A stretch of DNA of 64,000 bases from Catenovulum maritimum (GTDB taxonomy: Bacteria > Pseudomonadota > Gammaproteobacteria > Enterobacterales > Alteromonadaceae). Of the stretch, positions 1-64,000 are shown in pieces. The DNA lies in the NCBI RefSeq assembly GCF_001050375.1, contig NZ_KQ130486.1, positions 122,880 through 186,879 of the forward strand, written 5' to 3'. The notes beneath the pieces were generated by a model that was not told where the DNA came from, ran no database searches, and worked only from the letters and a program-made list of their open reading frames with translations. Both the position numbers and the translations under genes were made by a program. Each line of letters starts with the position of its first letter. Within the stretch, counting starts at the first letter, position 1.

Positions 1-2656
1 ACTCATCTAAGGGTAGATCTCTCAAATAAGATAAAGATGAATAACCTGTACCAAAGTCATCTAGTGCAACCTTAAACCCTAACAACCTAAGCTCAATCAA
101 TTTGGCTCTTGCATCGTCTAGGTTTTGCAGTAAGCCTGTTTCAGTTAATTCTAAAGTAAGAAAGCGAGAGTCTATTTGGTATTCTTGAATAACGGTTTTA
201 AGTTTATCGATAAAATCAGTTTCAGCAAATTGCCAAGCTGATACATTAATAGATAGCTGTAAATTAGGCATTATTTGTTGCCAAGTTAACAACTTTTCAA
301 TAGCCGCACTAATCACCCAATCGCCTATACTGTGAATCAAACCTGACTCTTCTGCAATGGGAATAAACTTATCTGGCGGTACAAAACCTCGTGTTGGGCT
401 GATCCAACGAATTAAGACTTCTGCCCCGTAAATCTTGCCCGTTTCATCAACTTGTGGTTGATAATTTAAGCTAAACTCTTTATTTTTTATGGCCAGACGC
501 AAATCATTTTCGATAGAAACTCGCTCTTCAACTTGCTGTTGTATTTGAGGGTTAAACAGCAAATAACGTCCCCTGCCCTGATCTTTTGCTTGATATAATG
601 CTGTCTCAGCGTAACGAAGAACATCTAACTGAGTAGAGGTATGCAGTGGAAAAATACAAATCCCGATACTGGCAGCAACATTCACAATTCGGTCCCCGAC
701 TTGTATTGGTCTAGCAATAACCTGAATCATATCTTTTGCCAGTTTTTGTGAGTATTCTGCTGCATCAGTTTCAACAACCTTAGAGACAATCGCAAATTCA
801 TCACCGCCAAAACGTGCAATAAAAGATTCATTGTTAAACTGCGTTAATCGACTGCCAACAGTTCTCAACACTTCGTCAGCAATATCTGTCCCAAGTGCAT
901 CATTTACATATTTAAAATTATCTAAATCAAGTAATAAAAAGCTAGCTTGGCCATTACTTTGTACTTGCCCCAAGGCTGATTTAAGCTGTAACAACAAACT
1001 GGCACGATTCGGCAGACAGGTTAAATAATCCTGATACGCCATCGCTCTTATTTCTTGCTCTACTTTATTTTTTTGCAGTTCAGAACCCGCTCTTGCCGAA
1101 AATATTTTAAGAATTTCAGTAATCTGAGAATTAACTTTAAGCACCTTAGTATCCAAGACAACAACAATCCCAACTGTCGCGCCAGATTGATCAAACATAG
1201 GTGCGCCAATATAGCCTTCAATCTCCATATCTTGTAGTAAAATGTCTTTAGGAAATAAAGATTGAACACCTCTTGGGTAACAGCAAATATCATTCCCCAT
1301 AACATTAGCGCAAGGCGTATCAACTAGCTCATAACTAAAATTATCTATAATCGTATCTTGGTTTGCTAACGCTATAGTGCTGACACAGCCAGCAGCTTCA
1401 TCATAAGTTCCAATAAAAGCATATTTAGCATTAAAAATACTATTCAAGCTCAAAACTAATTGGTTATAAAAATTCTGTCCGGTTTCTGAAGATACACCTT
1501 GAGCTATTTGCTTAATAGCTCGTTCTACATAAACATCCTGAGAAACATCTTTTACACGGATGCAGTATTCCAATAACTGGTTATCTTCGTCCAATACTGG
1601 AAATAAATAAAACTTTAGCCATGACGCGTTCAGGTTAGCAAAAAGCGTGTCTAAACCTGAAAAGTTCAAACTGACAATTGGAATAGATTGTGTCGTTTGC
1701 TTTAAATCTACTTTATAGCCATTAAGCGCTAGAAGGGCTTCAATTTTTTTGAATAAATTGACACCTAGCATATCTTGCTGCCAAAATTTTTGGCTAATTA
1801 AATTAGAGTTGGTTACCACCCCATCTAAATTAATAGTATGAGTTGTAATAGGATCTTGTTCGATAATTTGAGTGAGCTTATAACTGTCAGCTTCTGCTTG
1901 AATTCTGTGAGCTACCTCTAACTCTAAATCCTTATTTTTAGCTGCTATCGAATCCGCTAATTTTAGATAACTAAGTAACATAGCGATTCCCATAAAAACC
2001 ACTAAAAAGAGGAAACCGAAGCCAGCTAAGTTTACCCCAGGTACATTATCCTGCATAAAGCTTCGATTATAGTAAATGGTGGAAAATTGAGCGATAAAAT
2101 AACATGAAAGAAAAATGCTATTTAATCTTTGTCCGTATTTAAATAGCCGAACCGCACTATAAATTCCCCAAGCAAAAATAATGCTGATATAAAGCATGAT
2201 ATAGGCACTAGCTTGGGTTAATTTACCCGTTAAGTAATAAACGTTAAGGCCACCAAGTTCAAAATAATTCACCCCAGTTAAAGATTCATAGCGGAATGAA
2301 TAAGGATTAATAAGGTTATAGCTAAAGACACACAAACAAATCGCTAAATTAATCAATAAAAATAATTTAAACCTTTTGGGTTTCAGATAACTAGACACAA
2401 AGGTATAAAATGCAATGGGGAAGGCAGTAGCTATCGCTAATCCAGCTTGAACATAAGCGATATGCTTATCGATATCACTTTCAAAAGTGTATAAATAAAC
2501 AAAAAACTGATAGCCAGAAATAATAAAACATAAAGCGATTAACGAATTAATGCGAAGCTTATCACTACTTTTGGGCAGTAATAAAATCAAGGTGGCAGCA
2601 GCTATCAGCATGATAGCAATCGATGTTAAATATAAAACTGGTAAAATATATTCCAC
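1..2656 (-). CDS. Membrane-bound PAS-GAF-GGDEF-EAL cyclic-di-GMP signalling protein (3' end beyond window)
   Basis: Reading the minus strand from a GTG at 2656, preceded by AGGA seven bases upstream, gives about 885 codons open to the window edge. The first ~230 residues are a run of hydrophobic segments (a multi-pass sensor region). A PAS-like segment (~265-365) and a GAF-like segment (~365-530) follow. The diguanylate cyclase domain has an intact RFGGDEF motif near residue 613. The phosphodiesterase domain has EVLIRW (EAL variant) near 745 and DDFGTGYSSL near 865, where the window ends. By family knowledge such proteins make and/or degrade cyclic-di-GMP at the inner membrane. With both motifs kept, either activity is possible. 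The sensed signal is unknown. The C-terminal end of the EAL domain lies outside the window. Confidence 0.9.
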   Translation of the reverse strand, partial: MEYILPVLYLTSIAIMLIAAATLILLLPKSSDKLRINSLIALCFIISGYQFFVYLYTFESDIDKHIAYVQAGLAIATAFPIAFYTFVSSYLKPKRFKLFLLINLAICLCVFSYNLINPYSFRYESLTGVNYFELGGLNVYYLTGKLTQASAYIMLYISIIFAWGIYSAVRLFKYGQRLNSIFLSCYFIAQFSTIYYNRSFMQDNVPGVNLAGFGFLFLVVFMGIAMLLSYLKLADSIAAKNKDLELEVAHRIQAEADSYKLTQIIEQDPITTHTINLDGVVTNSNLISQKFWQQDMLGVNLFKKIEALLALNGYKVDLKQTTQSIPIVSLNFSGLDTLFANLNASWLKFYLFPVLDEDNQLLEYCIRVKDVSQDVYVERAIKQIAQGVSSETGQNFYNQLVLSLNSIFNAKYAFIGTYDEAAGCVSTIALANQDTIIDNFSYELVDTPCANVMGNDICCYPRGVQSLFPKDILLQDMEIEGYIGAPMFDQSGATVGIVVVLDTKVLKVNSQITEILKIFSARAGSELQKNKVEQEIRAMAYQDYLTCLPNRASLLLQLKSALGQVQSNGQASFLLLDLDNFKYVNDALGTDIADEVLRTVGSRLTQFNNESFIARFGGDEFAIVSKVVETDAAEYSQKLAKDMIQVIARPIQVGDRIVNVAASIGICIFPLHTSTQLDVLRYAETALYQAKDQGRGRYLLFNPQIQQQVEERVSIENDLRLAIKNKEFSLNYQPQVDETGKIYGAEVLIRWISPTRGFVPPDKFIPIAEESGLIHSIGDWVISAAIEKLLTWQQIMPNLQLSINVSAWQFAETDFIDKLKTVIQEYQIDSRFLTLELTETGLLQNLDDARAKLIELRLLGFKVALDDFGTGYSSLSYLRDLPLDE

Positions 2657-2793
2657 TAACCAATCCTGCAGACAATAATAAAAACTAAATTTTATTGATA
2701 TTTAGTTGTGATCAAACTGGCAAAGCACTTAGTAAACTGCTCTAATACAAAACCTAGTTTAGTTTAAAATAATGCTTCTTACTTCATATTATC

Positions 2794-4197
2794 ATGCCTA
2801 AAACAATAAATTTTCCGCACTTACTTATTTCTTTTACGCTTTTTCTCGTTTTTTCGATTGCTCACGCAAATAATTTCGAACAAGACATAGAAAAAATAAA
2901 ACAATCGGCACTAACAGATGAACATGCATATCACTTGATAGAGTCATTAACCACTGAAGTTGGTGCTAGGTTAGTCGGCACAGATAGATCAAATAAAGCG
3001 ATAGACTGGGCAGAAAAAAAATTATTAGAAATAGGTGTAACACAAGTTACAAAACAAGCAGTTAAAGTAAGAGACTGGCAAAGAGTCAGTGCTGAAGCAA
3101 CTGTTACTTCCCCTTACTCACATAAATTAGTCGTCACCTCACTAGGCGGCAGCGTACCAACACCAGAAACAGGGATTGAAGCTGAGATTATTCGCTTTAG
3201 CTCTATCGAGCATCTGAAAACAGCAGAAAAATCAGATGTAGCAGGTAAGATTGTCTACATCGCGAAAAAGCTTATCCAAGACAAAACGGGTGACGATTAC
3301 ATTAAAACCGTTCAAGGTCGATTAGAAGGTGCAATCGTAGCTTCCCAGTTAGGCGCAAAAGCACTCATTATACGCTCAATTACAACTGATAATTCGCGTA
3401 TCGCTCACACCGGAAGTGTGCAGTACTTAGCCGATGTCGACAAAATCCCAGCAGCGGCTATTTCGCCGGCCGATGCCGATCTATTAGATCGTCTTTTCTC
3501 TCGAAACCTAACCCCTAAATTAAACTTAAAATTGATAAACACTGAAACAAAGTGGTTAGACTCTTACAACTTAATCGCGGATATTACAGGCTCAGAAAAA
3601 CCTGAAGAAACTGTCCTGCTGGCAGCTCACCTCGATTCTTGGGATTTAGGTACAGGTGCTTTAGACGATGCAACGGGTGTCGGGGTTGTAATCGCTGCTT
3701 TAAAACAGTTACTCGATGCAGAAGTCGAACTAAAGCGTAGCTTAAGAGTCGTCTTCTTTACCGATAGTTTGTTTAAACAAAATGGCGCTTTAGAATATAT
3801 TAAAGCCCATAAAGACTCACTAAACCAAATTGTCGCAGCAACAGAAATGGACTTTGGCTCAGGATTGATCTGGCGTTTAGACACTAAGATAGCTAGCTCG
3901 AGCTTAAAATTTGCGGATGCAGTTCATACTAGAGTAAGCGACTTAGGGGTTGAGCGAGGCCACAACAATAGTACAAGCAGCACGAATGTAGCGCATTTTA
4001 TCCCTTATGAAGTCCCTGTATTTCATTGGGTACAGGACGCATCAAATTATTTTAAATACCTACATTCAGCCAACGACACTTTTGACAAAGTCCAGCTCAA
4101 TGCTGTGCAACAAAATGTGGCTGTGCTAAGTATTTTTAGTTTTATGGTTGCAAATTCTGATATGCAGTTCAAACTAAATTCAAGTGACAAACAATAA
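2794..4197 (+). CDS. M28-family peptidase-like exported protein, probable loss of catalytic glutamates
   Basis: 467 residues with a cleavable signal peptide (hydrophobic core, then AHA). A protease-associated-like region (~110-240) precedes an M28 zinc-peptidase fold. The first zinc ligands are visible in HLDSWDLGTGALDD (near 278), a later Asp in EMDFGSG (near 352) and the last His in LHSANDT (near 424). Family members normally carry Glu-Glu in a motif like FT(N/G/D)EE. Here the equivalent stretch reads FFTDSLFKQNG, so both the general base and a bridging zinc ligand appear replaced. It may be a pseudo-enzyme that binds peptides, or use a non-standard site. It stands before the small membrane protein at 4213 with a 15-base gap, so the two may be co-transcribed. 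Confidence 0.85.
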   Translation: MPKTINFPHLLISFTLFLVFSIAHANNFEQDIEKIKQSALTDEHAYHLIESLTTEVGARLVGTDRSNKAIDWAEKKLLEIGVTQVTKQAVKVRDWQRVSAEATVTSPYSHKLVVTSLGGSVPTPETGIEAEIIRFSSIEHLKTAEKSDVAGKIVYIAKKLIQDKTGDDYIKTVQGRLEGAIVASQLGAKALIIRSITTDNSRIAHTGSVQYLADVDKIPAAAISPADADLLDRLFSRNLTPKLNLKLINTETKWLDSYNLIADITGSEKPEETVLLAAHLDSWDLGTGALDDATGVGVVIAALKQLLDAEVELKRSLRVVFFTDSLFKQNGALEYIKAHKDSLNQIVAATEMDFGSGLIWRLDTKIASSSLKFADAVHTRVSDLGVERGHNNSTSSTNVAHFIPYEVPVFHWVQDASNYFKYLHSANDTFDKVQLNAVQQNVAVLSIFSFMVANSDMQFKLNSSDKQ

Positions 4198-4212
4198 GGG
4201 CAATAATCTAAA

Positions 4213-4686
4213 ATGGCTGTTCAACCTAAAAAAGCAAAACTTTTAGATGCGGCTCAGTTTGAAAAAGAGCGAAAGAAAAAACAGCAACAAGCAGCAATAG
4301 CAAGGCAACAAGCCTTAATTCAGCAAAAAATGGCAGCCCTGCAAGCGGCTGAAACAGCTGAAATAGAGGCTCAACCAACTGAAAAGTCATCGTCTAAAGT
4401 AAAAATATACTTACTCGCTTTTTTGCTGTTAACTTTAATGGTGCTGCCTTACCCTAAAGTGATTGTTTATGAAAAACTAGGTATAGTCGCAGAAAGCGTT
4501 TATATACCGAGTCGCTTTGGCAGCAAAGATTTTTTCCTCGACGCTAATGCAGAAGTCAATATAGACGATCAACAACGCTGGCTTTATATTTGTAACGAAA
4601 TTCAAGGCGACCAAAATTGCCAAAGATACGACATAGTCGAAATTAAAGGTATATTCTCGGTAATTGGTTATTTTATCAGCCGTTAA
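4213..4686 (+). CDS. Hypothetical single-pass membrane protein with charged coiled-coil N-terminus
   Basis: 157 residues, no family recognised. Residues 1-60 are rich in Lys, Gln, Ala and Glu and look like a cytoplasmic coiled coil. One hydrophobic segment (about 73-90, YLLAFLLLTLMVLPYP) is followed by an ~65-residue extracytoplasmic domain containing two cysteines (CNEIQGDQNC) that could form a disulfide. The topology (short basic N-terminus inside, small Cys-pair domain outside) is inferred only. It lies 15 bases after the M28-like gene and 78 bases before the LpxH-like gene. Confidence 0.7.
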   Translation: MAVQPKKAKLLDAAQFEKERKKKQQQAAIARQQALIQQKMAALQAAETAEIEAQPTEKSSSKVKIYLLAFLLLTLMVLPYPKVIVYEKLGIVAESVYIPSRFGSKDFFLDANAEVNIDDQQRWLYICNEIQGDQNCQRYDIVEIKGIFSVIGYFISR

Positions 4687-4764
4687 TCGAATGTTCATAA
4701 AACAGTCAATTTAACTTCACTTACCACCCGCATGCTGAGCTCAGCTAGTTAAAAGGAGCAAAGC

Positions 4765-5562
4765 ATGCATTCAAACAACACTCAATATAATGCAATTTGG
4801 CTATCCGATATACATTTAGGCAGTAAGGATTGTAAAGCTGAATTTTTACTCGACATGCTAAATAAAATACAGAGCAAAACACTTTATTTAGTTGGCGATA
4901 TTGTCGATATCTGGGCACTAGAAAGACGCTTCCATTGGCCAGAGTCACATAATCAAGTTATCCATACACTATTACGCAAAGCTAAAACTGGCACCAAAGT
5001 GATTTATGTCCCTGGCAACCATGATGAAAAAGTAAGAAAATTTGTCGGTATGACATTTTCAGATGTCGAAATTCACCGTGAATATTTCCATACCACAGCA
5101 GCAGGCAAAAAAATGCTGATAACTCACGGTGATGACTTTGATGGCGAAGTTTGTCTTGGTAAATGGCATAGCTTGATCGGAGATGCCTTATACGACTTAC
5201 TCCTATTTTTGAATCGGAACTGCTTTAAGCTAAGAAAAAAAATTGGTTTAAACTACTGGTCTCTCTCTGGGTATATCAAAACGAGAGTCAAAGGTGCAAA
5301 TGCAGCCATCGAAAGATATAAACATGCCGCAATCAAATATGCTAAATCCCAGCAAGCAGATGGCATTATATGTGGCCATATACATCATCCGGAAATGGAT
5401 GAGATAGACAAAGTACTTTATTGTAACGACGGTGATTGGGTAGAAAACTGCACTCTCATTCGAGAAAACGCACAAGGCGAACTTGAGTTAATCCGCTGGA
5501 CCAGTGCTGTCACTCAAATTAGTACAGCTAATGTGCCAATTATCAGTGAACAAGCTGCATAA
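4765..5562 (+). CDS. LpxH-like calcineurin-type phosphoesterase (UDP-2,3-diacylglucosamine diphosphatase family)
   Basis: 265 residues with the two-metal phosphoesterase signatures in order: SDIHLGS near 10, GDIVDIW near 45, GNHDE near 80, THGDDFD near 118 and CGHIHH near 208. The stretches NYWSLSGYIK and NDGDWVENCT place it in the LpxH-related COG2908 group rather than with generic phosphatases. LpxH itself removes UMP from UDP-diacylglucosamine in lipid A synthesis. Members of this longer subgroup are often second copies of unknown substrate, so I do not assign lpxH. RBS AAGGAG lies seven bases before the ATG. Its position just before a lipid acyltransferase fits a role in envelope lipid metabolism. 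Confidence 0.85.
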   Translation: MHSNNTQYNAIWLSDIHLGSKDCKAEFLLDMLNKIQSKTLYLVGDIVDIWALERRFHWPESHNQVIHTLLRKAKTGTKVIYVPGNHDEKVRKFVGMTFSDVEIHREYFHTTAAGKKMLITHGDDFDGEVCLGKWHSLIGDALYDLLLFLNRNCFKLRKKIGLNYWSLSGYIKTRVKGANAAIERYKHAAIKYAKSQQADGIICGHIHHPEMDEIDKVLYCNDGDWVENCTLIRENAQGELELIRWTSAVTQISTANVPIISEQAA

Positions 5563-5572
5563 GATAAGCCAT

Positions 5573-5599
5573 TAAGAGTTGCTGATATAGCAACTCTTA
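5573..5599 (+). terminator. Hairpin after the phosphoesterase gene
   Basis: A perfect 11-bp inverted repeat (TAAGAGTTGCT / AGCAACTCTTA) with a five-base loop starts 10 bases after the stop codon at 5562. No T tract follows, so it may be a weak terminator or an mRNA 3'-end stabiliser. A small CGCC-TTCC-GGCG hairpin lies next to it at 5601-5612. Confidence 0.5.
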
Positions 5600-5620
5600 T
5601 CGCCTTCCGGCGAAATAAAA

Positions 5621-5638
5621 CTGCCATAAAATTGATAC
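5621..5638 (+). promoter_or_regulatory. Candidate Pho box upstream of the OlsF-like gene
   Basis: CTGCCATAAAATTGATAC resembles the PhoB consensus of two 7-base direct repeats (CTGTCAT) separated by four A/T bases. The first unit matches 6 of 7, the spacer is AAAA and the second unit matches about 4 of 7. It lies 60 bases before the ATG at 5698. Ornithine-lipid synthesis is induced by phosphate starvation in several bacteria, which makes the site plausible. The second half is weak. Confidence 0.35.
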
Positions 5639-5697
5639 ATCAACGTCACAGTAAAGCGTTAAATTCAGCTCTGTTTCACTAACAAGAGTTTTAATTT

Positions 5698-7428
5698 ATG
5701 TTCACTGTCGACGAAGTGGTAGCCAAAAATATCCCACAATTACAAAAACATCCGGTTTTATCTTCTTGCACAAAAGTCGCATTACGCCGCTTATTACATG
5801 AAAAAGAATTTATCGAGTTTGAAGAAAAATACCCGCACCTATCAGGGCTAGATTTTGTCGAACAAGTTTTAGATTATTTTAATTTTAGCTACACAATTTC
5901 AGACCGAGAGCTAGAGAGAATTCCAAGCTCTGGCCGCTGTGTCATCATTGCTAACCACCCCATCGGCTCGCTAGATGGTATGGCACTGATTAAACTAGTC
6001 AGTGAAATAAGAAAAGATTTTAAAGTCGTTGCAAATGAACTACTGATGACAGTGAAGCAAATGCAAAGTTTACTGCTACCGGTTAATAACATGAATGGCC
6101 AAACTGCGAGAGAAAATATCAAGCGCATACAAAACCATTTAAGAAATGAAGGCATCATTATTATTTTCCCTGCAGGAGAAGTTTCACGACTAAAACCTTC
6201 AGGCATAAAAGATGGTGAATGGAACAGTGGCTTCTTAAAGCTTGCTCAAGCAACCGAGTCACCAATTTTACCAATTCATATCAAAGGTAAAAACTCTTGG
6301 TCGTTTTACTTCCTGTCTATGTTATCCAAGCCCCTCTCAACCTTGTTTTTGGTAACAGAAATGTTCAAACAACAAGAAAAGAGTTTACCGATAAAAATAG
6401 GTGAAATGATCCCTTATGAGAACTTCAAAGGAAATCAGCTCAAACCAAAAGAAAAAGTTCGGTTATTCCAAAGACACTTATATCGTATAGGTAAAAATAA
6501 AAAGGGCTGCTTTACAACAGAAAGTGCTATCGCCCACCCAGAGCACAAACAAGACTTGCAGAATGCCATCATGGCATGTGAAAAAATTGGTCAAACGAGT
6601 GATAAAAAAGACATCTACTTATACAAATTTGACGGCAGCTCTCCCATCATGCGTGAGATTGGCCGATTAAGAGAAATTTCTTTTCGGGCCGTAGGTGAAG
6701 GTTCTGGTTCGCGACGAGATATAGATAAATACGATGCCTATTACGAACACCTAATTTTATGGGATGCGGTAGATTTAGAGATAGTAGGTGCTTACCGACT
6801 AGGTAACACAGATAAAATCGTATCAGAGCAAACACAAAAAGGTCTATACACGCATTCCCTATTTAATTATGAGCAGGCAATGCAGCCTTATTTTAGCCAA
6901 GGTTTAGAATTAGGTCGCAGCTTTGTCCAACCAAAATATTGGGGGCGTCGAAGCTTAGATTACCTTTGGTACGGGATTGGTGCATATCTAGGTAAAAATC
7001 CAAGTATCCGATACTTATTTGGACCTGTCAGTATGAGTAATACTATGCCAAAAGCAGCCAAAGATCTGATGGTTTACTTCTACAAGCTGTATTTCTCGTC
7101 AAGTAACGATATCGCAAGTTCAAAACAACCTTATCACTTATCTAACGATATTATTTCTGAGCTCAGCCAAGCCTTTATCGGCAATGATTACAAAGAAGAT
7201 TTTGTAACGCTAAAATCTATGTTGGCAAACATGGGGGTCAGCATTCCAACTCTGTACAAGCAATATAGCGAACTATGTGAACCCGGCGGTGTTGAATTTC
7301 TAGACTTTGGTGTTGATCCTGATTTTGCTGACTGTATTGATGGCTTGGTATTAGTCGATATTACAAAGCTTAAATCAGCAAAAAAAGCCCGCTACTTACC
7401 CGATCAAGTCTCAGAAAATGCAGCTTAA
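5698..7428 (+). CDS. olsF: Bifunctional acyltransferase, probable ornithine-lipid synthase (OlsF-like)
   Basis: 576 residues with two acyltransferase domains. The N-terminal half is PlsC-like, with the HX4D box in ANHPIGSLDG near 86 and FPAGE near 157. The C-terminal half (~300-576) is a GNAT/hemolysin-type N-acyltransferase of the OlsB kind (LREISFRAVGEGSG, then ELGRSFVQPKYWGRRSLDYLWYGIG). This domain order and length match OlsF of Serratia and Flavobacterium. In OlsF the C-terminal domain acylates ornithine and the N-terminal domain adds the second acyl chain, giving phosphorus-free ornithine lipids in the membrane. The function is inferred from family knowledge. A possible Pho box precedes it, which would link it to phosphate limitation. 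Confidence 0.8.
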   Translation: MFTVDEVVAKNIPQLQKHPVLSSCTKVALRRLLHEKEFIEFEEKYPHLSGLDFVEQVLDYFNFSYTISDRELERIPSSGRCVIIANHPIGSLDGMALIKLVSEIRKDFKVVANELLMTVKQMQSLLLPVNNMNGQTARENIKRIQNHLRNEGIIIIFPAGEVSRLKPSGIKDGEWNSGFLKLAQATESPILPIHIKGKNSWSFYFLSMLSKPLSTLFLVTEMFKQQEKSLPIKIGEMIPYENFKGNQLKPKEKVRLFQRHLYRIGKNKKGCFTTESAIAHPEHKQDLQNAIMACEKIGQTSDKKDIYLYKFDGSSPIMREIGRLREISFRAVGEGSGSRRDIDKYDAYYEHLILWDAVDLEIVGAYRLGNTDKIVSEQTQKGLYTHSLFNYEQAMQPYFSQGLELGRSFVQPKYWGRRSLDYLWYGIGAYLGKNPSIRYLFGPVSMSNTMPKAAKDLMVYFYKLYFSSSNDIASSKQPYHLSNDIISELSQAFIGNDYKEDFVTLKSMLANMGVSIPTLYKQYSELCEPGGVEFLDFGVDPDFADCIDGLVLVDITKLKSAKKARYLPDQVSENAA

Positions 7429-7461
7429 ATAATCACCTAGGAAACCAAGCGTTCCATAGAT

Positions 7462-7519
7462 CGTGTTTATCTTTATTTATAATTTGAACTTAGATAAAAA
7501 TAATACAAAGATAAACACG
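7462..7519. repeat. Long 13-bp inverted repeat between olsF-like and retropepsin-like genes
   Basis: CGTGTTTATCTTT (7462-7474) is repeated exactly in inverted form at 7507-7519, with a 32-base AT-rich loop whose ends (TTATTT / AAAATAA) can extend the stem. It begins 33 bases after the stop of the acyltransferase gene. It could end that transcript, or be a remnant of a small mobile sequence. The rest of the 7429-7618 gap shows no gene. Confidence 0.45.
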
Positions 7520-7618
7520 CCATGGGCCAAAAGTTGACTTGATTAACAATATCAAAGTTGCAGCTTGGCTCAGTTAGTGTAATCATTAGTTTTAATAACA
7601 ATAATCCAAAGATTTCAT

Positions 7619-8359
7619 ATGTTTTCTCATTATTTAAAACTATCCATTCCTTTAATTTGTCTGCAATTTTTGTCCGCTTGTAGTTTAACCCAAGCTGTTT
7701 CATCAACAAACACAAACTCAAATGTTGAACAACTAAAAAAGATTGAAGCTAATATAATCAAACAATGCAGTACAAATTATAAAAAACTGGCATCTAGTGT
7801 TAATCAAAATACCAAAGCCAACAAGAGCTTAGAGAAATCGACCAACAAACTGATCAAGCAACTCAGCGTAGAAGAACAACAACCTGAATGTAAAGCAACC
7901 AATGACAACCAGTTTGAGCTACAGGGTAAGATTATATTGGGTGAATTAGAATGGGTTTACCTACCTCTAGTAAAGGAACACTTTAAAGCGAGAATCGATT
8001 CAGGTGCGACAACCTCTTCCATCAGTGCTAAAAACATAGTTAATTTTGAAAGGAATGGGAAATCTTGGGTACGCTTTACCTTAGAGCATAAAGATACAAA
8101 AATTAAACCTAAACAAATTGAAGCTGCAGTTGTCAGGGTTGCACGTATAAGACAAGCATCTGCGGCAGGCATTGAGCACAGACCAGTCATAAAACTAAAC
8201 TTACATTTAGGTCAATCCTTAGTACAAAGCGCAGAATTCACCCTAACCAACCGCTCCGAAATGGATTTCCCAGTATTACTTGGGCGTGAGTTTTTACAAG
8301 ATATCAGCTTAATTGAAGTTGGACGAACATTCACTCATAGCAAGTACAGTGTGAAATAA
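7619..8359 (+). CDS. Lipoprotein with retropepsin-like 'ATP-dependent zinc protease' domain
   Basis: 246 residues. The N-terminus is a lipoprotein signal (lipobox LSAC, Cys at 21), so it is likely anchored at the outer or inner membrane facing the periplasm. Residues ~105-245 form the domain called putative ATP-dependent zinc protease (PF05618), related in fold to retropepsins. The D-S-G signature is in ARIDSGATTSS near 126, followed by FPVLLGREFL near 225. The stop codon overlaps the next start (TAATG), and the next two genes are its usual partners: an inactive transglutaminase/7TM protein and an ATP-grasp ligase. The trio is known from comparative genomics as a predicted peptide-modifying system. 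Its substrate is not established. Confidence 0.85.
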   Translation: MFSHYLKLSIPLICLQFLSACSLTQAVSSTNTNSNVEQLKKIEANIIKQCSTNYKKLASSVNQNTKANKSLEKSTNKLIKQLSVEEQQPECKATNDNQFELQGKIILGELEWVYLPLVKEHFKARIDSGATTSSISAKNIVNFERNGKSWVRFTLEHKDTKIKPKQIEAAVVRVARIRQASAAGIEHRPVIKLNLHLGQSLVQSAEFTLTNRSEMDFPVLLGREFLQDISLIEVGRTFTHSKYSVK

Positions 8360-9876
8360 TGCAAAAATATTTATCTAACCCAAAGCTGCCATTTTACGCA
8401 CTGATCAGTGTGCTCGTATTAACTGGCTTAATATTATCCATTCACCATCATAGAAGTTACCAAATACCTTGGTTTGCTGGTGAAAGCTTAACATCTTGGT
8501 CTATCGAAGCTAGGGTTGAATTTGAAGCAATCGGCGAGCCGGTCAGTATAAACTTAAGCCGGCCAAGTAACCAAAATGGCTTTAAGCTTATTGGCGAGTC
8601 GACTGCATCGCCCGGTTATGGTGTAAGCTATCTAGAGGCTGAAAACCAAACGCAATGGACAATTAGAAAAGCAACGGGTAGCCAAACCTTATTTTATCGA
8701 AGTGATTTTCTACTCACACCACAACAAGCTAGTCCAACATTAATTAAACCAGAGATTACCTATCGTGCTTGGGAAGAGCCATACCAAACAGCGGTTGAAC
8801 AAATCTCATCAGAAGTACATCAACAATCGGCGAATCCGTTTAGTTATGCTCAGCAGTTATTTAAGAAAATTTCAGAGCCAGAGCAAAATCAGAATATATC
8901 TTTATTACTCAATCAAACGCCAAGCAAAGCAAAACTGGCAGTCGAGCTATTAAATAAAGCGAATATCGCTGCAGAAGTTATCTATGCAATAGAGCTGGAA
9001 GATGGCCGCAGAAGGCAAGATTTATTTCCGCTTGTACGAGTATGGTCAGAAACAGACAGTGTACTATTTAACCCAACAACGGGGAAAAAAGGTCTACCGA
9101 ATAACAGCTTGCTATGGCAGCTCAGTACCGGTCCTGTGCTAGAAGTAATCGGCGGATTAAACTCACAAGTTAGCTTCTCTATTATCAAAAGAAATGAATC
9201 TGTAGCCGCTAACCTCAAACAGCAATCAGATCAAACCCAAGGGTTAATTAACTTCTCAATCCATAGCTTACCTTTAGAAGAGCAGTCTATCTTCAAAACT
9301 ATTCTGCTATTACCAGTTGGCGCATTAGTGGTTTGTATTTTAAGAGTACTAGTTGGGTTACGTACTTCTGGTACTTTTATGCCAGTTTTGATCGCAATTG
9401 CTTTTATTCAAACCTCCTTAATGACTGGTCTAATTGGCTTTTTACTCGTTGTTTTTGTTGGCTTACTACTCAGAGGCTATTTATCTCGGCTAAACCTCTT
9501 GCTGGTGTCGCGAATATCCGCGGTTATTATCAGCGTTATCGCTATAATCGCCATCTTTAGTGTTATCAGTTATCAAGTGGGCCTAACGGAAGGATTAAAA
9601 GTCACTTTCTTCCCTATGATCATTTTGTCTTGGACCATAGAAAGAATGTCAATTTTATGGGAAGAGGAAGGGCCAAAAGAAGTCTTGATTCAAGGTGGTG
9701 GTAGCTTACTCACAGCCGTTATTGCCTACCTAACAATGACAAATGATTGGATAAGACACTTAACATTTAACTTCATCGGTATCCAATTTATTATATTCGC
9801 GGCAATTTTAGCGATTGGTAACTACACAGGATATCGCTTATTAGAACTAGAGCGATTTAAGTCCTTTGTTAAATAA
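8359..9876 (+). CDS. Inactive-transglutaminase fused to 7TM domain membrane protein
   Basis: 505 residues. An N-terminal membrane anchor (residues 13-27) is followed by a periplasmic region (~30-300). This looks like the inactive transglutaminase fold of this family: no Cys-His-Asp catalytic set is obvious, and the matching segment reads LLNKANIAAEVIYAIELEDGRRRQ. From ~312 to the end there are about seven hydrophobic helices (the 7TM_transglut region). It overlaps the retropepsin-like gene by one base (TAATG) and ends one base before the ATP-grasp start, so the three are surely one operon. By family it is thought to bring a peptide or amino-acid substrate to the membrane. This is inference. 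Confidence 0.85.
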   Translation: MQKYLSNPKLPFYALISVLVLTGLILSIHHHRSYQIPWFAGESLTSWSIEARVEFEAIGEPVSINLSRPSNQNGFKLIGESTASPGYGVSYLEAENQTQWTIRKATGSQTLFYRSDFLLTPQQASPTLIKPEITYRAWEEPYQTAVEQISSEVHQQSANPFSYAQQLFKKISEPEQNQNISLLLNQTPSKAKLAVELLNKANIAAEVIYAIELEDGRRRQDLFPLVRVWSETDSVLFNPTTGKKGLPNNSLLWQLSTGPVLEVIGGLNSQVSFSIIKRNESVAANLKQQSDQTQGLINFSIHSLPLEEQSIFKTILLLPVGALVVCILRVLVGLRTSGTFMPVLIAIAFIQTSLMTGLIGFLLVVFVGLLLRGYLSRLNLLLVSRISAVIISVIAIIAIFSVISYQVGLTEGLKVTFFPMIILSWTIERMSILWEEEGPKEVLIQGGGSLLTAVIAYLTMTNDWIRHLTFNFIGIQFIIFAAILAIGNYTGYRLLELERFKSFVK

Positions 9877-9877
9877 T

Positions 9878-10819
9878 ATGTTCGCAAATCCCTTTAAGCT
9901 CGCCGAGATTGGCATCTTAGGCATGAATGAGCGCAATATAAATTATATTTCGAAATATAATCCAAGAGCGCTTTATCCCTTAGTCGATGACAAATTGCAG
10001 ACTAAGCAGCTATTAACAGATGCCAAAATAAACGTTCCCAGCTTGATCTCGACAGTTCACCAACAAATCCAAGTTAACAACTTAATTGATTTACTGCCAA
10101 AACAAGGTGGCTTTGCAATCAAACCGGCTCATGGTAGTGGTGGTAAAGGGATACTAGTGATACTTTCACAAAGTGAAGGCACTTATACTAAGTCGAACGG
10201 CGAACCGCTCTCGCTTAAACAACTTGAACATCATTGCTCCAATATCCTCGCTGGCCTCTATAGTTTAGGTGGCCGATATGATGTTGCGCTTATTGAAAAT
10301 TTAATCGAGTTTGATCCGATTTTCGATGGCTATTCTTTTGAAGGTGTACCGGATATCAGAGTCATTATTTTCCAAGGATATCCAATCATGGCGATGATGC
10401 GGCTATCCACTAAAGCATCTGATGGCAAAGCCAACCTTCACCAAGGTGCAGTGGGTGTGGGCGTTTCGATAGCAACTGGAGAAGCTCTTAATGCCGTTCA
10501 ATTTGGCAAGCCGATCGAGTTTCACCCTGATACCAACAAAAAGCTTAACGAATTAAAAATTCCGGATTGGCAAAACTTATTAACTTTAGCAGCCCAATGT
10601 TATGACCACTCCAATTTAGGTTACCTTGGAGTGGATATTGTCTTAGACAAAAATATCGGCCCTTTAGTATTAGAGCTCAATGCAAGACCAGGCTTATCCA
10701 TTCAGGTCGCCAATGACCAAGGCTTAAAACCTAGATTAAAGTTAATTGAACAACAAACTGAACTAAGAGATGCAGCTGCCAGAGTTGCGTTTAGCCGAGA
10801 GTTTATTGAGGTTAAGTAA
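9878..10819 (+). CDS. Alpha-L-glutamate ligase-like ATP-grasp protein (RimK-related)
   Basis: I place the start at the ATG at 9878, two bases after the upstream stop; an in-frame TTG at 9866 would overlap it. The product is 313 residues. ATP-grasp features are GGFAIKPAHGSGGKGILV near 82 (nucleotide-binding loop), DIRVIIFQGYPIMAMMRLST near 165 and VLELNARPGLSIQVAN near 265 (metal-binding Glu/Asn). The family (TIGR02291-type) is related to RimK, which adds glutamate to peptide chains. With the retropepsin-like and inactive transglutaminase partners it probably forms or edits an amide bond on an unknown peptide. The gene ends six bases from the convergent helicase gene. Confidence 0.85.
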   Translation: MFANPFKLAEIGILGMNERNINYISKYNPRALYPLVDDKLQTKQLLTDAKINVPSLISTVHQQIQVNNLIDLLPKQGGFAIKPAHGSGGKGILVILSQSEGTYTKSNGEPLSLKQLEHHCSNILAGLYSLGGRYDVALIENLIEFDPIFDGYSFEGVPDIRVIIFQGYPIMAMMRLSTKASDGKANLHQGAVGVGVSIATGEALNAVQFGKPIEFHPDTNKKLNELKIPDWQNLLTLAAQCYDHSNLGYLGVDIVLDKNIGPLVLELNARPGLSIQVANDQGLKPRLKLIEQQTELRDAAARVAFSREFIEVK

Positions 10820-10824
10820 TCGTG

Positions 10825-12810
10825 CTAACCATTTAACGCGATTACTTTTTCTTTAATCTCGGCATATCTAAAGTTTTCACAACAAGCAAAGCCTTTCAAT
10901 TGCCTAACCTTATACCGGCTAAACATAGGCACGCTAATACCTGCTAAAAATCGACAATAGCTTTCTAACGAAATATCCGTATTTAGTTTGTTCGTTAGAT
11001 GGTCGGTCAATCCATTAAGGGCAGTCAACAAAAATGCATCTTCAGGCCACTCAACTGGCTTGGAATGAGTTAAACGGGCAATCTCACCACGACATACTGA
11101 GCAATGACCACAATTTTCGGGCACTTGGTCATCATCAAAGTAACGCGCAAGGTTTTGACTTAAACACCGATCAAGTTCAAAAAATCGAATCAAGCTCGCA
11201 ATACGTTTAATCTCTTTCTCTGCTTTATCGGTAAAATAACTCACTAGATTATGGGCTAACCCAGCTTGCCCTAGCCTATCTAGATTAACTTGAAACACCT
11301 CTGTCATCAGCTTAGTCTGTACTTCAATTAGCCCTTGTTGCTGCAAATACTCTAATGCGGCAATAACCCTGCTACGCTCACAGTTTAACTGAGTGTGATA
11401 TGCCTGATATAAAGCATTAAAATCTAGTTCACCCCACACTTTTTTAAAATTAACATGCTCAAATATCGCCTTTAAGAAGGCCTGTCTGTCTAGGTTAAAT
11501 TTGCTTAGTATCTCAGCTTGATCCACCAATAATTTAATTTTAAATTCAGCGTAATAACTATATAAAGGTTGGATAGCTGATTCTAACTCAAGCTGAACAA
11601 GCAAAGTTTTTAATGGCAACTGGCGAATATTAGACAAACTTGAAAGCTGGTTAATTTGCATTTCCCATACAGTGTCACCCGAATAGTTCCGGCTCGCTTC
11701 AGACTGTATATTAGCTAATATAGCTTCAATCCCGCTAGGCTCTGGGGTGTCGCCGTAAACAAAGTTTTCAACCACATTTAAACCGTCTAAATTAGCTAAT
11801 GTTGTGCAGCGAGATGGCAAGCCATCTCGCCCTGCTCTACCAATTTCTTGACTGTAATTCTCTATCGACTTAGGCAAATCATAATGCATGACAAAACGTA
11901 TATTGGACTTATCAACTCCCATACCGAAAGCAATAGTCGCAACAACAATGTTAATTTCATTTTGCATAAAACCAAGTTGAATCGTCTTGCGTTTATCATC
12001 GGCTAAACCAGCATGATAAGCTTGAGCATTAATGCCCTGATCACGTAAGAATTGAGCAACCTCTTCTGCGGTTTGCTGTAAGGTTACATAAATAATGCCG
12101 GAAACACTGGGTGCCTGCTGAACTTCAGCCTGAATCAAGTCTGCCAACTTTCGCTTTTTTTCAACTTGAGCAACTGACACAACCGAGATATCTAAATTAG
12201 AACGATAAAAACCAGTTTGAACAATATTATTCAACTCAATGCCAAACCGGCTGGCCATATCTAACTTCACTTTTTTAGTCGCTGTAGCAGTTAAGAGTAA
12301 TACCAGAGGTATATTGAGTGCTTCACAATAGCTTGGCAATTTTAAATAATCTGGACGAAAGTTGTGCCCCCATTCAGAGATACAGTGCGCTTCGTCAACC
12401 ACCAGCATTGAAATAGCAACACCTTGTATAAATTGACGAAAACGTTCATTTTTAAAACGCTCAACCGAAATCATGAGTATTTTAATTTTCCCCTGATTCA
12501 CATCCGCTAATACTTGTTGATATTCTGCTGGGGTTAAACTTGAGTCTAAGCTTGCAGCAGAAATTCCTTTGCTCGCTAAAAAATCAAGTTGATCTCGCAT
12601 CAATGCAAGTAATGGTGATACAACAAGGGTCAAATTAGGTAAGTGCAACGCGGTTAATTGGTAGCAAAGCGATTTACCTGAGCCGGTTGGAAATATGGCT
12701 AAAGATGAGTTGCCATTAAGTAATTGAGCAATGGTTTCGGCCTGGCCGGTTCTAAATTCCTCAAAACCAAAATATTGGGCTAACGACTGCTTAATTAAAT
12801 TAGGTTCCAT
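10825..12810 (-). CDS. RecQ-family ATP-dependent DNA helicase
   Basis: 661 residues. Superfamily 2 motifs in order: FRTGQAETIAQLL (motif 0), FPTGSGKSLCYQ (Walker A, ~40), VDEAH (~138), LTATAT (~174), and the RecQ signature QEIGRAGRDGLPS (~328). Cysteines in CGHCSVC (~568) form part of the zinc-binding region, and a winged-helix region precedes them. No clear HRDC domain is seen. The C-terminus instead ends in a short helical tail, so this may be a second RecQ-type helicase and not the housekeeping recQ. Expected role: 3'-5' DNA unwinding in repair and recombination. The start lies five bases after the LysR stop, so the regulator and helicase may share a transcript. Confidence 0.88.
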   Translation of the reverse strand: MEPNLIKQSLAQYFGFEEFRTGQAETIAQLLNGNSSLAIFPTGSGKSLCYQLTALHLPNLTLVVSPLLALMRDQLDFLASKGISAASLDSSLTPAEYQQVLADVNQGKIKILMISVERFKNERFRQFIQGVAISMLVVDEAHCISEWGHNFRPDYLKLPSYCEALNIPLVLLLTATATKKVKLDMASRFGIELNNIVQTGFYRSNLDISVVSVAQVEKKRKLADLIQAEVQQAPSVSGIIYVTLQQTAEEVAQFLRDQGINAQAYHAGLADDKRKTIQLGFMQNEINIVVATIAFGMGVDKSNIRFVMHYDLPKSIENYSQEIGRAGRDGLPSRCTTLANLDGLNVVENFVYGDTPEPSGIEAILANIQSEASRNYSGDTVWEMQINQLSSLSNIRQLPLKTLLVQLELESAIQPLYSYYAEFKIKLLVDQAEILSKFNLDRQAFLKAIFEHVNFKKVWGELDFNALYQAYHTQLNCERSRVIAALEYLQQQGLIEVQTKLMTEVFQVNLDRLGQAGLAHNLVSYFTDKAEKEIKRIASLIRFFELDRCLSQNLARYFDDDQVPENCGHCSVCRGEIARLTHSKPVEWPEDAFLLTALNGLTDHLTNKLNTDISLESYCRFLAGISVPMFSRYKVRQLKGFACCENFRYAEIKEKVIALNG

Positions 12811-12815
12811 CTTGA

Positions 12816-13742
12816 TTACTCCTTATTAGCTGTCTTTTGTAAAATAGCGAGCCCCTCACTTTGCAAAAAGTGATGAAACAACTCTGCTAATACTGTCTTT
12901 TTTCGATTTTTTGAACTCACTAAAAACCACTGACTATTTATTGGAAATTGCTCAACATCCAACCTAACTAAACCTGTCCCTTGAACATAGTCTAGCGTAT
13001 GACTACTTAAAATAGCTAAACCTAACCCAGCCGCAACCGAATGCTTTATCGCCTCATTACTTTCAATAATCATTCTAGGTTTTAATTTTAATTTATGCTG
13101 TTTGCAAAAACTATCTATTATTCTTCTAGTACCCGACCCCTTCTCTCGCAGAATAAAAGGGTAATGAGATAAACGATTTAAACTTACCGGCATTCGATTA
13201 GTCAGTTCGTGATTTTCGGGAGCAACAACGACTAAAGGGTTATCTAAAAAGGCTTCAGCGACTAAATTATCTGAATCAGGGCATTGGCTAAAGATATAAA
13301 AGTCATCTTTATTTTGGGTAAAGCGAGTGATTATTTCTTGGCGATTACCAATATTAAATTCTATATCAATCAGAGGATAACGCTTACAAAATTGACCGAG
13401 TAAGATAGGCACAAAATATTTAGCCGTAGACACAACCCCCAGTTTCAAAATGCCAGATTTAACGCCGTTAAAATCATCAAGTTGCATCTTTAAATTATCT
13501 AAAGAAGTAAACATTTCTTTCGCAGTTTTAATGGCGGCTATCCCTGCTTGGGTAAACTCTATAACACGGCCGTTAGAGTGGTATAGCTCAATATCAAATA
13601 TATCTGCTAATTTTTTTAATTGAATAGAAACCGAAGGCTGAGAAATATGTAAAACTTCAGCCACCCTTGAAATATTTCGATGCTCTTCAAGAGACAATAA
13701 AATTTGAAGTTGCCTTAAAGTAGGCATTCTATTCATATTCAT
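12816..13742 (-). CDS. LysR-family transcriptional regulator (CbbR/CysB-like), divergent from bicarbonate transporter
   Basis: A start at 13742 gives MNMNRMPTLRQLQILLSLEE, the usual beginning of a LysR helix-turn-helix; the reading frame also extends to an ATG at 13778. The winged helix occupies ~1-65 (RVAEVLHISQPSVSIQLKKL) and the effector-binding domain ~95-300. It is divergent from the SbtA-like gene at 13883, with an AT-rich gap between them. LysR proteins such as CmpR and CbbR commonly control inorganic-carbon transport and fixation from the divergent position. A role in switching the transporter-PEP carboxylase operon is inferred from position only. Confidence 0.82.
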   Translation of the reverse strand: MNMNRMPTLRQLQILLSLEEHRNISRVAEVLHISQPSVSIQLKKLADIFDIELYHSNGRVIEFTQAGIAAIKTAKEMFTSLDNLKMQLDDFNGVKSGILKLGVVSTAKYFVPILLGQFCKRYPLIDIEFNIGNRQEIITRFTQNKDDFYIFSQCPDSDNLVAEAFLDNPLVVVAPENHELTNRMPVSLNRLSHYPFILREKGSGTRRIIDSFCKQHKLKLKPRMIIESNEAIKHSVAAGLGLAILSSHTLDYVQGTGLVRLDVEQFPINSQWFLVSSKNRKKTVLAELFHHFLQSEGLAILQKTANKE

Positions 13743-13882
13743 TTCAGCACCACACCATAAAATATGACAATAAATCACACCAACAATAGATAAAAACCTA
13801 TACCAGCCATAAAAAACATATATTTTTAATTATACATAGCCTAATCTAACATGTCTGCATTCAAAAATAGCAACGAAATAAT

Positions 13883-14815
13883 ATGGTCCATTTCTTACCA
13901 GATATTTTAGCTTTCTTCTTTATTGCAGCTTTGATTGCACAGCGACTATCTGTTGACTTGAGACTACCCGACGCAGCTTATCAATTAATCACATATATTT
14001 TATTGATTACGATTGGTCTCAAAGGTGGTCAAGCTATCGCTAATAATGCCAGCATGGCATTAATTGGTCATAGTGGCTTAATTATTACAATGGGCATAGT
14101 TATTACTTTGGTTGCCCTGATTATTATTCAAATATTCTCTAAGTTAAATAAAGCCGACAGAGTCACGCTGGCTGCTCACTATGGATCTGTTAGTGTTGGT
14201 ACTTTTGCTGTTGCGGTTAACTATTTAGAAGTCAGCCAAATACCCTACGAGCTGACATTAAATTTGTTTGTTGCGCTATTAGAGTTACCTGCGATTATTC
14301 TAGGTTTATATTTGTTAAGTGATAAGACACACAAGCTTAATGTAAAGACAATTTTAGCCCATAAAAGCCTAGCTTTAATTATTATAGGTATGCTGATAGG
14401 CGCACTTTATGGAGAAATATCAGAGCCTCTAGTAAAAAATTTAAAGCCTATGTTTGGCGTCATGCTAGCCTTATATTTAGTCCATATGGGCGCTTTAGCG
14501 GGGGCAAAGATTTCGGATATAGGTTCAAATAAAGTGTTTATTGTGAGTTTTGCTTTGATAATGCCATTAATTGGCGCAAGCATTGCTTTATTTTGTTCAT
14601 GGCTCATTGGCTTAAGCCATGGTGGTGCAACCTTACTCGCTGTGTTAGGTGCAAGTGCTTCTTATATTGCCGTTCCAGCCGTATTTGAGCAAGCTTACCC
14701 AGAAGCAAATATAGCCCAAGCTTTATTTGCTTCATTAGCTATTAGTTTCAGTGTTAATGTAATTTGGGGCATTGAGTTATATACCCAAGCTGCACTATTG
14801 ATTTCAAGTTTATAG
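13883..14815 (+). CDS. sbtA: SbtA-type sodium-dependent bicarbonate transporter
   Basis: 310 residues with about ten hydrophobic helices and the two inverted halves typical of the SbtA (DUF897) family. The start MVHFLPDILAFFFIAALIAQ, the segment LITIGLKGGQAIANN near 42 and HYGSVSVGTFAVAVNYLE near 100 are characteristic, and HGGATLLAVLGASASYIAVP near 248 mirrors the last. By family it imports bicarbonate with sodium across the inner membrane. The next gene, nine bases on, is PEP carboxylase, whose substrate is bicarbonate, so the pair makes metabolic sense. No SbtB (PII-like partner) is adjacent. Confidence 0.85.
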   Translation: MVHFLPDILAFFFIAALIAQRLSVDLRLPDAAYQLITYILLITIGLKGGQAIANNASMALIGHSGLIITMGIVITLVALIIIQIFSKLNKADRVTLAAHYGSVSVGTFAVAVNYLEVSQIPYELTLNLFVALLELPAIILGLYLLSDKTHKLNVKTILAHKSLALIIIGMLIGALYGEISEPLVKNLKPMFGVMLALYLVHMGALAGAKISDIGSNKVFIVSFALIMPLIGASIALFCSWLIGLSHGGATLLAVLGASASYIAVPAVFEQAYPEANIAQALFASLAISFSVNVIWGIELYTQAALLISSL

Positions 14816-14823
14816 GAGTTTTT

Positions 14824-17385
14824 ATGTTAGAAACCATACAACAAAATGTTCGCGAGCTGGGCACTTTGCTCGGTCAAACAATCGCAGCAGAACAAGGTGA
14901 ACAATGGCTTGAAAATATCGAAAAAATGCGTCTACAAGGCCGTGATATAGCGAATGGCGACATCTCTAGCTTGACGGCCCTGCAAGCGGAAATTGAGCAA
15001 AGCAGCGAAGTCGATTTATTACTCTATGCTAGAGCTTTCAGCCAATTCCTTAATCTTGCAAATGTTGCTGAACAACAATATACAACCAGCCCAGAAGGTT
15101 TAGCTGAACTCGATCTCGCCCATCCATTGCAAGATTTAAAACAAAAATTAGGTAATGTATCTGCTGACAAATTTAAAACAGCACTCGATAAACTACACAT
15201 AGAACTCGTGTTAACAGCACATCCAACCGAAGTAAATCGAAGAACTTTTATTCATAAATACAACCAAATTGCAAAAGCACTCGATGAGCAAAATGATGCT
15301 TCATCTCCGCGCATTGCTGAACTTGTTGAGCAAGCTTGGTATACCGACGAGATAAGACAACAAAGACCAACGCCACTAGACGAATCTCGCTGGGGTTTAA
15401 ACACAATAGCGAATAGCTTATGGTTTGCCGTTCCTAAATTTATGCGCGAGCTAGATGAATTATCTAATGACCTAACTGGCGAATCACTCGAGATTGATTA
15501 TACGCCTGTGACTATGGCGAGCTGGATGGCGGGTGACCGAGATGGTAATCCATTTGTAACCGCTAAGCTAAGCCAACAGGCTTTACTCAATGCTAGATTA
15601 ATTGCAGCTAAATTATATTTAGTCGACTTTGAGAAATTGTACCTTGAATTATCTATGCGTAAAGCAAATGAAGCTTTGCTTGAAGCCGATATTGATAACC
15701 TAGGTCCTTACCGAGCTGAATTACAAAAAGTCATAAAATTACTTAGAAGAACGATTGAACAATTAAAAGACGGTAAACAAGATGAAATCTTAAATCACTC
15801 AGATCAATTACGTTTACCTTTAATAAAATGTCGCGAAAGCTTACTAGAAGTCGGTTTAAAGAACGTTGCTAATTCTATGGTGCTGGACATGATCCGCAAA
15901 GTGAATAGCTTCGGCATCTCTTTAGTTAAACTAGATATACGCCAACACAGCGAACGACATGACAGTGCACTAGCAGAAATCACCAATGCACTACAAATGG
16001 GTGATTTTGAAAGCTGGGATGAGAAAAAACGTCGTGAATTTTTAATTTCAGAATTAAAAAATCCACGACCTCTACTGCCAGCAAAAAAATGGTCTCCTGA
16101 TACTCAAGAAGTGTTGGATACTTTTGCCATGATAGCTGAACAACCAGCTGAGTTGTTTGGGGTTTATATTATCTCTATGGCCAGTCAAGTCAGTGATATT
16201 TTAACTGTTAATTTATTACTGAAGGCAGCAGGTGTTAATTGGAAAATGCCGATAGCGCCATTATTTGAAACGCTTGACGATCTAAACAATGCACCTCAGG
16301 TTATGTCTGAACTCTTTGCTATTAATGGCTACCGTGATTACTGCAATCAACAGCACTATGTCATGATAGGTTATAGTGACTCAGCCAAAGATGCTGGTGT
16401 TCTAGCAGCAACTTGGGGCCAGTATCAGTGCCAAGAGAAATTAGTTGAAGTCTTTGTTGAACAAAATATAGAACTTAAGTTATTCCACGGCCGTGGGGGC
16501 ACAATCGGACGCGGGGGCGGCCCAGCTCATGCAGCAATCGCATCACAACCTCCGGGTACACTAGATGGTGGTTTAAGAGTAACAGAGCAAGGGGAAACCA
16601 TAAGGTTTAAATTTGGTTTACCTAACTTAGCGACTCGAAGCTTACACTTATATGCTTCTGCTATTTTGGAGTGCTTAGTCACGCCACCACCAGTGCCAAC
16701 AGAAAAATGGCGCAATTTAATGGATGAAATGGCGCAGAGTAGCTGTGATATTTACCGTTCGTATGTTCAAACTAGCGATAATTTTGTTAAATACTTTAGA
16801 CAAGCCACACCAGAGCAAGAGCTTGCCTCTTTACCGTTAGGTTCAAGACCAAGTAAACGTAAATCGGATGGTGGCATAGAATCTTTAAGAGCTATACCTT
16901 GGATATTTGCTTGGAGTCAAAACCGTCTAGTTGTACCAAGTTGGTTAGGTCTAGGCGGTGCAATCAAACAAGCTTGGGCTAAAAATGAAGCTCTGATGAA
17001 AGAAATGCTAACGGCTTGGCCTTACTTTAAATCGAGAATTTCATTAACCGAAATGGTTTACACTAAATCAGATAGCCAAGTTGCTGAGCTATACGACAAA
17101 GCACTCGTCAGTGAAGATTTAGCATTTATGGGTAGTGAACTAAGGGCACAACTTGAGCAAGATAAGGCCACTTTACTTGCGTTATTAGAGCAAAAAGATT
17201 TGCTCGAATATGACCAGTGGAATTTAAGCTCATTTGAATTACGCCGAGGTTACTTAGCGCCACTACACCTAATGCAAATTGAGGCATTAAAGCGTTTACG
17301 TGCGCAGCCAGAGCATCCAGATAATGAACAATTACTCATGGTTACTATGGCGGGTATCGCAACCGGTATGAGAAATACAGGTTAA
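14824..17385 (+). CDS. ppc: Phosphoenolpyruvate carboxylase
   Basis: 853 residues, a little shorter than the E. coli enzyme (883). Catalytic motifs: VLTAHPTEVNRRT with the active His near 133, GDRDGNPFVT near 239, FHGRGGTIGRGGGPAHAAI near 557 and SRPSKRKSDGGIESLRAIPW near 680. The C-terminus ends MRNTG, as is usual. It carboxylates PEP with bicarbonate to oxaloacetate, refilling the TCA cycle in the cytoplasm. RBS AGGAG lies six bases before the ATG. Directly behind an SbtA-type transporter and ahead of a strong terminator, it forms a two-gene bicarbonate uptake and fixation unit. Confidence 0.97.
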   Translation: MLETIQQNVRELGTLLGQTIAAEQGEQWLENIEKMRLQGRDIANGDISSLTALQAEIEQSSEVDLLLYARAFSQFLNLANVAEQQYTTSPEGLAELDLAHPLQDLKQKLGNVSADKFKTALDKLHIELVLTAHPTEVNRRTFIHKYNQIAKALDEQNDASSPRIAELVEQAWYTDEIRQQRPTPLDESRWGLNTIANSLWFAVPKFMRELDELSNDLTGESLEIDYTPVTMASWMAGDRDGNPFVTAKLSQQALLNARLIAAKLYLVDFEKLYLELSMRKANEALLEADIDNLGPYRAELQKVIKLLRRTIEQLKDGKQDEILNHSDQLRLPLIKCRESLLEVGLKNVANSMVLDMIRKVNSFGISLVKLDIRQHSERHDSALAEITNALQMGDFESWDEKKRREFLISELKNPRPLLPAKKWSPDTQEVLDTFAMIAEQPAELFGVYIISMASQVSDILTVNLLLKAAGVNWKMPIAPLFETLDDLNNAPQVMSELFAINGYRDYCNQQHYVMIGYSDSAKDAGVLAATWGQYQCQEKLVEVFVEQNIELKLFHGRGGTIGRGGGPAHAAIASQPPGTLDGGLRVTEQGETIRFKFGLPNLATRSLHLYASAILECLVTPPPVPTEKWRNLMDEMAQSSCDIYRSYVQTSDNFVKYFRQATPEQELASLPLGSRPSKRKSDGGIESLRAIPWIFAWSQNRLVVPSWLGLGGAIKQAWAKNEALMKEMLTAWPYFKSRISLTEMVYTKSDSQVAELYDKALVSEDLAFMGSELRAQLEQDKATLLALLEQKDLLEYDQWNLSSFELRRGYLAPLHLMQIEALKRLRAQPEHPDNEQLLMVTMAGIATGMRNTG

Positions 17386-17410
17386 TAACCAACCCAACCT
17401 TAGGTTAAAT

Positions 17411-17440
17411 AAAAATGGCTGCTTATTCGCAGCCATTTTT
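17411..17440 (+). terminator. Rho-independent terminator after ppc
   Basis: AAAATGGCTGC and GCAGCCATTTT pair around the loop TTATTC and end in a run of T. It lies 25 bases after the stop codon of ppc. Confidence 0.9.
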
Positions 17441-17577
17441 GTATGTAATTTGAGCTCTGGATAAGAAGTCACCTAAGGCATTGTAATTATTAACAAAGAC
17501 TTAAAGCTTTATTTAAGGCTACTATGTTTCCTTAGAATTCAGCTTAAATATATCCGTCAGGACTGAGGCTAAATACT

Positions 17578-18453
17578 CTAAAAAAATAAAGAAACGGGTA
17601 AGCAAAAATCTAAACTGAATTTTTCATCATTATCCAAAAATTGGTTTTGATGGTAATGAACATATGCAGGTGTTGATAACATTTTAAAACCTGAAGTCGG
17701 TAACCATTGTTCCAAAATCAAACTTAACTGGGGTAGCAAATCACCATACTTTCCCTTCAATTTAAACACAGCGTATAAACCGCCCGGAATCGTTAAGCTA
17801 TTAACGACGCCTCGTCGGGTTAAAGGTTTATCAATTGCCAAGCAAGCAACATAACGACACTTATCTAACTCTGTCACCGCAGGATTAGAATGGTGCAAGC
17901 CAAATTGCTGAGTAAAATCTCGGTTTTCTGATTCAGCCCAAGCTTTTAAAATTTGCCAAGCGATACTAATTGATCGGCCATAACCTTTATGCCTAACATA
18001 AGCAACTTGCCTTGCTGGTAGCTCTATTAGCTCAGCTTTAGGCATGATAGATTTATCGACTCTTTGATAAGCAGCTGCTATCTCAGGATCTTTTAAATAA
18101 GGCTTTTCTTTAGTTTGACTTTCAGTGTCTCGCCACTGACCAGGAGAAGTGCCAAAAGTTGCTTTAAATGCTCGGCTAAAAGAAGATACTGACGAAAATC
18201 CACACTTAGTGGCGACTTCTAATACACTTGCTTTGCTATCAAACATCAACTGATTAGCGGCGTATTCCATTCTAGCTCGTCGAATATACGCATGAACCGA
18301 ATCGCCAACGACTAATTTAAAAATACGATGAAAATGTTGTTCTGAATAGGCCGCAACTGCAGCAAGTTGCTTTGCTGGCAGTGGCTGAGTAATGTCTTGA
18401 TGAATATGAAATAACACATCATTGATTCTAGAAATTTTTTGATTATCAAGCAT
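17578..18453 (-). CDS. AraC-family regulator with GyrI-like effector domain
   Basis: 291 residues. The N-terminal ~105 residues are a double helix-turn-helix of AraC type (ATKCGFSSVSSFSRAFKATFGTSPGQWR). Residues ~130-290 resemble the GyrI/Rob-like small-molecule-binding domain (ELPARQVAYVRHKGYG near 140, then GGLYAVFKLKGKYGDLLPQL). This arrangement (DNA binding first, effector second) is typical of Rob/SbmC-like regulators that bind hydrophobic or cationic compounds. It is divergent from the aminotransferase at 18567. A direct repeat in the gap may be its operator. Confidence 0.88.
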   Translation of the reverse strand: MLDNQKISRINDVLFHIHQDITQPLPAKQLAAVAAYSEQHFHRIFKLVVGDSVHAYIRRARMEYAANQLMFDSKASVLEVATKCGFSSVSSFSRAFKATFGTSPGQWRDTESQTKEKPYLKDPEIAAAYQRVDKSIMPKAELIELPARQVAYVRHKGYGRSISIAWQILKAWAESENRDFTQQFGLHHSNPAVTELDKCRYVACLAIDKPLTRRGVVNSLTIPGGLYAVFKLKGKYGDLLPQLSLILEQWLPTSGFKMLSTPAYVHYHQNQFLDNDEKFSLDFCLPVSLFF

Positions 18454-18472
18454 TTAATAAAGCCAAATTAAA

Positions 18473-18511
18473 AAAGCATAAATGGACATAAATTAAAGCA
18501 TAAATGGACAT
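18473..18511. promoter_or_regulatory. Two direct repeats, 22-bp period, in divergent AraC/aminotransferase gap
   Basis: AAAGCATAAATGGACAT occurs at 18473-18489 and again exactly at 18495-18511. The 22-base period (two helical turns) and the location just upstream of the AraC-type gene suit an operator for a two-HTH regulator. The binding protein is inferred from neighbourhood. Confidence 0.5.
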
Positions 18512-18566
18512 CAATATAATTACAAGTTTAAGTATGATTCGCCAAATTTTAAAAAAGTAGATCATT

Positions 18567-19727
18567 ATGAAACTAGCTAAATCATTACAACAAATACAAC
18601 CTTCTTACATTCGTGAAATTTTAAGTGCAGCGCAAGCAGAAGGCGTCATTTCTTTAGCTGGTGGCTTACCTGATGGTGATAACTTCCCTATCGCGTTAAT
18701 GGCTCAATCTTTAATTGATCTACCAACCAAGCCGGAGCTTTTCCAATACGGTCATACTGCTGGGTTTGGCCCTTTATTAGATTACTTTCAAAAAGCTTAC
18801 CAATTACCTGAAAACCAAAGCGCTATAGTTTGTACTGGCTCACAGCAAGGCTTAGATTTAATCGCCAGAGCTTTCTTAAATCCTGGCGACAAAGTCGTAA
18901 TGGAAGCACCAAGTTACTTAGGCGCACTTCAAGTGTTTGGCTTAGCGCAAGCTGACGTTGTTAGTATAGAGCAACAAGCCGAAGGCCCAGATTTAGAGCA
19001 ATTAGAAAGCTGCTTCGCTGAACAAGAAATTGTTATGTTTTACGCAGTGCCAGACTTTCATAACCCAACGGGTGTATGTTGGTCACTAGAGGTACGCCAA
19101 AAAGTCGCAGCCTTATGTATAAAATATGGCGTAACTTTAATAGAAGACGTGCCATACCGTGAATTAAGATTTACTGGAGAAGCTTTACCTTTAGTTTCAA
19201 GCTTTTGCCCTGATCATTCATTAGTATTAAGATCTTTCTCAAAAATTGCGACACCTGGCATACGCTTAGGTTTAGTTACAGGTAAAACTGATTGGATAAA
19301 CCCATTAATTAAAGTTAAGCAATCTGCTGATTTGCATTCAAGTATTCCGATGCAAGCTGTGTTACTCGATTTACTAAGCCATGGTGAGTTTGATAAACAC
19401 ATTCAAAATTTAAGAGATTTGTACCAAAAAAGATATCAGGTACTCAGTGATAACTTAAATCAAAAGTTACCTAGTGGCTGCGAATTAAACTCAGTAGATG
19501 GCGGCATGTTTGTTTGGTTAACGATTCCTGATTGCGATGTTTTTGATCTCGCCAAAGCCGCACTCGAAAATAATGTTGCAGTAGTACCAAGTTCTGTATT
19601 TTACCAACAAGGCGCTAAAATCACGCCAGCATTAAGGCTCAACTTTACGAATGCATCAGAAGCTGAATTAGCATTAGCTGTTGATCGTTTAGTTGAAGTG
19701 ATAAATGCTAAATGCACTTGTGCTTAA
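18567..19727 (+). CDS. PLP-dependent aminotransferase, class I/II (MocR/LysN-like)
   Basis: 386 residues. The start SYIREILSAAQAEGVISLAGGLPDG is typical of the 2-aminoadipate/valine-pyruvate-type group. PLP-binding features: TGSQQGLDLIARAFLNPGD near 92, YAVPDFHNPTGVCWS near 158 and the Schiff-base lysine in RSFSKIATPGIRLG near 225. The C-terminal small domain has PALRLNFTNAS. It transfers amino groups between an amino acid and a 2-oxo acid. The exact substrate cannot be told from sequence. Divergent from the AraC/GyrI regulator, which may control it. Confidence 0.9.
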   Translation: MKLAKSLQQIQPSYIREILSAAQAEGVISLAGGLPDGDNFPIALMAQSLIDLPTKPELFQYGHTAGFGPLLDYFQKAYQLPENQSAIVCTGSQQGLDLIARAFLNPGDKVVMEAPSYLGALQVFGLAQADVVSIEQQAEGPDLEQLESCFAEQEIVMFYAVPDFHNPTGVCWSLEVRQKVAALCIKYGVTLIEDVPYRELRFTGEALPLVSSFCPDHSLVLRSFSKIATPGIRLGLVTGKTDWINPLIKVKQSADLHSSIPMQAVLLDLLSHGEFDKHIQNLRDLYQKRYQVLSDNLNQKLPSGCELNSVDGGMFVWLTIPDCDVFDLAKAALENNVAVVPSSVFYQQGAKITPALRLNFTNASEAELALAVDRLVEVINAKCTCA

Positions 19728-19770
19728 CCGCACCTCATTTAATTTTTATCTCAACACACCCTAGTCACTA

Positions 19771-19798
19771 GTCAGGCAAACAAATCCGTTTGTCTGAC
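19771..19798 (+). terminator. Terminator after aminotransferase gene
   Basis: GTCAGGCAAAC and GTTTGTCTGAC pair (one G-T wobble) around AAATCC and are followed by TTCTTCC. It lies 43 bases after the stop codon of the aminotransferase gene. Confidence 0.7.
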
Positions 19799-19897
19799 TT
19801 CTTCCAAACAAGATTCTGCCTATCTAACTAGATTAATTACCAAGTTGTAAATAAACCGCTATAGTTATTTTAAGTCTGTCAAAAAAACACAATAAAG

Positions 19898-21304
19898 ATG
19901 AACTTAAAATTTGAAAACATACTACTTAATGTCTCTAAATCAGAAGTTATCGACACTGGCGATTTACAACAAGCTGCCAGACTAATTATTGAGTCAATTT
20001 TAGCTGGGCTAGAAATAAAACGCTGTGGGATTTGGCTGACCAATGATGATGTCACTGCTATAGAGTGTAAGCTATTAATTGACACCTACCATGAAACTGA
20101 AATTGAAGAGCTCAAACTCTACCGCAAAGATTTCCCGACTTATTTTAAATTTTTAGATACAGAAAGGTCTATTGTTGCCGTCAATGCTGAGACTGACTCT
20201 GCCACTGCTGAATTTAAAGACGTTTACCTAATCCCACATAAAATACGCTCTATGCTAGACATGCCAATTCGGCATAAAGGAAAGATGATAGGCATCATAT
20301 GTGCTGAAAACATTGGCGAGATAAAACATTGGACTTCAGCTGAAATCACATTTGCCAGCGCTGTATCTGATTTATATGGCCGAGCAATAACTGCAAACGA
20401 AAGAAACCAATATCAAGCAAAATTAGAAGAACAAAATAAAAATTTAGAAGAAATTGTTCAAGCAAGAACCGAAGAGTTAGAAGCCAGTTTTGAACATTTA
20501 AAACAAACTCAATCCAAATTAATAGAAATAGAAAAAATGGCATCGCTTGGTAACTTAGTCGCAGGTGTCGCACACGAAGTAAACACCCCGATTAGCGTCG
20601 CAATAACAGGTACTACATACAATGTCGAAGCCTTAAGGGAACTTGAAGATCTTTTAGATACAGGAAAGCTAACAAAAGAAAAATTGCTCAGACAAATCAA
20701 GATCCTCAAAGACTCCGACGAGCTTATTTTTCAAAATTTAAACCGCGCGGTAGACTTAATCCAAAACTTTAAACGCACAGCGGCAGATCAGTCCACTCAA
20801 CAAAAAGTCCAGTTTGATGTGGGCAGCTATATAACCAACACCCTATCTAGTTTATTACCCATGCTAAGAAGCCATCAAGTCAAACTAGATACAAGTGTTC
20901 AAGAAGGCGTTATCCTAAATGCCAGTCCAGGTATACTAGCTCAAATTATTACGATTTTAGTTCAAAACGCTTGTTATCATGCTTTTACTTCCCACCACAC
21001 AAATAAACAACTCTCGATTGAACTAACTTTAGCTAACTCATTCTGCACTTTAGCCGTAAAAGATAACGGCCAAGGGATTAAACAGGAAAACCAACAGCGA
21101 ATATTTGAACCATTTTTTACCACCAATAGGTTTGGTGGTGGAACTGGCTTAGGCCTTTCCATTTTATATAATTTGGTCACCCAACAATTAAATGGAGAAG
21201 TACAACTGATATCCACTGAAGGTATGGGTTGTGAATTTAAGATCCAACTACCAAACGCGACAATCAAAACGGCGAAAAAAGAAGCTACGCCTGATAAAGC
21301 CTAA
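19898..21304 (+). CDS. GAF-domain sensor histidine kinase
   Basis: 468 residues, no membrane segment, so cytoplasmic. A GAF domain (~15-165, ending IRHKGKMIGIICAENIG) is followed by a coiled coil (~168-215). The phosphoacceptor is in MASLGNLVAGVAHEVNTP (His near 225). The ATPase domain shows QNACYHAF (N box), VKDNGQGIKQ (G1) and GGGTGLGLSIL (G2). No receiver domain and no adjacent response regulator are present, so it is an orphan kinase. The kinase region closely resembles that of the PAS kinase at 37954, including the NTP after the His-Glu pair. The 3' end overlaps the convergent MAPEG gene by 20 bases. Confidence 0.9.
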   Translation: MNLKFENILLNVSKSEVIDTGDLQQAARLIIESILAGLEIKRCGIWLTNDDVTAIECKLLIDTYHETEIEELKLYRKDFPTYFKFLDTERSIVAVNAETDSATAEFKDVYLIPHKIRSMLDMPIRHKGKMIGIICAENIGEIKHWTSAEITFASAVSDLYGRAITANERNQYQAKLEEQNKNLEEIVQARTEELEASFEHLKQTQSKLIEIEKMASLGNLVAGVAHEVNTPISVAITGTTYNVEALRELEDLLDTGKLTKEKLLRQIKILKDSDELIFQNLNRAVDLIQNFKRTAADQSTQQKVQFDVGSYITNTLSSLLPMLRSHQVKLDTSVQEGVILNASPGILAQIITILVQNACYHAFTSHHTNKQLSIELTLANSFCTLAVKDNGQGIKQENQQRIFEPFFTTNRFGGGTGLGLSILYNLVTQQLNGEVQLISTEGMGCEFKIQLPNATIKTAKKEATPDKA

Positions 21305-21707
21305 CAGCGCACAAAACAAAAATCCCAATATTACAAAGCAAGCCAATTAAATAAAAGTAGCTTCTCGGACTAGGATTTTTTTCAGTTGCGATCGCGTAAT
21401 ACAAAATCATGTGGATAATTCTAGCCAGTGCATATCCCCAAACCAAGACACTCAACCAAAATGCTTCTACACCAACCAATATCGCTAACACAATCGCCCC
21501 AAAAATAGCGGGAAAATTTTCTAACGAATTCAGGTATGTTCTATGCGCTCGAAAAACAAAATCTTGATGGCCTAAGCTTTCATCAATTTTACCCGGTATT
21601 GCATTCTGTCGGCGAGCTTTAACACTCGAAGCAATAATACCTTGAATTAAAATAGTTAAAAGGAGACATAATATCCCCCAATAACTCATGACATAATCAT
21701 TTAGCAC
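21285..21707 (-). CDS. MAPEG-family membrane protein
   Basis: 140 residues with four hydrophobic helices. The signature FRAHRTYLNSLENFPAIF near 51 is typical of MAPEG proteins (membrane-associated eicosanoid and glutathione metabolism family), whose Arg/Asn/Glu residues line the active site. Bacterial members include glutathione transferases, but many have no known substrate. Its neighbours upstream (pirin and azoreductase) suggest a loose detoxification or redox context. Confidence 0.85.
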   Translation of the reverse strand: MLNDYVMSYWGILCLLLTILIQGIIASSVKARRQNAIPGKIDESLGHQDFVFRAHRTYLNSLENFPAIFGAIVLAILVGVEAFWLSVLVWGYALARIIHMILYYAIATEKNPSPRSYFYLIGLLCNIGIFVLCAVRLYQA

Positions 21708-21740
21708 GTTTTGCTCCTCTATCAGCTAATTTAGCCCTGA

Positions 21741-22601
21741 TTAATCAACCAAAGTACCTGATTGATAATCCTTAATTGCTTGCTCTATCTCTTCAGTGCT
21801 ATTCATTACAAATGGGCCATGTTGCACTATGCTTTCGCCTAAAGGCTTGCCTGCAATACATAAGAAGCGAGATTGAGCGGCAGCAGTTAACTTAAGCTTA
21901 CCAGATTGATTCAACCTAGCTAAATTTTGACTAGCTAAAATGGTCTGATCTGCACCTATCTTCACTTCGCCTTGGAAGCAATAAATAAAGCAATTAAAAC
22001 CATCAGCAATATCGACCTCAATATCAAGGGTTTCTTCTACCTCAAAATCTAAATAAATAGGTAAAGTTTTAACCTGTTGCATACGGCCAGCAACAGCGCG
22101 ATCATTTACATTCGTTTCACCTGCAATTGCCGTAAGTTTAAAACCATCAAACTCATAGTTTGGGATTTCACTCGCGGGTATATCTTGATAGCCAGCGGCC
22201 TGCATTTTGTCTTCAGCAGCAAGATTCAACCAAAGCTGAAAACCGTGCATTTTGCCTTGTGTTTGCTTTGGCATTTCTGAGTGTATAACGCCTCTGCCTG
22301 CGGTCATCCACTGCACTCCGCCGTCCGATAATAACCCAACATTGCCCATATGATCTTGATGTTCCATTTTTCCGGCTAACATATAGGTGATAGTTTCAAA
22401 ACCTCTGTGTGGGTGGGCAGGAAAACCCGCGATATAATCATCGGCAGACTCTGAGCCAAATTCATCCAACATTAAAAAAGGATCGAACCTTTCAGCCCTT
22501 GGCCCAGAAAAAACTCTCAATAATTTAACGCCTGCACCATCGGACGCAGCTCTAGCCGTTATTTTTTCAATAACCTGTCTCGGTTTATTTTGCGTACTCA
22601 T
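21741..22601 (-). CDS. Pirin family protein (quercetinase-like bicupin)
   Basis: 286 residues. The first cupin shows GFPAHPHRGFETITYMLAG (metal-binding His residues near 60-67) and MEHQDHMGNVG, then TAGRGVIHSEMP near 100, as in E. coli YhhW. A pirin C-terminal domain follows, ending with PLGESIVQHGPFVMN. Relatives oxidise flavonols such as quercetin, but the natural role in marine bacteria is not known. The start lies two bases after the azoreductase stop, so the two are translated from one mRNA. Confidence 0.92.
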   Translation of the reverse strand: MSTQNKPRQVIEKITARAASDGAGVKLLRVFSGPRAERFDPFLMLDEFGSESADDYIAGFPAHPHRGFETITYMLAGKMEHQDHMGNVGLLSDGGVQWMTAGRGVIHSEMPKQTQGKMHGFQLWLNLAAEDKMQAAGYQDIPASEIPNYEFDGFKLTAIAGETNVNDRAVAGRMQQVKTLPIYLDFEVEETLDIEVDIADGFNCFIYCFQGEVKIGADQTILASQNLARLNQSGKLKLTAAAQSRFLCIAGKPLGESIVQHGPFVMNSTEEIEQAIKDYQSGTLVD

Positions 22602-22603
22602 AC

Positions 22604-23203
22604 TTACCTCACTAACTCAGCTATTTGCTGCTCTGCTCTTGCTATACTTGGCTCTCTATGACCTTGCATATTCAAAGCCTCAGCATAAACAACTTCAATT
22701 TCAGTTAAACCAATAAAGTTTAAAAATGTAGTTACAAACTGTATCTGTGTATCTCTTGCTGAATCCTTATGCACTCCGCCTCTCGTCGTTACTAAGTAAA
22801 CTTGTTTACCATTTAATAAGCCAACTGGGCCTTGCTCTGTATACTTAAAAGTAACCCCTGCCCTAGCAATATGATCAATCCAAGCTTTTAACATAGATGG
22901 AATATTGAAGTTGTACATAGGTAAACCTATTACTAAAATATCCGCTTGTTTAACCTCATTGATTAACCCATCAGAAAAATCGACTTTTTTCTGCTGCTCT
23001 GCACTTCGGCTAGCCTCTGGCGTTGATAAAGCTTGTATCCAGTCACCATCTAGATGTGGGATTGCTTGTTCAGAAAAACTTCTGTTAATAACAGCTAAGT
23101 CAGAATATTTCTCACTTAACTCTGCTACAACTTTTTGATTTAATTGGCTCGAAACCCCATTTTCACCGAACAAACTAGAATCTATTTTTAATACTGTTTT
23201 CAT
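22604..23203 (-). CDS. azoR: FMN-dependent NADH-azoreductase
   Basis: 199 residues, the usual length of AzoR. The start MKTVLKIDSSLFGENGVSS is the flavodoxin-like phosphate loop for FMN. Near 95, VIGLPMYNFNIPSMLKAWIDHIARAGVTF is the family signature (split here: PMYNFNIPS, then LKAWIDHI), followed by TTRGGVH near 140. It reduces azo compounds and quinones with NADH through FMN in the cytoplasm, a typical electrophile defence. RBS TTGGAGAA precedes the ATG. It shares an operon with the pirin gene and is divergent from a LysR regulator. Confidence 0.93.
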   Translation of the reverse strand: MKTVLKIDSSLFGENGVSSQLNQKVVAELSEKYSDLAVINRSFSEQAIPHLDGDWIQALSTPEASRSAEQQKKVDFSDGLINEVKQADILVIGLPMYNFNIPSMLKAWIDHIARAGVTFKYTEQGPVGLLNGKQVYLVTTRGGVHKDSARDTQIQFVTTFLNFIGLTEIEVVYAEALNMQGHREPSIARAEQQIAELVR

Positions 23204-23216
23204 ATTATTTCTCCAA

Positions 23217-23235
23217 ATTGATTTCTGACATCAAT
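23217..23235. promoter_or_regulatory. Candidate LysR operator
   Basis: ATTGAT-TTCTGAC-ATCAAT is a perfect 6-bp inverted repeat with a seven-base spacer. It lies between azoR and the divergent LysR gene and covers the azoR leader. The shape fits the LysR T-N11-A type. Confidence 0.45.
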
Positions 23236-23303
23236 AATACAAGTATATTTTTGATTAAATGCGCTAATATTTAGCAATAATCAATCAACTTTTTAGATAT
23301 AAA

Positions 23304-24194
23304 ATGCAGATACCAAAAATAAGCCTAGAACAATGGGCGACGTTTAAAACCGTTGTAGATGAAGGCAGCTTTGCCAAGGCAGCAGAATGCTTACACAAAA
23401 GCCAATCTAGCATTAGCTACATAATTAATAACTTACAGGCTCAATTGCCAAGCCCTGTACTACAAATACAAGGCCGCAAAGCTGAGCTAACCGACACAGG
23501 CAAAGCCTTATACCGCCATGCCAAAAACTTACTCGACTCTGCCTCTGCAATTGAAAAAACAGCGGCTTATCTTGCCACTGGCTGGGAAAATGAAATCAGT
23601 CTGGCAATAGATGCCATAGTGCATCTGGATCCTATCTTCGAAAAATTAGCTCAATTCTCAAATCAATATCCGCAAACTAGGATCAAAATTTTAGAAACCA
23701 CATTATCAGCAACAGAAGAAGCTTTATTAGAGAAAAAAGCAGATATCGTTTTCACCCCCAAATTACCGCCTGGGTTTTTAGGCACGCCAATCGGCACGGT
23801 TGATATGATAGCGGTTGCACATCCAGATAATTCAATTTTTAAACTCAGCAACTCAATCACCAGCGAAGAGTTAAAACAGTTCAGACAAATTGTCATTCGA
23901 GACAATGGCATTAGAAGACAACAAGATGCGGGCTGGTTAGGTTCAGAACAAAGGTGGACAGTCACCAACCCCAGCACTTCAATAAAAGCCGTTATGGCGA
24001 ATATAGGGTTTGCTTTTTTGCCTCATAGCTTCATCAAAAATGAACTTAAAAACGGCCAATTAAAGCAAATTAACCTAGCTCAAGATGCCAAGCGTGTTTT
24101 ACCCATTTATCTAGTCACTAAAGATACTGATTTTATAGGACCAGCCACCTCAAAATTAATCGACTACTTAAAAACAATAAAACCTATGGTGTAG
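23304..24194 (+). CDS. LysR-family transcriptional regulator
   Basis: 296 residues. The helix-turn-helix is at ~17-40 (GSFAKAAECLHKSQSSISYIINNL) and the substrate-binding domain at ~90-290. Unlike many LysR proteins the recognition helix reads SSISYIINNLQ, as in YhaJ/AaeR-like regulators. It is divergent from azoR-pirin, 100 bases away, with a dyad-symmetric site in between. The likely job is to induce those genes in response to quinones or similar compounds. This is inferred from position and from known LysR-azoreductase pairs. Confidence 0.88.
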   Translation: MQIPKISLEQWATFKTVVDEGSFAKAAECLHKSQSSISYIINNLQAQLPSPVLQIQGRKAELTDTGKALYRHAKNLLDSASAIEKTAAYLATGWENEISLAIDAIVHLDPIFEKLAQFSNQYPQTRIKILETTLSATEEALLEKKADIVFTPKLPPGFLGTPIGTVDMIAVAHPDNSIFKLSNSITSEELKQFRQIVIRDNGIRRQQDAGWLGSEQRWTVTNPSTSIKAVMANIGFAFLPHSFIKNELKNGQLKQINLAQDAKRVLPIYLVTKDTDFIGPATSKLIDYLKTIKPMV

Positions 24195-24285
24195 TTTATA
24201 AAAATTTCAAAACCATAAAATTGTATTAGATATGTTAACACTGTAAAATGTATGACCTTTTAAAACATAACATCAAGTACGATAA

Positions 24286-27200
24286 GTGTCTAAACTCTCT
24301 AGTATATTAGTTTCAGCTTCAATTATTGCCATTTTATCCGCTTGCGGTGGCGGTGATAGCAAAACGTCAGCAAGTAACTATCAAGCAATCATAGATAATC
24401 CTATTGAATATAGCCAAACTGAGTTGTTAGCCGCATTTGAAGAAAAGGTAGATTCTGAATATAAAGGTAAAAAACAGGATGTAAATTTAGATATAGTCAA
24501 AGCACATGATATATATCACCTACTTTGGGGACAATATAGCAGTGAGATACCGCAAGTTCCTTATACCGAGCTGACGAATAATGCTAGAGCTCCACTTCAA
24601 GCTAACTTAGCCCAAGTAATTACATCCGATATAAAATTAAATAAAAGCTTAACTCGTTCGGCCCAAACCCGAACTTCATCGAAAGTTTCAGGTACTTTAA
24701 ACTGTGGTTGGTCAGGTTTTATCCGATACACAGCTAACTTAGACAATCAAGGTGTAGGTACAATTATTTATGAACTTGATCAGTGCCAAACAAATACCTC
24801 AAATAATATAAACTCAGGAAGAGGTGCTATTAGTGTAAGTTTAAATAAATTCGACAACTTCAATTATGTTATCTACTTTGACAATCTTGCCTCCAGCATC
24901 AAAAACTATCGAACTGGTGAGAATATTCATAGGTTCAGCACAACTGGATATTTTCAAATCAACTATGTAACAGATGAAGCCTATCCATTTTATCCTATGG
25001 TTGATTTCAAACAGAACTTACTTACCACAATTAACAATAGGCAAATACTCTCTCAACTCAGTAGCTATTTTGAAAGTCCAAAAGGCAATATATACATATC
25101 TGATATTGGCCATGTAGAGATAAAATCCAGTCTTGAAAATAGATCATTATATAACCCTAGATCTGGCTCAATTACACTCATTGGCGACAAGTCCGTTCAA
25201 TTTCAATTTGAACCTTATTGGGACTTTGCCAAATACTTAGAAGATACCAACCATGATGACGAACTTGATAGCGGCGTTTACATAGATGATTTTCGTTTCC
25301 CATTAGATAGCCAAGATATTAATGATTATCAACTACAGCCTATTGAAGATTTAAACATTCCACCTAAAGTTTACTCTCCTGATATTCCATATGGAAAAAC
25401 ATATTACACAAGCACGCCAATACAGCTTAAATCTGCAGGAAATGTGCATGATAGAGATACACTAAACGAAGATATTACTATTAGTTTTAATTGGTACATC
25501 AATGGTGAATTAGTTAAAGATATCCACGGTGATACCTTACCAGCATACAAAGCTGTGTTTGGTGACGAGATAAAGGCAACACTAGTAGCATTTGACGGCC
25601 TAAATACAGTTGAAGGCCCGCCTCAATACATCAATTTATTAAACTCTCCTGCTACCTTGACGGTTAGCAACCTACCGACTAACCCCAATAGTGAAGAGCA
25701 AATAAGCTTTACTGTGGATATCACAGATCCTGATTTTTTAACCTTTGATGATACACCTAATCTAAACTTTGTAATGACAGCAGCCCCGACAGGTGCAGTT
25801 ATGAATCACCAAGGTTCTGTCGAATGGACTGCTAGCCCAGAGTTTATCTTTCCAGAGCAATCATTCAATTTTAATTTTTCAATGCTAAATCCAGCTGGAG
25901 AAATTAGCCAAGAAACTCATACGACCTCTGTATTCATTAAAGATGATCAAGCAATGCCGATAGCACGTTCTGGTATAGAAGCGCCAAACCAAAATGATTC
26001 AATCTGGATTGGTGATTTTACTGGCGACGGCAAAAATGAGATTTTATCTACCGACAATAACAACAGAGTATTTTTGATATCAGAACAAACGGGGTCATAC
26101 ACCCAGTCTTGGATGTATCCTTTTAAAATGCCGACCTCAGGTTCAATTGTGCAAGTAATTGGCAAAAATATTGATCAAAATGCCCCCCTTGAAATTATAG
26201 TTGCAACCGAAACTGGTATCAGTTTAATCGACGACAAAACTAAAATGGCAAAAGTGTTGCTTGAATTAAATGATAATCAAGCGATCCGAAAAATAGACAT
26301 AGTCGATCTAGAGAATAATGGTGAATTAACTTTACTGTTACTCACCTCTAACTCAATACTAAAAGCATATCGAATGAAAGATTTGAACACGCAAATATTC
26401 AGTACAAATCTAGCTTCAGCATCCGATATCGCAATTGCCAATGTTGATGATGACAACCAGCTAGAAATCATCACAAATAACGGTCACATCTATGACGGAA
26501 AAACCTTCTCAAACCAATGGATAAGCAGTACCAAACTTGGCTCAAGCATGGTGACCACGGCTGATCTAGATAACGACGGTATTAGCGAAATTATCGGTGC
26601 GGATACTTGGGGTAATCTCAGTGTATTTTCTGCAAATACCAAAACACAGCTCTATGCTTTTGATCAGTTCAATGCCTGTAACATTGAAGCCACAAACATT
26701 GACCAAGACGCTGAAATAGAAGTTGTTCTGAGTGATTGCCAATGGGGCAATATTACAGCATACGATTGGAATAAAGCAGAACAAACTCTGGAAGAAAAAT
26801 GGTTATTATCAGTACGAGAATATGATTCAAAATCACTTACCTTTGGTGACTCAGATAATGATGGTTTACAAGAGATACATTGGAGCGCACTTCAAGCTAG
26901 GATACGAACTAATCGACTTATTGTAGCTGATTTAGCGAATGAAACAGCCACACTTAAAACTAAGGGAAGCGGAATTCAACTAGATAAATATTCGACTGCA
27001 GGCTGGGCTGAGGTAGAGTCCGGTAATGAAAGTGCCGTCTTTTTTATACCTGAGAGCAATATTGGATTTGATGGTAGTAGGCTCGCTTTCATAACTCCAG
27101 ACGGAAACCTTAGTATTAGTGACGAAATATCTAGCAATTGGGATAAGAGTCAATACGCAGCCGTAACTGATTTCAATAAGGATGGCATCGGGGACATATT

Positions 27201-27972
27201 CCTACCTTCGACACACCTCGATATGGGGGCTTTTTCAGCTATGCAACTGAGTGATATGTCGGAAATTTGGAAAATTAATGGCGACTCCGATTCCAACATA
27301 GGAATTATAATGGCTCGTGAAATGAACGGTGACGAATTCATCGATGCGATTTACGCCGATAATAAAACTTTAAATATATTGGATATCGAGAACCAGCTAA
27401 CTCTAGTGAATCACACATTTAATTATGCCATCCTAGATTTTGATATCGCAGATAATGGTTCTACGCCCTGGATAATTGTTAGTGAAAATAACAAAACCCG
27501 CCTAATGCAACAAAATCAGGCCCTACTTTCAGAGTTAAGCTTTGTCGACCAACAATGTTCTAGAGTCGCATTTTTTAACCAAGATAGCGACTCAACACCA
27601 GAAGTTTTATGTATCGATTCTGGCAGTCAAACTTCCAGCAATCAAATCATTGTCTATAAAATAGAAAATTCGACCCTAGTTAAGTATGTGACATATTCAA
27701 TCGGCAAAACGATTGTCGATCTCGCCATTGATAACTCAACAAATACAAATCAGAATTTCTTTTTACTAACAACGGATGCCTTATATTACAACTATGATAG
27801 AAGCTCCAGCTCGCGATTAACTAAATATAATGCGCAAGGGTTACAAATTTGGAGTGGCCCAGAGTTAATAGGGTTTCCTTCATCGAGAAGTTTAAAACAT
27901 AGATACTCAGCTGAGAAAGGTCATCAATTTATGTTGGCTACTAACCAAGCTATGTATTTAATTAATCAGTAA
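24286..27972 (+). CDS. Giant lipoprotein with FG-GAP/VCBS-like beta-propeller repeats
   Basis: 1228 residues from a GTG start. The N-terminus is a lipoprotein signal (lipobox LSACGGG, Cys near 20). Residues ~115-320 are a beta-rich region of unknown family with EDTNHDDELDSG, a possible calcium loop. Residues ~370-550 hold Ig/cadherin-like segments (NWYINGELVKD; TVDITDPDFLTFDDTP). From ~570 onward there are repeated FG-GAP-like units with DxDxDG calcium loops: DFTGDGKNEI, DLDNDGISEI, DSDNDGLQEI, DFNKDGIGDI. This predicts one or two integrin-like propellers on the cell surface, suited to adhesion or polymer binding. No enzyme motif was found. Confidence 0.82.
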   Translation: MSKLSSILVSASIIAILSACGGGDSKTSASNYQAIIDNPIEYSQTELLAAFEEKVDSEYKGKKQDVNLDIVKAHDIYHLLWGQYSSEIPQVPYTELTNNARAPLQANLAQVITSDIKLNKSLTRSAQTRTSSKVSGTLNCGWSGFIRYTANLDNQGVGTIIYELDQCQTNTSNNINSGRGAISVSLNKFDNFNYVIYFDNLASSIKNYRTGENIHRFSTTGYFQINYVTDEAYPFYPMVDFKQNLLTTINNRQILSQLSSYFESPKGNIYISDIGHVEIKSSLENRSLYNPRSGSITLIGDKSVQFQFEPYWDFAKYLEDTNHDDELDSGVYIDDFRFPLDSQDINDYQLQPIEDLNIPPKVYSPDIPYGKTYYTSTPIQLKSAGNVHDRDTLNEDITISFNWYINGELVKDIHGDTLPAYKAVFGDEIKATLVAFDGLNTVEGPPQYINLLNSPATLTVSNLPTNPNSEEQISFTVDITDPDFLTFDDTPNLNFVMTAAPTGAVMNHQGSVEWTASPEFIFPEQSFNFNFSMLNPAGEISQETHTTSVFIKDDQAMPIARSGIEAPNQNDSIWIGDFTGDGKNEILSTDNNNRVFLISEQTGSYTQSWMYPFKMPTSGSIVQVIGKNIDQNAPLEIIVATETGISLIDDKTKMAKVLLELNDNQAIRKIDIVDLENNGELTLLLLTSNSILKAYRMKDLNTQIFSTNLASASDIAIANVDDDNQLEIITNNGHIYDGKTFSNQWISSTKLGSSMVTTADLDNDGISEIIGADTWGNLSVFSANTKTQLYAFDQFNACNIEATNIDQDAEIEVVLSDCQWGNITAYDWNKAEQTLEEKWLLSVREYDSKSLTFGDSDNDGLQEIHWSALQARIRTNRLIVADLANETATLKTKGSGIQLDKYSTAGWAEVESGNESAVFFIPESNIGFDGSRLAFITPDGNLSISDEISSNWDKSQYAAVTDFNKDGIGDIFLPSTHLDMGAFSAMQLSDMSEIWKINGDSDSNIGIIMAREMNGDEFIDAIYADNKTLNILDIENQLTLVNHTFNYAILDFDIADNGSTPWIIVSENNKTRLMQQNQALLSELSFVDQQCSRVAFFNQDSDSTPEVLCIDSGSQTSSNQIIVYKIENSTLVKYVTYSIGKTIVDLAIDNSTNTNQNFFLLTTDALYYNYDRSSSSRLTKYNAQGLQIWSGPELIGFPSSRSLKHRYSAEKGHQFMLATNQAMYLINQ

Positions 27973-27996
27973 CTTGCTAATTTCTTATCTCAAGTC

Positions 27997-28021
27997 AAAG
28001 CTTAGATTTGCTCTAAGCTTT
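27997..28021 (+). terminator. Terminator after the giant lipoprotein gene
   Basis: AAAGCTTAGA and TCTAAGCTTT form a perfect 10-bp stem around TTTGC, 24 bases after the stop. It is followed by three near-copies of AACTATTT (28022-28045) and lies between convergent genes. Confidence 0.7.
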
Positions 28022-28071
28022 AACTATTTAACTATTTAACTATTCAAATTAGCAGTGCTTATTTTCTATGA

Positions 28072-28644
28072 CTAATCGTCAATCAACCAACCTTGGGCAA
28101 CAGCTAGTTCTGCTTGAGTTTTAATCCAGTCGTGGATTGGTGGGAAAGTATATTGAATAAAATCGTGCGCCTTTAAAACTTGGGATTTCTTTACACTGAG
28201 TTCTTTCCAAGCCCTGCCCTTAGTATGAATATTCATCATTAACGGGAGCAACCTGTCTGCCGCTTTTAATAATTGAGTTTCTTTGGAATCACCATACTCT
28301 TGCTCATCCCACAAACTAACAATATCTTTTACCTTGTTACCCTCATGGTTCGCTAATCGCTCAACGCCTTCACGTTCAGCTTTATCAGCTTGCTGTCGTT
28401 TGTCTGAATATAAAAAGGTATCTCCGGCATCTATCTCGCCTAAATCGTGAACCAATGCGAGTTTAAGTAGCTTTGCGTGATCAAGCTCCAGCTCAAAGTA
28501 CTCAGCTAGGTTCCAACAAGCCATAGCAAGATGCCAAGAGTGCTCAGCCGAGTTTTCCACTCGACTTTGATCATTGACATAAGTTTTTCGATTAACCAAT
28601 TTTAAATGGTCTAATTCGACGAAGTAATCAACAACTGACTGCAT
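28072..28644 (-). CDS. HD-domain phosphohydrolase (YfbR/HDDC2-like nucleotidase)
   Basis: 190 residues. The metal-binding HD motif is complete: the first His in SAEHSWHLA near 35, VHDLGEIDAGD near 67 (His-Asp pair) and a later Asp in LLKAADRLLPLMMN near 128. The family includes 5'-deoxynucleotidases that cleave dNMPs. The substrate here is inferred only. The start is separated by 12 bases from the YceH stop, so the two form an operon. Confidence 0.88.
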   Translation of the reverse strand: MQSVVDYFVELDHLKLVNRKTYVNDQSRVENSAEHSWHLAMACWNLAEYFELELDHAKLLKLALVHDLGEIDAGDTFLYSDKRQQADKAEREGVERLANHEGNKVKDIVSLWDEQEYGDSKETQLLKAADRLLPLMMNIHTKGRAWKELSVKKSQVLKAHDFIQYTFPPIHDWIKTQAELAVAQGWLIDD

Positions 28645-28656
28645 ATCCTAATTTTC

Positions 28657-29313
28657 CTAATCTAATATCAGCTGTTTTAACTCAGCGAGTTCAGCTTTGA
28701 GTTCAGCCACGCTTTGTTCTAATTCATCAACCCTCTGCTGTAATTCAGAGTCATTGTTTGAGGCAAAAGTGCTAGTGGTTGTCGCGGCCACGGCTTGGCT
28801 AATCTCAACGTCAGCAAACAAATGAGCAAATCGGCTTTCTCTTTTGCCTGGCTCTCGCTCTAACTTCACCACAAATGAACCATCTGCATGCTCGGCAAGT
28901 TCTTGCAGGCAAGATTCGATTTGTTGCACATCACTAAAGCTTGCTAAGCGCTGGGTTCGCGTTCTTAATTCACCTGGCGTTTGTGGGCCTCTTAAAAAGA
29001 GTACACATAAAATAGCAGCTTGCTCTTGGCTAAACTGATACGAAGAAAAATCACTGCCATAAAAGCGGTGACGATATTTAGTCACTCGACCAGAAGGTCC
29101 TGTGTCACTCAACAAACGTAAGTTGACTAATTCATCCACTACATTTTGAACTTGGCTTTCGCTGTAATCCACTATAGGTTCGCGGTTCGATTTTTGGTTA
29201 CAAGCTGTCGTTATGCCGTTAATCGACATGGGATATTGATCAGGCGTAGTCACTTGCTTTTCTAACATAACGCCTAAAACTCTTAATTGTTCAGCGGTTA
29301 ATTTATTTTTCAT
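28657..29313 (-). CDS. yceH: YceH family protein (DUF480)
   Basis: 218 residues. The start LTAEQLRVLGVMLEKQVTTPDQYPMSINGITTAC (given in parts: VLGVMLEKQ, TPDQYPMS) and RGPQTPGELRTR near 110 are diagnostic of YceH, a tandem winged-helix protein. The C-terminus is a coiled coil (LQQRVDELEQSVAELKAEL). The function is unknown in any organism, although the fold suggests DNA binding or transcription control. It precedes the HD-domain gene in the same direction. Confidence 0.93.
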   Translation of the reverse strand: MKNKLTAEQLRVLGVMLEKQVTTPDQYPMSINGITTACNQKSNREPIVDYSESQVQNVVDELVNLRLLSDTGPSGRVTKYRHRFYGSDFSSYQFSQEQAAILCVLFLRGPQTPGELRTRTQRLASFSDVQQIESCLQELAEHADGSFVVKLEREPGKRESRFAHLFADVEISQAVAATTTSTFASNNDSELQQRVDELEQSVAELKAELAELKQLILD

Positions 29314-29506
29314 TTTTATTCCCTATCCTGATTTCAAACAGTCTATTAAGCTATATGGATTCAGTTTAGCTAATATCAATCAATGCACTTAGTTTTAATT
29401 GACCATTAATCGATTATTGGCTCAAATAACAATCAAAAATAAACTTAGTGATTACTTTTTCTGTGATAAGCGCTAAAATACGTCGCTTTTATTCTGAGGC
29501 GAAATA

Positions 29507-30682
29507 ATGTTAGCTAAATTCAAAATACAATTATTAGCCCTACTTTGTTTATTCCAGCTTCCTGTCGTTTATAGCACTGAGATTAACGCCTTCAACCAAT
29601 CTTTTGCAAAGCAAGTTCATTCAAAATTAGTTCAGTTAAGCGTGCCCGGCGGTGCCTATGCCATTGTAAAAAGTGGAAAAGTAATTGCGATAGAAACCTT
29701 TGGTCACACGGATAAATCTAAACAACAAGCCGTAAATGAACAAACCATATTTAGGCTCGCATCAGTATCTAAAACCTTTGCTGCCACTATCACCACTATG
29801 CTGGCGCAAGAGCGAAGTTTAGATTTATCCGATCCTGTCACTAAATATGTGCCTAACTTTAAATTAGCAGTCCCTAACGCAGCTGAACAAATCCAATTAA
29901 AACACTTGCTCAGTCACTCCTCTGGATTAATGCCTAATGCTTATGACAACCTGCTTCATGAGAACTGGAATTTAACCAAAATCATTAAGCGCTTTGATAG
30001 AGTTTCGCCTATTTGTCAGCCCGCTAAATGTTACGGTTACCAAAATATTGCTTATGCTTTAGTGCAGCCCGCAATTGAAGCAAGCCAAACCAAATCATTT
30101 AATACCTTGGTCCAAGAGCGAATATTCGAGCCGCTGAATATGGAAAATGCGTCTGTCGGTATAAAACCTTATATCTCAGAAAAAAATGTGGCTAAGCCGC
30201 ACATTTTAATTAAAAGAGTCAAGACTGGACAAAAAACAGCTGACGGTAAAGATATTAAAAAGCACATTTGGCGAACGGTAAAAGTAAAACCTGATTTTTA
30301 CAAAGTCGCGCCTGCTGCGGGGGTAAACGCAAGTATTAGTGATTTAGCAAAATGGTTAATCGCTAATTTGGGCTATCAGCCTAAAGTGTTATCTGAAGCA
30401 CTTCTGACAGAACTCACAACCCCTAGAATAAAAACGAAGCGTGATTTAAAAAAACGATATTGGCGAGAATACTTAACCGACGCGCATTACGGTTATGGTT
30501 GGCGAATTTACCAATTCCAAGATTTTCCGATTATCTATCACTCAGGTTGGGTGGCAGGCTTTAGAGCAGATATAGGCTATTCGCCAGATTTAGATATCGG
30601 CTTTGCATTACTGTTGAATGCAGAAACGAATGCAACCAGTAAAATATCGACCGACTTTTGGTCTCAAGCTAAGCAGATTTAA
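29507..30682 (+). CDS. Exported serine hydrolase, class C beta-lactamase-related
   Basis: 391 residues with a signal peptide (cleavage after VVYS). The catalytic SxxK is SVSKTFA near 87 and the second motif YxN is YGYQN near 176. The third motif is probably HSGWVAGF near 345, in place of KTG. Family members include beta-lactamases, D-amino-acid peptidases and esterases. HSG in place of KTG is more common in esterase/peptidase-type members, so antibiotic resistance is not implied. A basic insert (KRVKTGQKTADGKDIKKH, ~235) lies between motifs. RBS GAGG is seven bases before the ATG. Confidence 0.87.
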   Translation: MLAKFKIQLLALLCLFQLPVVYSTEINAFNQSFAKQVHSKLVQLSVPGGAYAIVKSGKVIAIETFGHTDKSKQQAVNEQTIFRLASVSKTFAATITTMLAQERSLDLSDPVTKYVPNFKLAVPNAAEQIQLKHLLSHSSGLMPNAYDNLLHENWNLTKIIKRFDRVSPICQPAKCYGYQNIAYALVQPAIEASQTKSFNTLVQERIFEPLNMENASVGIKPYISEKNVAKPHILIKRVKTGQKTADGKDIKKHIWRTVKVKPDFYKVAPAAGVNASISDLAKWLIANLGYQPKVLSEALLTELTTPRIKTKRDLKKRYWREYLTDAHYGYGWRIYQFQDFPIIYHSGWVAGFRADIGYSPDLDIGFALLLNAETNATSKISTDFWSQAKQI

Positions 30683-30700
30683 CGATAGCTCAACAAGCAG

Positions 30701-30728
30701 AACCAATACTTAACTAAAAGTATTGGTT
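30701..30728. terminator. Bidirectional hairpin between convergent genes
   Basis: AACCAATACTT and AAGTATTGGTT form a perfect 11-bp stem with a six-base loop. It sits between the serine hydrolase gene and the DUF2999 gene. No T tract follows on either strand, so it may mainly protect 3' ends. Confidence 0.55.
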
Positions 30729-30737
30729 CAATACTAA

Positions 30738-31004
30738 CTACTGTTGTTCTTGGCTAGCTTTCAACTTAGCTTTAGCTTCTTCAACTTTGGAGAAGTCTAA
30801 ACCTAACTCTTCTACGGCTTGTTTAATTAAATCAGGGTTAGACATAACCATCATCATTAACCCTTGCAATTTTTCAGGTGGAAGGCCTAATGATTGAATA
30901 GTCCCCATTGCCATCATAGGGTTTTGCGTTAAAGTTTGAAATAACTCCGCAATTTTCTCTTCACCAATATTATGTTCTTTTAACGTTTGAATTATAGGAT
31001 TCAT
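30738..31004 (-). CDS. DUF2999 family small protein
   Basis: 88 residues, helical, with methionine-rich repeats (LTQNPMMAMGTIQSLG, then LMMMVMSNPDLIKQA). It matches the DUF2999 family found in Vibrio, Shewanella and Alteromonas. No signal peptide or membrane helix. The function is unknown. The repeated NP-containing helices resemble those of STI1/co-chaperone domains, which is only a structural hint. Confidence 0.82.
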   Translation of the reverse strand: MNPIIQTLKEHNIGEEKIAELFQTLTQNPMMAMGTIQSLGLPPEKLQGLMMMVMSNPDLIKQAVEELGLDFSKVEEAKAKLKASQEQQ

Positions 31005-31149
31005 TTAATCACTCTCAAGTTTACTTATCTAGGGTCTTATATGAATTCCCTATTAGACCCTAACCACTAACCAATAAATGAAATTGTCATCTAAACAGGT
31101 AAAGCAGTCAACCTAGTATTCAAAGCGTAGCAACCAAATAAAAATCGAT

Positions 31150-32031
31150 TTAACGCTTCCACATCACGTTAACTAACGCGCCTGCGATAACTAAACCACC
31201 GCCCATAATAGTGGTTAGAGTCGGTACTTCACTAAAATATAACCAGCCTATCAAAGCTGAAAAAACAACTTGAATATAAGCGTATGCTGTCGCTTTATTT
31301 GCATCATCACAATTGAGCGCCTTAGTTAATCCCACCTGTCCCACTTGAGTAAAAATGCCGACGAGTATCAGCAAGCCAAATATAGGCAAGGTCGGCATAA
31401 CAAAGTCAGATCCCAATAAAGCAACAGACATAGGTAAAGATATAAACGGAAAGTAAAAAACGATAACTGAGCTATCGTCTGTTTTAGTTAACTTTTTTAC
31501 CACCACATACGCAACCGCACTACCAATCGCACCTAAAACACCAGCGCCAACGCTTAACCAAGCATAAGGCATTTGTTGGTAATCATTTAATTGCATATTA
31601 GGCGCAACCATAACGCCCAGCCCGATTAAACTTAGCACTATGCAAATTAGGGTTGAACGCTGCACGCTTTCTTTCAAAAATAATACTGCCAGTACTGCGG
31701 TAAAAACCGGATGCAAATATTGCAAAATCGTCGACTCAGCTAAAGGCAAGGTACTAACAGAGTAATAAACAAAAATCAGGGTGACCGCACCGACCGAGCC
31801 TCGAACAAAGAGTAAGGGCTTATTATTCCCCCAGACAGATATTTTTTTTCTTCTGATATCGAGATAACTAATAATACCTGACACAATCGCTCGCGCTGCG
31901 ACTATTTCTAATACAGGAATACCGGCATCACTAACTGACTTTACACATGCAGCCATTAAAGAAAAACCAAGCGCAGACAAAATCATATACCAAGCACTCA
32001 TAGGTAAGGCTTGTTTTAAAGACATAAACAT
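31150..32031 (-). CDS. EamA/DMT-family transporter
   Basis: 293 residues with ten hydrophobic helices in two EamA repeats. The first repeat ends with LPLAESTILQYLHPVFTAVLA near 103 and the second is similar to it. Relatives (RhtA/YdcZ-like) export amino acids or metabolites through the inner membrane. The substrate is unknown. The start codon could be Met 1 or Met 3 (MFMSLKQ). Confidence 0.88.
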   Translation of the reverse strand: MFMSLKQALPMSAWYMILSALGFSLMAACVKSVSDAGIPVLEIVAARAIVSGIISYLDIRRKKISVWGNNKPLLFVRGSVGAVTLIFVYYSVSTLPLAESTILQYLHPVFTAVLAVLFLKESVQRSTLICIVLSLIGLGVMVAPNMQLNDYQQMPYAWLSVGAGVLGAIGSAVAYVVVKKLTKTDDSSVIVFYFPFISLPMSVALLGSDFVMPTLPIFGLLILVGIFTQVGQVGLTKALNCDDANKATAYAYIQVVFSALIGWLYFSEVPTLTTIMGGGLVIAGALVNVMWKR

Positions 32032-32133
32032 AATGGAAAGCGACTAAATTAAAGGTTATGAGCTAAGGCTCAAAATTGGCGTGGAGTATAACTGAATCTC
32101 TGGCAAAAAATGGGATGATTCGAAAATTAAATC

Positions 32134-32158
32134 AAACCTAACGCTTGGCGTTAGGTTT
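32134..32158 (-). terminator. Terminator after DUF1287 gene
   Basis: AAACCTAACGC and GCGTTAGGTTT form a perfect 11-bp stem with a three-base loop. On the minus strand it is followed by the T-rich GATTTAATTTT, 45 bases past the stop of the DUF1287 gene. Confidence 0.7.
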
Positions 32159-32202
32159 ATAAATGACAAAAATTACGATAAGAACAAATACGGGTCTTGA
32201 GA

Positions 32203-32790
32203 CTAATTACCAAGGTCAAAGCGATAATGGCCTGTGATTGGGTAATCAAATAAAAAATCTTCTAATTTTGGACCGCTACCAACATTGTGTACTATGAGCG
32301 GATTGCCTGAACTAGCAGAAATGCCGTCGGTCACAATACCAATATGGGGTAAATTGCCGGGTAAACTCCATGTCACTATATCTCCTGCATTATAATCAGA
32401 CGCCTTAGCGCTAACGCTTAACTCTGTACCATGGCGGCGAAAAAAGGTTTGTAAATTAGGTACTCGCCTGTGGTCTATATTAGTGTCGGTGCGAGTCATA
32501 CCCCAAATTCGAGCTGAAGGGTATAAAGCAAAATTGGCTTTCATATCTTGATGGACAAGTTGTTGCAGGTCTATGCCCAGTGCTCGATAAGTTCGAATGA
32601 TAACATCAGTACAAACGCCTGTATTAGCCGGTACATCTCCATTAGGGTAAGCGATTGAAACATAAGCGCCGTCGTAAGTAACTTGATGTTGAGTTCGTTC
32701 TAATGCCGCTTTAACTAACCTTTGACTAAAAGTTTCAGCATTCGCTTGCTCTACTTGCAAACAGAATAGACACAAATACAAATATTTCAT
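32203..32790 (-). CDS. DUF1287 family exported protein (YijF-like)
   Basis: 195 residues with a signal peptide (LCLFCLQVEQANA). The conserved region includes DGAYVSIAYPNGDVPANTGVCTDV near 40, with Cys in GVCTDVI, and LPHIGIVTD near 147 with a His. A Cys-His pair of this kind is typical of NlpC/P60-like folds, so a peptidase or amidase activity in the periplasm is possible but unproven. It lies 18 bases downstream of the signal peptidase gene and probably shares its transcript. Confidence 0.85.
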   Translation of the reverse strand: MKYLYLCLFCLQVEQANAETFSQRLVKAALERTQHQVTYDGAYVSIAYPNGDVPANTGVCTDVIIRTYRALGIDLQQLVHQDMKANFALYPSARIWGMTRTDTNIDHRRVPNLQTFFRRHGTELSVSAKASDYNAGDIVTWSLPGNLPHIGIVTDGISASSGNPLIVHNVGSGPKLEDFLFDYPITGHYRFDLGN

Positions 32791-32808
32791 ACAAGCTCCT
32801 GATTAAGA

Positions 32809-33435
32809 TTAGACTAGCGGCTTATTAAATCTATCTGATTTCGGCATAAACCACTTGTCGTAATCAAGCGAAAACGCGGTTTTGGTTGCCCGACCTATAA
32901 TTTCATGCCTTGGCACAAAGCCATATACTCTAGAATCAGCACTTGATCTACGATTATCACCTAAAACTAAATAATGATCTTCAGGCACTACAACGGCAGG
33001 GAAACTACTTAAAATATCAGGCTGAGTTAGATCAAGCTGAATTAAATGCGCCACACCCGCAAGCAACTCTGTTTTATCTTTTTGATTTAACCTAAGTGGT
33101 TTACCGTTTAGATAGACTTGATCATTGACCATGCTAACAATATCGTTAGGCAAGCCAATCACACGTTTAATTAATCGAGTATCTGCCGCTTTAGACTCAA
33201 AAACAATAATATGGTTATAGTCAGGCTCACCTGTTTTAACCATAGAGATTCGGCTAAATGGTACTCTTAGATCATAAGCAGCCTTATCAACTATTACTTG
33301 ATCACCAATTTCTATAGTTGGGATCATAGAGCCAGTCGGGACATGATACCAATCCGCAATAGCACTTCTAAAGGTAAACATTAAAACCATAAAAATAAGA
33401 AATCGAGAATTGGCCAAACAGAATTTTTTCAACAT
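32809..33435 (-). CDS. lepB: Signal peptidase I (S26A), short form
   Basis: 208 residues, clearly shorter than E. coli LepB (324). One N-terminal membrane helix precedes the catalytic core. The nucleophile Ser is in VPTGSMIPTIEIGD near 37 and the general base Lys in TRLIKRVIGLPND near 94. Box E is LGDNRRSSADSRVYGFVP near 163. It cleaves signal peptides on the outer face of the inner membrane. Because of the short length and the lone pairing with DUF1287 this may be an accessory copy and not the essential enzyme. Confidence 0.9.
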   Translation of the reverse strand: MLKKFCLANSRFLIFMVLMFTFRSAIADWYHVPTGSMIPTIEIGDQVIVDKAAYDLRVPFSRISMVKTGEPDYNHIIVFESKAADTRLIKRVIGLPNDIVSMVNDQVYLNGKPLRLNQKDKTELLAGVAHLIQLDLTQPDILSSFPAVVVPEDHYLVLGDNRRSSADSRVYGFVPRHEIIGRATKTAFSLDYDKWFMPKSDRFNKPLV

Positions 33436-33609
33436 AAGTAGTCCCTCTAAAATAATGTTAGGTTAGAAGCCCCCCTATATTAAAAGTTCAAAAAACAATC
33501 ACATTTAAAATTGAACGGCTTAAATTAAGTACCTGAATTGCTAATCTGAATTAAATCTATTAAAGTGCGCCGCATAATCTAGGTGTCTTTTTTAGCTTTA
33601 TCGTGAAAA
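33436..33609. other. Gene-free leader/promoter region
   Basis: About 170 AT-rich bases between the divergent signal peptidase gene and the cobalamin riboswitch. Promoters for both directions must lie here. I see no clear -35/-10 pair and no further structure. Confidence 0.4.
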
Positions 33610-33768
33610 CAAAAATAGGTTAAAAAAGGTGAAACGTGAAACAGGTTAAAAGCCTGTACTGCCCCCGCAACGGTAACTGTGAGCATCAACAAAAACCACT
33701 GTATTTTTATAATATGGGAAGGTGTTGAACTGCGATGAACAGGAGTCCGGAGACCGGCCTAAGATTAA
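33610..33768 (+). promoter_or_regulatory. Cobalamin (AdoCbl) riboswitch
   Basis: The B12-box is explicit: GCCTGTACTGCCCCCGCAAC followed by GGTAA (33651-33675). An upstream ACAGG arm (33641-33645) pairs with GCCTGT. GGGAAGG is at 33716-33722 and the closing segment GGAGTCCGGAGACCGGCCT at 33742-33760. These are the conserved core parts of the cobalamin riboswitch in the correct order. Downstream, CTGCGGTGGGCGGC (33776-33789) is GC-rich and could act in the expression platform. High cobalamin should repress the B12 uptake and salvage operon that follows. Confidence 0.95.
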
Positions 33769-33928
33769 CTCTAGACTGCGGTGGGCGGCTTCTTCAGAGA
33801 ACGACATATAATAAATCCAGACAGTAAAGCACTATCTAAAGCGATAGCAATGGGCTTTGTTGCTGCTGGAACTCCCCTTGTCTTTCCTGTGTTGCTTGTT
33901 TATCGTCCAATTTACAGGATGCAAAAAC

Positions 33929-34531
33929 ATGGCTTTAATACTCAATCGAATCATCACCTCTAAGTCGATTCTCATTATCAGCTTGCTCATGGTGCTAATG
34001 CTGATAACACGCGGAAATCACTTTTTAACCAGCATAAATTTACCGAGTGCGTCTATCGCGGTATTTTTCTTAGCGGGTATTTACCTACGAAAAGTGAAGA
34101 TATTTTGGTTATTTTACCTAACCAGCATAACAATAGATTTAACAGTATCTTACAGCCGTGGAGCTTTTGGTAGCTGTATTACAAATACCTACCCTTTACT
34201 TGCTTTCAGCTATGGTGCTGTATTTTATGCTGGCACTCAACTCAGTGATTTATTTAAAAACCAGTTCAATTTGATCACAATACTTAAAACGCTAGGTTTA
34301 TTAGTATTAGCGACTAGCTTAGCTTTTGTGATTTCTAATGGCAGTTATTATTGGTTTTCTGGTCAATATATAGAGCCAAATTGGCTTGAATACACAAGTC
34401 GCTTCGCTCAATATTTCCCGAGTTATATTCAAAAACCTTTTTATTATGTGTTGCCTGCACTAATGATGCATTGGGTGATAAAAACTCAACTCAAGCTAAG
34501 CTCTGCGAAAGACATAGAACAAGTAAAATAA
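33929..34531 (+). CDS. btuM: Probable ECF-type cobalamin transporter BtuM-like protein
   Basis: I choose the ATG at 33929, preceded by AGGA at nine bases; the frame also opens upstream at 33857 but without a ribosome site. The product is 200 residues with about six hydrophobic helices. RGNHFLTSINLPSASIAVFFLAG near 28 and FGSCITNTYPLLAFSYG near 80 resemble the solitary S-component BtuM of Gram-negative bacteria, including a cysteine (Cys83) close to the position known to bind and decyanate cobalamin (Cys80 in Thiobacillus). Being first gene under a cobalamin riboswitch supports a B12 uptake role. Assignment is from memory of the family, so moderately sure. Confidence 0.7.
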   Translation: MALILNRIITSKSILIISLLMVLMLITRGNHFLTSINLPSASIAVFFLAGIYLRKVKIFWLFYLTSITIDLTVSYSRGAFGSCITNTYPLLAFSYGAVFYAGTQLSDLFKNQFNLITILKTLGLLVLATSLAFVISNGSYYWFSGQYIEPNWLEYTSRFAQYFPSYIQKPFYYVLPALMMHWVIKTQLKLSSAKDIEQVK

Positions 34532-34589
34532 GCTAAATTCGAAATGAATAAGATGAACGAATCAAGCAAAACGACTTCCCGTAATTGGC

Positions 34590-35213
34590 TTGCCTAACTT
34601 GATACAAATTTACCTAGCCCGACACGGTGAAACAAAGTGGAACCTTGAACAAAGAATTCAAGGTCAGCTCGACAGTGACTTAACCCAGTTAGGTCATCGC
34701 CAAGCTGAAAAACTAGCTCACCAGCTCGCCAAACTAAAAGTAAGCCATATTTTTAGCTCTCCACTCGGGCGGGCAAAAAGTACAGCTCACATATGCCGCG
34801 AAATAAACCAAACTGAACTAACGATTTCTGATGCACTACAAGAAAGGCATTTTGGCCAATGGCAGCAGCAAACTTTATCTTCGCTTAAAAGCCAAGTTCA
34901 CTTTGAACAGGTATTTCATCAAATAAGTGATTTTAGTGCCCCTCAAGGTGAAACAGGCATAACCGCAGCCAAACGATTTAAACAAGGATTAACCGAACTC
35001 ATTAACTTAGCGGCCGATCAAGATAAATCTCATCACAAAGCCTATGCGGTTATCAGTCATGGCGATGTAATGCGATGTTTTCTGGCAAATATAAATAACT
35101 CAAACAAATTAAATTCAACCGGCAAAACCCAAAATGCCTACAGCCTATTCAAAAATGGGAAGTTAATTAAATTGCACTTTGATAGGCACAACCAAATGTT
35201 CACTTTATGCTAG
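34590..35213 (+). CDS. cobC: Alpha-ribazole phosphatase-type histidine phosphatase
   Basis: 207 residues from a TTG start. The phosphohistidine motif is YLARHGETKWN near 9, with partner residues FSSPLGRAKSTA near 56, Glu in LQERHFGQW near 86 and the second His in VISHGDVMRC near 152. This is the two-branch histidine phosphatase fold. In a B12 operon the activity is removal of phosphate from alpha-ribazole-5'-phosphate or cobalamin-5'-phosphate (CobC of Salmonella). The stop overlaps the cbiB start (ATGCTAG), a sign of coupled translation. Confidence 0.87.
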   Translation: MPNLIQIYLARHGETKWNLEQRIQGQLDSDLTQLGHRQAEKLAHQLAKLKVSHIFSSPLGRAKSTAHICREINQTELTISDALQERHFGQWQQQTLSSLKSQVHFEQVFHQISDFSAPQGETGITAAKRFKQGLTELINLAADQDKSHHKAYAVISHGDVMRCFLANINNSNKLNSTGKTQNAYSLFKNGKLIKLHFDRHNQMFTLC

Positions 35214-36178
35214 CTTTCACCATGTTATTAGCTGTGTTAATTGACGCTCTACTAGGAGAAGTGAAACGATTTCATCCTCTGGTTGGCTTTGGTTTGCTAG
35301 CACAAAAGCTAGAAGCCAAATTAAACACGGCCAAGCAAACTCAATCGAACCCAACTGCAAGCAAAACAGCCTTTATAAAAGGCATGCTAGCTTGGTGCTT
35401 ACTGGTATTACCCTTACCTATAGGTATTTTTATTGGCTTAGATTTGCTCAGCCATTACCCAATTTACATTCAGCTAGGGTTTGATCTAGTTTTCATTTAT
35501 TTCGCACTTGGTTTTAAAAGCTTATATCAACATGGTATGCAAATTTATCATGCTTTAGAGCTGCGAGATTTATCCCTTGCTCGCCGCTACTGCAGCTATA
35601 TTGTTAGCCGAGATACCAGCCAACTAACAGAACAAGAAATAAGCAGAGCCTGCGTAGAATCCATGCTAGAAAACAGTCACGATGCTGTGACTGCCACTTT
35701 AATTTGTTACTTAATTGGCGGTGCACCCTTAGTTATTTTACACAGATTAGCCAATACCCTAGATGCAATGTGGGGTTATAAAAATGACCGTTTTATTTAT
35801 TTTGGTAAATTTTCGGCACGGGCAGACGACGTACTCGGCTTTGTCCCAGCTAAATTAACCGCTCTGCTTTACGCCTTACTTTCTGTTACTCGAACTAACG
35901 CGGTTTTAAAATTGGCTTACCAACAAGCTAAACATTATAAAAGCCATAATGGCGGCTGGGTAATGTCTGCCGGCGCAAGTTTACTCAAGATAAAACTAGG
36001 TGGTCGCGCTGTATACCATAACAAAACCCTCTTCTCACCCGAGTTAGGAAAAGGTCGAACGGTTGAAGCGATAGATATAGCCTCGAGCTTAAAAAAAGCC
36101 ACTCATGCCGTCATACTTTTGATATTACTGACTGGGTTAGTGGAAGCTGGCGCCCAGCTGTTAGCAATGAGTAGATAA
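35207..36178 (+). CDS. cbiB: Adenosylcobinamide-phosphate synthase
   Basis: 323 residues, a polytopic membrane protein. Family signatures: MLLAVLIDALLGEVKRFHPLVGFG at the start (in parts LIDALLGE, FHPLVGFG), RDTSQLTEQEISRACVES near 144, ENSHDAVTATL near 163 and NTLDAMWGYKNDRF near 184. It joins aminopropanol phosphate to adenosylcobyric acid at the inner membrane (called cobD in Pseudomonas naming). It follows cobC with a seven-base overlap and is followed after four bases by the decarboxylase gene that supplies its substrate. Confidence 0.95.
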   Translation: MLAFTMLLAVLIDALLGEVKRFHPLVGFGLLAQKLEAKLNTAKQTQSNPTASKTAFIKGMLAWCLLVLPLPIGIFIGLDLLSHYPIYIQLGFDLVFIYFALGFKSLYQHGMQIYHALELRDLSLARRYCSYIVSRDTSQLTEQEISRACVESMLENSHDAVTATLICYLIGGAPLVILHRLANTLDAMWGYKNDRFIYFGKFSARADDVLGFVPAKLTALLYALLSVTRTNAVLKLAYQQAKHYKSHNGGWVMSAGASLLKIKLGGRAVYHNKTLFSPELGKGRTVEAIDIASSLKKATHAVILLILLTGLVEAGAQLLAMSR

Positions 36179-36182
36179 AGAC

Positions 36183-37235
36183 ATGACAATGACAAAATTT
36201 GAACATGGTGGTCAATTAGAAAAAGTGGCCAAACAATATAATATACCTGCTCATGCTTGGTTAGATTTATCCACTGGCATATCGCCTTTTAGCTATCCAA
36301 TACCAAATATTCCAATTCAATTTTGGCAGCAATTACCAATAGCACAAGATGGCTTAATAGCAGCCGCCAAACAATATTATCAAGCTAACTTCTGCTTACC
36401 TTGTAGTGGTAGCCAACAAATAATCGAGTTAATTCCGTCACTGTGGTTAAACCAAATGCGTAGCTTATCTCACGATATTTCTGCTAGCGATTTAACAGTT
36501 TACTTACCTAGCGTTGGCTATAAAGAGCATCAAGGGGCATGGCAACTTGCTGGGTTTCAACTTAAATTTTACGACCAAAATCTCCCTAATGAGTTAATGC
36601 CCAATTCAGTCGTTGTAGTTATCAATCCAAATAATCCGAGCGGTCAACTGCGCAAAGCGAATGATTTAACCCAGTTACAAGCTAACGTAAACCAACAGCA
36701 AGGCTTGCTCATTGTCGACGAAGCCTTTATGGATGTAATCCAGCCTTCTGAATCAATCGTTTCTCAACTAACCGAAAATACTTTGGTATTAAGATCTTTC
36801 GGTAAGTTTTTTGGCTTAGCTGGGATTAGAATCGGCTTTATTTGCACATCAGAAAAATGGCATAACCTAATTAACCAAGTGACAGGTCCGTGGCGGGTTA
36901 ATGGCCCTGCACTTTATATTGCAGAGCAAGCATTAAAAGACAAGCTCTGGCACCAAACACAAATAAGCAAACTAACTCAGCAACAACAAGCACTAAGCCA
37001 GCTGTTAACCGAGTTTGGTTTTGGCCGACAAATTAGTTGCCCATTATTTATTAGAGTTGAAACCAGCCAAGCAAAACACTTGTATCACGCACTATGCCGC
37101 TTAGCTGTGTATGTCAGGCTCACAGACGAGCAAGATGCTCTGCGTTTCGGCATACCAAATCACGAGCAGCTAGCTCAACTCAAAAAAGCTTTAGTACAGC
37201 TTAGCAAGGACAAATCACTCGGTGACTTGGCTTAG
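36183..37235 (+). CDS. cobD: Threonine-phosphate decarboxylase (PLP-dependent)
   Basis: 350 residues. Start HGGQLEKVAKQYNIPAHAWLDLSTGISPF is the CobD signature (in parts: HGGQLEKVA, DLSTGISP). PLP-site motifs: NPNNPSGQL near 149, DEAFMDV near 179 and the Schiff-base Lys in LRSFGKFFGLAGIRIGF near 207. It makes (R)-1-amino-2-propanol phosphate from L-threonine phosphate for the CbiB step (the same enzyme is named cobC in Pseudomonas). The start lies four bases after cbiB. The 3' end overlaps the convergent PPOX-type gene by 21 bases. Confidence 0.92.
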   Translation: MTMTKFEHGGQLEKVAKQYNIPAHAWLDLSTGISPFSYPIPNIPIQFWQQLPIAQDGLIAAAKQYYQANFCLPCSGSQQIIELIPSLWLNQMRSLSHDISASDLTVYLPSVGYKEHQGAWQLAGFQLKFYDQNLPNELMPNSVVVVINPNNPSGQLRKANDLTQLQANVNQQQGLLIVDEAFMDVIQPSESIVSQLTENTLVLRSFGKFFGLAGIRIGFICTSEKWHNLINQVTGPWRVNGPALYIAEQALKDKLWHQTQISKLTQQQQALSQLLTEFGFGRQISCPLFIRVETSQAKHLYHALCRLAVYVRLTDEQDALRFGIPNHEQLAQLKKALVQLSKDKSLGDLA

Positions 37236-37784
37236 GCCACTTAACTCGGCAATGTCACTTTCAAAACCATCAATACTGGTTTGGTTTTTCTTTAACCAGT
37301 ATTTTTCGATGCCTGCTTCACCTTGTCGCTCTGACCAGTTTGCTAAATCTTGTCTATCCGCCTGATATTCAAAGTAAGGGACTGACATGCCGCAAGATGA
37401 TTGCACCAAATCAATATCTAAAATAAAAATTTGCCGCGCCGCAACACTTTGTGGAAACATGGCTAAATACTCATGCCAGTTAGGATCGGCTTTATGTAAC
37501 GCTTTCGCAGTGCCATAAGCTCGTAAAATAAGCGGAGTACCTTCAAACGCACAAAACATTATCGTCATTCTTGGGTCTGATAACACATGCGCAGCTGATT
37601 CATTACCGCTACCGGTTAAATTTAACCAAGCAATTTTCTTCGGGCTAATCACCCGAAGCGAATCGCCACCTTTAGGTGATAAATTCACTCTGCCTGTTTG
37701 CGCCGCTGTTGCGACAAAATATATTTTTTGCTGACCAATAAACTCAATATGTTTATCGTTTAACTGCTCAAATTGTTGCCCCAT
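37215..37784 (-). CDS. Pyridoxamine 5'-phosphate oxidase-like flavin protein
   Basis: 189 residues with a split-barrel FMN-binding fold. Typical segments: IYFVATAAQTGRVNLSPKG near 21, RVISPKKIAWLNLTGSGNESAAH near 43 and ILRAYGTAKAL near 86. It belongs to the broad PNPOx-like group that has no assigned reaction, not to PdxH. The 3' end overlaps cobD tail to tail. RBS AAGGAG lies seven bases before the ATG. Confidence 0.88.
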   Translation of the reverse strand: MGQQFEQLNDKHIEFIGQQKIYFVATAAQTGRVNLSPKGGDSLRVISPKKIAWLNLTGSGNESAAHVLSDPRMTIMFCAFEGTPLILRAYGTAKALHKADPNWHEYLAMFPQSVAARQIFILDIDLVQSSCGMSVPYFEYQADRQDLANWSERQGEAGIEKYWLKKNQTSIDGFESDIAELSGLSQVTE

Positions 37785-37953
37785 ATAAACTCCTTTTCTT
37801 TTTATACTATTTTTAGTTCAACCTAAATTAGCTAGCCTAATTGTGGCAAAAAACGACAAAAACATCTAAATTTAATACAGCATAATTTTAAGTCAGGGAA
37901 GATAAATTACCGCACGTCTAACATTAGAATTAGCAAGAGATCTGAGAACAATA

Positions 37954-39735
37954 ATGAGCCATTCTGACAATCAAAAACAATTAGAGATAATTAATGACTT
38001 TTTAAAAGATGCTGAAGTCTCTTACCTAAAATCTGAGTTCTTTAAACTCGCTTTATCAAACTTATCTGAATTATTAAACACACAGCTCATCATACACACC
38101 AATATCTACAAAGATAAAAACAATAATGAATATAGGTTTAACCACCAGCTCTATAGCCAAGTGACAGATGATAGCTTACCTCAACATTTTTCAGCGACAT
38201 TTCCGGCGAGCGAAACGCCCAATATCATCAAGAAAATATACCAAGAGAAAACCGAAGTAGAAACTCAGTTTGAACAAATAGCGAGCTTATATTTAGGCTT
38301 AACACCCGACTCGCAAGAGTCGCATACACAAACTAATTTTCACTTAACCCCTTTTTTTGCAGATGATGTTTTGGTCGGCATGCTCATCGTACAATCTGAT
38401 AAACCGGTCAATTTAATCAATCAATACCCTGCTTTGTATCACACGATTAAAAATACCTTAACCACAGCCAGTCAGAACAATAACCACAAAATAGAAGTCG
38501 CAACGTTCCAAACAGTACTAGATTTAATGCCACAGCGAGTATTTTGGAAGAACCGCCAATCTATTTATCTTGGATGTAATAAAGCATTTTCAGATGACGC
38601 GTCACTGCCAAGTCCAGATGATATAGTCGGCGTAACTGACTACGACATATTTCCTGATCAGGCTGAGTTATATCGCTCGGATGACGCCAATACTATGACT
38701 ACCTTAGAGCACTTAATATGCTCAGAAGAACCGCAAACCCATCAAAATGGAAATACCATTTGGTTACGAACCTCTAAACGCCCTATTATTGATCCACAAG
38801 AAAAAGTGGTTGGTGTGGTTGGTACCTATGACGACATCACTCAGCTAAAAGAGATCCAACACGAATTAGAACAAGCAAAAAGTACTTTAGAAAAACGTGT
38901 ATCAGAGCGAACCAAAGAACTAACAGAAACAAACACCAAACTCGCCTCAACCATATCTGAATTAAAATCGGCACAACATCAGTTGATTGAAAATGAAAAA
39001 ATGGCTTCACTCGGTAAGCTGGTTTCTGGCATAGCACACGAAATTAATACCCCTTTAGGTATAGCCGTTACCAGTGCCAGTCATCTAGAGCAAATAGCCC
39101 AAGCACTCAACAAAGCCGCTCAGCAAGGCAATTTATCAAGGCAGCAGTTCCTTGAAAATTGCTCACAAATCATAACGAGTAGCGATTTAACTTTATCAAA
39201 TTTAGAAAGAGCGTCTGATTTAGTCAGAAGCTTTAAAATGATAGCGGTAGACCAAACACACGATGAGAAACGGACTTTAAATCTATACAGTTACTTAGCT
39301 CAAGTTATCAATGCGATGACACCAAAAACGAGCCAAAAGAACATCCGAATAACGCTGCATGGCGATGAAAATTTGGATATGACAACTTTCCCCGGCGCAT
39401 TATCTCAAATCACCACCAATCTAATCGACAACGCCTTTATTCACGCTTTTCCAGAGCTAAATAACGGTGAAATAAAAATATCATTTGAGCATAAAAACGA
39501 ATGGTTAAAAATCACCTTCACCGATAATGGGGTTGGCATTTGTGAGAGTAAAATAAAAAATATATTCGACCCCTTTTACACAACCAACAGAACACAAGGT
39601 GGAACAGGATTGGGACTCAGTATAGTTTTTAACTTAATCACCCAATCCTTAGGGGGGCATATCAGTTGCGAGAGCAAATTAGAAGAGTGGACAAAATTTA
39701 CTATTTCTCTACCAATAAGCCCTCAAGGAAAATAA
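37954..39735 (+). CDS. PAS-domain sensor histidine kinase
   Basis: 593 residues, no membrane segment. Residues ~1-175 form a GAF-like sensor region. A PAS domain spans ~185-300 (LDLMPQRVFWKNRQSIYLGCN, then a PAC-like GVVGTYDDITQLK). A coiled coil (~300-345) leads to the phosphoacceptor in MASLGKLVSGIAHEINTP near 363. ATPase boxes: TNLIDNAFIHAFPE (N), FTDNGVGICE (G1) and GGTGLGLSIVF (G2). It is a close relative of the GAF kinase at 19898 in the kinase half but has a different sensor. No response regulator is next to it. It starts 169 bases after the divergent PPOX-like gene. Confidence 0.9.
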   Translation: MSHSDNQKQLEIINDFLKDAEVSYLKSEFFKLALSNLSELLNTQLIIHTNIYKDKNNNEYRFNHQLYSQVTDDSLPQHFSATFPASETPNIIKKIYQEKTEVETQFEQIASLYLGLTPDSQESHTQTNFHLTPFFADDVLVGMLIVQSDKPVNLINQYPALYHTIKNTLTTASQNNNHKIEVATFQTVLDLMPQRVFWKNRQSIYLGCNKAFSDDASLPSPDDIVGVTDYDIFPDQAELYRSDDANTMTTLEHLICSEEPQTHQNGNTIWLRTSKRPIIDPQEKVVGVVGTYDDITQLKEIQHELEQAKSTLEKRVSERTKELTETNTKLASTISELKSAQHQLIENEKMASLGKLVSGIAHEINTPLGIAVTSASHLEQIAQALNKAAQQGNLSRQQFLENCSQIITSSDLTLSNLERASDLVRSFKMIAVDQTHDEKRTLNLYSYLAQVINAMTPKTSQKNIRITLHGDENLDMTTFPGALSQITTNLIDNAFIHAFPELNNGEIKISFEHKNEWLKITFTDNGVGICESKIKNIFDPFYTTNRTQGGTGLGLSIVFNLITQSLGGHISCESKLEEWTKFTISLPISPQGK

Positions 39736-39805
39736 AACTAAGCCCAACCAAACTGTATTTAAGCTTAGGGATAAGCAACCAGAAAACCAAAATAAACGAT
39801 TATTA

Positions 39806-40756
39806 TTAATGTAAACAACACTTTTTATATTTCTTGCCGCTACCGCAAGGGCAAGGATCGTTTCTGCCCACTTTAGTTAAGCTGGCTACCGGCACACTGT
39901 TTTCTAAAATATAGTTTTCGTCGTACAAGGTGCTTTTGAACAAATCTGTTTCAGCTAACAGCTTAGTCATTTCTTGTTGCACATCTATCTCTTCTGAATC
40001 TTGACCTCCACCCGTCATGCCCAAAAACTCAAAAGTTTCCACTAGGTTGAAATCAGCCTGTACTAAACCAGATGCAATACGTTTAACACTATCTGTGTTG
40101 TTCCATGCTCTGATCTCATCTAACGATGCCATTTCTTCGTCAAAAACATCTTTATTACATAGCGCGACAAAATCATTTTTAAAACCGTCTAAACCATAAT
40201 CGATACAAGACATGGCTAATACAGTTAATAAAAAGCTATTAGTAATACCCGGAGAAGCTAAAAACGAAGCGCGCCATAACGACACATAATCCGTTAGCAT
40301 TTCAGTCGAAATAATGCCAGATTCGTACTGAGCAAACACAGCGTCAATCGCCGAGCCTTTGGCGTACATAGCAGGGTGACTATCGAGAATATAACCAGAT
40401 AAAACTTCAGGGTTACCATCGGCTAATATATAAAACAAAGTCGGTAATATTTCAGTCAACGCATCGCCAAAAACTGCTTCAATTGGCGTTAATAACGTAT
40501 CTTGGCAAGCAAATAACTCCATCACTTTATCGAGCGCAGGCGTATATTTCAGTTCAGCTAACAACAAAGTGCCGTAAAATAAAATACTGCGCTGCTCTTC
40601 ATTCACCTTTGCAGGATCTGCGATAAAGGCATCCATAATTTTAATCAATTCAGGGTAAAAGGATGACCAATTTTGTTTCGCTGCTTCCAACCCTTCGATA
40701 GGTAACTTAGTGTCATGCACGTCGACTAAAGCATCTAAAATCTGTTCTAATTTCAT
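39806..40756 (-). CDS. DUF1186-like protein with C-terminal SEC-C zinc motif
   Basis: 316 residues, mostly helical and HEAT-like in its first 230 residues (the region called DUF1186). The C-terminal 22 residues, [18 protein letters not shown], are a SEC-C zinc-binding motif as at the end of SecA, which binds SecB and ribosomes. The acidic linker near 250-280 separates the two. The function is not known. A role near the ribosome or SecB is only suggested by the motif. Confidence 0.85.
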
Positions 40757-40909
40757 CTATTGTCCAGCTATATCTTGTATTCACGCCGGCCACTAATTTA
40801 GCTCTAGTGACCGACTTTGTCGCTAAGTTTACTGGGGTAATGGGTTAGCAACAACTGCCAAGACAACAAATAAGTGTAAAAGATGAAATTAACTGTCCAA
40901 ATTTAGAGA

Positions 40910-42598
40910 CTATTCTGAAACTATTATCGTCCGACTAAAGGTATCCAAATCGCCCATTAAATCAGTTACGGTTAATTTTACCCTGTACTCTCCGGCTTGC
41001 TCATAGATATGTTGTGGGTTTTGTTCTGTCGATGTATTCCCGTCTCCCAAATCCCACAACCAAGTATCCAGTTCAGAGGTAGTTTGAGATGCATCGAGCA
41101 AGCTTAATTGAAGGCCATCTTGCTGAATTTCAAAATGACTTAATACGCCTTCATCAAACAATTTAATTTTGACCGTTTTAAAAGCCGAAACCACATCATC
41201 TTCGGCAAATCCAGCATACTGAGCTTCCTGTTTCACGCACTCTGCAGCGGCCAATAATGTGCCGTCGTGCTGCCAACAAATTTTAGCGGCATTAATAAAA
41301 ACTAGGTATGCAGGTTCAATCCCCCACTTTTGGCTTAGCAAATAAAATGGGTAAGTTATCATGCCTATTCGTAAGTAATAATTGCTTTGGGCGTCGTCAT
41401 AATCAAGATAACTAGCTATCGCTTCCGGTTCAGTTTGTATCTTATCAAGCTGGCGCACCAAGCCATGATTTTCACCACCATGAAGCCAGTCTAATTCGCC
41501 GGTATGTTCATATTTAGCAACCACGCCACTTATGTCCGCAAAGGCTTCGTGCAATGTTCTGGCGTCATGGTTTAGGGCATAATCGTAAGGACTTAATTGC
41601 GAAATCCGGTTAAGTACACCATGTCCAATCTCGTGAGCAACAGAGTCTAATGACAAAGTAGAGTATTGATAAGGATAAGCATCAGAGAAGTTAGCATAGG
41701 CTCCATCCCAATAGACATAATCTCGCCACTGGTGAGCATAATGAACTCGTAAGCGGATTTTTTCTTTTAGCGGCGGTTCACCTAAATATTTGAGGTAACT
41801 ATCGTAAACTAGAGTGCCGTAATACATAGCGTCGTTTAAACTAGAATAAGTCCAAACGCCTATTTCATCTATTATTTGCCCATGTGTATTCACAGGGTCT
41901 GCAGTGCAACTAAAAGAAAAAGGCGGAAATAAGGTATCGTTAACCGTATTCGGTAAATTATTACCAGCACTAATGTGCCAAGCCTCATCCCTCTCATTTG
42001 CCATATCAACCACACTTACCAAACCATTGTCGAGCTGACATAATTCGTTATCACGGTTAATTGCAATTTTGGGGCGATCTTCGCCGTAATACCAAGACAC
42101 TAGTTCATTTCCACCTGGTCCAGACAATTGAGCATTGCCACTAAAATCGTGAAACCTCACCGCCTTACCTAAACTCGCTCGGCCTATATCATTCGCTAAA
42201 AATGCTTTAATCATACTAACATTAGGTGGGATTTGTTGATTTGCAGGTACAAGCAAATCAGGCAACTCAGTTAATGAGTATATTTGCCATGGCGGGCCTA
42301 TTGTATCGCCCGTTTCATCAGCCCAATAAAGCCAAACTTGATTAGCAAGACTAGAATCGTCTTGAGCAGAATGCAGGGCGTTTGCAGATAAACCAATTCG
42401 CACGCTACCACCAATTTGCCCAATCGCGCCGTCGTAATCTCGAAACGACACCTGACTAATGGTATTTTCTGGTATGTTTGTCGGCTGAGTTTCATTATCA
42501 GTAGAAATAGAAACACTACCGCCACAAGCAGCTAGTAAGATTGACAACCCTAAGCTCAAAAACTTAGTGGTTTGCCATTTAACCTTTAGGGCGTTCAT
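40910..42598 (-). CDS. M4-like (gluzincin) metalloprotease lipoprotein with PKD domain
   Basis: Start chosen at 42598 (MNALKVKWQTTKFLSLGLSI), which gives a clean lipoprotein signal with lipobox LAAC; an in-frame ATG at 42619 with GGA upstream is also possible. The zinc site is SVAHEIGHGVLNR near 325 with the third ligand Glu in LHEAFADISG near 355, the gluzincin pattern. A PKD domain closes the protein (LWDLGDGNTSTEQNPQHIY near 515), commonly used to bind polymers such as collagen or chitin. It is likely an outer-membrane-anchored endopeptidase. A 46-bp dyad-rich element lies 58 bases upstream. Confidence 0.85.
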   Translation of the reverse strand: MNALKVKWQTTKFLSLGLSILLAACGGSVSISTDNETQPTNIPENTISQVSFRDYDGAIGQIGGSVRIGLSANALHSAQDDSSLANQVWLYWADETGDTIGPPWQIYSLTELPDLLVPANQQIPPNVSMIKAFLANDIGRASLGKAVRFHDFSGNAQLSGPGGNELVSWYYGEDRPKIAINRDNELCQLDNGLVSVVDMANERDEAWHISAGNNLPNTVNDTLFPPFSFSCTADPVNTHGQIIDEIGVWTYSSLNDAMYYGTLVYDSYLKYLGEPPLKEKIRLRVHYAHQWRDYVYWDGAYANFSDAYPYQYSTLSLDSVAHEIGHGVLNRISQLSPYDYALNHDARTLHEAFADISGVVAKYEHTGELDWLHGGENHGLVRQLDKIQTEPEAIASYLDYDDAQSNYYLRIGMITYPFYLLSQKWGIEPAYLVFINAAKICWQHDGTLLAAAECVKQEAQYAGFAEDDVVSAFKTVKIKLFDEGVLSHFEIQQDGLQLSLLDASQTTSELDTWLWDLGDGNTSTEQNPQHIYEQAGEYRVKLTVTDLMGDLDTFSRTIIVSE

Positions 42599-42655
42599 TG
42601 ACTCTAATCCCTTATTCATCACTAATTCCAATACTTAAACTTATCTAGTGACTTA

Positions 42656-42701
42656 AATGTAACATTTAACCAAGTGGTCAAATGTTATCAAGTGTTACAT
42701 T
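42656..42701. promoter_or_regulatory. Nested inverted repeats, candidate operator
   Basis: AACATTTAACCA-AG-TGGTCAAATGTT (42661-42686) is an imperfect 12-bp dyad with one mismatch. An outer pair AATGTAACA (42656-42664) and TGTTACATT (42693-42701) encloses it. It lies 58 bases before the M4-like gene and 161 bases before the OsmC-YcaO gene. The cognate regulator is unknown. Confidence 0.5.
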
Positions 42702-42861
42702 GGGCATAAAAGCGGGGTTCAGATGAATCATTAATGATTAAATCTCAAATTAACCAAGACTAATGGCGAAAAAAAGCCGATAATTCCCCCCATATTTTTT
42801 TCACTGGTTTTACGCCAGTGCAACTTGCTCTTATTATCCGAATTCAGGGGTAGTTTAAATC

Positions 42862-45057
42862 ATGGAAATCAAAGTTAATTATCTCGATAACTTACGTATA
42901 GAAGCTAAGTTTGACGATTACAGCGTTATTGCTGACCAACCTATTCGCTATAAAGGGGATGGTACTGCACCTGGACCATTCGATTATTTTTTGGCTTCTT
43001 CGGCCATGTGCGCTGCGTATTTCATTAAAGTTTACTGTAATAACCGCGACATTCCGACCGACAACATACGCATTTCGCAAAACAATATTGTTGACCCAGA
43101 AGACAGATACAAACAAACCTTTATTATCAATGTTGAACTACCAGAAAGTATTTCTGAAAAAGATAAAAAAGCGATTTTAAAATCGGCCGAACGATGCACA
43201 GTAAAGCGCGTTATCGAAAACGATTTAGCCTTTCAAGTTAACGCAGTAGAAAGTTTAGATGACGACAAAGAAGCATTACTCAGCATTTCGCCAGATGACG
43301 CAGAACAAACCTACATTTTGGGCAAGGACTTACCGCTAGAACAAACCATAGCGAATATGACATCTAAACTAGCCGACCTTGGTATGAAGATAGATGTCTC
43401 TTCATGGCGAAATATAGTACCAAATGTATGGTCGTTACATATTCGTGATGCAGCAGCAGAGCTTTGTTTTACTAACGGTAAAGGTTCAACCAAAGAAAGC
43501 GCCTTATGTTCGGCACTCGGTGAGTTTATCGAACGTTTAAGCTGTAACTTCTTTTATAACGACCAATTCTTTGGTGAAGAAATTGCCAATGCAGAATTTG
43601 TTCACTACCCAAATGAAAAATGGTTCCCGCTGGAAGATGACGACTCATTACCGGCTGGCCTGTTAGATGATTACTGTTTAGAAATTTATAACCCAGATGA
43701 TGAATTATGTGGCTCGCACTTAATTGATACCAACTCAGGTAATATTGATCGCGGTATTTGTGCGATTCCATACCAACGCCACTCAGATGGCGAAACGGTT
43801 TATATCCCATCTAACCTGATTGAAAACCTATTTTTAAGTAACGGCATGAGCGCGGGTAACAACCTAGCCGAAGCCAAAGTACAATGTTTGTCTGAAATTT
43901 TTGAGCGCGCAGTAAAACGTCAAATTATCGAAGATGAATTGACCATGCCAGATGTGCCACAAGCGGTTTTAAACAAATACCCAAGTATTGTCGCAGGGAT
44001 TGAAGCATTAGAAGCCCAAGGCTTCCCAATTGTGGTTAAAGACTGTTCGCTAGGCGGCCAGTTCCCTGTTATGTGCGTCACCTTGATGAACCCTAAAACA
44101 GGTGGTGTATTTGCCTCGTTTGGTGCGCACCCAAGCTTTGAAGTAGCACTAGAGCGCAGCTTAACCGAGCTACTCCAAGGTCGCAGTTTTGAAGGTCTAA
44201 ACGATGTACAAAAACCAACCTTTAATTCAGCGGCCGTCGCTGAACCTGAAAACTTTGTTGAGCACTTTATTGATTCAACTGGATTAATCTCGTGGCGATT
44301 CTTTAGCGCTAAACACGATTATGAATTTGTTGAATGGGATTTTTCTGGCAGCAACGAAGAAGAATGCGACGCATTATTTGGTATTTTAGAACAGCTAGGG
44401 AAAGAAGCTTACGTTGCTGAATTTACAGATATTGGCGCAGCATGTCGTATCTTAGTGCCAGATTATTCTGAAGTGTATGACGTTGAAGATTTGATTTGGG
44501 ATAACACCAACAAAGCACTCGACTACCGTGAAGATATTCTAAATATCCACTCGTTGGAAGAAGACCAGTTAATTGATTTAGTTGAACAATTAGAAGCAAC
44601 TCAACTGGATAACTATATAGATATCTCAACCTTAATCGGTATTGAATTTGACGAAAATACAGCTTGGGGTCAACTCACCATACTTGAGCTTAAACTCTTA
44701 ATTTATCTTGCGATAGGTGCACTAGAACAAGCACAAGAATTAGTCGGCGAGTTTTTACAATTCAATGACAACACAGCCCCAGGCCGTGGTATGTTCTATC
44801 AAGCTATGAGCACAGTGCTAGAAATTGCACTAGATGAAGAACTCGAATTTGAAGACTACCAGCACAACCTAAGCCGCATGTTTGGCGAAGACGTAATTGA
44901 AGCAGTAGTCGGCTCAATTAATGGTGACGTAACTTTCTACGGTTTAACCAAAACCAGTATGCAGCTAGAAGGTTTAGACAAACACCTAAGATTAATTGAA
45001 AGCTACAAAAAACTGCACAAAGCACGCGCAGCGATTGCGGCAGGTAAACAAAATTAA
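42862..45057 (+). CDS. ycaO: OsmC-YcaO fusion protein
   Basis: 731 residues. Residues ~1-135 are an OsmC-like domain with both redox cysteines (FLASSAMCAAYFIKV near 50; KSAERCTVKRVI near 111). Residues ~165-570 are the YcaO domain with the ATP-binding glutamates (ESALCSALGEFIERLSCNFF near 215; NNLAEAKVQCLSEIFERAVKR near 333; EVALERSLTELLQGR near 430). A helical TPR-like C-terminus follows (~600-731). E. coli YcaO, without OsmC, aids methylthiolation of ribosomal protein S12 with RimO. RBS AGGGG is 11 bases before the ATG. A hairpin terminator follows. Confidence 0.93.
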   Translation: MEIKVNYLDNLRIEAKFDDYSVIADQPIRYKGDGTAPGPFDYFLASSAMCAAYFIKVYCNNRDIPTDNIRISQNNIVDPEDRYKQTFIINVELPESISEKDKKAILKSAERCTVKRVIENDLAFQVNAVESLDDDKEALLSISPDDAEQTYILGKDLPLEQTIANMTSKLADLGMKIDVSSWRNIVPNVWSLHIRDAAAELCFTNGKGSTKESALCSALGEFIERLSCNFFYNDQFFGEEIANAEFVHYPNEKWFPLEDDDSLPAGLLDDYCLEIYNPDDELCGSHLIDTNSGNIDRGICAIPYQRHSDGETVYIPSNLIENLFLSNGMSAGNNLAEAKVQCLSEIFERAVKRQIIEDELTMPDVPQAVLNKYPSIVAGIEALEAQGFPIVVKDCSLGGQFPVMCVTLMNPKTGGVFASFGAHPSFEVALERSLTELLQGRSFEGLNDVQKPTFNSAAVAEPENFVEHFIDSTGLISWRFFSAKHDYEFVEWDFSGSNEEECDALFGILEQLGKEAYVAEFTDIGAACRILVPDYSEVYDVEDLIWDNTNKALDYREDILNIHSLEEDQLIDLVEQLEATQLDNYIDISTLIGIEFDENTAWGQLTILELKLLIYLAIGALEQAQELVGEFLQFNDNTAPGRGMFYQAMSTVLEIALDEELEFEDYQHNLSRMFGEDVIEAVVGSINGDVTFYGLTKTSMQLEGLDKHLRLIESYKKLHKARAAIAAGKQN

Positions 45058-45080
45058 GTTTAAAAATGATCAAAAGAATA

Positions 45081-45104
45081 CCTGTTAGCTTAAAAACTAA
45101 CAGG
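45081..45104 (+). terminator. Hairpin after OsmC-YcaO gene
   Basis: CCTGTTAG and CTAACAGG form a perfect 8-bp stem around CTTAAAAA, 24 bases after the stop. The T tract is poor. Confidence 0.55.
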
Positions 45105-45156
45105 AATCTTCACATCCCCATGATCCGCTAAATTATGCTAGAAACCTGAATATTCT

Positions 45157-45186
45157 GTAGGATGCCGTTGAAGAATGAAACGCATC
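45157..45186 (+). repeat. REP element, family A, copy 1
   Basis: GTAG followed by the hairpin GATGC-C-GTT ... AAC-GCATC. The GTAG tetranucleotide beside an imperfect palindrome is the layout recognised by RAYT transposases. Similarity to copy 3 continues to 45194. Confidence 0.8.
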
Positions 45187-45214
45187 ATTCGTGTCATTCG
45201 TTAATCTTAAACGA

Positions 45215-45745
45215 TTACTCTGTGCCAATACCGTAAAACTCATCAATACTCGCCCAATCTTGCCGGTAAACATTATTTTTTACATATTGATGAAAACTTG
45301 AATAAGGCCAATCTTTAACTTGCTTTACCAAACCATGTTTAACAGGATTCCAATGAATATAATCAATATGTCGGGCATAATCTTCATCATCCCTGATAAC
45401 ATGCTCCCAAAATCGTCGTTGCCATATCCCACGCTCTTTGCGTTTTTGACGACTTTGAGAACACTTTTCACTTGGCGCAAGCTGTCGAGAAAATCCAGAT
45501 TTAATCAACGACCAACGAATACCAAAATCCGCATCATTCGGTGGTAATGTCCATACACAATGTAAGTGTTCTGGCAAAATAACAATTGCATCTATGGTAA
45601 ACGGATGAGTTGATTTAACTTTTCGAAAAGCATGGCGAAGCGCAGATATGTTATCGGTTAACACTGAATTATTTGTTCGCGTCGCACAAGCAAGAGTAAA
45701 AAAATAAGTACCGCCTTTTATCTGTGCTCTTCTATAATTTGTCAT
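45215..45745 (-). CDS. REP-associated tyrosine transposase (RAYT)
   Basis: 176 residues of the Y1 HUH superfamily. The metal-binding His-x-His is ILPEHLHCVWTLP near 60 and the catalytic Tyr is in HIDYIHWNPVKHGLV near 131 (Tyr near 131). The ending WPYSSFHQYV is typical of the RAYT branch of IS200/IS605-like proteins. These single-copy domesticated transposases cut DNA at GTAG beside REP hairpins. Three such hairpins (45157, 45802, 45879) flank this gene. The gene looks intact. Confidence 0.93.
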   Translation of the reverse strand: MTNYRRAQIKGGTYFFTLACATRTNNSVLTDNISALRHAFRKVKSTHPFTIDAIVILPEHLHCVWTLPPNDADFGIRWSLIKSGFSRQLAPSEKCSQSRQKRKERGIWQRRFWEHVIRDDEDYARHIDYIHWNPVKHGLVKQVKDWPYSSFHQYVKNNVYRQDWASIDEFYGIGTE

Positions 45746-45801
45746 TATGTTAATTTATATCCTTATACAATTAACTTCAGAGTAGCACACGATTCAAGAT
45801 T

Positions 45802-45831
45802 GATGCGTTTCCTTCGTCAACAGCATCCTAC
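45802..45831 (-). repeat. REP element, family A, copy 2 (inverted)
   Basis: Minus-strand copy of GTAGGATGC ... GCATC differing at a few bases (GTTGACGAAGGAAAC in the middle). With copy 3 it makes an inverted REP pair upstream of the RAYT gene. Confidence 0.75.
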
Positions 45832-45878
45832 ACAGTGCTATCCAATCACACCGCAAACCACTAAGAAACATGAAAAAA

Positions 45879-45908
45879 GTAGGATGCCGTTGAAGAATGA
45901 AACGCATC
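45879..45908 (+). repeat. REP element, family A, copy 3
   Basis: Identical to copy 1 over 30 bases, with similarity continuing to 45916 (one difference in the tail). It starts with GTAG. Confidence 0.8.
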
Positions 45909-45916
45909 TTTCGTGT

Positions 45917-46014
45917 TATCAAGTCTTGCCATTTGTCTCTAATAATTTACTAACGGTTAAGAAGCAAAAAACAAGACCTGCCCCTGAATTTTTTATGACC
46001 CTAAATTAACTTAG
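45917..46014. other. Gene-free spacer between REP pair and candidate ncRNA
   Basis: About 100 AT-rich bases. AAGACCTGCCCC (45973-45984) resembles a short motif often seen beside Y1 transposases, and CTAAATTAACTTAG (46001-46014) can form a small hairpin. I see no gene. Confidence 0.35.
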
Positions 46015-46203
46015 ATTGGTTGCCGTGAGATGATTTTAAAGGAGTAACAAAAGGTCTCAACGTCAGGTGTGTGGAGTTGCCTCCTCTTATCAAGACTCAT
46101 CCGAACTTTGCAGGTTCGCTGTTTTTCTTGACAGAAAACATAACCAACCGAAATTAGTTATTTGAGTTATATTGACCTCTTGTCACACCGAAATAGTAAC
46201 GCC
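46015..46203 (-). ncRNA. Candidate non-coding RNA of the DRT3-like locus
   Basis: Gene-free stretch directly after the second RT gene on its strand. Read on the minus strand it forms, in order: a 7-bp stem UAACUAA/UUGGUUA (46141-46160), UUUUCU/AGAAAA (46121-46139), CGAAC/GUUCG (46102-46118), then GGAG-GCAA-CUCC with a GNRA loop (46073-46084) that runs straight into CACACAC (complement of 46067-46073). Type 3 DRT systems are known to carry an ncRNA, and I recall an ACACAC template being reported for it. Boundaries are approximate and expression is unproven. Confidence 0.5.
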
Positions 46204-48294
46204 TTAGTATACCGGATTCAACTCCTTCCGAGCTAATAACTCATATAAATCTAGGCTAGACCATTTAACAAACCAATAGGTTTTCAATAACTCAGCCAGC
46301 ACACACTCGTTGGAGTAATCATCATTAGTGTTAGATAGGTCCATTAATTCAGTATTTGTTTGACGTTCTATACCTAATAGCGCCTGCCTTACTTCTTTTG
46401 AAATATATGGACAACACATTAAATCAAGAAATAGGTGGATAGCTTCGGAATCTTTTGACAAGTCTGCCCTCAACACTTTCTGTAAGCTTGACTTTTCGAG
46501 CCTAGAAACTATTTCTTTATATTGTTCATGTCCCTTACAATAATATAGTAGAGATACTATTTCAAAATAGCTTGGCTCTTCATTTTTATTAATCATTTGT
46601 TGTATTAGGTCGGCACTAACAAGGTAGTTATCGTTAAACTCACTAGTAGCTAAAAGAATGTTCAACTGCTCTATATGAGTAAAACCTTCCCTATAACTGT
46701 CCTCATGGGAGAAATACAGGTTTTCAGATATGCTAGCCATTATAAAGCTTCTCATGAAAGCAAGGTGTTCTGGCATTTCTGCTGAGACAAATCTATCTAT
46801 CTTAATTATGGATTGAGAAACTTTGTTTGAAGCACTTAACGAAGGTTTTACGCTGTAAAAAAACAAAGTCAGATTTAACAGAAGCTCCAATGCATCTCTA
46901 AAAACTAATACTCTATCATGTACTTCTTGCTCCAAATTTTTATCTTCTTTTAATGCCTTTTGACTAATGTTCTTCATATAGGCTCGGTAATGCAAAATTA
47001 CTTCGTTAATTCTTTTGTTAAACACGGAAATTAGAAAGTTTGAAGGCAAAGAGTAGTCACTTTTGTTTTCTATACATAATTTTTTAACTTTATCGATGAA
47101 GTTATTTTTGAATCCAAACTTACGGTAGATTTTTTTGGGGAACAATTGTCTTTGTTTATTGAAATATTGAACTTCAAATAGAGAGGATTCTAGCTCGTTT
47201 AAAACCATATTTAACCCAACCACCAAAGCAGATTTCTCTGTGCAAAATGGCCTAGAGTATTTATGAGTCTTGGAGTCTGAAAGATATAGATTATATTCGT
47301 TAAGACTGTCGCTGATAGCTTTGTATACTGATTTAGCGACCTTTTCTGATGATGCAAAAATCATATAATCATCAACGTAACGAATAACTTCATAGTCTAT
47401 CTCATGCTTTAAGCCCATTTTTATATCTAGAAATTCTTCTATATTTTTATCTATTTTTTGGAAAATAATTTCTGAAAAGACCCTACTGAACTCGGCTCCG
47501 ATACATATCCCATTTGTTTCGTTGTTGTTACTTCTCTGCATTATGGTATCCATTTTTTGGCATACCTGACTGCTATAGGTAACATGATCTTTAATAAACT
47601 GCTTATCTTTAACAGCCCAAGAAATTGAATGCGTATATATACTGTCGAAACAATTAGCAATGTCTAACAACCACATTTGGTTGTATTTCTTTTCAAGTTG
47701 AACAAAGCGCTCAGAGTTATATATTTTGTATAATCTTGTATAACCCCTATAGGTAAAAAATGACGATGCTGATTTTTTGTAAAGCTCTGACTCTAAGGTG
47801 TCGATATCGATGTTCTTATAATCTTCTGACGAAATTTTGCGAGTACGATTAACTGTAAATGAATTCCCTACTTTGACTGGCGCACGTACAGAAAAATTAC
47901 TTTTGCTACATAGGTAGTTAATTTCAGGACTGTGATCTCTATAAAACTCAGCTAAATTTAATTGTGTCCTAGGGTGCGTTAGAGAAAGCGTGCGTAAACT
48001 GTATTCATTTTTAATAATTTTGTATTTAAAGGGAGATGAATATTTAAGCTTCTTTTGCAGTGCCTCACTTCCATTGTTCAGCTTATTTAAAGTTGGGTCG
48101 ATATGGTTTGCATATATTGAACTTACAATCTTATTGAGCCTATCACCGTTTTCAGTATTAGCTCTATGGGAGTTTACGTAGAAACCTTCATTACTAAAAA
48201 TTATTGGTACATCATTAGGAGCTGTATCGGTAAGTAAACCTCGAAAGTAATCTTTCTTATCTAGTTTAATTTTTTGATTTCTAATTATAGCCAT
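46204..48294 (-). CDS. drt3b: Reverse transcriptase, Drt3b (UG8)-like, of a type 3 DRT antiphage system
   Basis: I choose ATG 48294 (MAIIRNQKIKLDKKDYFRGL), the family-like start, overlapping the first RT by ten bases; an upstream ATG at 48318 also exists. 696 residues. The catalytic palm motifs are intact: LLDIANCFDSIY near 210 (first Asp) and IRYVDDYMIFAS near 306 (YVDD). GICIGAEFSRVFSEII (near 265) matches the RT motif before the YxDD box. An ~300-residue helical C-terminus follows with no known domain. In DRT3 systems this protein works with Drt3a and an ncRNA to block phage. The family call is from layout and motifs, not a profile search. Confidence 0.75.
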   Translation of the reverse strand: MAIIRNQKIKLDKKDYFRGLLTDTAPNDVPIIFSNEGFYVNSHRANTENGDRLNKIVSSIYANHIDPTLNKLNNGSEALQKKLKYSSPFKYKIIKNEYSLRTLSLTHPRTQLNLAEFYRDHSPEINYLCSKSNFSVRAPVKVGNSFTVNRTRKISSEDYKNIDIDTLESELYKKSASSFFTYRGYTRLYKIYNSERFVQLEKKYNQMWLLDIANCFDSIYTHSISWAVKDKQFIKDHVTYSSQVCQKMDTIMQRSNNNETNGICIGAEFSRVFSEIIFQKIDKNIEEFLDIKMGLKHEIDYEVIRYVDDYMIFASSEKVAKSVYKAISDSLNEYNLYLSDSKTHKYSRPFCTEKSALVVGLNMVLNELESSLFEVQYFNKQRQLFPKKIYRKFGFKNNFIDKVKKLCIENKSDYSLPSNFLISVFNKRINEVILHYRAYMKNISQKALKEDKNLEQEVHDRVLVFRDALELLLNLTLFFYSVKPSLSASNKVSQSIIKIDRFVSAEMPEHLAFMRSFIMASISENLYFSHEDSYREGFTHIEQLNILLATSEFNDNYLVSADLIQQMINKNEEPSYFEIVSLLYYCKGHEQYKEIVSRLEKSSLQKVLRADLSKDSEAIHLFLDLMCCPYISKEVRQALLGIERQTNTELMDLSNTNDDYSNECVLAELLKTYWFVKWSSLDLYELLARKELNPVY

Positions 48295-49533
48295 ACTCTT
48301 GTAATTTCCTTTAACCAATATGGAGTAAACTTCTTATATATCCTGTTCTTAAAGCCGCTCTTGAATGAAGACTGCAACAATCTGCGCTTTTGGTTCAAAC
48401 TCAAAGTTGGCGTGCCCGGTTTATGAAAGAGGTTGTCATAACTCATTACAAATTTTCGTAAACTTTCATCCAATCTATTTAAAGCGCAGCTATTTGGGTC
48501 AATTAAGCTGTAGTTGTAATAAATCCCGGTGGGAATCTTATTGCCCGTAGATTTTTGAACCAAATCCCTGTTAGTTGTTAAAAATTTGATTCTAGAATTT
48601 AATAAATCAAAGTCGCCTGTGTTGCAATAATTTACCAAGGCTTTACAGAGCTTAGATTCAAACTGTTTTACTTTAAAATCAGAGAGATCAACAATAACCT
48701 TTCTATAACGTGCATTTTTTTGTTTAGATGATATCTGGTAATCCTGAACCTCAAACTTGTACCCCAAGTAATTAAATGCGGCTACAGGGTTATTAGAACC
48801 TGCACTTCTATTTTCAACATCGATTATTTTCGTTTTGTTGTAGTTGAGAGTGATCCCTTCTGGCAAAGTAGAGCTTATCTTCTTTAGAAAGCTTTTTTTG
48901 TCCTCAGATTTGGTCGTGATCAACAAAATATCATCGACAAATCGAGAGTAATAGATAACGTCATTGCCTCTTTTTATCTCTTTGTCAAAGTTCTTCAATA
49001 TAAGTTCAGCAATTATTGGGGAAAACTCTAGTCCCCTTGGTAATAAGTCAGGAAAGTGCGAAAGATAGCCAAGCAAGATATTTTGGGTGTGAGTTGATAA
49101 ATGAGGTTGTTGTAGGCATTTTTTAATGAGTGCTTTATTTACTGATTCAAAAAAAGATTTGATGTCGAGTTTATAAACCCTATATTCAGTTCCTTCAGCC
49201 AAAGAAATAAGATCTTATTTCTTTGGCTATTTGACTCCGACTTTTCAGTTTTACTTTAGAACAACTAATAAGATTTTTAACACATTTACGTAATACTACT
49301 TTTTCCTCCAAAGAATCAGAGAAATAGGTTTTCTTGCCTTTCTTTTTGTCACTTTCAGTAAAATAAAAGCTGTCAAATGAAGCTCCATTTTTGAACGTTG
49401 AATCTGCCTTTATTAATGCGTTTTCAATTAACTTTGACCCATGCTTTTCGTCAGAAAGCATGTCGTTGTTATAAAAGTCCTCAGGTATTAAACAGCGAGC
49501 TAAAGCAGACTTACTAAATGATTGGCTTTTCAT
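48285..49533 (-). pseudogene. drt3a: Reverse transcriptase, Drt3a (UG3)-like, split by a frameshift
   Basis: Two frames make one RT. 49195-49533 codes 112 residues (MKSQSFSKSALARCLIPEDF ... RSQIAKEIRSYFFG, stop). 48285-49202 codes 305 residues in the +1 frame from a TTG (AEGTEYRVYKLDIKSFFES with the first catalytic Asp; YYSRFVDDILLITT, the YxDD box). The second part lacks the fingers region, which the first supplies. Joined at about 49212-49216 they give ...AKEIDLISLAEGTEYR..., the natural family order, ~413 residues. The break falls inside a perfect 32-bp palindrome. It could be a one-base insertion, a programmed +1 shift, or a sequencing error. Confidence 0.72.
49197..49228. repeat. Perfect 32-bp palindrome at the RT frameshift
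   Basis: AGCCAAAGAAATAAGA (49197-49212) is followed at once by its exact reverse complement TCTTATTTCTTTGGCT (49213-49228), with no spacer. The symmetry ends at 49196/49229. It covers the exact window where reading frame changes in the first RT gene. Confidence 0.95.
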
Positions 49534-49767
49534 AAAAATTCCATTTTAAAGTGATTATTTAGCTAAATATTAAGTATATTTGAATATAACAAAATCTATT
49601 ATCTATCACCATCTAGCAATCAAATAAACAATTAGAAGCAAGCCATGCAAATAAGCATATCTAGATATACGCTTCATATAATGTAAATGCGCGTAGAAGC
49701 TGATTTTCTTTATTAATCCGATACTCCATACATATCTGACAACTTCAGCTAGGGCTTCCCTGGATAA
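49534..49767. other. Upstream region of the RT operon
   Basis: About 230 AT-rich bases with no gene. It must hold the promoter. A 12-bp palindrome ATATCTAGATAT (49657-49668) sits inside AAGC ... GCTT arms (49653-49674), ~120 bases before the RT start, and could bind a regulator. No ACACAC or structured RNA was seen here. Confidence 0.4.
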
Positions 49768-49798
49768 CGTCAGGTGGCGCTTCGCTTACCAGACCTAC
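49768..49798 (-). repeat. REP element, family B, copy 1
   Basis: On the minus strand GTAG then the hairpin GTCTGGT ... ACCTGAC (one T-T mismatch). This is a second REP family, different from that around the RAYT gene. Confidence 0.75.
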
Positions 49799-49906
49799 AA
49801 AAGTGTAACAATTTTCTTATAGGTGTTTATTCAGTGAATTTCTGAAAGCAACTAATAATTTGTATGGAATACCGAAGCTCGAAAGCAACTCAGGTGGTGA
49901 TTTCAA

Positions 49907-49937
49907 CGTCGGATGGCACTCCGTTTATCCGACCTAC
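49907..49937 (-). repeat. REP element, family B, copy 2
   Basis: On the minus strand GTAG then the perfect 7-bp stem GTCGGAT ... ATCCGAC. Same orientation as copy 1, 139 bases apart. The 10-mer GAAAGCAACT occurs twice between them (near 49843 and 49881). Confidence 0.8.
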
Positions 49938-49953
49938 TTTACCCTAATAAACA

Positions 49954-49979
49954 AAAAAGCGGCTCACGAGCCGCTTTTT
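49954..49979 (-). terminator. Strong terminator after gcvP
   Basis: AAAAAGCGGCT and AGCCGCTTTTT form a perfect 11-bp stem around a four-base loop, with T runs on both strands. It lies 22 bases past the gcvP stop and works in either direction. Confidence 0.92.
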
Positions 49980-50001
49980 GATTTGAAGAATAAATCAGAT
50001 T

Positions 50002-52911
50002 TTACTCCGCATAACTCTCTGTCGTAGGGCAGCTGCAGATTAGATTGCGGTCGCCGTATACATCATCGATGCGGTTTACCGTTGGCCAGAATTTATTGGC
50101 TTTAGTCGCAGCGGTTGGGAATACTGCGTTTTCTCGGCTGTAAGCTCTGTTCCACTCAACATCTACCATGTCTGCAGTTGTGTGTGGTGCATTTACCAAT
50201 GGGTTGTCTTCTAGCGTGTATGCGCCGGTTTCAACCATATCAATTTCTTTACGAATTGAAATCATAGCTTCGATAAAGCGATCAATTTCACATAAAGGCT
50301 CTGATTCTGTTGGCTCTACCATTAAAGTACCTGCAACAGGGAATGACATAGTTGGCGCATGGAAACCATAATCAATTAAACGTTTTGCTATGTCTAATTC
50401 GGTAATACCAGAGCTTGCTTTTAACGGACGTAAATCAATAATACATTCGTGTGCAACTCGGTCGTTTTGACCCGTGTATAAAATTGGGTAATGTGGTGCT
50501 AAACGCTTAGCCATATAATTAGCATTTAAAATAGCCACTTGAGTTGCTTTGCGTAAACCCGCGCTGCCCATTAATGCAATATAAACCCAAGAGATAGTTA
50601 AGATACTTGCACTACCCCATGGCGCTGCCGATACCGCACCTGTTTTTTCATTTACTGGGTGTGTTGGCATAAATGGCGCTAAGTGAGATTTAACCCCAAT
50701 TGGTCCCATACCTGGGCCACCGCCACCGTGTGGAATACAGAAAGTTTTATGTAAGTTTAAATGCGATACATCAGAGCCCATAAAGCCAGGTGAAGTGATT
50801 TCTACCTGTGCATTCATGTTGGCACCATCCATGTAAACTTGGCCACCGTGCTGATGTACTATGTCACAAATTTCACGGATGGTTTGCTCATAAACACCAT
50901 GCGTTGATGGGTAAGTGATCATGATGCAAGATAAGTTGTCAGCGAGTTCTGCTGCTTTTTGACGTAAGTCGTTTAAGTCAACATTACCTTTGTCGTCACA
51001 AGCCACAACCACAACTTTCATGCTTGCCATTTGCGCAGATGCTGGATTTGTACCATGCGCTGAGCTTGGGATTAAACAGATATTTCTGTGATGATCGCCG
51101 CGGCTTTCGTGGTATTTACGAATCGCGATTAAACCAGCGTATTCACCTTGCGCACCCGAGTTTGGTTGCATGCTAATTGCATCGTAACCCGTAATTTCAA
51201 CTAACCATTCGCCAAGTTGGTCCATCATTTGGTGATAACCTTTAGCTTGGTCTAATGGTACGAATGGGTGCAAGTTGCCAAATTCTGGCCAAGTGACTGG
51301 GATCATTTCCGCTGTTGCGTTTAGTTTCATGGTACATGAGCCAAGTGAAATCATAGAGTGATTTAAGGCTAAATCTTTATTCTCTAATGATTTTATGTAA
51401 CGCAACATTTCTGTTTCTGAGTGATGAGTGTTAAACACTTCGTGACTTAAGTAGTCTGTTTCACGCGCTAATTCAGCTGGAATACCACTTTGCCCAACCG
51501 CTTCAGAGTCTAATGCTTCAACTGATAAACCATGACCTTCGCCTAATACTACGTCGAGTAATACAGCTAAGTCTTTCGCCGTCGTCGTTTCGTCAAAGCT
51601 CACACCAATTTGGTTTGCTAAATCTGCTCTTAGGTTAACTTCAGCTTTATCTGCTCTTGCTAAAATTTCATCTTTGCTATTTTGACCAGCATCAGTGGTT
51701 TCAAAACAAATCGTATCAAACCATGCTTGGTTGATTAAGTTTACGCCTTTTGCTTTTAATGCATTAGCGAAAATACTTGCCACACGATTAACACGTTTTG
51801 CAATGCGATCTAAGCCTTCTGGGCCATGGTAAATTGCATAAAACACAGACATGTTGGCTAATAATACTTGAGCAGTACAAATATTAGAGTTCGCTTTTTC
51901 ACGGCGAATGTGTTGCTCACGTGTTTGCAAAGCCATACGGAGTGCTAAGTTACCGCGAGTATCTTTTGATACCCCAATAATACGACCCGGTAATGAGCGC
52001 TTTAATTTGTCTTTAGTTGCAAAGAATGCCGCATGTGGACCACCATAACCCATAGGTACACCAAAACGCTGAGCATTACCTAAAGCGATATCAGCGCCAA
52101 GCTCACCTGGTGATTTTAATTGAGTTAATGCCAATAAGTCGGTCGCAACAGCAACTAAGCCTTTGTTGTCTTGAACTTGTTTGATTAAAGCTTCAATTGA
52201 ATAAACGTTACCGTAAGTATTTGGGTATTGGAATAAAGCACCAAATACATTGTGATTAACCACGTTTTCAGCTGGCTCAACAACCGTTTCAAAACCGAAT
52301 TGCTCTGCGCGAGTAACCACAACATTAATCGTTTGCGGATGAATATCGTCGGCAATAAAGAATAAGTTCGATTTTTTGTTTTTACTGGTACGTTTTGCCA
52401 TCGCCATCGCTTCGGCAGCTGCGGTTGCTTCGTCAAGTAATGACGCATTAGCGATTTCTAAGCCAGTTAAATCAATCACCATTTGTTGGTAATTTAATAA
52501 CGACTGTAAGCGACCTTGCGCAACTTCTGGTTGGTAAGGCGTATAGGCTGTGTACCAACCTGGATTTTCTAGCACGTTACGTAAAATCACGTTAGGCGTA
52601 TGGTTTGGGTAGTAACCCATACCAATATAAGATTTGTAGATTTTATTTTGGCTAGCAATTGCTTTTAAGTCAGCCAGTACGTCGACTTCTGTTTGCGCGG
52701 TTACTTTGCTGTCTCTGTCTTGATTGCTTTGAGGTAACAAAATATCGGCAGGCACAGTTTGCGCTATTAAGTCGTCCAGCGAAGTGGCGCCTAGTGTCGC
52801 TAACATGTGTTGCTGCTCTGCGGCATCCGGGCCTATGTGTCTTTGAATAAATTCTTCGCTGTTATGTAACTTTGATAATGACTGCGTTAATGGCAATTGT
52901 GTGCTCATCAA
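50002..52911 (-). CDS. gcvP: Glycine dehydrogenase (decarboxylating), P protein
   Basis: 969 residues, the usual full length of the fused bacterial P protein. Both halves are present; the first includes [17 protein letters not shown] near 22 and [15 protein letters not shown] near 120. The PLP lysine is in [18 protein letters not shown] near 715. It decarboxylates glycine and passes the aminomethyl group to the lipoyl arm of GcvH. It is third in gcvT-gcvH-gcvP, behind a hairpin in the 146-base gap after gcvH. No E3 (lpd) gene is nearby; it is normally shared with other complexes. Confidence 0.97.
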
Positions 52912-52982
52912 TAATCCTACTTTTCAATCTTAATGGCGGCTAGCAAATTGTTTCGTTTTAGTTAACAGAAAATACTTGCTAT

Positions 52983-53016
52983 AAAAAACAAAAACCCCGA
53001 ATGATAAATCGAGGTT
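52983..53016 (-). terminator. Rho-independent-type hairpin between gcvH and gcvP
   Basis: On the minus strand AACCTCGA and TCGGGGTT pair (one T-G wobble) around TTTATCAT, then TTTTGTTTTTT. It lies within the operon, 41 bases past the gcvH stop, so transcription of gcvP may be partly reduced or have its own promoter. Confidence 0.75.
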
Positions 53017-53057
53017 ATTTTGTGGTTTTAGTGGGTATTATTTAATACCGAGAAAAC

Positions 53058-53447
53058 TTATTCGTCTTCCAGAGTTTCGCCGTAGCTTTCTGCGTCGTGT
53101 AACGACTCAACTTCACCCATGTCTTCAACTTTTAGTTTAAATAACCAACCGTCGCCGTATGGGTCTGTGTTGACTAATTCTGGTGAGTCTTCTAACTCTT
53201 CGTTAATTTCAACTACTTCACCCGCTACCGGTGAGTACACGTCTGAAGCCGCTTTAACCGATTCAACCACAGCAATTTCGTCGCCTGCTGTAAATCCGTC
53301 TTCTACGTCTGGTAAGTCAACGTGAACTAAATCGCCAAGTAAATCTTGTGCGTGATCAGAAATACCAACAGTAACGATACCGTTACCTTCGTCTCTAACC
53401 CACTCGTGGCTGTCTGTGAATCTTAACTCTGAAGGAATCTTGCTCAT
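53058..53447 (-). CDS. gcvH: Glycine cleavage system H protein
   Basis: 129 residues. The lipoylated lysine is in [20 protein letters not shown] near 64. [13 protein letters not shown] at the start and GWLFKLKV near 101 are typical. It shuttles the aminomethyl group between GcvP, GcvT and the dihydrolipoamide dehydrogenase. It starts 51 bases after gcvT in the same direction. Unusually acidic, as is normal for this protein. Confidence 0.98.
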
Positions 53448-53498
53448 CTTATTTACCCTTAATACTGTTTAATCTTTTTAAATTTGTTGCGTGCAGGC

Positions 53499-54584
53499 TT
53501 AAAGCACTGACTGTCCATTACGTACAAAAGCAGGTTTTACAACTTTCACTTTAACCCACTTTTTACGCATTTCAACCTCGGCTGTGTCACCAATTGCAAC
53601 TGGGACACGAGCAAAAGCTACGCTGAATCCTAATGTTGGAGAAAAAGTACCACTGGTGATAAAGCCTTCACCCGCTTCGCAGCGAACTTTTGAGCCCGCA
53701 CGTAGTACGCCTTTTTCTTCCATAACCAAGCCAACCATTTTTTCAGCTTGGCTTGCTTTGTATGTTTCTAATGCTTTGCGGCCAACAAAATCACGTGTTG
53801 CTGGCTCAAGTGCGATTGTCCAACCCATATTTGCAGCTAATGGCGAAGTTTCTTCGTCCATATCTTGGCCGTATAAGTTCATACCAGCTTCTAATCGCAA
53901 TGTATCTCGCGCGCCTAAACCACATGGCACAACGCCCGCGTCTAATAATTTTTGCCAAAAATCTGGGGCAGCTTCGTTAGCTAATAAAATTTCGTAACCC
54001 GCTTCACCTGTGTAACCTGTAGTCGCAATAAATAAATCGCCCGCTTGCACACCAAAAAATGGCTTCATGCCTTCAACTGCGGCATTTTGTTCTGGGGTAA
54101 ATAACTCAGCGGCTTTCGCTTTGGCTTGTGGGCCTTGCACGGCTATCATAGATAAGTCGTCACGCTCAGTTAAGCTAACATCAAAGTCGGCTACAATTTT
54201 ATTCAACCAAGCTAAATCTTTTTCGCGTGTTGCTGAGTTAACCACTAAACGGTAGTCGTCTTCGGCAAAGTAGTAAACGATAAGGTCATCAATTACCCCA
54301 CCCGCTTCGTTTAACATACCAGAATATAAAGCTTTACCTGATACTTTTAATTTATCTACATCATTGGCCAGTAAATATTGTAAATAAGCTTTTGCTTGTA
54401 CACCTTTAACATCAACAACTGTCATGTGTGATACGTCAAACATACCAGCTGCTTCACGCACAACTTTATGCTCTTCGATTTGAGAACCGTAACGGATAGG
54501 CATATCCCAACCGTGAAAATCAACCATTTTCGCGCCGGATTCTAGGTGTTTATCATGCAAAATTGTTTTATTCGTCATAGCCAA
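53499..54584 (-). CDS. gcvT: Aminomethyltransferase, glycine cleavage T protein
   Basis: 361 residues. Signatures: [20 protein letters not shown] near 20, [10 protein letters not shown] near 46 and [20 protein letters not shown] near 222 with the Asp that binds tetrahydrofolate. It releases ammonia and makes 5,10-methylene-tetrahydrofolate from the aminomethyl group on GcvH. It is the first gene of the operon. The 95-base gap upstream holds no recognisable glycine riboswitch. Confidence 0.97.
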
Positions 54585-54679
54585 TGAAAGTTTGATAAAA
54601 AGAGGCGCGGATTATACCCAAATATAGCGCAGCTGGATAGCGATAATTTGAATAAAAATCCAGCTTTAAAATGACTTAA

Positions 54680-56779
54680 TTATTGGAAGAATCGAGTTTT
54701 AATGTCCACTTTAGAAGCCGCCATGGCGAGGTGTTCACTTTGTCCTTGAGTCATAAATTTTAACAGTTCCGGCCAACTGATAGGTTTAGAAAAATAATAA
54801 CCCTGCATAAACTCACAGCCGTTATGTGTTAAATACAAATATTGTTCAATATTTTCAACGCCTTCGGCCACGGTTTTAAGCTTATACGATTTAGCAATCG
54901 AAATGACTGCATTGATCATGGAAGTTTTCATTTCTGCACAAGTCGTTAAATCAGAGACAAAACTTTTGTCTATTTTTAGGCAATCAATCGGAAAATTTAA
55001 TAATTGATTAAACGAAGTGTGACCCGTACCAAAGTCATCCAGTGCTAAGCTAACGCCGAGCGCCTTAAGTTGCTTAAGAATATTTAGCGCATTATGGTCA
55101 GCTTCAATTAACCGCGTTTCTGTAAATTCTAATTCTATTTTATTAGGCTCTATTTCGTATTTTCGCAGTAATTTTTTAAAGTCTTTTGGAAAACTGGCAT
55201 TTCTAAGTTCAAGGGCAGAAATATTGATACAAAAAAGCATAGAGCGACTATTCAGCATATTACGTTCTTGCATTATTTTGATAAAGGTTTGCTCAATCAC
55301 CCACATATCGATTTCAACCACAATGTCATACTCTTCTGCAATAGGGATGAAAACGTCAGGGCCTATACCCTCAAGCTCTGTCGAGGTCGCTCTAAGTAAA
55401 ACTTCAGCACCGGCAATAGACAAATTATGCGAATAAAACATGGGCTGAAATACTAGTTCAAACTCGTCATCTTCTATCGCCTTGTGAAGATGCTGGGCAA
55501 TATTTTTGCGGAAGATGATGTTCTGCTGAATATGATCATCAAAGATTTTATATTGATTTTTACCCTGTTCTTTAGCGAAATACATAGCGGCATCGGCTTT
55601 ATTCAGATATTCATTGAAATCAAACTGGCCCGTTTCGCAAATCGCAATCCCTAAGCTAAAGTTAACTTTTATCATTGCACTAGTTAATTTTAGCGGTTTA
55701 CTGAACACCTCAAATAGTGCTTGAGCAAATCGATTAACTTCGTCTTCATCCGCTTTTTTTAATACCAGCGCGAATTCATCACCCGATAATCGAGAAAAAA
55801 GATGTAAATCTATCTGGCTATCTTGTTTAGTTGTAGCCAGCACGATTTCAGAAAAGCGGCATAAAAGTTCGTCACCAACCAAATGTCCATAACTATCATT
55901 TACTTTTTTAAAATCATCTAAATCTATATAAAATAAAACTAAACCATCGCGATTCAGTCGAGTAGAAAACCAATCATTTATTCCTCTGCGATTTACTAAA
56001 CCAGTTAAAGAATCTGTTATGGATACCTTTTTTAAGCCGGCTCTTTGCCGATTAATTAAATAAAAAATAACCAAACACCAAATCAATAACATCCACTTTA
56101 ATAAGGTTGCTTCAGAAACTAAAGCACCACGCAAAACGGCTTGGTTAATCTCAACTAAATACTGCCCTTCTTGCTTAATTTCGCTACTTAGAAATTCGAT
56201 TAGCACTATATTAGACACATCAAACTGGGCATTTTCGAACTGCACTTTGTATTCAGATAGCCACCAACCTTCAACATTAAAATAATCAAAAGGTATGGTC
56301 GTTAATTTATTTTTGACCGGCTCATATAGCACGCCATTAAATTTTAATGATTGCAGATCATCTAGATTGGAGTACTCAGAATTAAAGTTTCTAAAATAAA
56401 CCCGTAAACCATGATTATCATTGGTGATAACTGTATTGGTTTTATCCTCTACACTTAAGCTTGTTACCTTGGCTTCAACACTTATTCGATCATATCGCTC
56501 AAGAGAAACGCCATTACCATTGCCTGATAGCCATAAACCAACTCCGCAAAAGCGGTATCCATTAAGATTTTCAATTGTACAGCTGGCTTTAATGTAGTCT
56601 TTGTCTTGCTCATGTACAGTCACTGACGTGCCATCCGTCAGCTTATGCAAAGTGAATTTATGTTTTTCTGCTAACAAATCAAACGACACATCTAGCAAAC
56701 CAGCTCTGTGGCTAGCAAGAAGAGATACTGTCAGTAGGAGTAATACAATACCAACTTTGGCATTTAAATCTAACTTCAA
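54680..56779 (-). CDS. Membrane GGDEF-EAL protein with periplasmic sensor
   Basis: I favour TTG 56779 with AGGA nine bases upstream; the frame also opens at 56827. About 699 residues. An N-terminal helix (~9-24) and a second helix near 250-268 enclose a ~220-residue periplasmic beta-rich domain of unknown ligand. The GGDEF domain reads SRLSGDEFALVL near 350 (first Gly replaced by Ser, catalysis still possible). The EAL domain has GAEVLLRA near 462, with NISALELR and DDFGTGHTSFNQL near 590. It probably makes or breaks cyclic-di-GMP. Domain order as in the protein at 1-2656, but the sensor is different. Confidence 0.88.
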   Translation of the reverse strand: MKLDLNAKVGIVLLLLTVSLLASHRAGLLDVSFDLLAEKHKFTLHKLTDGTSVTVHEQDKDYIKASCTIENLNGYRFCGVGLWLSGNGNGVSLERYDRISVEAKVTSLSVEDKTNTVITNDNHGLRVYFRNFNSEYSNLDDLQSLKFNGVLYEPVKNKLTTIPFDYFNVEGWWLSEYKVQFENAQFDVSNIVLIEFLSSEIKQEGQYLVEINQAVLRGALVSEATLLKWMLLIWCLVIFYLINRQRAGLKKVSITDSLTGLVNRRGINDWFSTRLNRDGLVLFYIDLDDFKKVNDSYGHLVGDELLCRFSEIVLATTKQDSQIDLHLFSRLSGDEFALVLKKADEDEVNRFAQALFEVFSKPLKLTSAMIKVNFSLGIAICETGQFDFNEYLNKADAAMYFAKEQGKNQYKIFDDHIQQNIIFRKNIAQHLHKAIEDDEFELVFQPMFYSHNLSIAGAEVLLRATSTELEGIGPDVFIPIAEEYDIVVEIDMWVIEQTFIKIMQERNMLNSRSMLFCINISALELRNASFPKDFKKLLRKYEIEPNKIELEFTETRLIEADHNALNILKQLKALGVSLALDDFGTGHTSFNQLLNFPIDCLKIDKSFVSDLTTCAEMKTSMINAVISIAKSYKLKTVAEGVENIEQYLYLTHNGCEFMQGYYFSKPISWPELLKFMTQGQSEHLAMAASKVDIKTRFFQ

Positions 56780-56968
56780 GATGTCTATTCCTATGATTAA
56801 ACGAGGCGAAAAAGCAGATAAAGACAAGAGCGGTATTCCGCTAACTATATTTCATCAATGGTTAAATATTAGTTGGAAAAGTGATGTTTTGCTGAAAAAA
56901 TTAAATTGAAGGTTTGTGACTAATTTATAGCCTGGAGCGTCTTTATCTTTGTTTATATTTTTTACTGC

Positions 56969-57856
56969 TCAATAGCAACCCATATTGAGCGAGTACGCCA
57001 TCGAATTTAACAACTCATTGGTTATGCTAGGCGCAATTTTCTTGATTAAATGTTCATTAACTTGAAAATTTTGCAGGCAAACATAAGCCTTACTTGGCCA
57101 TTCTGGTTGCGAAACAAGGTAATGTCGGGCTGCAAGCAATGACTGAGTATAATCAGCGTAACTGACTATCATAGCACCAGCTTCGAACGACCATTTAGAA
57201 TAGCCTATGGTCAAGACATCTTGTTTATACAAATAGTGAAATAATATATTCGCTAAACTAGGTGAGATCGGCATGGCATTGGGTACCAGAATAAAGCTAT
57301 CACTTTCTTTAGCAGCCCTTTTGATTAAATTAAAGGTTTTCTCTTCTGGCTTAGCAGGCATCCAATAAGTTTTGTCCAGTATAGCTTGCCAGTTTTGGAT
57401 ATGCTCGCTGTAACTAAAAGGCGCAATACTATTATTTTTAGGTAGTACACCTAACAAGGCTTTTATTCGTTGAGGCGAAGCATCATCCATCAAAATAAGC
57501 CAAGTGTGGCAATCTTTGACTTTAAGCAATTTTTTCGCTTGAAACGAAGAAACACCAATAACAATGACAGGGTTATCTTTACCTGATTTAGCAAATTCAA
57601 TGCTGGAACTATAGCCATGAATAATCACAGGCAAGGTCTCAGACATTTCAGCTGAATATTCAACTAGCTCAAACTCGTTAGCAAATAAGTGCTTCGCATA
57701 GTCAAACATCTTGGTCGCATTTTTATTGTCAGCAAAATAAAAACCAACTGTGTTAATAGCAACCGCGGTTTGGCTAACTAAACAAAGCATAGTGACTAAA
57801 AAAAATTTCCTCAAAAGCATATTAAAAATTGTTTTAATTGCGTTTATGCAATCCAT
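56969..57856 (-). CDS. Periplasmic ABC-type substrate-binding-like protein
   Basis: 295 residues with a signal peptide (FFLVTMLCLVSQTAVA); Met 1 or Met 13 may be the start. The body resembles the ABC_sub_bind group of periplasmic binding proteins (ASPQRIKALLGVLPKNNSIA near 155; DSFILVPNAMPISPSLANILF near 205). No transporter genes are adjacent, so it may be a ligand sensor instead of an importer part. It is divergent from the BarA-like kinase, 71 bases away. Such orphan binding proteins can feed ligands to sensor kinases, a guess from position only. Confidence 0.72.
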   Translation of the reverse strand: MDCINAIKTIFNMLLRKFFLVTMLCLVSQTAVAINTVGFYFADNKNATKMFDYAKHLFANEFELVEYSAEMSETLPVIIHGYSSSIEFAKSGKDNPVIVIGVSSFQAKKLLKVKDCHTWLILMDDASPQRIKALLGVLPKNNSIAPFSYSEHIQNWQAILDKTYWMPAKPEEKTFNLIKRAAKESDSFILVPNAMPISPSLANILFHYLYKQDVLTIGYSKWSFEAGAMIVSYADYTQSLLAARHYLVSQPEWPSKAYVCLQNFQVNEHLIKKIAPSITNELLNSMAYSLNMGCY

Positions 57857-57927
57857 TATATTGAGTTGTTATTGATAATAGATAATACTGGACTATTAAG
57901 CTAAACATTCAGAAAAATAATAAATTT

Positions 57928-60705
57928 ATGTTTAAACCTAGTATTTTTATTAATGCAATTATTTTTGCTATCTTACCTAGCATATTAATGACGATTGGAA
58001 TTTCCATCTACATAGTCCAGTTTATCGGCTCTGATCGTGACCAATTAATAGAAGAACAAGCAAAAACGTTAGCAGAAGCCGTCGCCTACACAAGTGAATT
58101 TAATTTAATCAACTTAAACAAACAAGCTTTACAGAGTCGTTTAAGGGAAATTACTGCCACTTCATCTTTGCCAATAGAAAATTTGATTATTTTTGATGAT
58201 ACAGGTGAGTTATTCGCGGCCTCCAATTATAAAAATGTAAATTACGAATACAATTTAGATTTTGAGCCGAACAGCCAGCATATCGTCATTCATCATGACA
58301 AAGAAGACTCCACTTTATTGATTACCGATATCTTAGGCTTAGATAACCACTTTAACCCTATATCTCAGTGGCAAAGTGAGCAAACAGATTCGCCATCTTT
58401 AGGCCATGTGTTGCTGGTATTAGATATGTCGAAAGAGGCTTATCAAAGATTTTTAACTAACTTAAACCTATTTGTCTTAATTGGGATTTCAGCCTTACTA
58501 ACCGCACTCCTAATGGGCGCTTTACTACATAGAGTTATCAGCCCGCTTCATGCTTTCGTTGCTGCGGTTAAGCGTATCGGAAGTGGAGATTTAAAGTTTC
58601 GACTCAACACCCCTGTTCAGTTTGAATTTAAAGATTTAAGAGATGGTATTAATGTGATGGCTGAGCAGCTTTATCACCATCAATCTAAACTAGAATCTGA
58701 AATTGAAGATGCGACTAAAGATATACAACAAAATCTATTATTAGTTGAAGAGAAAAATGCTGAACTAGATATAGCTAGAAAAGAAGCGCTCGAAGCCAGT
58801 AAGATAAAATCTCAATTTTTAGCCACTATGAGTCACGAGGTAAGAACCCCGCTCAATGCCATTGTCGGATTTACCAAAGAACTTGAAAAAGCCAACCTGC
58901 CAGAACCCTATACAGATTATGTTGAAACCATCAATGCATCGGCAGACAACCTAATCGCGATTGTTAATGACGTACTCGATTTCTCTAAAATTGAAGCGGG
59001 TAAAATAGAGCTAGAATACAGTGCATTTAACCTGACCCAAACGGTAGAAGACGTCACCAAACTTATGTCGCGTGATGCTTTTGCCAAGGGCTTGGAGTTT
59101 TGTATTGAATCTGACGTACTGCCTATTGCTGCGATTGGGGATCAGCATAGATTCAAACAAATATTGAATAACTTACTATCTAATGCGATTAAATTCACGC
59201 CAAAAGGCTTTGTCATTTTACGCATAAACATAGAGTCAATTTCAGAAACCCAGCACAAGCTAAAGCTGGAAATTCAAGATAGCGGAATTGGCATCAGCAA
59301 AGAAAAACAAGCTAAATTATTTAGTGCGTTCCATCAGGCTGATGCGACTACCACCCGAAAATATGGTGGTACTGGTCTTGGTTTAGCCATTACCCATGGC
59401 CTAGTCAAAAAGATGGGTGGTCGTTTAGAAATAGATAGTGCGCTTGGCCGTGGTTCGGTTTTTTCATTAGAGATTCCTCTCACCACCTCAAAACCGACTT
59501 TAATTGAAAAGCCAGTCAGACTTAACAAGGCCTTAGTGTTAGACCCACACCCTATCACTCACAACAGCTATAAAATACTATTCCAACAGCTTGGTATTGT
59601 CGCGGATATTTTTGAAGAAACAGAAGATTGGGAAGCGCAACTACACCAACAAAATAATTACGATTTGATTATTATTGCCAGTGATTCAGACGAAGAATCA
59701 TTAGAGCTACTGCCATTACAAGCTTCATTTGCCGAAAAACAGCAAGAGCATGCGCTTGTACTATTATCTGTCCCTTTATATTCAAGCTTGCCAGAACAGC
59801 ATAAAAAATTACTCGGCCAGCAGCCTGTGGTTGAGAAGCCATTTAGTTTTTGTAAATTAGATCAAGCTTGGGAAAAATATAACAGCATGCAGTGGCTTGC
59901 AAATGAAGCCTCTGTTCCAGATATATCACAACAAAGTGATAATCAGCCAAGCATCAAAATGCTCGCTGTCGACGATAACGAAACTAACCTCAAATTACTT
60001 GGCGCAATTTTACGCAATGGGCGGGTCGATTTAACGATATCAAACTCAGGTAAAGAAGCTTGCAAAATAGCAGAAGAACAAGTTTTTGATTTAATTTTAA
60101 TGGATGTGCAAATGCCAGAAATGGACGGCATTCAAACCACAAGTTTTATTCGTCAAGGTAACCTGAACAAACACACACCTATCATTGCATTTACTGCCCA
60201 CGCGTTTAAAGAAGAAAGAGAAAAATTACTCCGCAGTGGCATGGACGATTACCTGTCAAAACCAATAGATATGATTAAATTTAATCAATTGGTCAATAAA
60301 TGGGTATTAGGTGGGGCTGCAAAAAGTACGCATAGCGAAAAAAGTTCAGCTATGCCGAACTCAATGCAAAGCGGAATTGATTGGCAGTTATCTATGGAAA
60401 AAGCCAACAACAAACATGACATTGCAGTCGAAATGTTGACTATGTTGGTCGACAGTTTTGATACGGTAAAACAAGACATTCAATACGCTTTAAGAAAAGG
60501 CGATGACAAATATCTACTTGATGTTATTCATAAATTTCATGGTTCCACCTGTTATTCAGGTGTCCCGTACTTACGTTATTTAGCCAATAATATTGAGTCC
60601 CAATTAAAGAAAGATGTCAGAGTCAACATTGAAGAACTCCTCGAAAAATTATGTGATGAAATGACAGTTGTAACCAATGGCATGGCAGATATCGAACAAA
60701 AATAA
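57928..60705 (+). CDS. barA: BarA-like hybrid sensor histidine kinase (HAMP, kinase, receiver, HPt)
   Basis: 925 residues, matching the length of BarA (918). Two membrane helices (~8-30 and ~183-205) enclose a periplasmic sensor, then a HAMP domain (~206-258) and coiled coil. The kinase His is in ATMSHEVRTPLNAIVGF near 306, with QDSGIGISKEKQ and GGTGLGLAIT. A degenerate middle receiver (~535-645) is followed by a true receiver (~670-790; LLAVDDNETN, phospho-Asp in LILMDVQMPEMDG). The HPt His is in IHKFHGSTCYSGV near 870. BarA with UvrY controls carbon storage via CsrA. The assignment rests on architecture and similarity. Confidence 0.82.
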   Translation: MFKPSIFINAIIFAILPSILMTIGISIYIVQFIGSDRDQLIEEQAKTLAEAVAYTSEFNLINLNKQALQSRLREITATSSLPIENLIIFDDTGELFAASNYKNVNYEYNLDFEPNSQHIVIHHDKEDSTLLITDILGLDNHFNPISQWQSEQTDSPSLGHVLLVLDMSKEAYQRFLTNLNLFVLIGISALLTALLMGALLHRVISPLHAFVAAVKRIGSGDLKFRLNTPVQFEFKDLRDGINVMAEQLYHHQSKLESEIEDATKDIQQNLLLVEEKNAELDIARKEALEASKIKSQFLATMSHEVRTPLNAIVGFTKELEKANLPEPYTDYVETINASADNLIAIVNDVLDFSKIEAGKIELEYSAFNLTQTVEDVTKLMSRDAFAKGLEFCIESDVLPIAAIGDQHRFKQILNNLLSNAIKFTPKGFVILRINIESISETQHKLKLEIQDSGIGISKEKQAKLFSAFHQADATTTRKYGGTGLGLAITHGLVKKMGGRLEIDSALGRGSVFSLEIPLTTSKPTLIEKPVRLNKALVLDPHPITHNSYKILFQQLGIVADIFEETEDWEAQLHQQNNYDLIIIASDSDEESLELLPLQASFAEKQQEHALVLLSVPLYSSLPEQHKKLLGQQPVVEKPFSFCKLDQAWEKYNSMQWLANEASVPDISQQSDNQPSIKMLAVDDNETNLKLLGAILRNGRVDLTISNSGKEACKIAEEQVFDLILMDVQMPEMDGIQTTSFIRQGNLNKHTPIIAFTAHAFKEEREKLLRSGMDDYLSKPIDMIKFNQLVNKWVLGGAAKSTHSEKSSAMPNSMQSGIDWQLSMEKANNKHDIAVEMLTMLVDSFDTVKQDIQYALRKGDDKYLLDVIHKFHGSTCYSGVPYLRYLANNIESQLKKDVRVNIEELLEKLCDEMTVVTNGMADIEQK

Positions 60706-60805
60706 CTATCGATATTCTTTTATGGCATAACGAATTAATATTTATTCTTTTTATGTTTGCCATATCCCATCTAGAATAGAGGGCTAAAATAGGTCACGGG
60801 ATTAT

Positions 60806-62602
60806 GTGGGAATGTCTTCACAACTAACAGAATTGTCTAGCCCGCTAGCAGCGGAGCAGGTCAATCAGCTCAATCAGATCACCGCGTCTATGTCAGCAAA
60901 TCAGTTGGCATGGGTAAGTGGTTATTTATATGGTTTATCTCAAAGTGGTGCTGCGCCAGCGCAAGCTTCGGCTGCACCAGTTGCTAATAAGCAAACATTA
61001 ACGATTTTATTTGGCTCGCAAACTGGTAACGCTAAAGGCGTAGCCGTTGCAGCTGAAGCAGCAGCAAAAGCCGCAGGCTTAGATGTACGTTGCGTTTCTA
61101 TGGCAGATTATAAAGCCAAGGAATTAAAAGCTGAAAGCCACGTTCTGATTGTGTCTTGTACACAAGGTGAAGGCGATCCGCCAGATGACGCAATTGATTT
61201 TCATGCTTTCTTAGCCAGCAAAAAAGCGCCAAAACTAGACAGTTTAAAATATTCTGTATTAGCCTTAGGCGACTCTTCTTACGAATTCTTCTGCCAAACA
61301 GGTAAAGATTTCGACGAGCGTTTAGCTAAATTAGGCGCAACAGCAGTCGAGCCAAGAGTTGACTGTGATGTTGAATACGAAGCAGATTCAGCAGCTTGGA
61401 TTGAGCGCGCAATAAAAGCGATTGCAGCAACAATGGAAACTGCGGCAGCACCAGTTGCTACGCCAGCAGCATCTGCAGTTGCAACAGCGGTTTCTCAATA
61501 CAACAAAAAGAACCCGTTCACCGCGACATTAGAAGTTAACCAAAAAATCACTGGTCGTGATTCTTCTAAAGATATTCGTCATTTCGAAATATCACTTGAA
61601 GATTCAGGTTTAACTTACCAACCGGGTGATTCTTTAGGTATCTGGTTTAAAAACGATGCCAAAGTCGTTGCTGAAATCATTGAAAAATGTGGTTTAGATG
61701 CAGCAGCAAAAGTAACAGTGGATGATGCTGAAGTTTCTCTTGAAGAAGCATTAACGCGTCACTACGAATTAACGTTAAGCCACCCTGGTTTTGTTGCTAA
61801 ATACGCTGAGTTATCAAATAACGCTGAATTAGCTAAATTAGCAGAAGACAGACAAGCTTTACGCGAATATATAGATGGCCGTCAAATCATTGATATTATT
61901 CGTGAAAATGCAGCAGAAATTAGCCTTGAAGGTTTAATTAGCTGTTTACGTCGTTTAACCCCAAGACTTTACTCTATCGCTTCTAGCCAAGCTGAAGTAG
62001 AAGAAGAAGTTCACTTAACAGTTGGTGTGGTTAAATACGAAGCATTTGGTGAAGAGCACCAAGGCGGCGCATCTGGTTTCTTAGCTGAGCGTTTAGAAGA
62101 AGGCGGCGAAGTTGACGTATTCGTTGAGCACAGCCACTTCAGATTACCAGAAGATAATTCTCCAGTTATCATGGTTGGTCCAGGTACAGGTGTTGCACCT
62201 TTCCGCGCATTCATTCAAGAAATTGATGCAAATGACCGTGAAAACGAAACTTGGTTATTCTTCGGTAACCCGAACTTCACAGAAGATTTCTTATATCAAG
62301 TTGAATGGCAAAGCTACCTGAAAGATGGTGTGCTAAATAAAATTGACCTTGCTTTCTCACGCGACCAAGCTGAAAAAGTATATGTTCAAGACAGAATGTT
62401 ACAGCAAGCAGAAGCTTTATGGGCTTGGCTTGAAAAAGGCGCTTATTTCTATGTTTGTGGTGACGCATCTAGAATGGCAAAAGACGTTCACGAAGCTCTA
62501 GTCACTATCGTAGAGCAACAAGGTGGCAAGAGCCGCGACGAAGCTGAAGCTTATGTTAGCGACTTGCGTAAAAACAAACGTTACCAGAGAGATGTGTACT
62601 AA
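60806..62602 (+). CDS. cysJ: Sulfite reductase [NADPH] flavoprotein alpha component
   Basis: 598 residues from a GTG (an ATG at 60812 is the alternative). The flavodoxin domain binds FMN (LTILFGSQTGNAKGVA near 67; SCTQGEGDPPDD near 115; LALGDSSYEFFC near 150). The FAD domain has RLYSIASSQ near 390 and GGASGFL, and the NADPH domain GPGTGVAPFRAF near 455 and FGNPN. The end RYQRDVY is typical. It passes electrons from NADPH to CysI in cytoplasmic sulfate assimilation. The stop overlaps the cysI start (TAATG). Confidence 0.97.
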   Translation: MGMSSQLTELSSPLAAEQVNQLNQITASMSANQLAWVSGYLYGLSQSGAAPAQASAAPVANKQTLTILFGSQTGNAKGVAVAAEAAAKAAGLDVRCVSMADYKAKELKAESHVLIVSCTQGEGDPPDDAIDFHAFLASKKAPKLDSLKYSVLALGDSSYEFFCQTGKDFDERLAKLGATAVEPRVDCDVEYEADSAAWIERAIKAIAATMETAAAPVATPAASAVATAVSQYNKKNPFTATLEVNQKITGRDSSKDIRHFEISLEDSGLTYQPGDSLGIWFKNDAKVVAEIIEKCGLDAAAKVTVDDAEVSLEEALTRHYELTLSHPGFVAKYAELSNNAELAKLAEDRQALREYIDGRQIIDIIRENAAEISLEGLISCLRRLTPRLYSIASSQAEVEEEVHLTVGVVKYEAFGEEHQGGASGFLAERLEEGGEVDVFVEHSHFRLPEDNSPVIMVGPGTGVAPFRAFIQEIDANDRENETWLFFGNPNFTEDFLYQVEWQSYLKDGVLNKIDLAFSRDQAEKVYVQDRMLQQAEALWAWLEKGAYFYVCGDASRMAKDVHEALVTIVEQQGGKSRDEAEAYVSDLRKNKRYQRDVY

Positions 62603-64000
62603 TGACAGAAAAGAAATTAGCTGCCAACGAATATTTAAAAGTTAACAGTAACTACTTACGCGGCACATTAAAAGAAAGTGTCGCAAACCAAGTAACAGGT
62701 GCTGTAGCAGACGACGATACGCAAATTACTAAATTCCACGGTTTTTATATGCAAGATGACCGTGACATTAGAGCTGAGCGTAAGGCACAAAAATTAGAAC
62801 CTAAGCATACCTTTATGTTACGTGCTCGTGTACCGGGCGGTGTAATTGGTATGGACCAATGGTTAGCAATTGACGATATCGCGAAAGAGTTAACAGATTA
62901 CAACTCAATCCGTTTAACCACGCGTCAAACTTTCCAATATCACGGTATTTTAAAGCGCGATTTAAAACCACTAATTAAAGGCTTATACCAGTCTAAATTA
63001 GATGCAATTGCTGCTTGTGGTGATGTAAACCGTAACGTAATGGCAACCACTAACCCAATCCAAACACAGCTTCAACAAGATGTGCACGATTGGTCGGTTA
63101 AAATTTCTGAGCACTTATTACCTAAAACACGCGCTTACTTCGAGCTATGGTTAGACGAAGAGCCAGTTGATCACGGTGATAAAGAGCAAGAGCCTGTATA
63201 CGGTAAAACTTATTTACCACGTAAGTTTAAAATTGCCGTTGCTGTACCTCCGTACAATGATGTAGACATCAGTGCAAATGATTTAAGCTTTATTGCCATT
63301 GAAGACGAAAATGGTCGTTTAGCTGGCTTTAACGTAGCAGCTGGTGGCGGTATGGGTTCAACGCATGGCGATACTAACACTTACCCTCAACTAACGCGTG
63401 TTCTTGGTTTTATCAAACCAGAAGACACATTAGATTTTGCCCAAGCAGTTATGCTAACGCAAAGAGATAACGGTAACCGTTACGACAGAAAACGTGCTCG
63501 TACTAAATACACAGTAGACGACATGGGTGTAGATGCATTCCGTGAAGCAACTGAGAAGCATGCCGGTAAGAAATTTGAACCAGCTCGCGAATACGAATTC
63601 ACTAGCCAAGGCGACCGTTTTGGTTGGGTTGAAGATGTAAATGGTAAACACCACTTAACTATCTTCTTAGAAGCTGGTCGAATCGTAGACGACGAAGGCC
63701 GTACAGTTAAAACAGGTTTACGCGAAATCGCTAAAGTTCATCAAGGCGAATACCGCATGACGGCTAATCAAAATATCATGATTGCCAATGTTGCTACTGA
63801 AGACAAAGCTGAAATTGAAGGCTTATGTCGTAAATTTGGTTTATTAGGCAAAGTATTATCGCCAATTATGCTAAACAGCATTGCTTGTGTTGCTTTACCA
63901 ACTTGTGCACTTGCAATGGCAGAGTCTGAGCGTTACTTACCTCGTTTAATTGAAAAATTTGACGTATTAGCTGAAAAGCACGGTATTGCAGATCAAGAAA
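62602..64000 (+). CDS. cysI: Sulfite reductase hemoprotein beta component (3' end beyond window)
   Basis: 466 codons from the ATG at 62602, which overlaps the cysJ stop by one base; the family is about 570 residues. Visible features: LTTRQTFQYHGILKRDLKP near 110 and CGDVNRNVMATTNP near 138 (siroheme-binding region), YGKTYLPRKFKIAVAVPPYND near 200 and LPTCALAMAESERYLP near 435, beginning the first iron-sulfur cysteine region. It reduces sulfite to sulfide with siroheme and a 4Fe-4S cluster. The Cys ligands near the C-terminus lie beyond the window. Confidence 0.97.
   Translation, partial: MTEKKLAANEYLKVNSNYLRGTLKESVANQVTGAVADDDTQITKFHGFYMQDDRDIRAERKAQKLEPKHTFMLRARVPGGVIGMDQWLAIDDIAKELTDYNSIRLTTRQTFQYHGILKRDLKPLIKGLYQSKLDAIAACGDVNRNVMATTNPIQTQLQQDVHDWSVKISEHLLPKTRAYFELWLDEEPVDHGDKEQEPVYGKTYLPRKFKIAVAVPPYNDVDISANDLSFIAIEDENGRLAGFNVAAGGGMGSTHGDTNTYPQLTRVLGFIKPEDTLDFAQAVMLTQRDNGNRYDRKRARTKYTVDDMGVDAFREATEKHAGKKFEPAREYEFTSQGDRFGWVEDVNGKHHLTIFLEAGRIVDDEGRTVKTGLREIAKVHQGEYRMTANQNIMIANVATEDKAEIEGLCRKFGLLGKVLSPIMLNSIACVALPTCALAMAESERYLPRLIEKFDVLAEKHGIADQE

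Follow-up and report, generated by a model that had tools for sequence, protein, structure and literature searches.

The window analysed here, a stretch of 64,000 nucleotides from Catenovulum maritimum, raises the question of how the first gene of an anti-phage cassette came to change reading frame inside a perfect palindrome, and whether a working protein is still to be expected from it. The gene, drt3a, heads a DRT3 cassette on the minus strand (Table 1). Its 112-residue N-terminal piece matches positions 1–102 of the Drt3a profile PDLC02175 and its 305-residue C-terminal piece positions 104–414; because these are consecutive parts of one profile, the frame break is real, and its position at the palindrome bears out the initial annotation. 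The N-terminal piece ends in a UGA at the palindrome's edge (49195–49197), the U being the last base of the palindrome on the coding strand, and the C-terminal piece also matches RVT_1 and contains DIKSFF and FVDD, which we take to be reverse transcriptase (RT) motifs. The adjacent second gene, drt3b, is recognized by its match to PDLC02176. According to PMC13174585, the DRT3 RNA lies downstream of DRT3b and carries a conserved ACACAC template; this hexamer is present within 300 nt downstream of drt3b in all six homologous loci examined (L037–L042). Like EcoDRT3 (PMC13174585), the cassette combines Drt3a and Drt3b with an ACACAC-bearing region downstream, but it differs from EcoDRT3 in that drt3a is split over two frames, so that its RTs are not both intact. 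It is a DRT3 locus with a broken first RT gene, not a complete system.

Table 1. Features of the DRT3 cassette and of the palindrome (window coordinates)
Feature	Coordinates	Strand	Basis
drt3a N-terminal piece, 112 aa, portion ahead of the RT catalytic motifs	49195..49533	-	ORF list, profile match
drt3a C-terminal piece, 305 aa as listed from TTG by the ORF finder	48285..49202	-	RVT_1 match
drt3b, intact, 704 aa as listed; ATG at 48294 is the likely start	46204..48318	-	PDLC02176 match
Region after drt3b, where the DRT3 non-coding RNA is described to lie; the block of 95% identity ends with it	46041..46203	-	Alignment; RNA place from PMC13174585
ACACAC, presumed Drt3a template	46067..46072	-	Sequence; role from PMC13174585
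Perfect 32-bp palindrome, spacer 0; drt3a frame breaks inside	49197..49228		Palindrome survey
Derived arm (3' arm on coding strand); 4 bases longer than in sister cassette L038	49197..49212	-	Alignment
Putative donor arm (5' arm on coding strand); length as in sister, one base differs (GCC here, GGC in sister)	49213..49228	-	Alignment

The palindrome is exactly as first annotated, two 16-base arms without a spacer, and from base composition only about 3e-5 arms of this kind are expected per 64 kb. We surveyed 464,000 bases, the window plus 20 stretches of 20 kb (400 kb) out of a genome of 4,547,332 bases, and found it to be the longest zero-spacer palindrome in this sample, the runner-up having arms of 14 bases. 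When spacers of up to 8 bases were allowed in the same sample, one inverted repeat (in L047, with arms of 17 bases) exceeded it, indicating that long inverted repeats per se are not rare in this genome, and several more had 14-base arms, some of them terminator-like by eye. Across the whole genome the 32-bp palindrome occurs at a single place even with up to three mismatches permitted, which rules out a dispersed repeat. Within the window, the second-longest zero-spacer palindrome measures 20 bp (9942–9961).

To place the break in an evolutionary context, we compared the locus with its homologues. Of five loci recovered by a search of genome contigs, the nearest, 94% identical to the C-terminal piece, belongs to Psychrosphaera sp. 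B3R10 (L038); this is the single closely related cassette found. It aligns with window positions 46041–49546 at 95.2% DNA identity, a block that opens 13 bases ahead of the drt3a start and extends to the RNA region, and its drt3a is one open frame of 416 codons. At the site of the break L038 shows the inner 16-bp palindrome AAATAAGATCTTATTT alone, with GGCTGAAGG immediately after it; the window has four additional bases there, all of them complementary to the opposite arm. The only other gap within the two genes and the RNA region is one of 3 bases, in frame, near 49114, and a further 3-base gap lies just ahead of the drt3a start. The L038 locus recurs in a genome of the same family and another genus (G864), L044 lying wholly within L038.

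The same site reads through in a single frame, with no insertion, in 15 of 15 homologous loci (L002–L006, L032–L038, and L040–L042; 400–456 aa), of which L005 and L006, and likewise L040 and L041, are much alike; seven of them (L004–L006, L033–L036) share only 27–33% identity and were assigned by alignment rather than by the Drt3a profile, whereas the other eight share about 40% or more. Weaker matches, assumed to be other RTs, were left out of this comparison, and L039, which stands outside the 15-locus alignment, also reads through (449 aa). Since none of the 15 homologues has the insertion, the longer form in the window is the derived one. These comparisons change the mutation originally envisaged, the gain of a single base in AAATAAGATC: the window and its sister differ by four bases, located in the arm at 49197–49212, and the restored reading then proposed, AKEIDLISLAEG, is one residue longer than in all 15 aligned homologues. 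The one-base gain is rejected on both counts.

Several properties of the insert point to the opposite arm as its template. The sister site represents the ancestral type of imperfect inverted repeat, with the inner 16-bp palindrome between imperfect flanks, and the 8-base arms of this inner palindrome are the maximum for any zero-spacer palindrome in the L038 drt3a. When each of the 256 tetramers was placed at the site, only one yielded the longest arm, 13 bases; from the sum 8 + 4 + 1 we infer that this is the tetramer observed, whose composition probability is 0.0045. Among 20,000 random 4-base insertions anywhere in the gene, none gave arms of at least 12 bases and one gave arms of at least 11. 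By inspection of the alignment, the insert equals neither neighboring tetramer in any of its four possible placements, which argues against tandem duplication; slippage likewise fails to explain it. The mutation raised the symmetry of the repeat, its letters being complementary to the other arm. As judged from sequence, the break is thus most likely a derived insertion of four bases for which the opposite arm served as template, and it would belong to the class of quasipalindrome template-switch mutations, which arise during DNA synthesis and are promoted by stalled replication.

In such mutations, as described in PMC7202029, the nascent strand folds at a quasipalindrome, copies the other arm, and returns to its template; quasipalindromes are mutational hotspots, and the correction proceeds toward symmetry. 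Applied to this locus, the ancestral gene would have carried, as L038 does, the 16-bp palindrome AAATAAGATCTTATTT with imperfectly matching flanks. During synthesis of the coding strand, the new strand would have folded back at the inner palindrome, used its own 5' arm as template for four bases, and then regained the normal template; the product would have gained four bases, carry two arms of 16 bases each, and be frameshifted downstream of this point. That the extra bases belong to the coding strand's 3' arm fits fold-back during synthesis of that strand, and we infer on these grounds both the replicative origin of the change and the strand concerned. Quasipalindrome correction by template switching had already been suggested for this palindrome; the mechanism gains support from the imperfect form in a 95% identical intact cassette, but the size and place of the change had to be revised.

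Two features of the site bear on this mechanism. The minimum-energy fold of the L038 site as DNA (−3.7 kcal/mol, with 9 of 200 shuffles folding as well) pairs bases other than those of the inner-palindrome hairpin, as does the minimum-energy fold as RNA, and it is only in the window that this hairpin comes to dominate (−12.5 kcal/mol as DNA). The hairpin that the template-switch model needs is therefore predicted not to be the most stable structure of the L038 site in isolation. In addition, a donor-arm codon reads GCC in the window and GGC in L038, and GCC makes the palindrome more symmetric. A single one-arm switch does not account for both this difference and the 4-base insertion; the change may have come either before or after the insertion, and in the homologue alignment the outgroup codons differ too much to polarize it. 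At a divergence of about 5%, roughly one difference is expected in the 28 shared bases, and so we put no weight on it.

The mutation class is already known, and the present case is a clean natural example of it. The E. coli lacZ QP5/QP6 reporters and the thyA hotspot (PMC7202029) likewise turn an imperfect inverted repeat into a perfect one templated by the opposite arm, and the geometry of the reporters, a 4-bp offset beside an 18-bp quasipalindrome, compares with the four bases beside an inner 16 bp seen here. In the reporters, however, the offset is removed and the frame restored, whereas in the window four bases were gained and the frame was broken; moreover, the E. coli cases were selected in the laboratory, while the present event is a natural one deduced from comparison between species. 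Template switches in yeast coding genes, as PMC8604942 reports them, share the homogenization of short inverted-repeat arms in coding DNA and were also found by comparing relatives, but they comprise multinucleotide substitutions and spacer inversions rather than a frame-breaking insertion in a bacterium. Judged from the search listing, no paper on defense-system frameshifts with palindromes and phage resistance, or on bacterial quasipalindromes, looked comparable to this case; for DRT3, the frameshift passage found in print concerns phage gam mutants.

The surroundings of the cassette bear on its origin. The flanking gcv genes of the window and L038, which belong to different genera, are 70–72% identical, in contrast to 95% for the DRT3 cassette, and dS is 0.13–0.18 in the cassette vs. 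1.8 in gcvP, suggesting that the cassette was probably exchanged horizontally. This exchange was probably recent, and its edges are sharp, one lying 13 bp ahead of the start of drt3a and the other where the RNA region ends. Positions 46100–49800 had no match among plasmids; among viral contigs, one of 14 pattern matches encodes a relative of the C-terminal piece (41% identity), and no viral contig matches the core 20-mer exactly. Six of the seven congeners searched had a gcvP match at the cut-off, and the long ORF beside the gcvP 3' end varies among these six (L066–L071). The strong matches of these ORFs are to Gabija GajA, Dsr2, and an MvaI/BcnI-type restriction enzyme (Pfam), and the weak ones to PDC-S49 (two genomes) and HamB; in L038, DRT3 is followed by matches to PDC-S31 and TmtA. 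The place beside gcvP (window 46041–50002; L038:8956–10917) looks like a defense hotspot, and DRT3 occupies it both in the window and in a second genus. After the cassette comes a match to an IS200-like (Y1) transposase that falls below the Pfam cut-off (45215–45745). The gap between gcvP and drt3a (49745–49960) contains two short sequences that resemble REP elements by eye, and a search of the window plus 400 kb gave no further copies of this gap sequence. Elsewhere in the window, a Cobalamin riboswitch (RF00174) lies on the plus strand at 33564–33776.

The state of the remaining cassette bears on the age of the break. Relative to L038, dN/dS is 0.23 for the N-terminal piece, 0.15 for the C-terminal piece, and 0.12 for drt3b, values that mostly reflect the time before the break. 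Polarized by the majority among six outgroups, four amino acid changes fall on the window lineage and nine on that of the sister, with 12 unresolved. Long decay is thus not seen, the cassette being otherwise unbroken with no excess of amino acid change on the window side, and together with the low dN/dS this indicates a break that is probably young relative to the split of the two cassettes. With ACACAC kept as well, the break in drt3a looks recent from sequence comparison, and it is probably a plain loss of function. The N-terminal piece lacks the RT catalytic motifs and the C-terminal piece lacks a good start, so that no working Drt3a is expected. Because DRT3 defense requires both RT active sites (PMC13174585), the system in the window is probably off, and a loss of defense through the drt3a break is the probable consequence.

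We considered whether the break might exist only in the assembly, the living strain having an intact drt3a. Hairpins can provoke polymerase fold-back in vitro, so that a sequencing, amplification, or assembly artefact could arise at just such a site; the genome is a draft of 47 contigs, and the remainder of drt3a is conserved and otherwise unbroken. Yet four bases with matching sequence on both sides would require agreement among the reads across this position, single-base errors in homopolymers look unlike a 4-base insertion, and the site lies some 61 kb inside a contig of 233,507 bases. We therefore regard an artefact as unlikely. Programmed +1 (or −2) ribosomal frameshifting at the hairpin, giving full-length Drt3a, could draw on a strong mRNA hairpin (−21.9 kcal/mol for 71 nt, z −4.9) and on the coding character kept in both pieces; on the other hand, no shift is needed in any of the 15 homologues, the 95% identical sister among them, and none shows a two-frame arrangement with a shift site ahead of a stimulating structure. 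Furthermore, a stop within the 5' arm closes the downstream frame, and the upstream frame reaches its own stop where the 3' arm ends, which confines any shift to the stretch between, where the hairpin would be unwinding or already unwound, and by eye this interval contains no recognized slippery site or long homopolymer run. The programmed +1 shift that the initial annotation offered as an option is thus unsupported, and we consider it extremely unlikely.

Translation of the two pieces as a working split RT, by restart at a TTG near the UGA, would suit the position of that TTG (49200–49202), a few bases before the stop at 49195–49197, and the overlap of the listed ORFs; but the TTG lies inside the hairpin, inspection reveals no purine-rich ribosome site closely before it, and none of the 15 homologues is split, leaving this reading next to no likelihood. 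The comparisons also fail to support another early suggestion, a reversible on/off switch of a costly defense gene by gain and loss of the palindrome. The toxicity of DRT3 without RecBCD (PMC13174585) could favor off-states, and the hotspot character of quasipalindromes (PMC7202029) could supply them. However, correction toward symmetry makes the perfect palindrome an end product, which speaks against reversal; inspection by eye reveals no tandem repeat at the site, and the broken state occurs in none of the 15 homologues, so that a switch appears exceedingly improbable. Weighing these explanations together, we conclude that the DRT3 cassette was acquired horizontally and that, very probably, its drt3a lost its function recently through a quasipalindrome-associated template switch.

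Under a more far-reaching proposal, replication would stall because of DRT3 activity itself or of the phage encounters by which this activity is triggered; template switching would become more frequent, and a quasipalindrome built into the cassette would be the place where its toxic RT tends to be broken. We think this very unlikely; if true, self-breaking of this kind would be a self-limiting off-path for a costly defense gene. The locus also carries a caution, in that a strong hairpin at a frame break need not mean a frameshift signal. As a probable product of quasipalindrome template switching, the broken drt3a gives the lacZ quasipalindrome reporters of the laboratory a clean counterpart in the wild, whose likely earlier state survives in a 95% identical cassette, and it suggests template switching as one of the ways in which bacteria lose anti-phage systems in nature.
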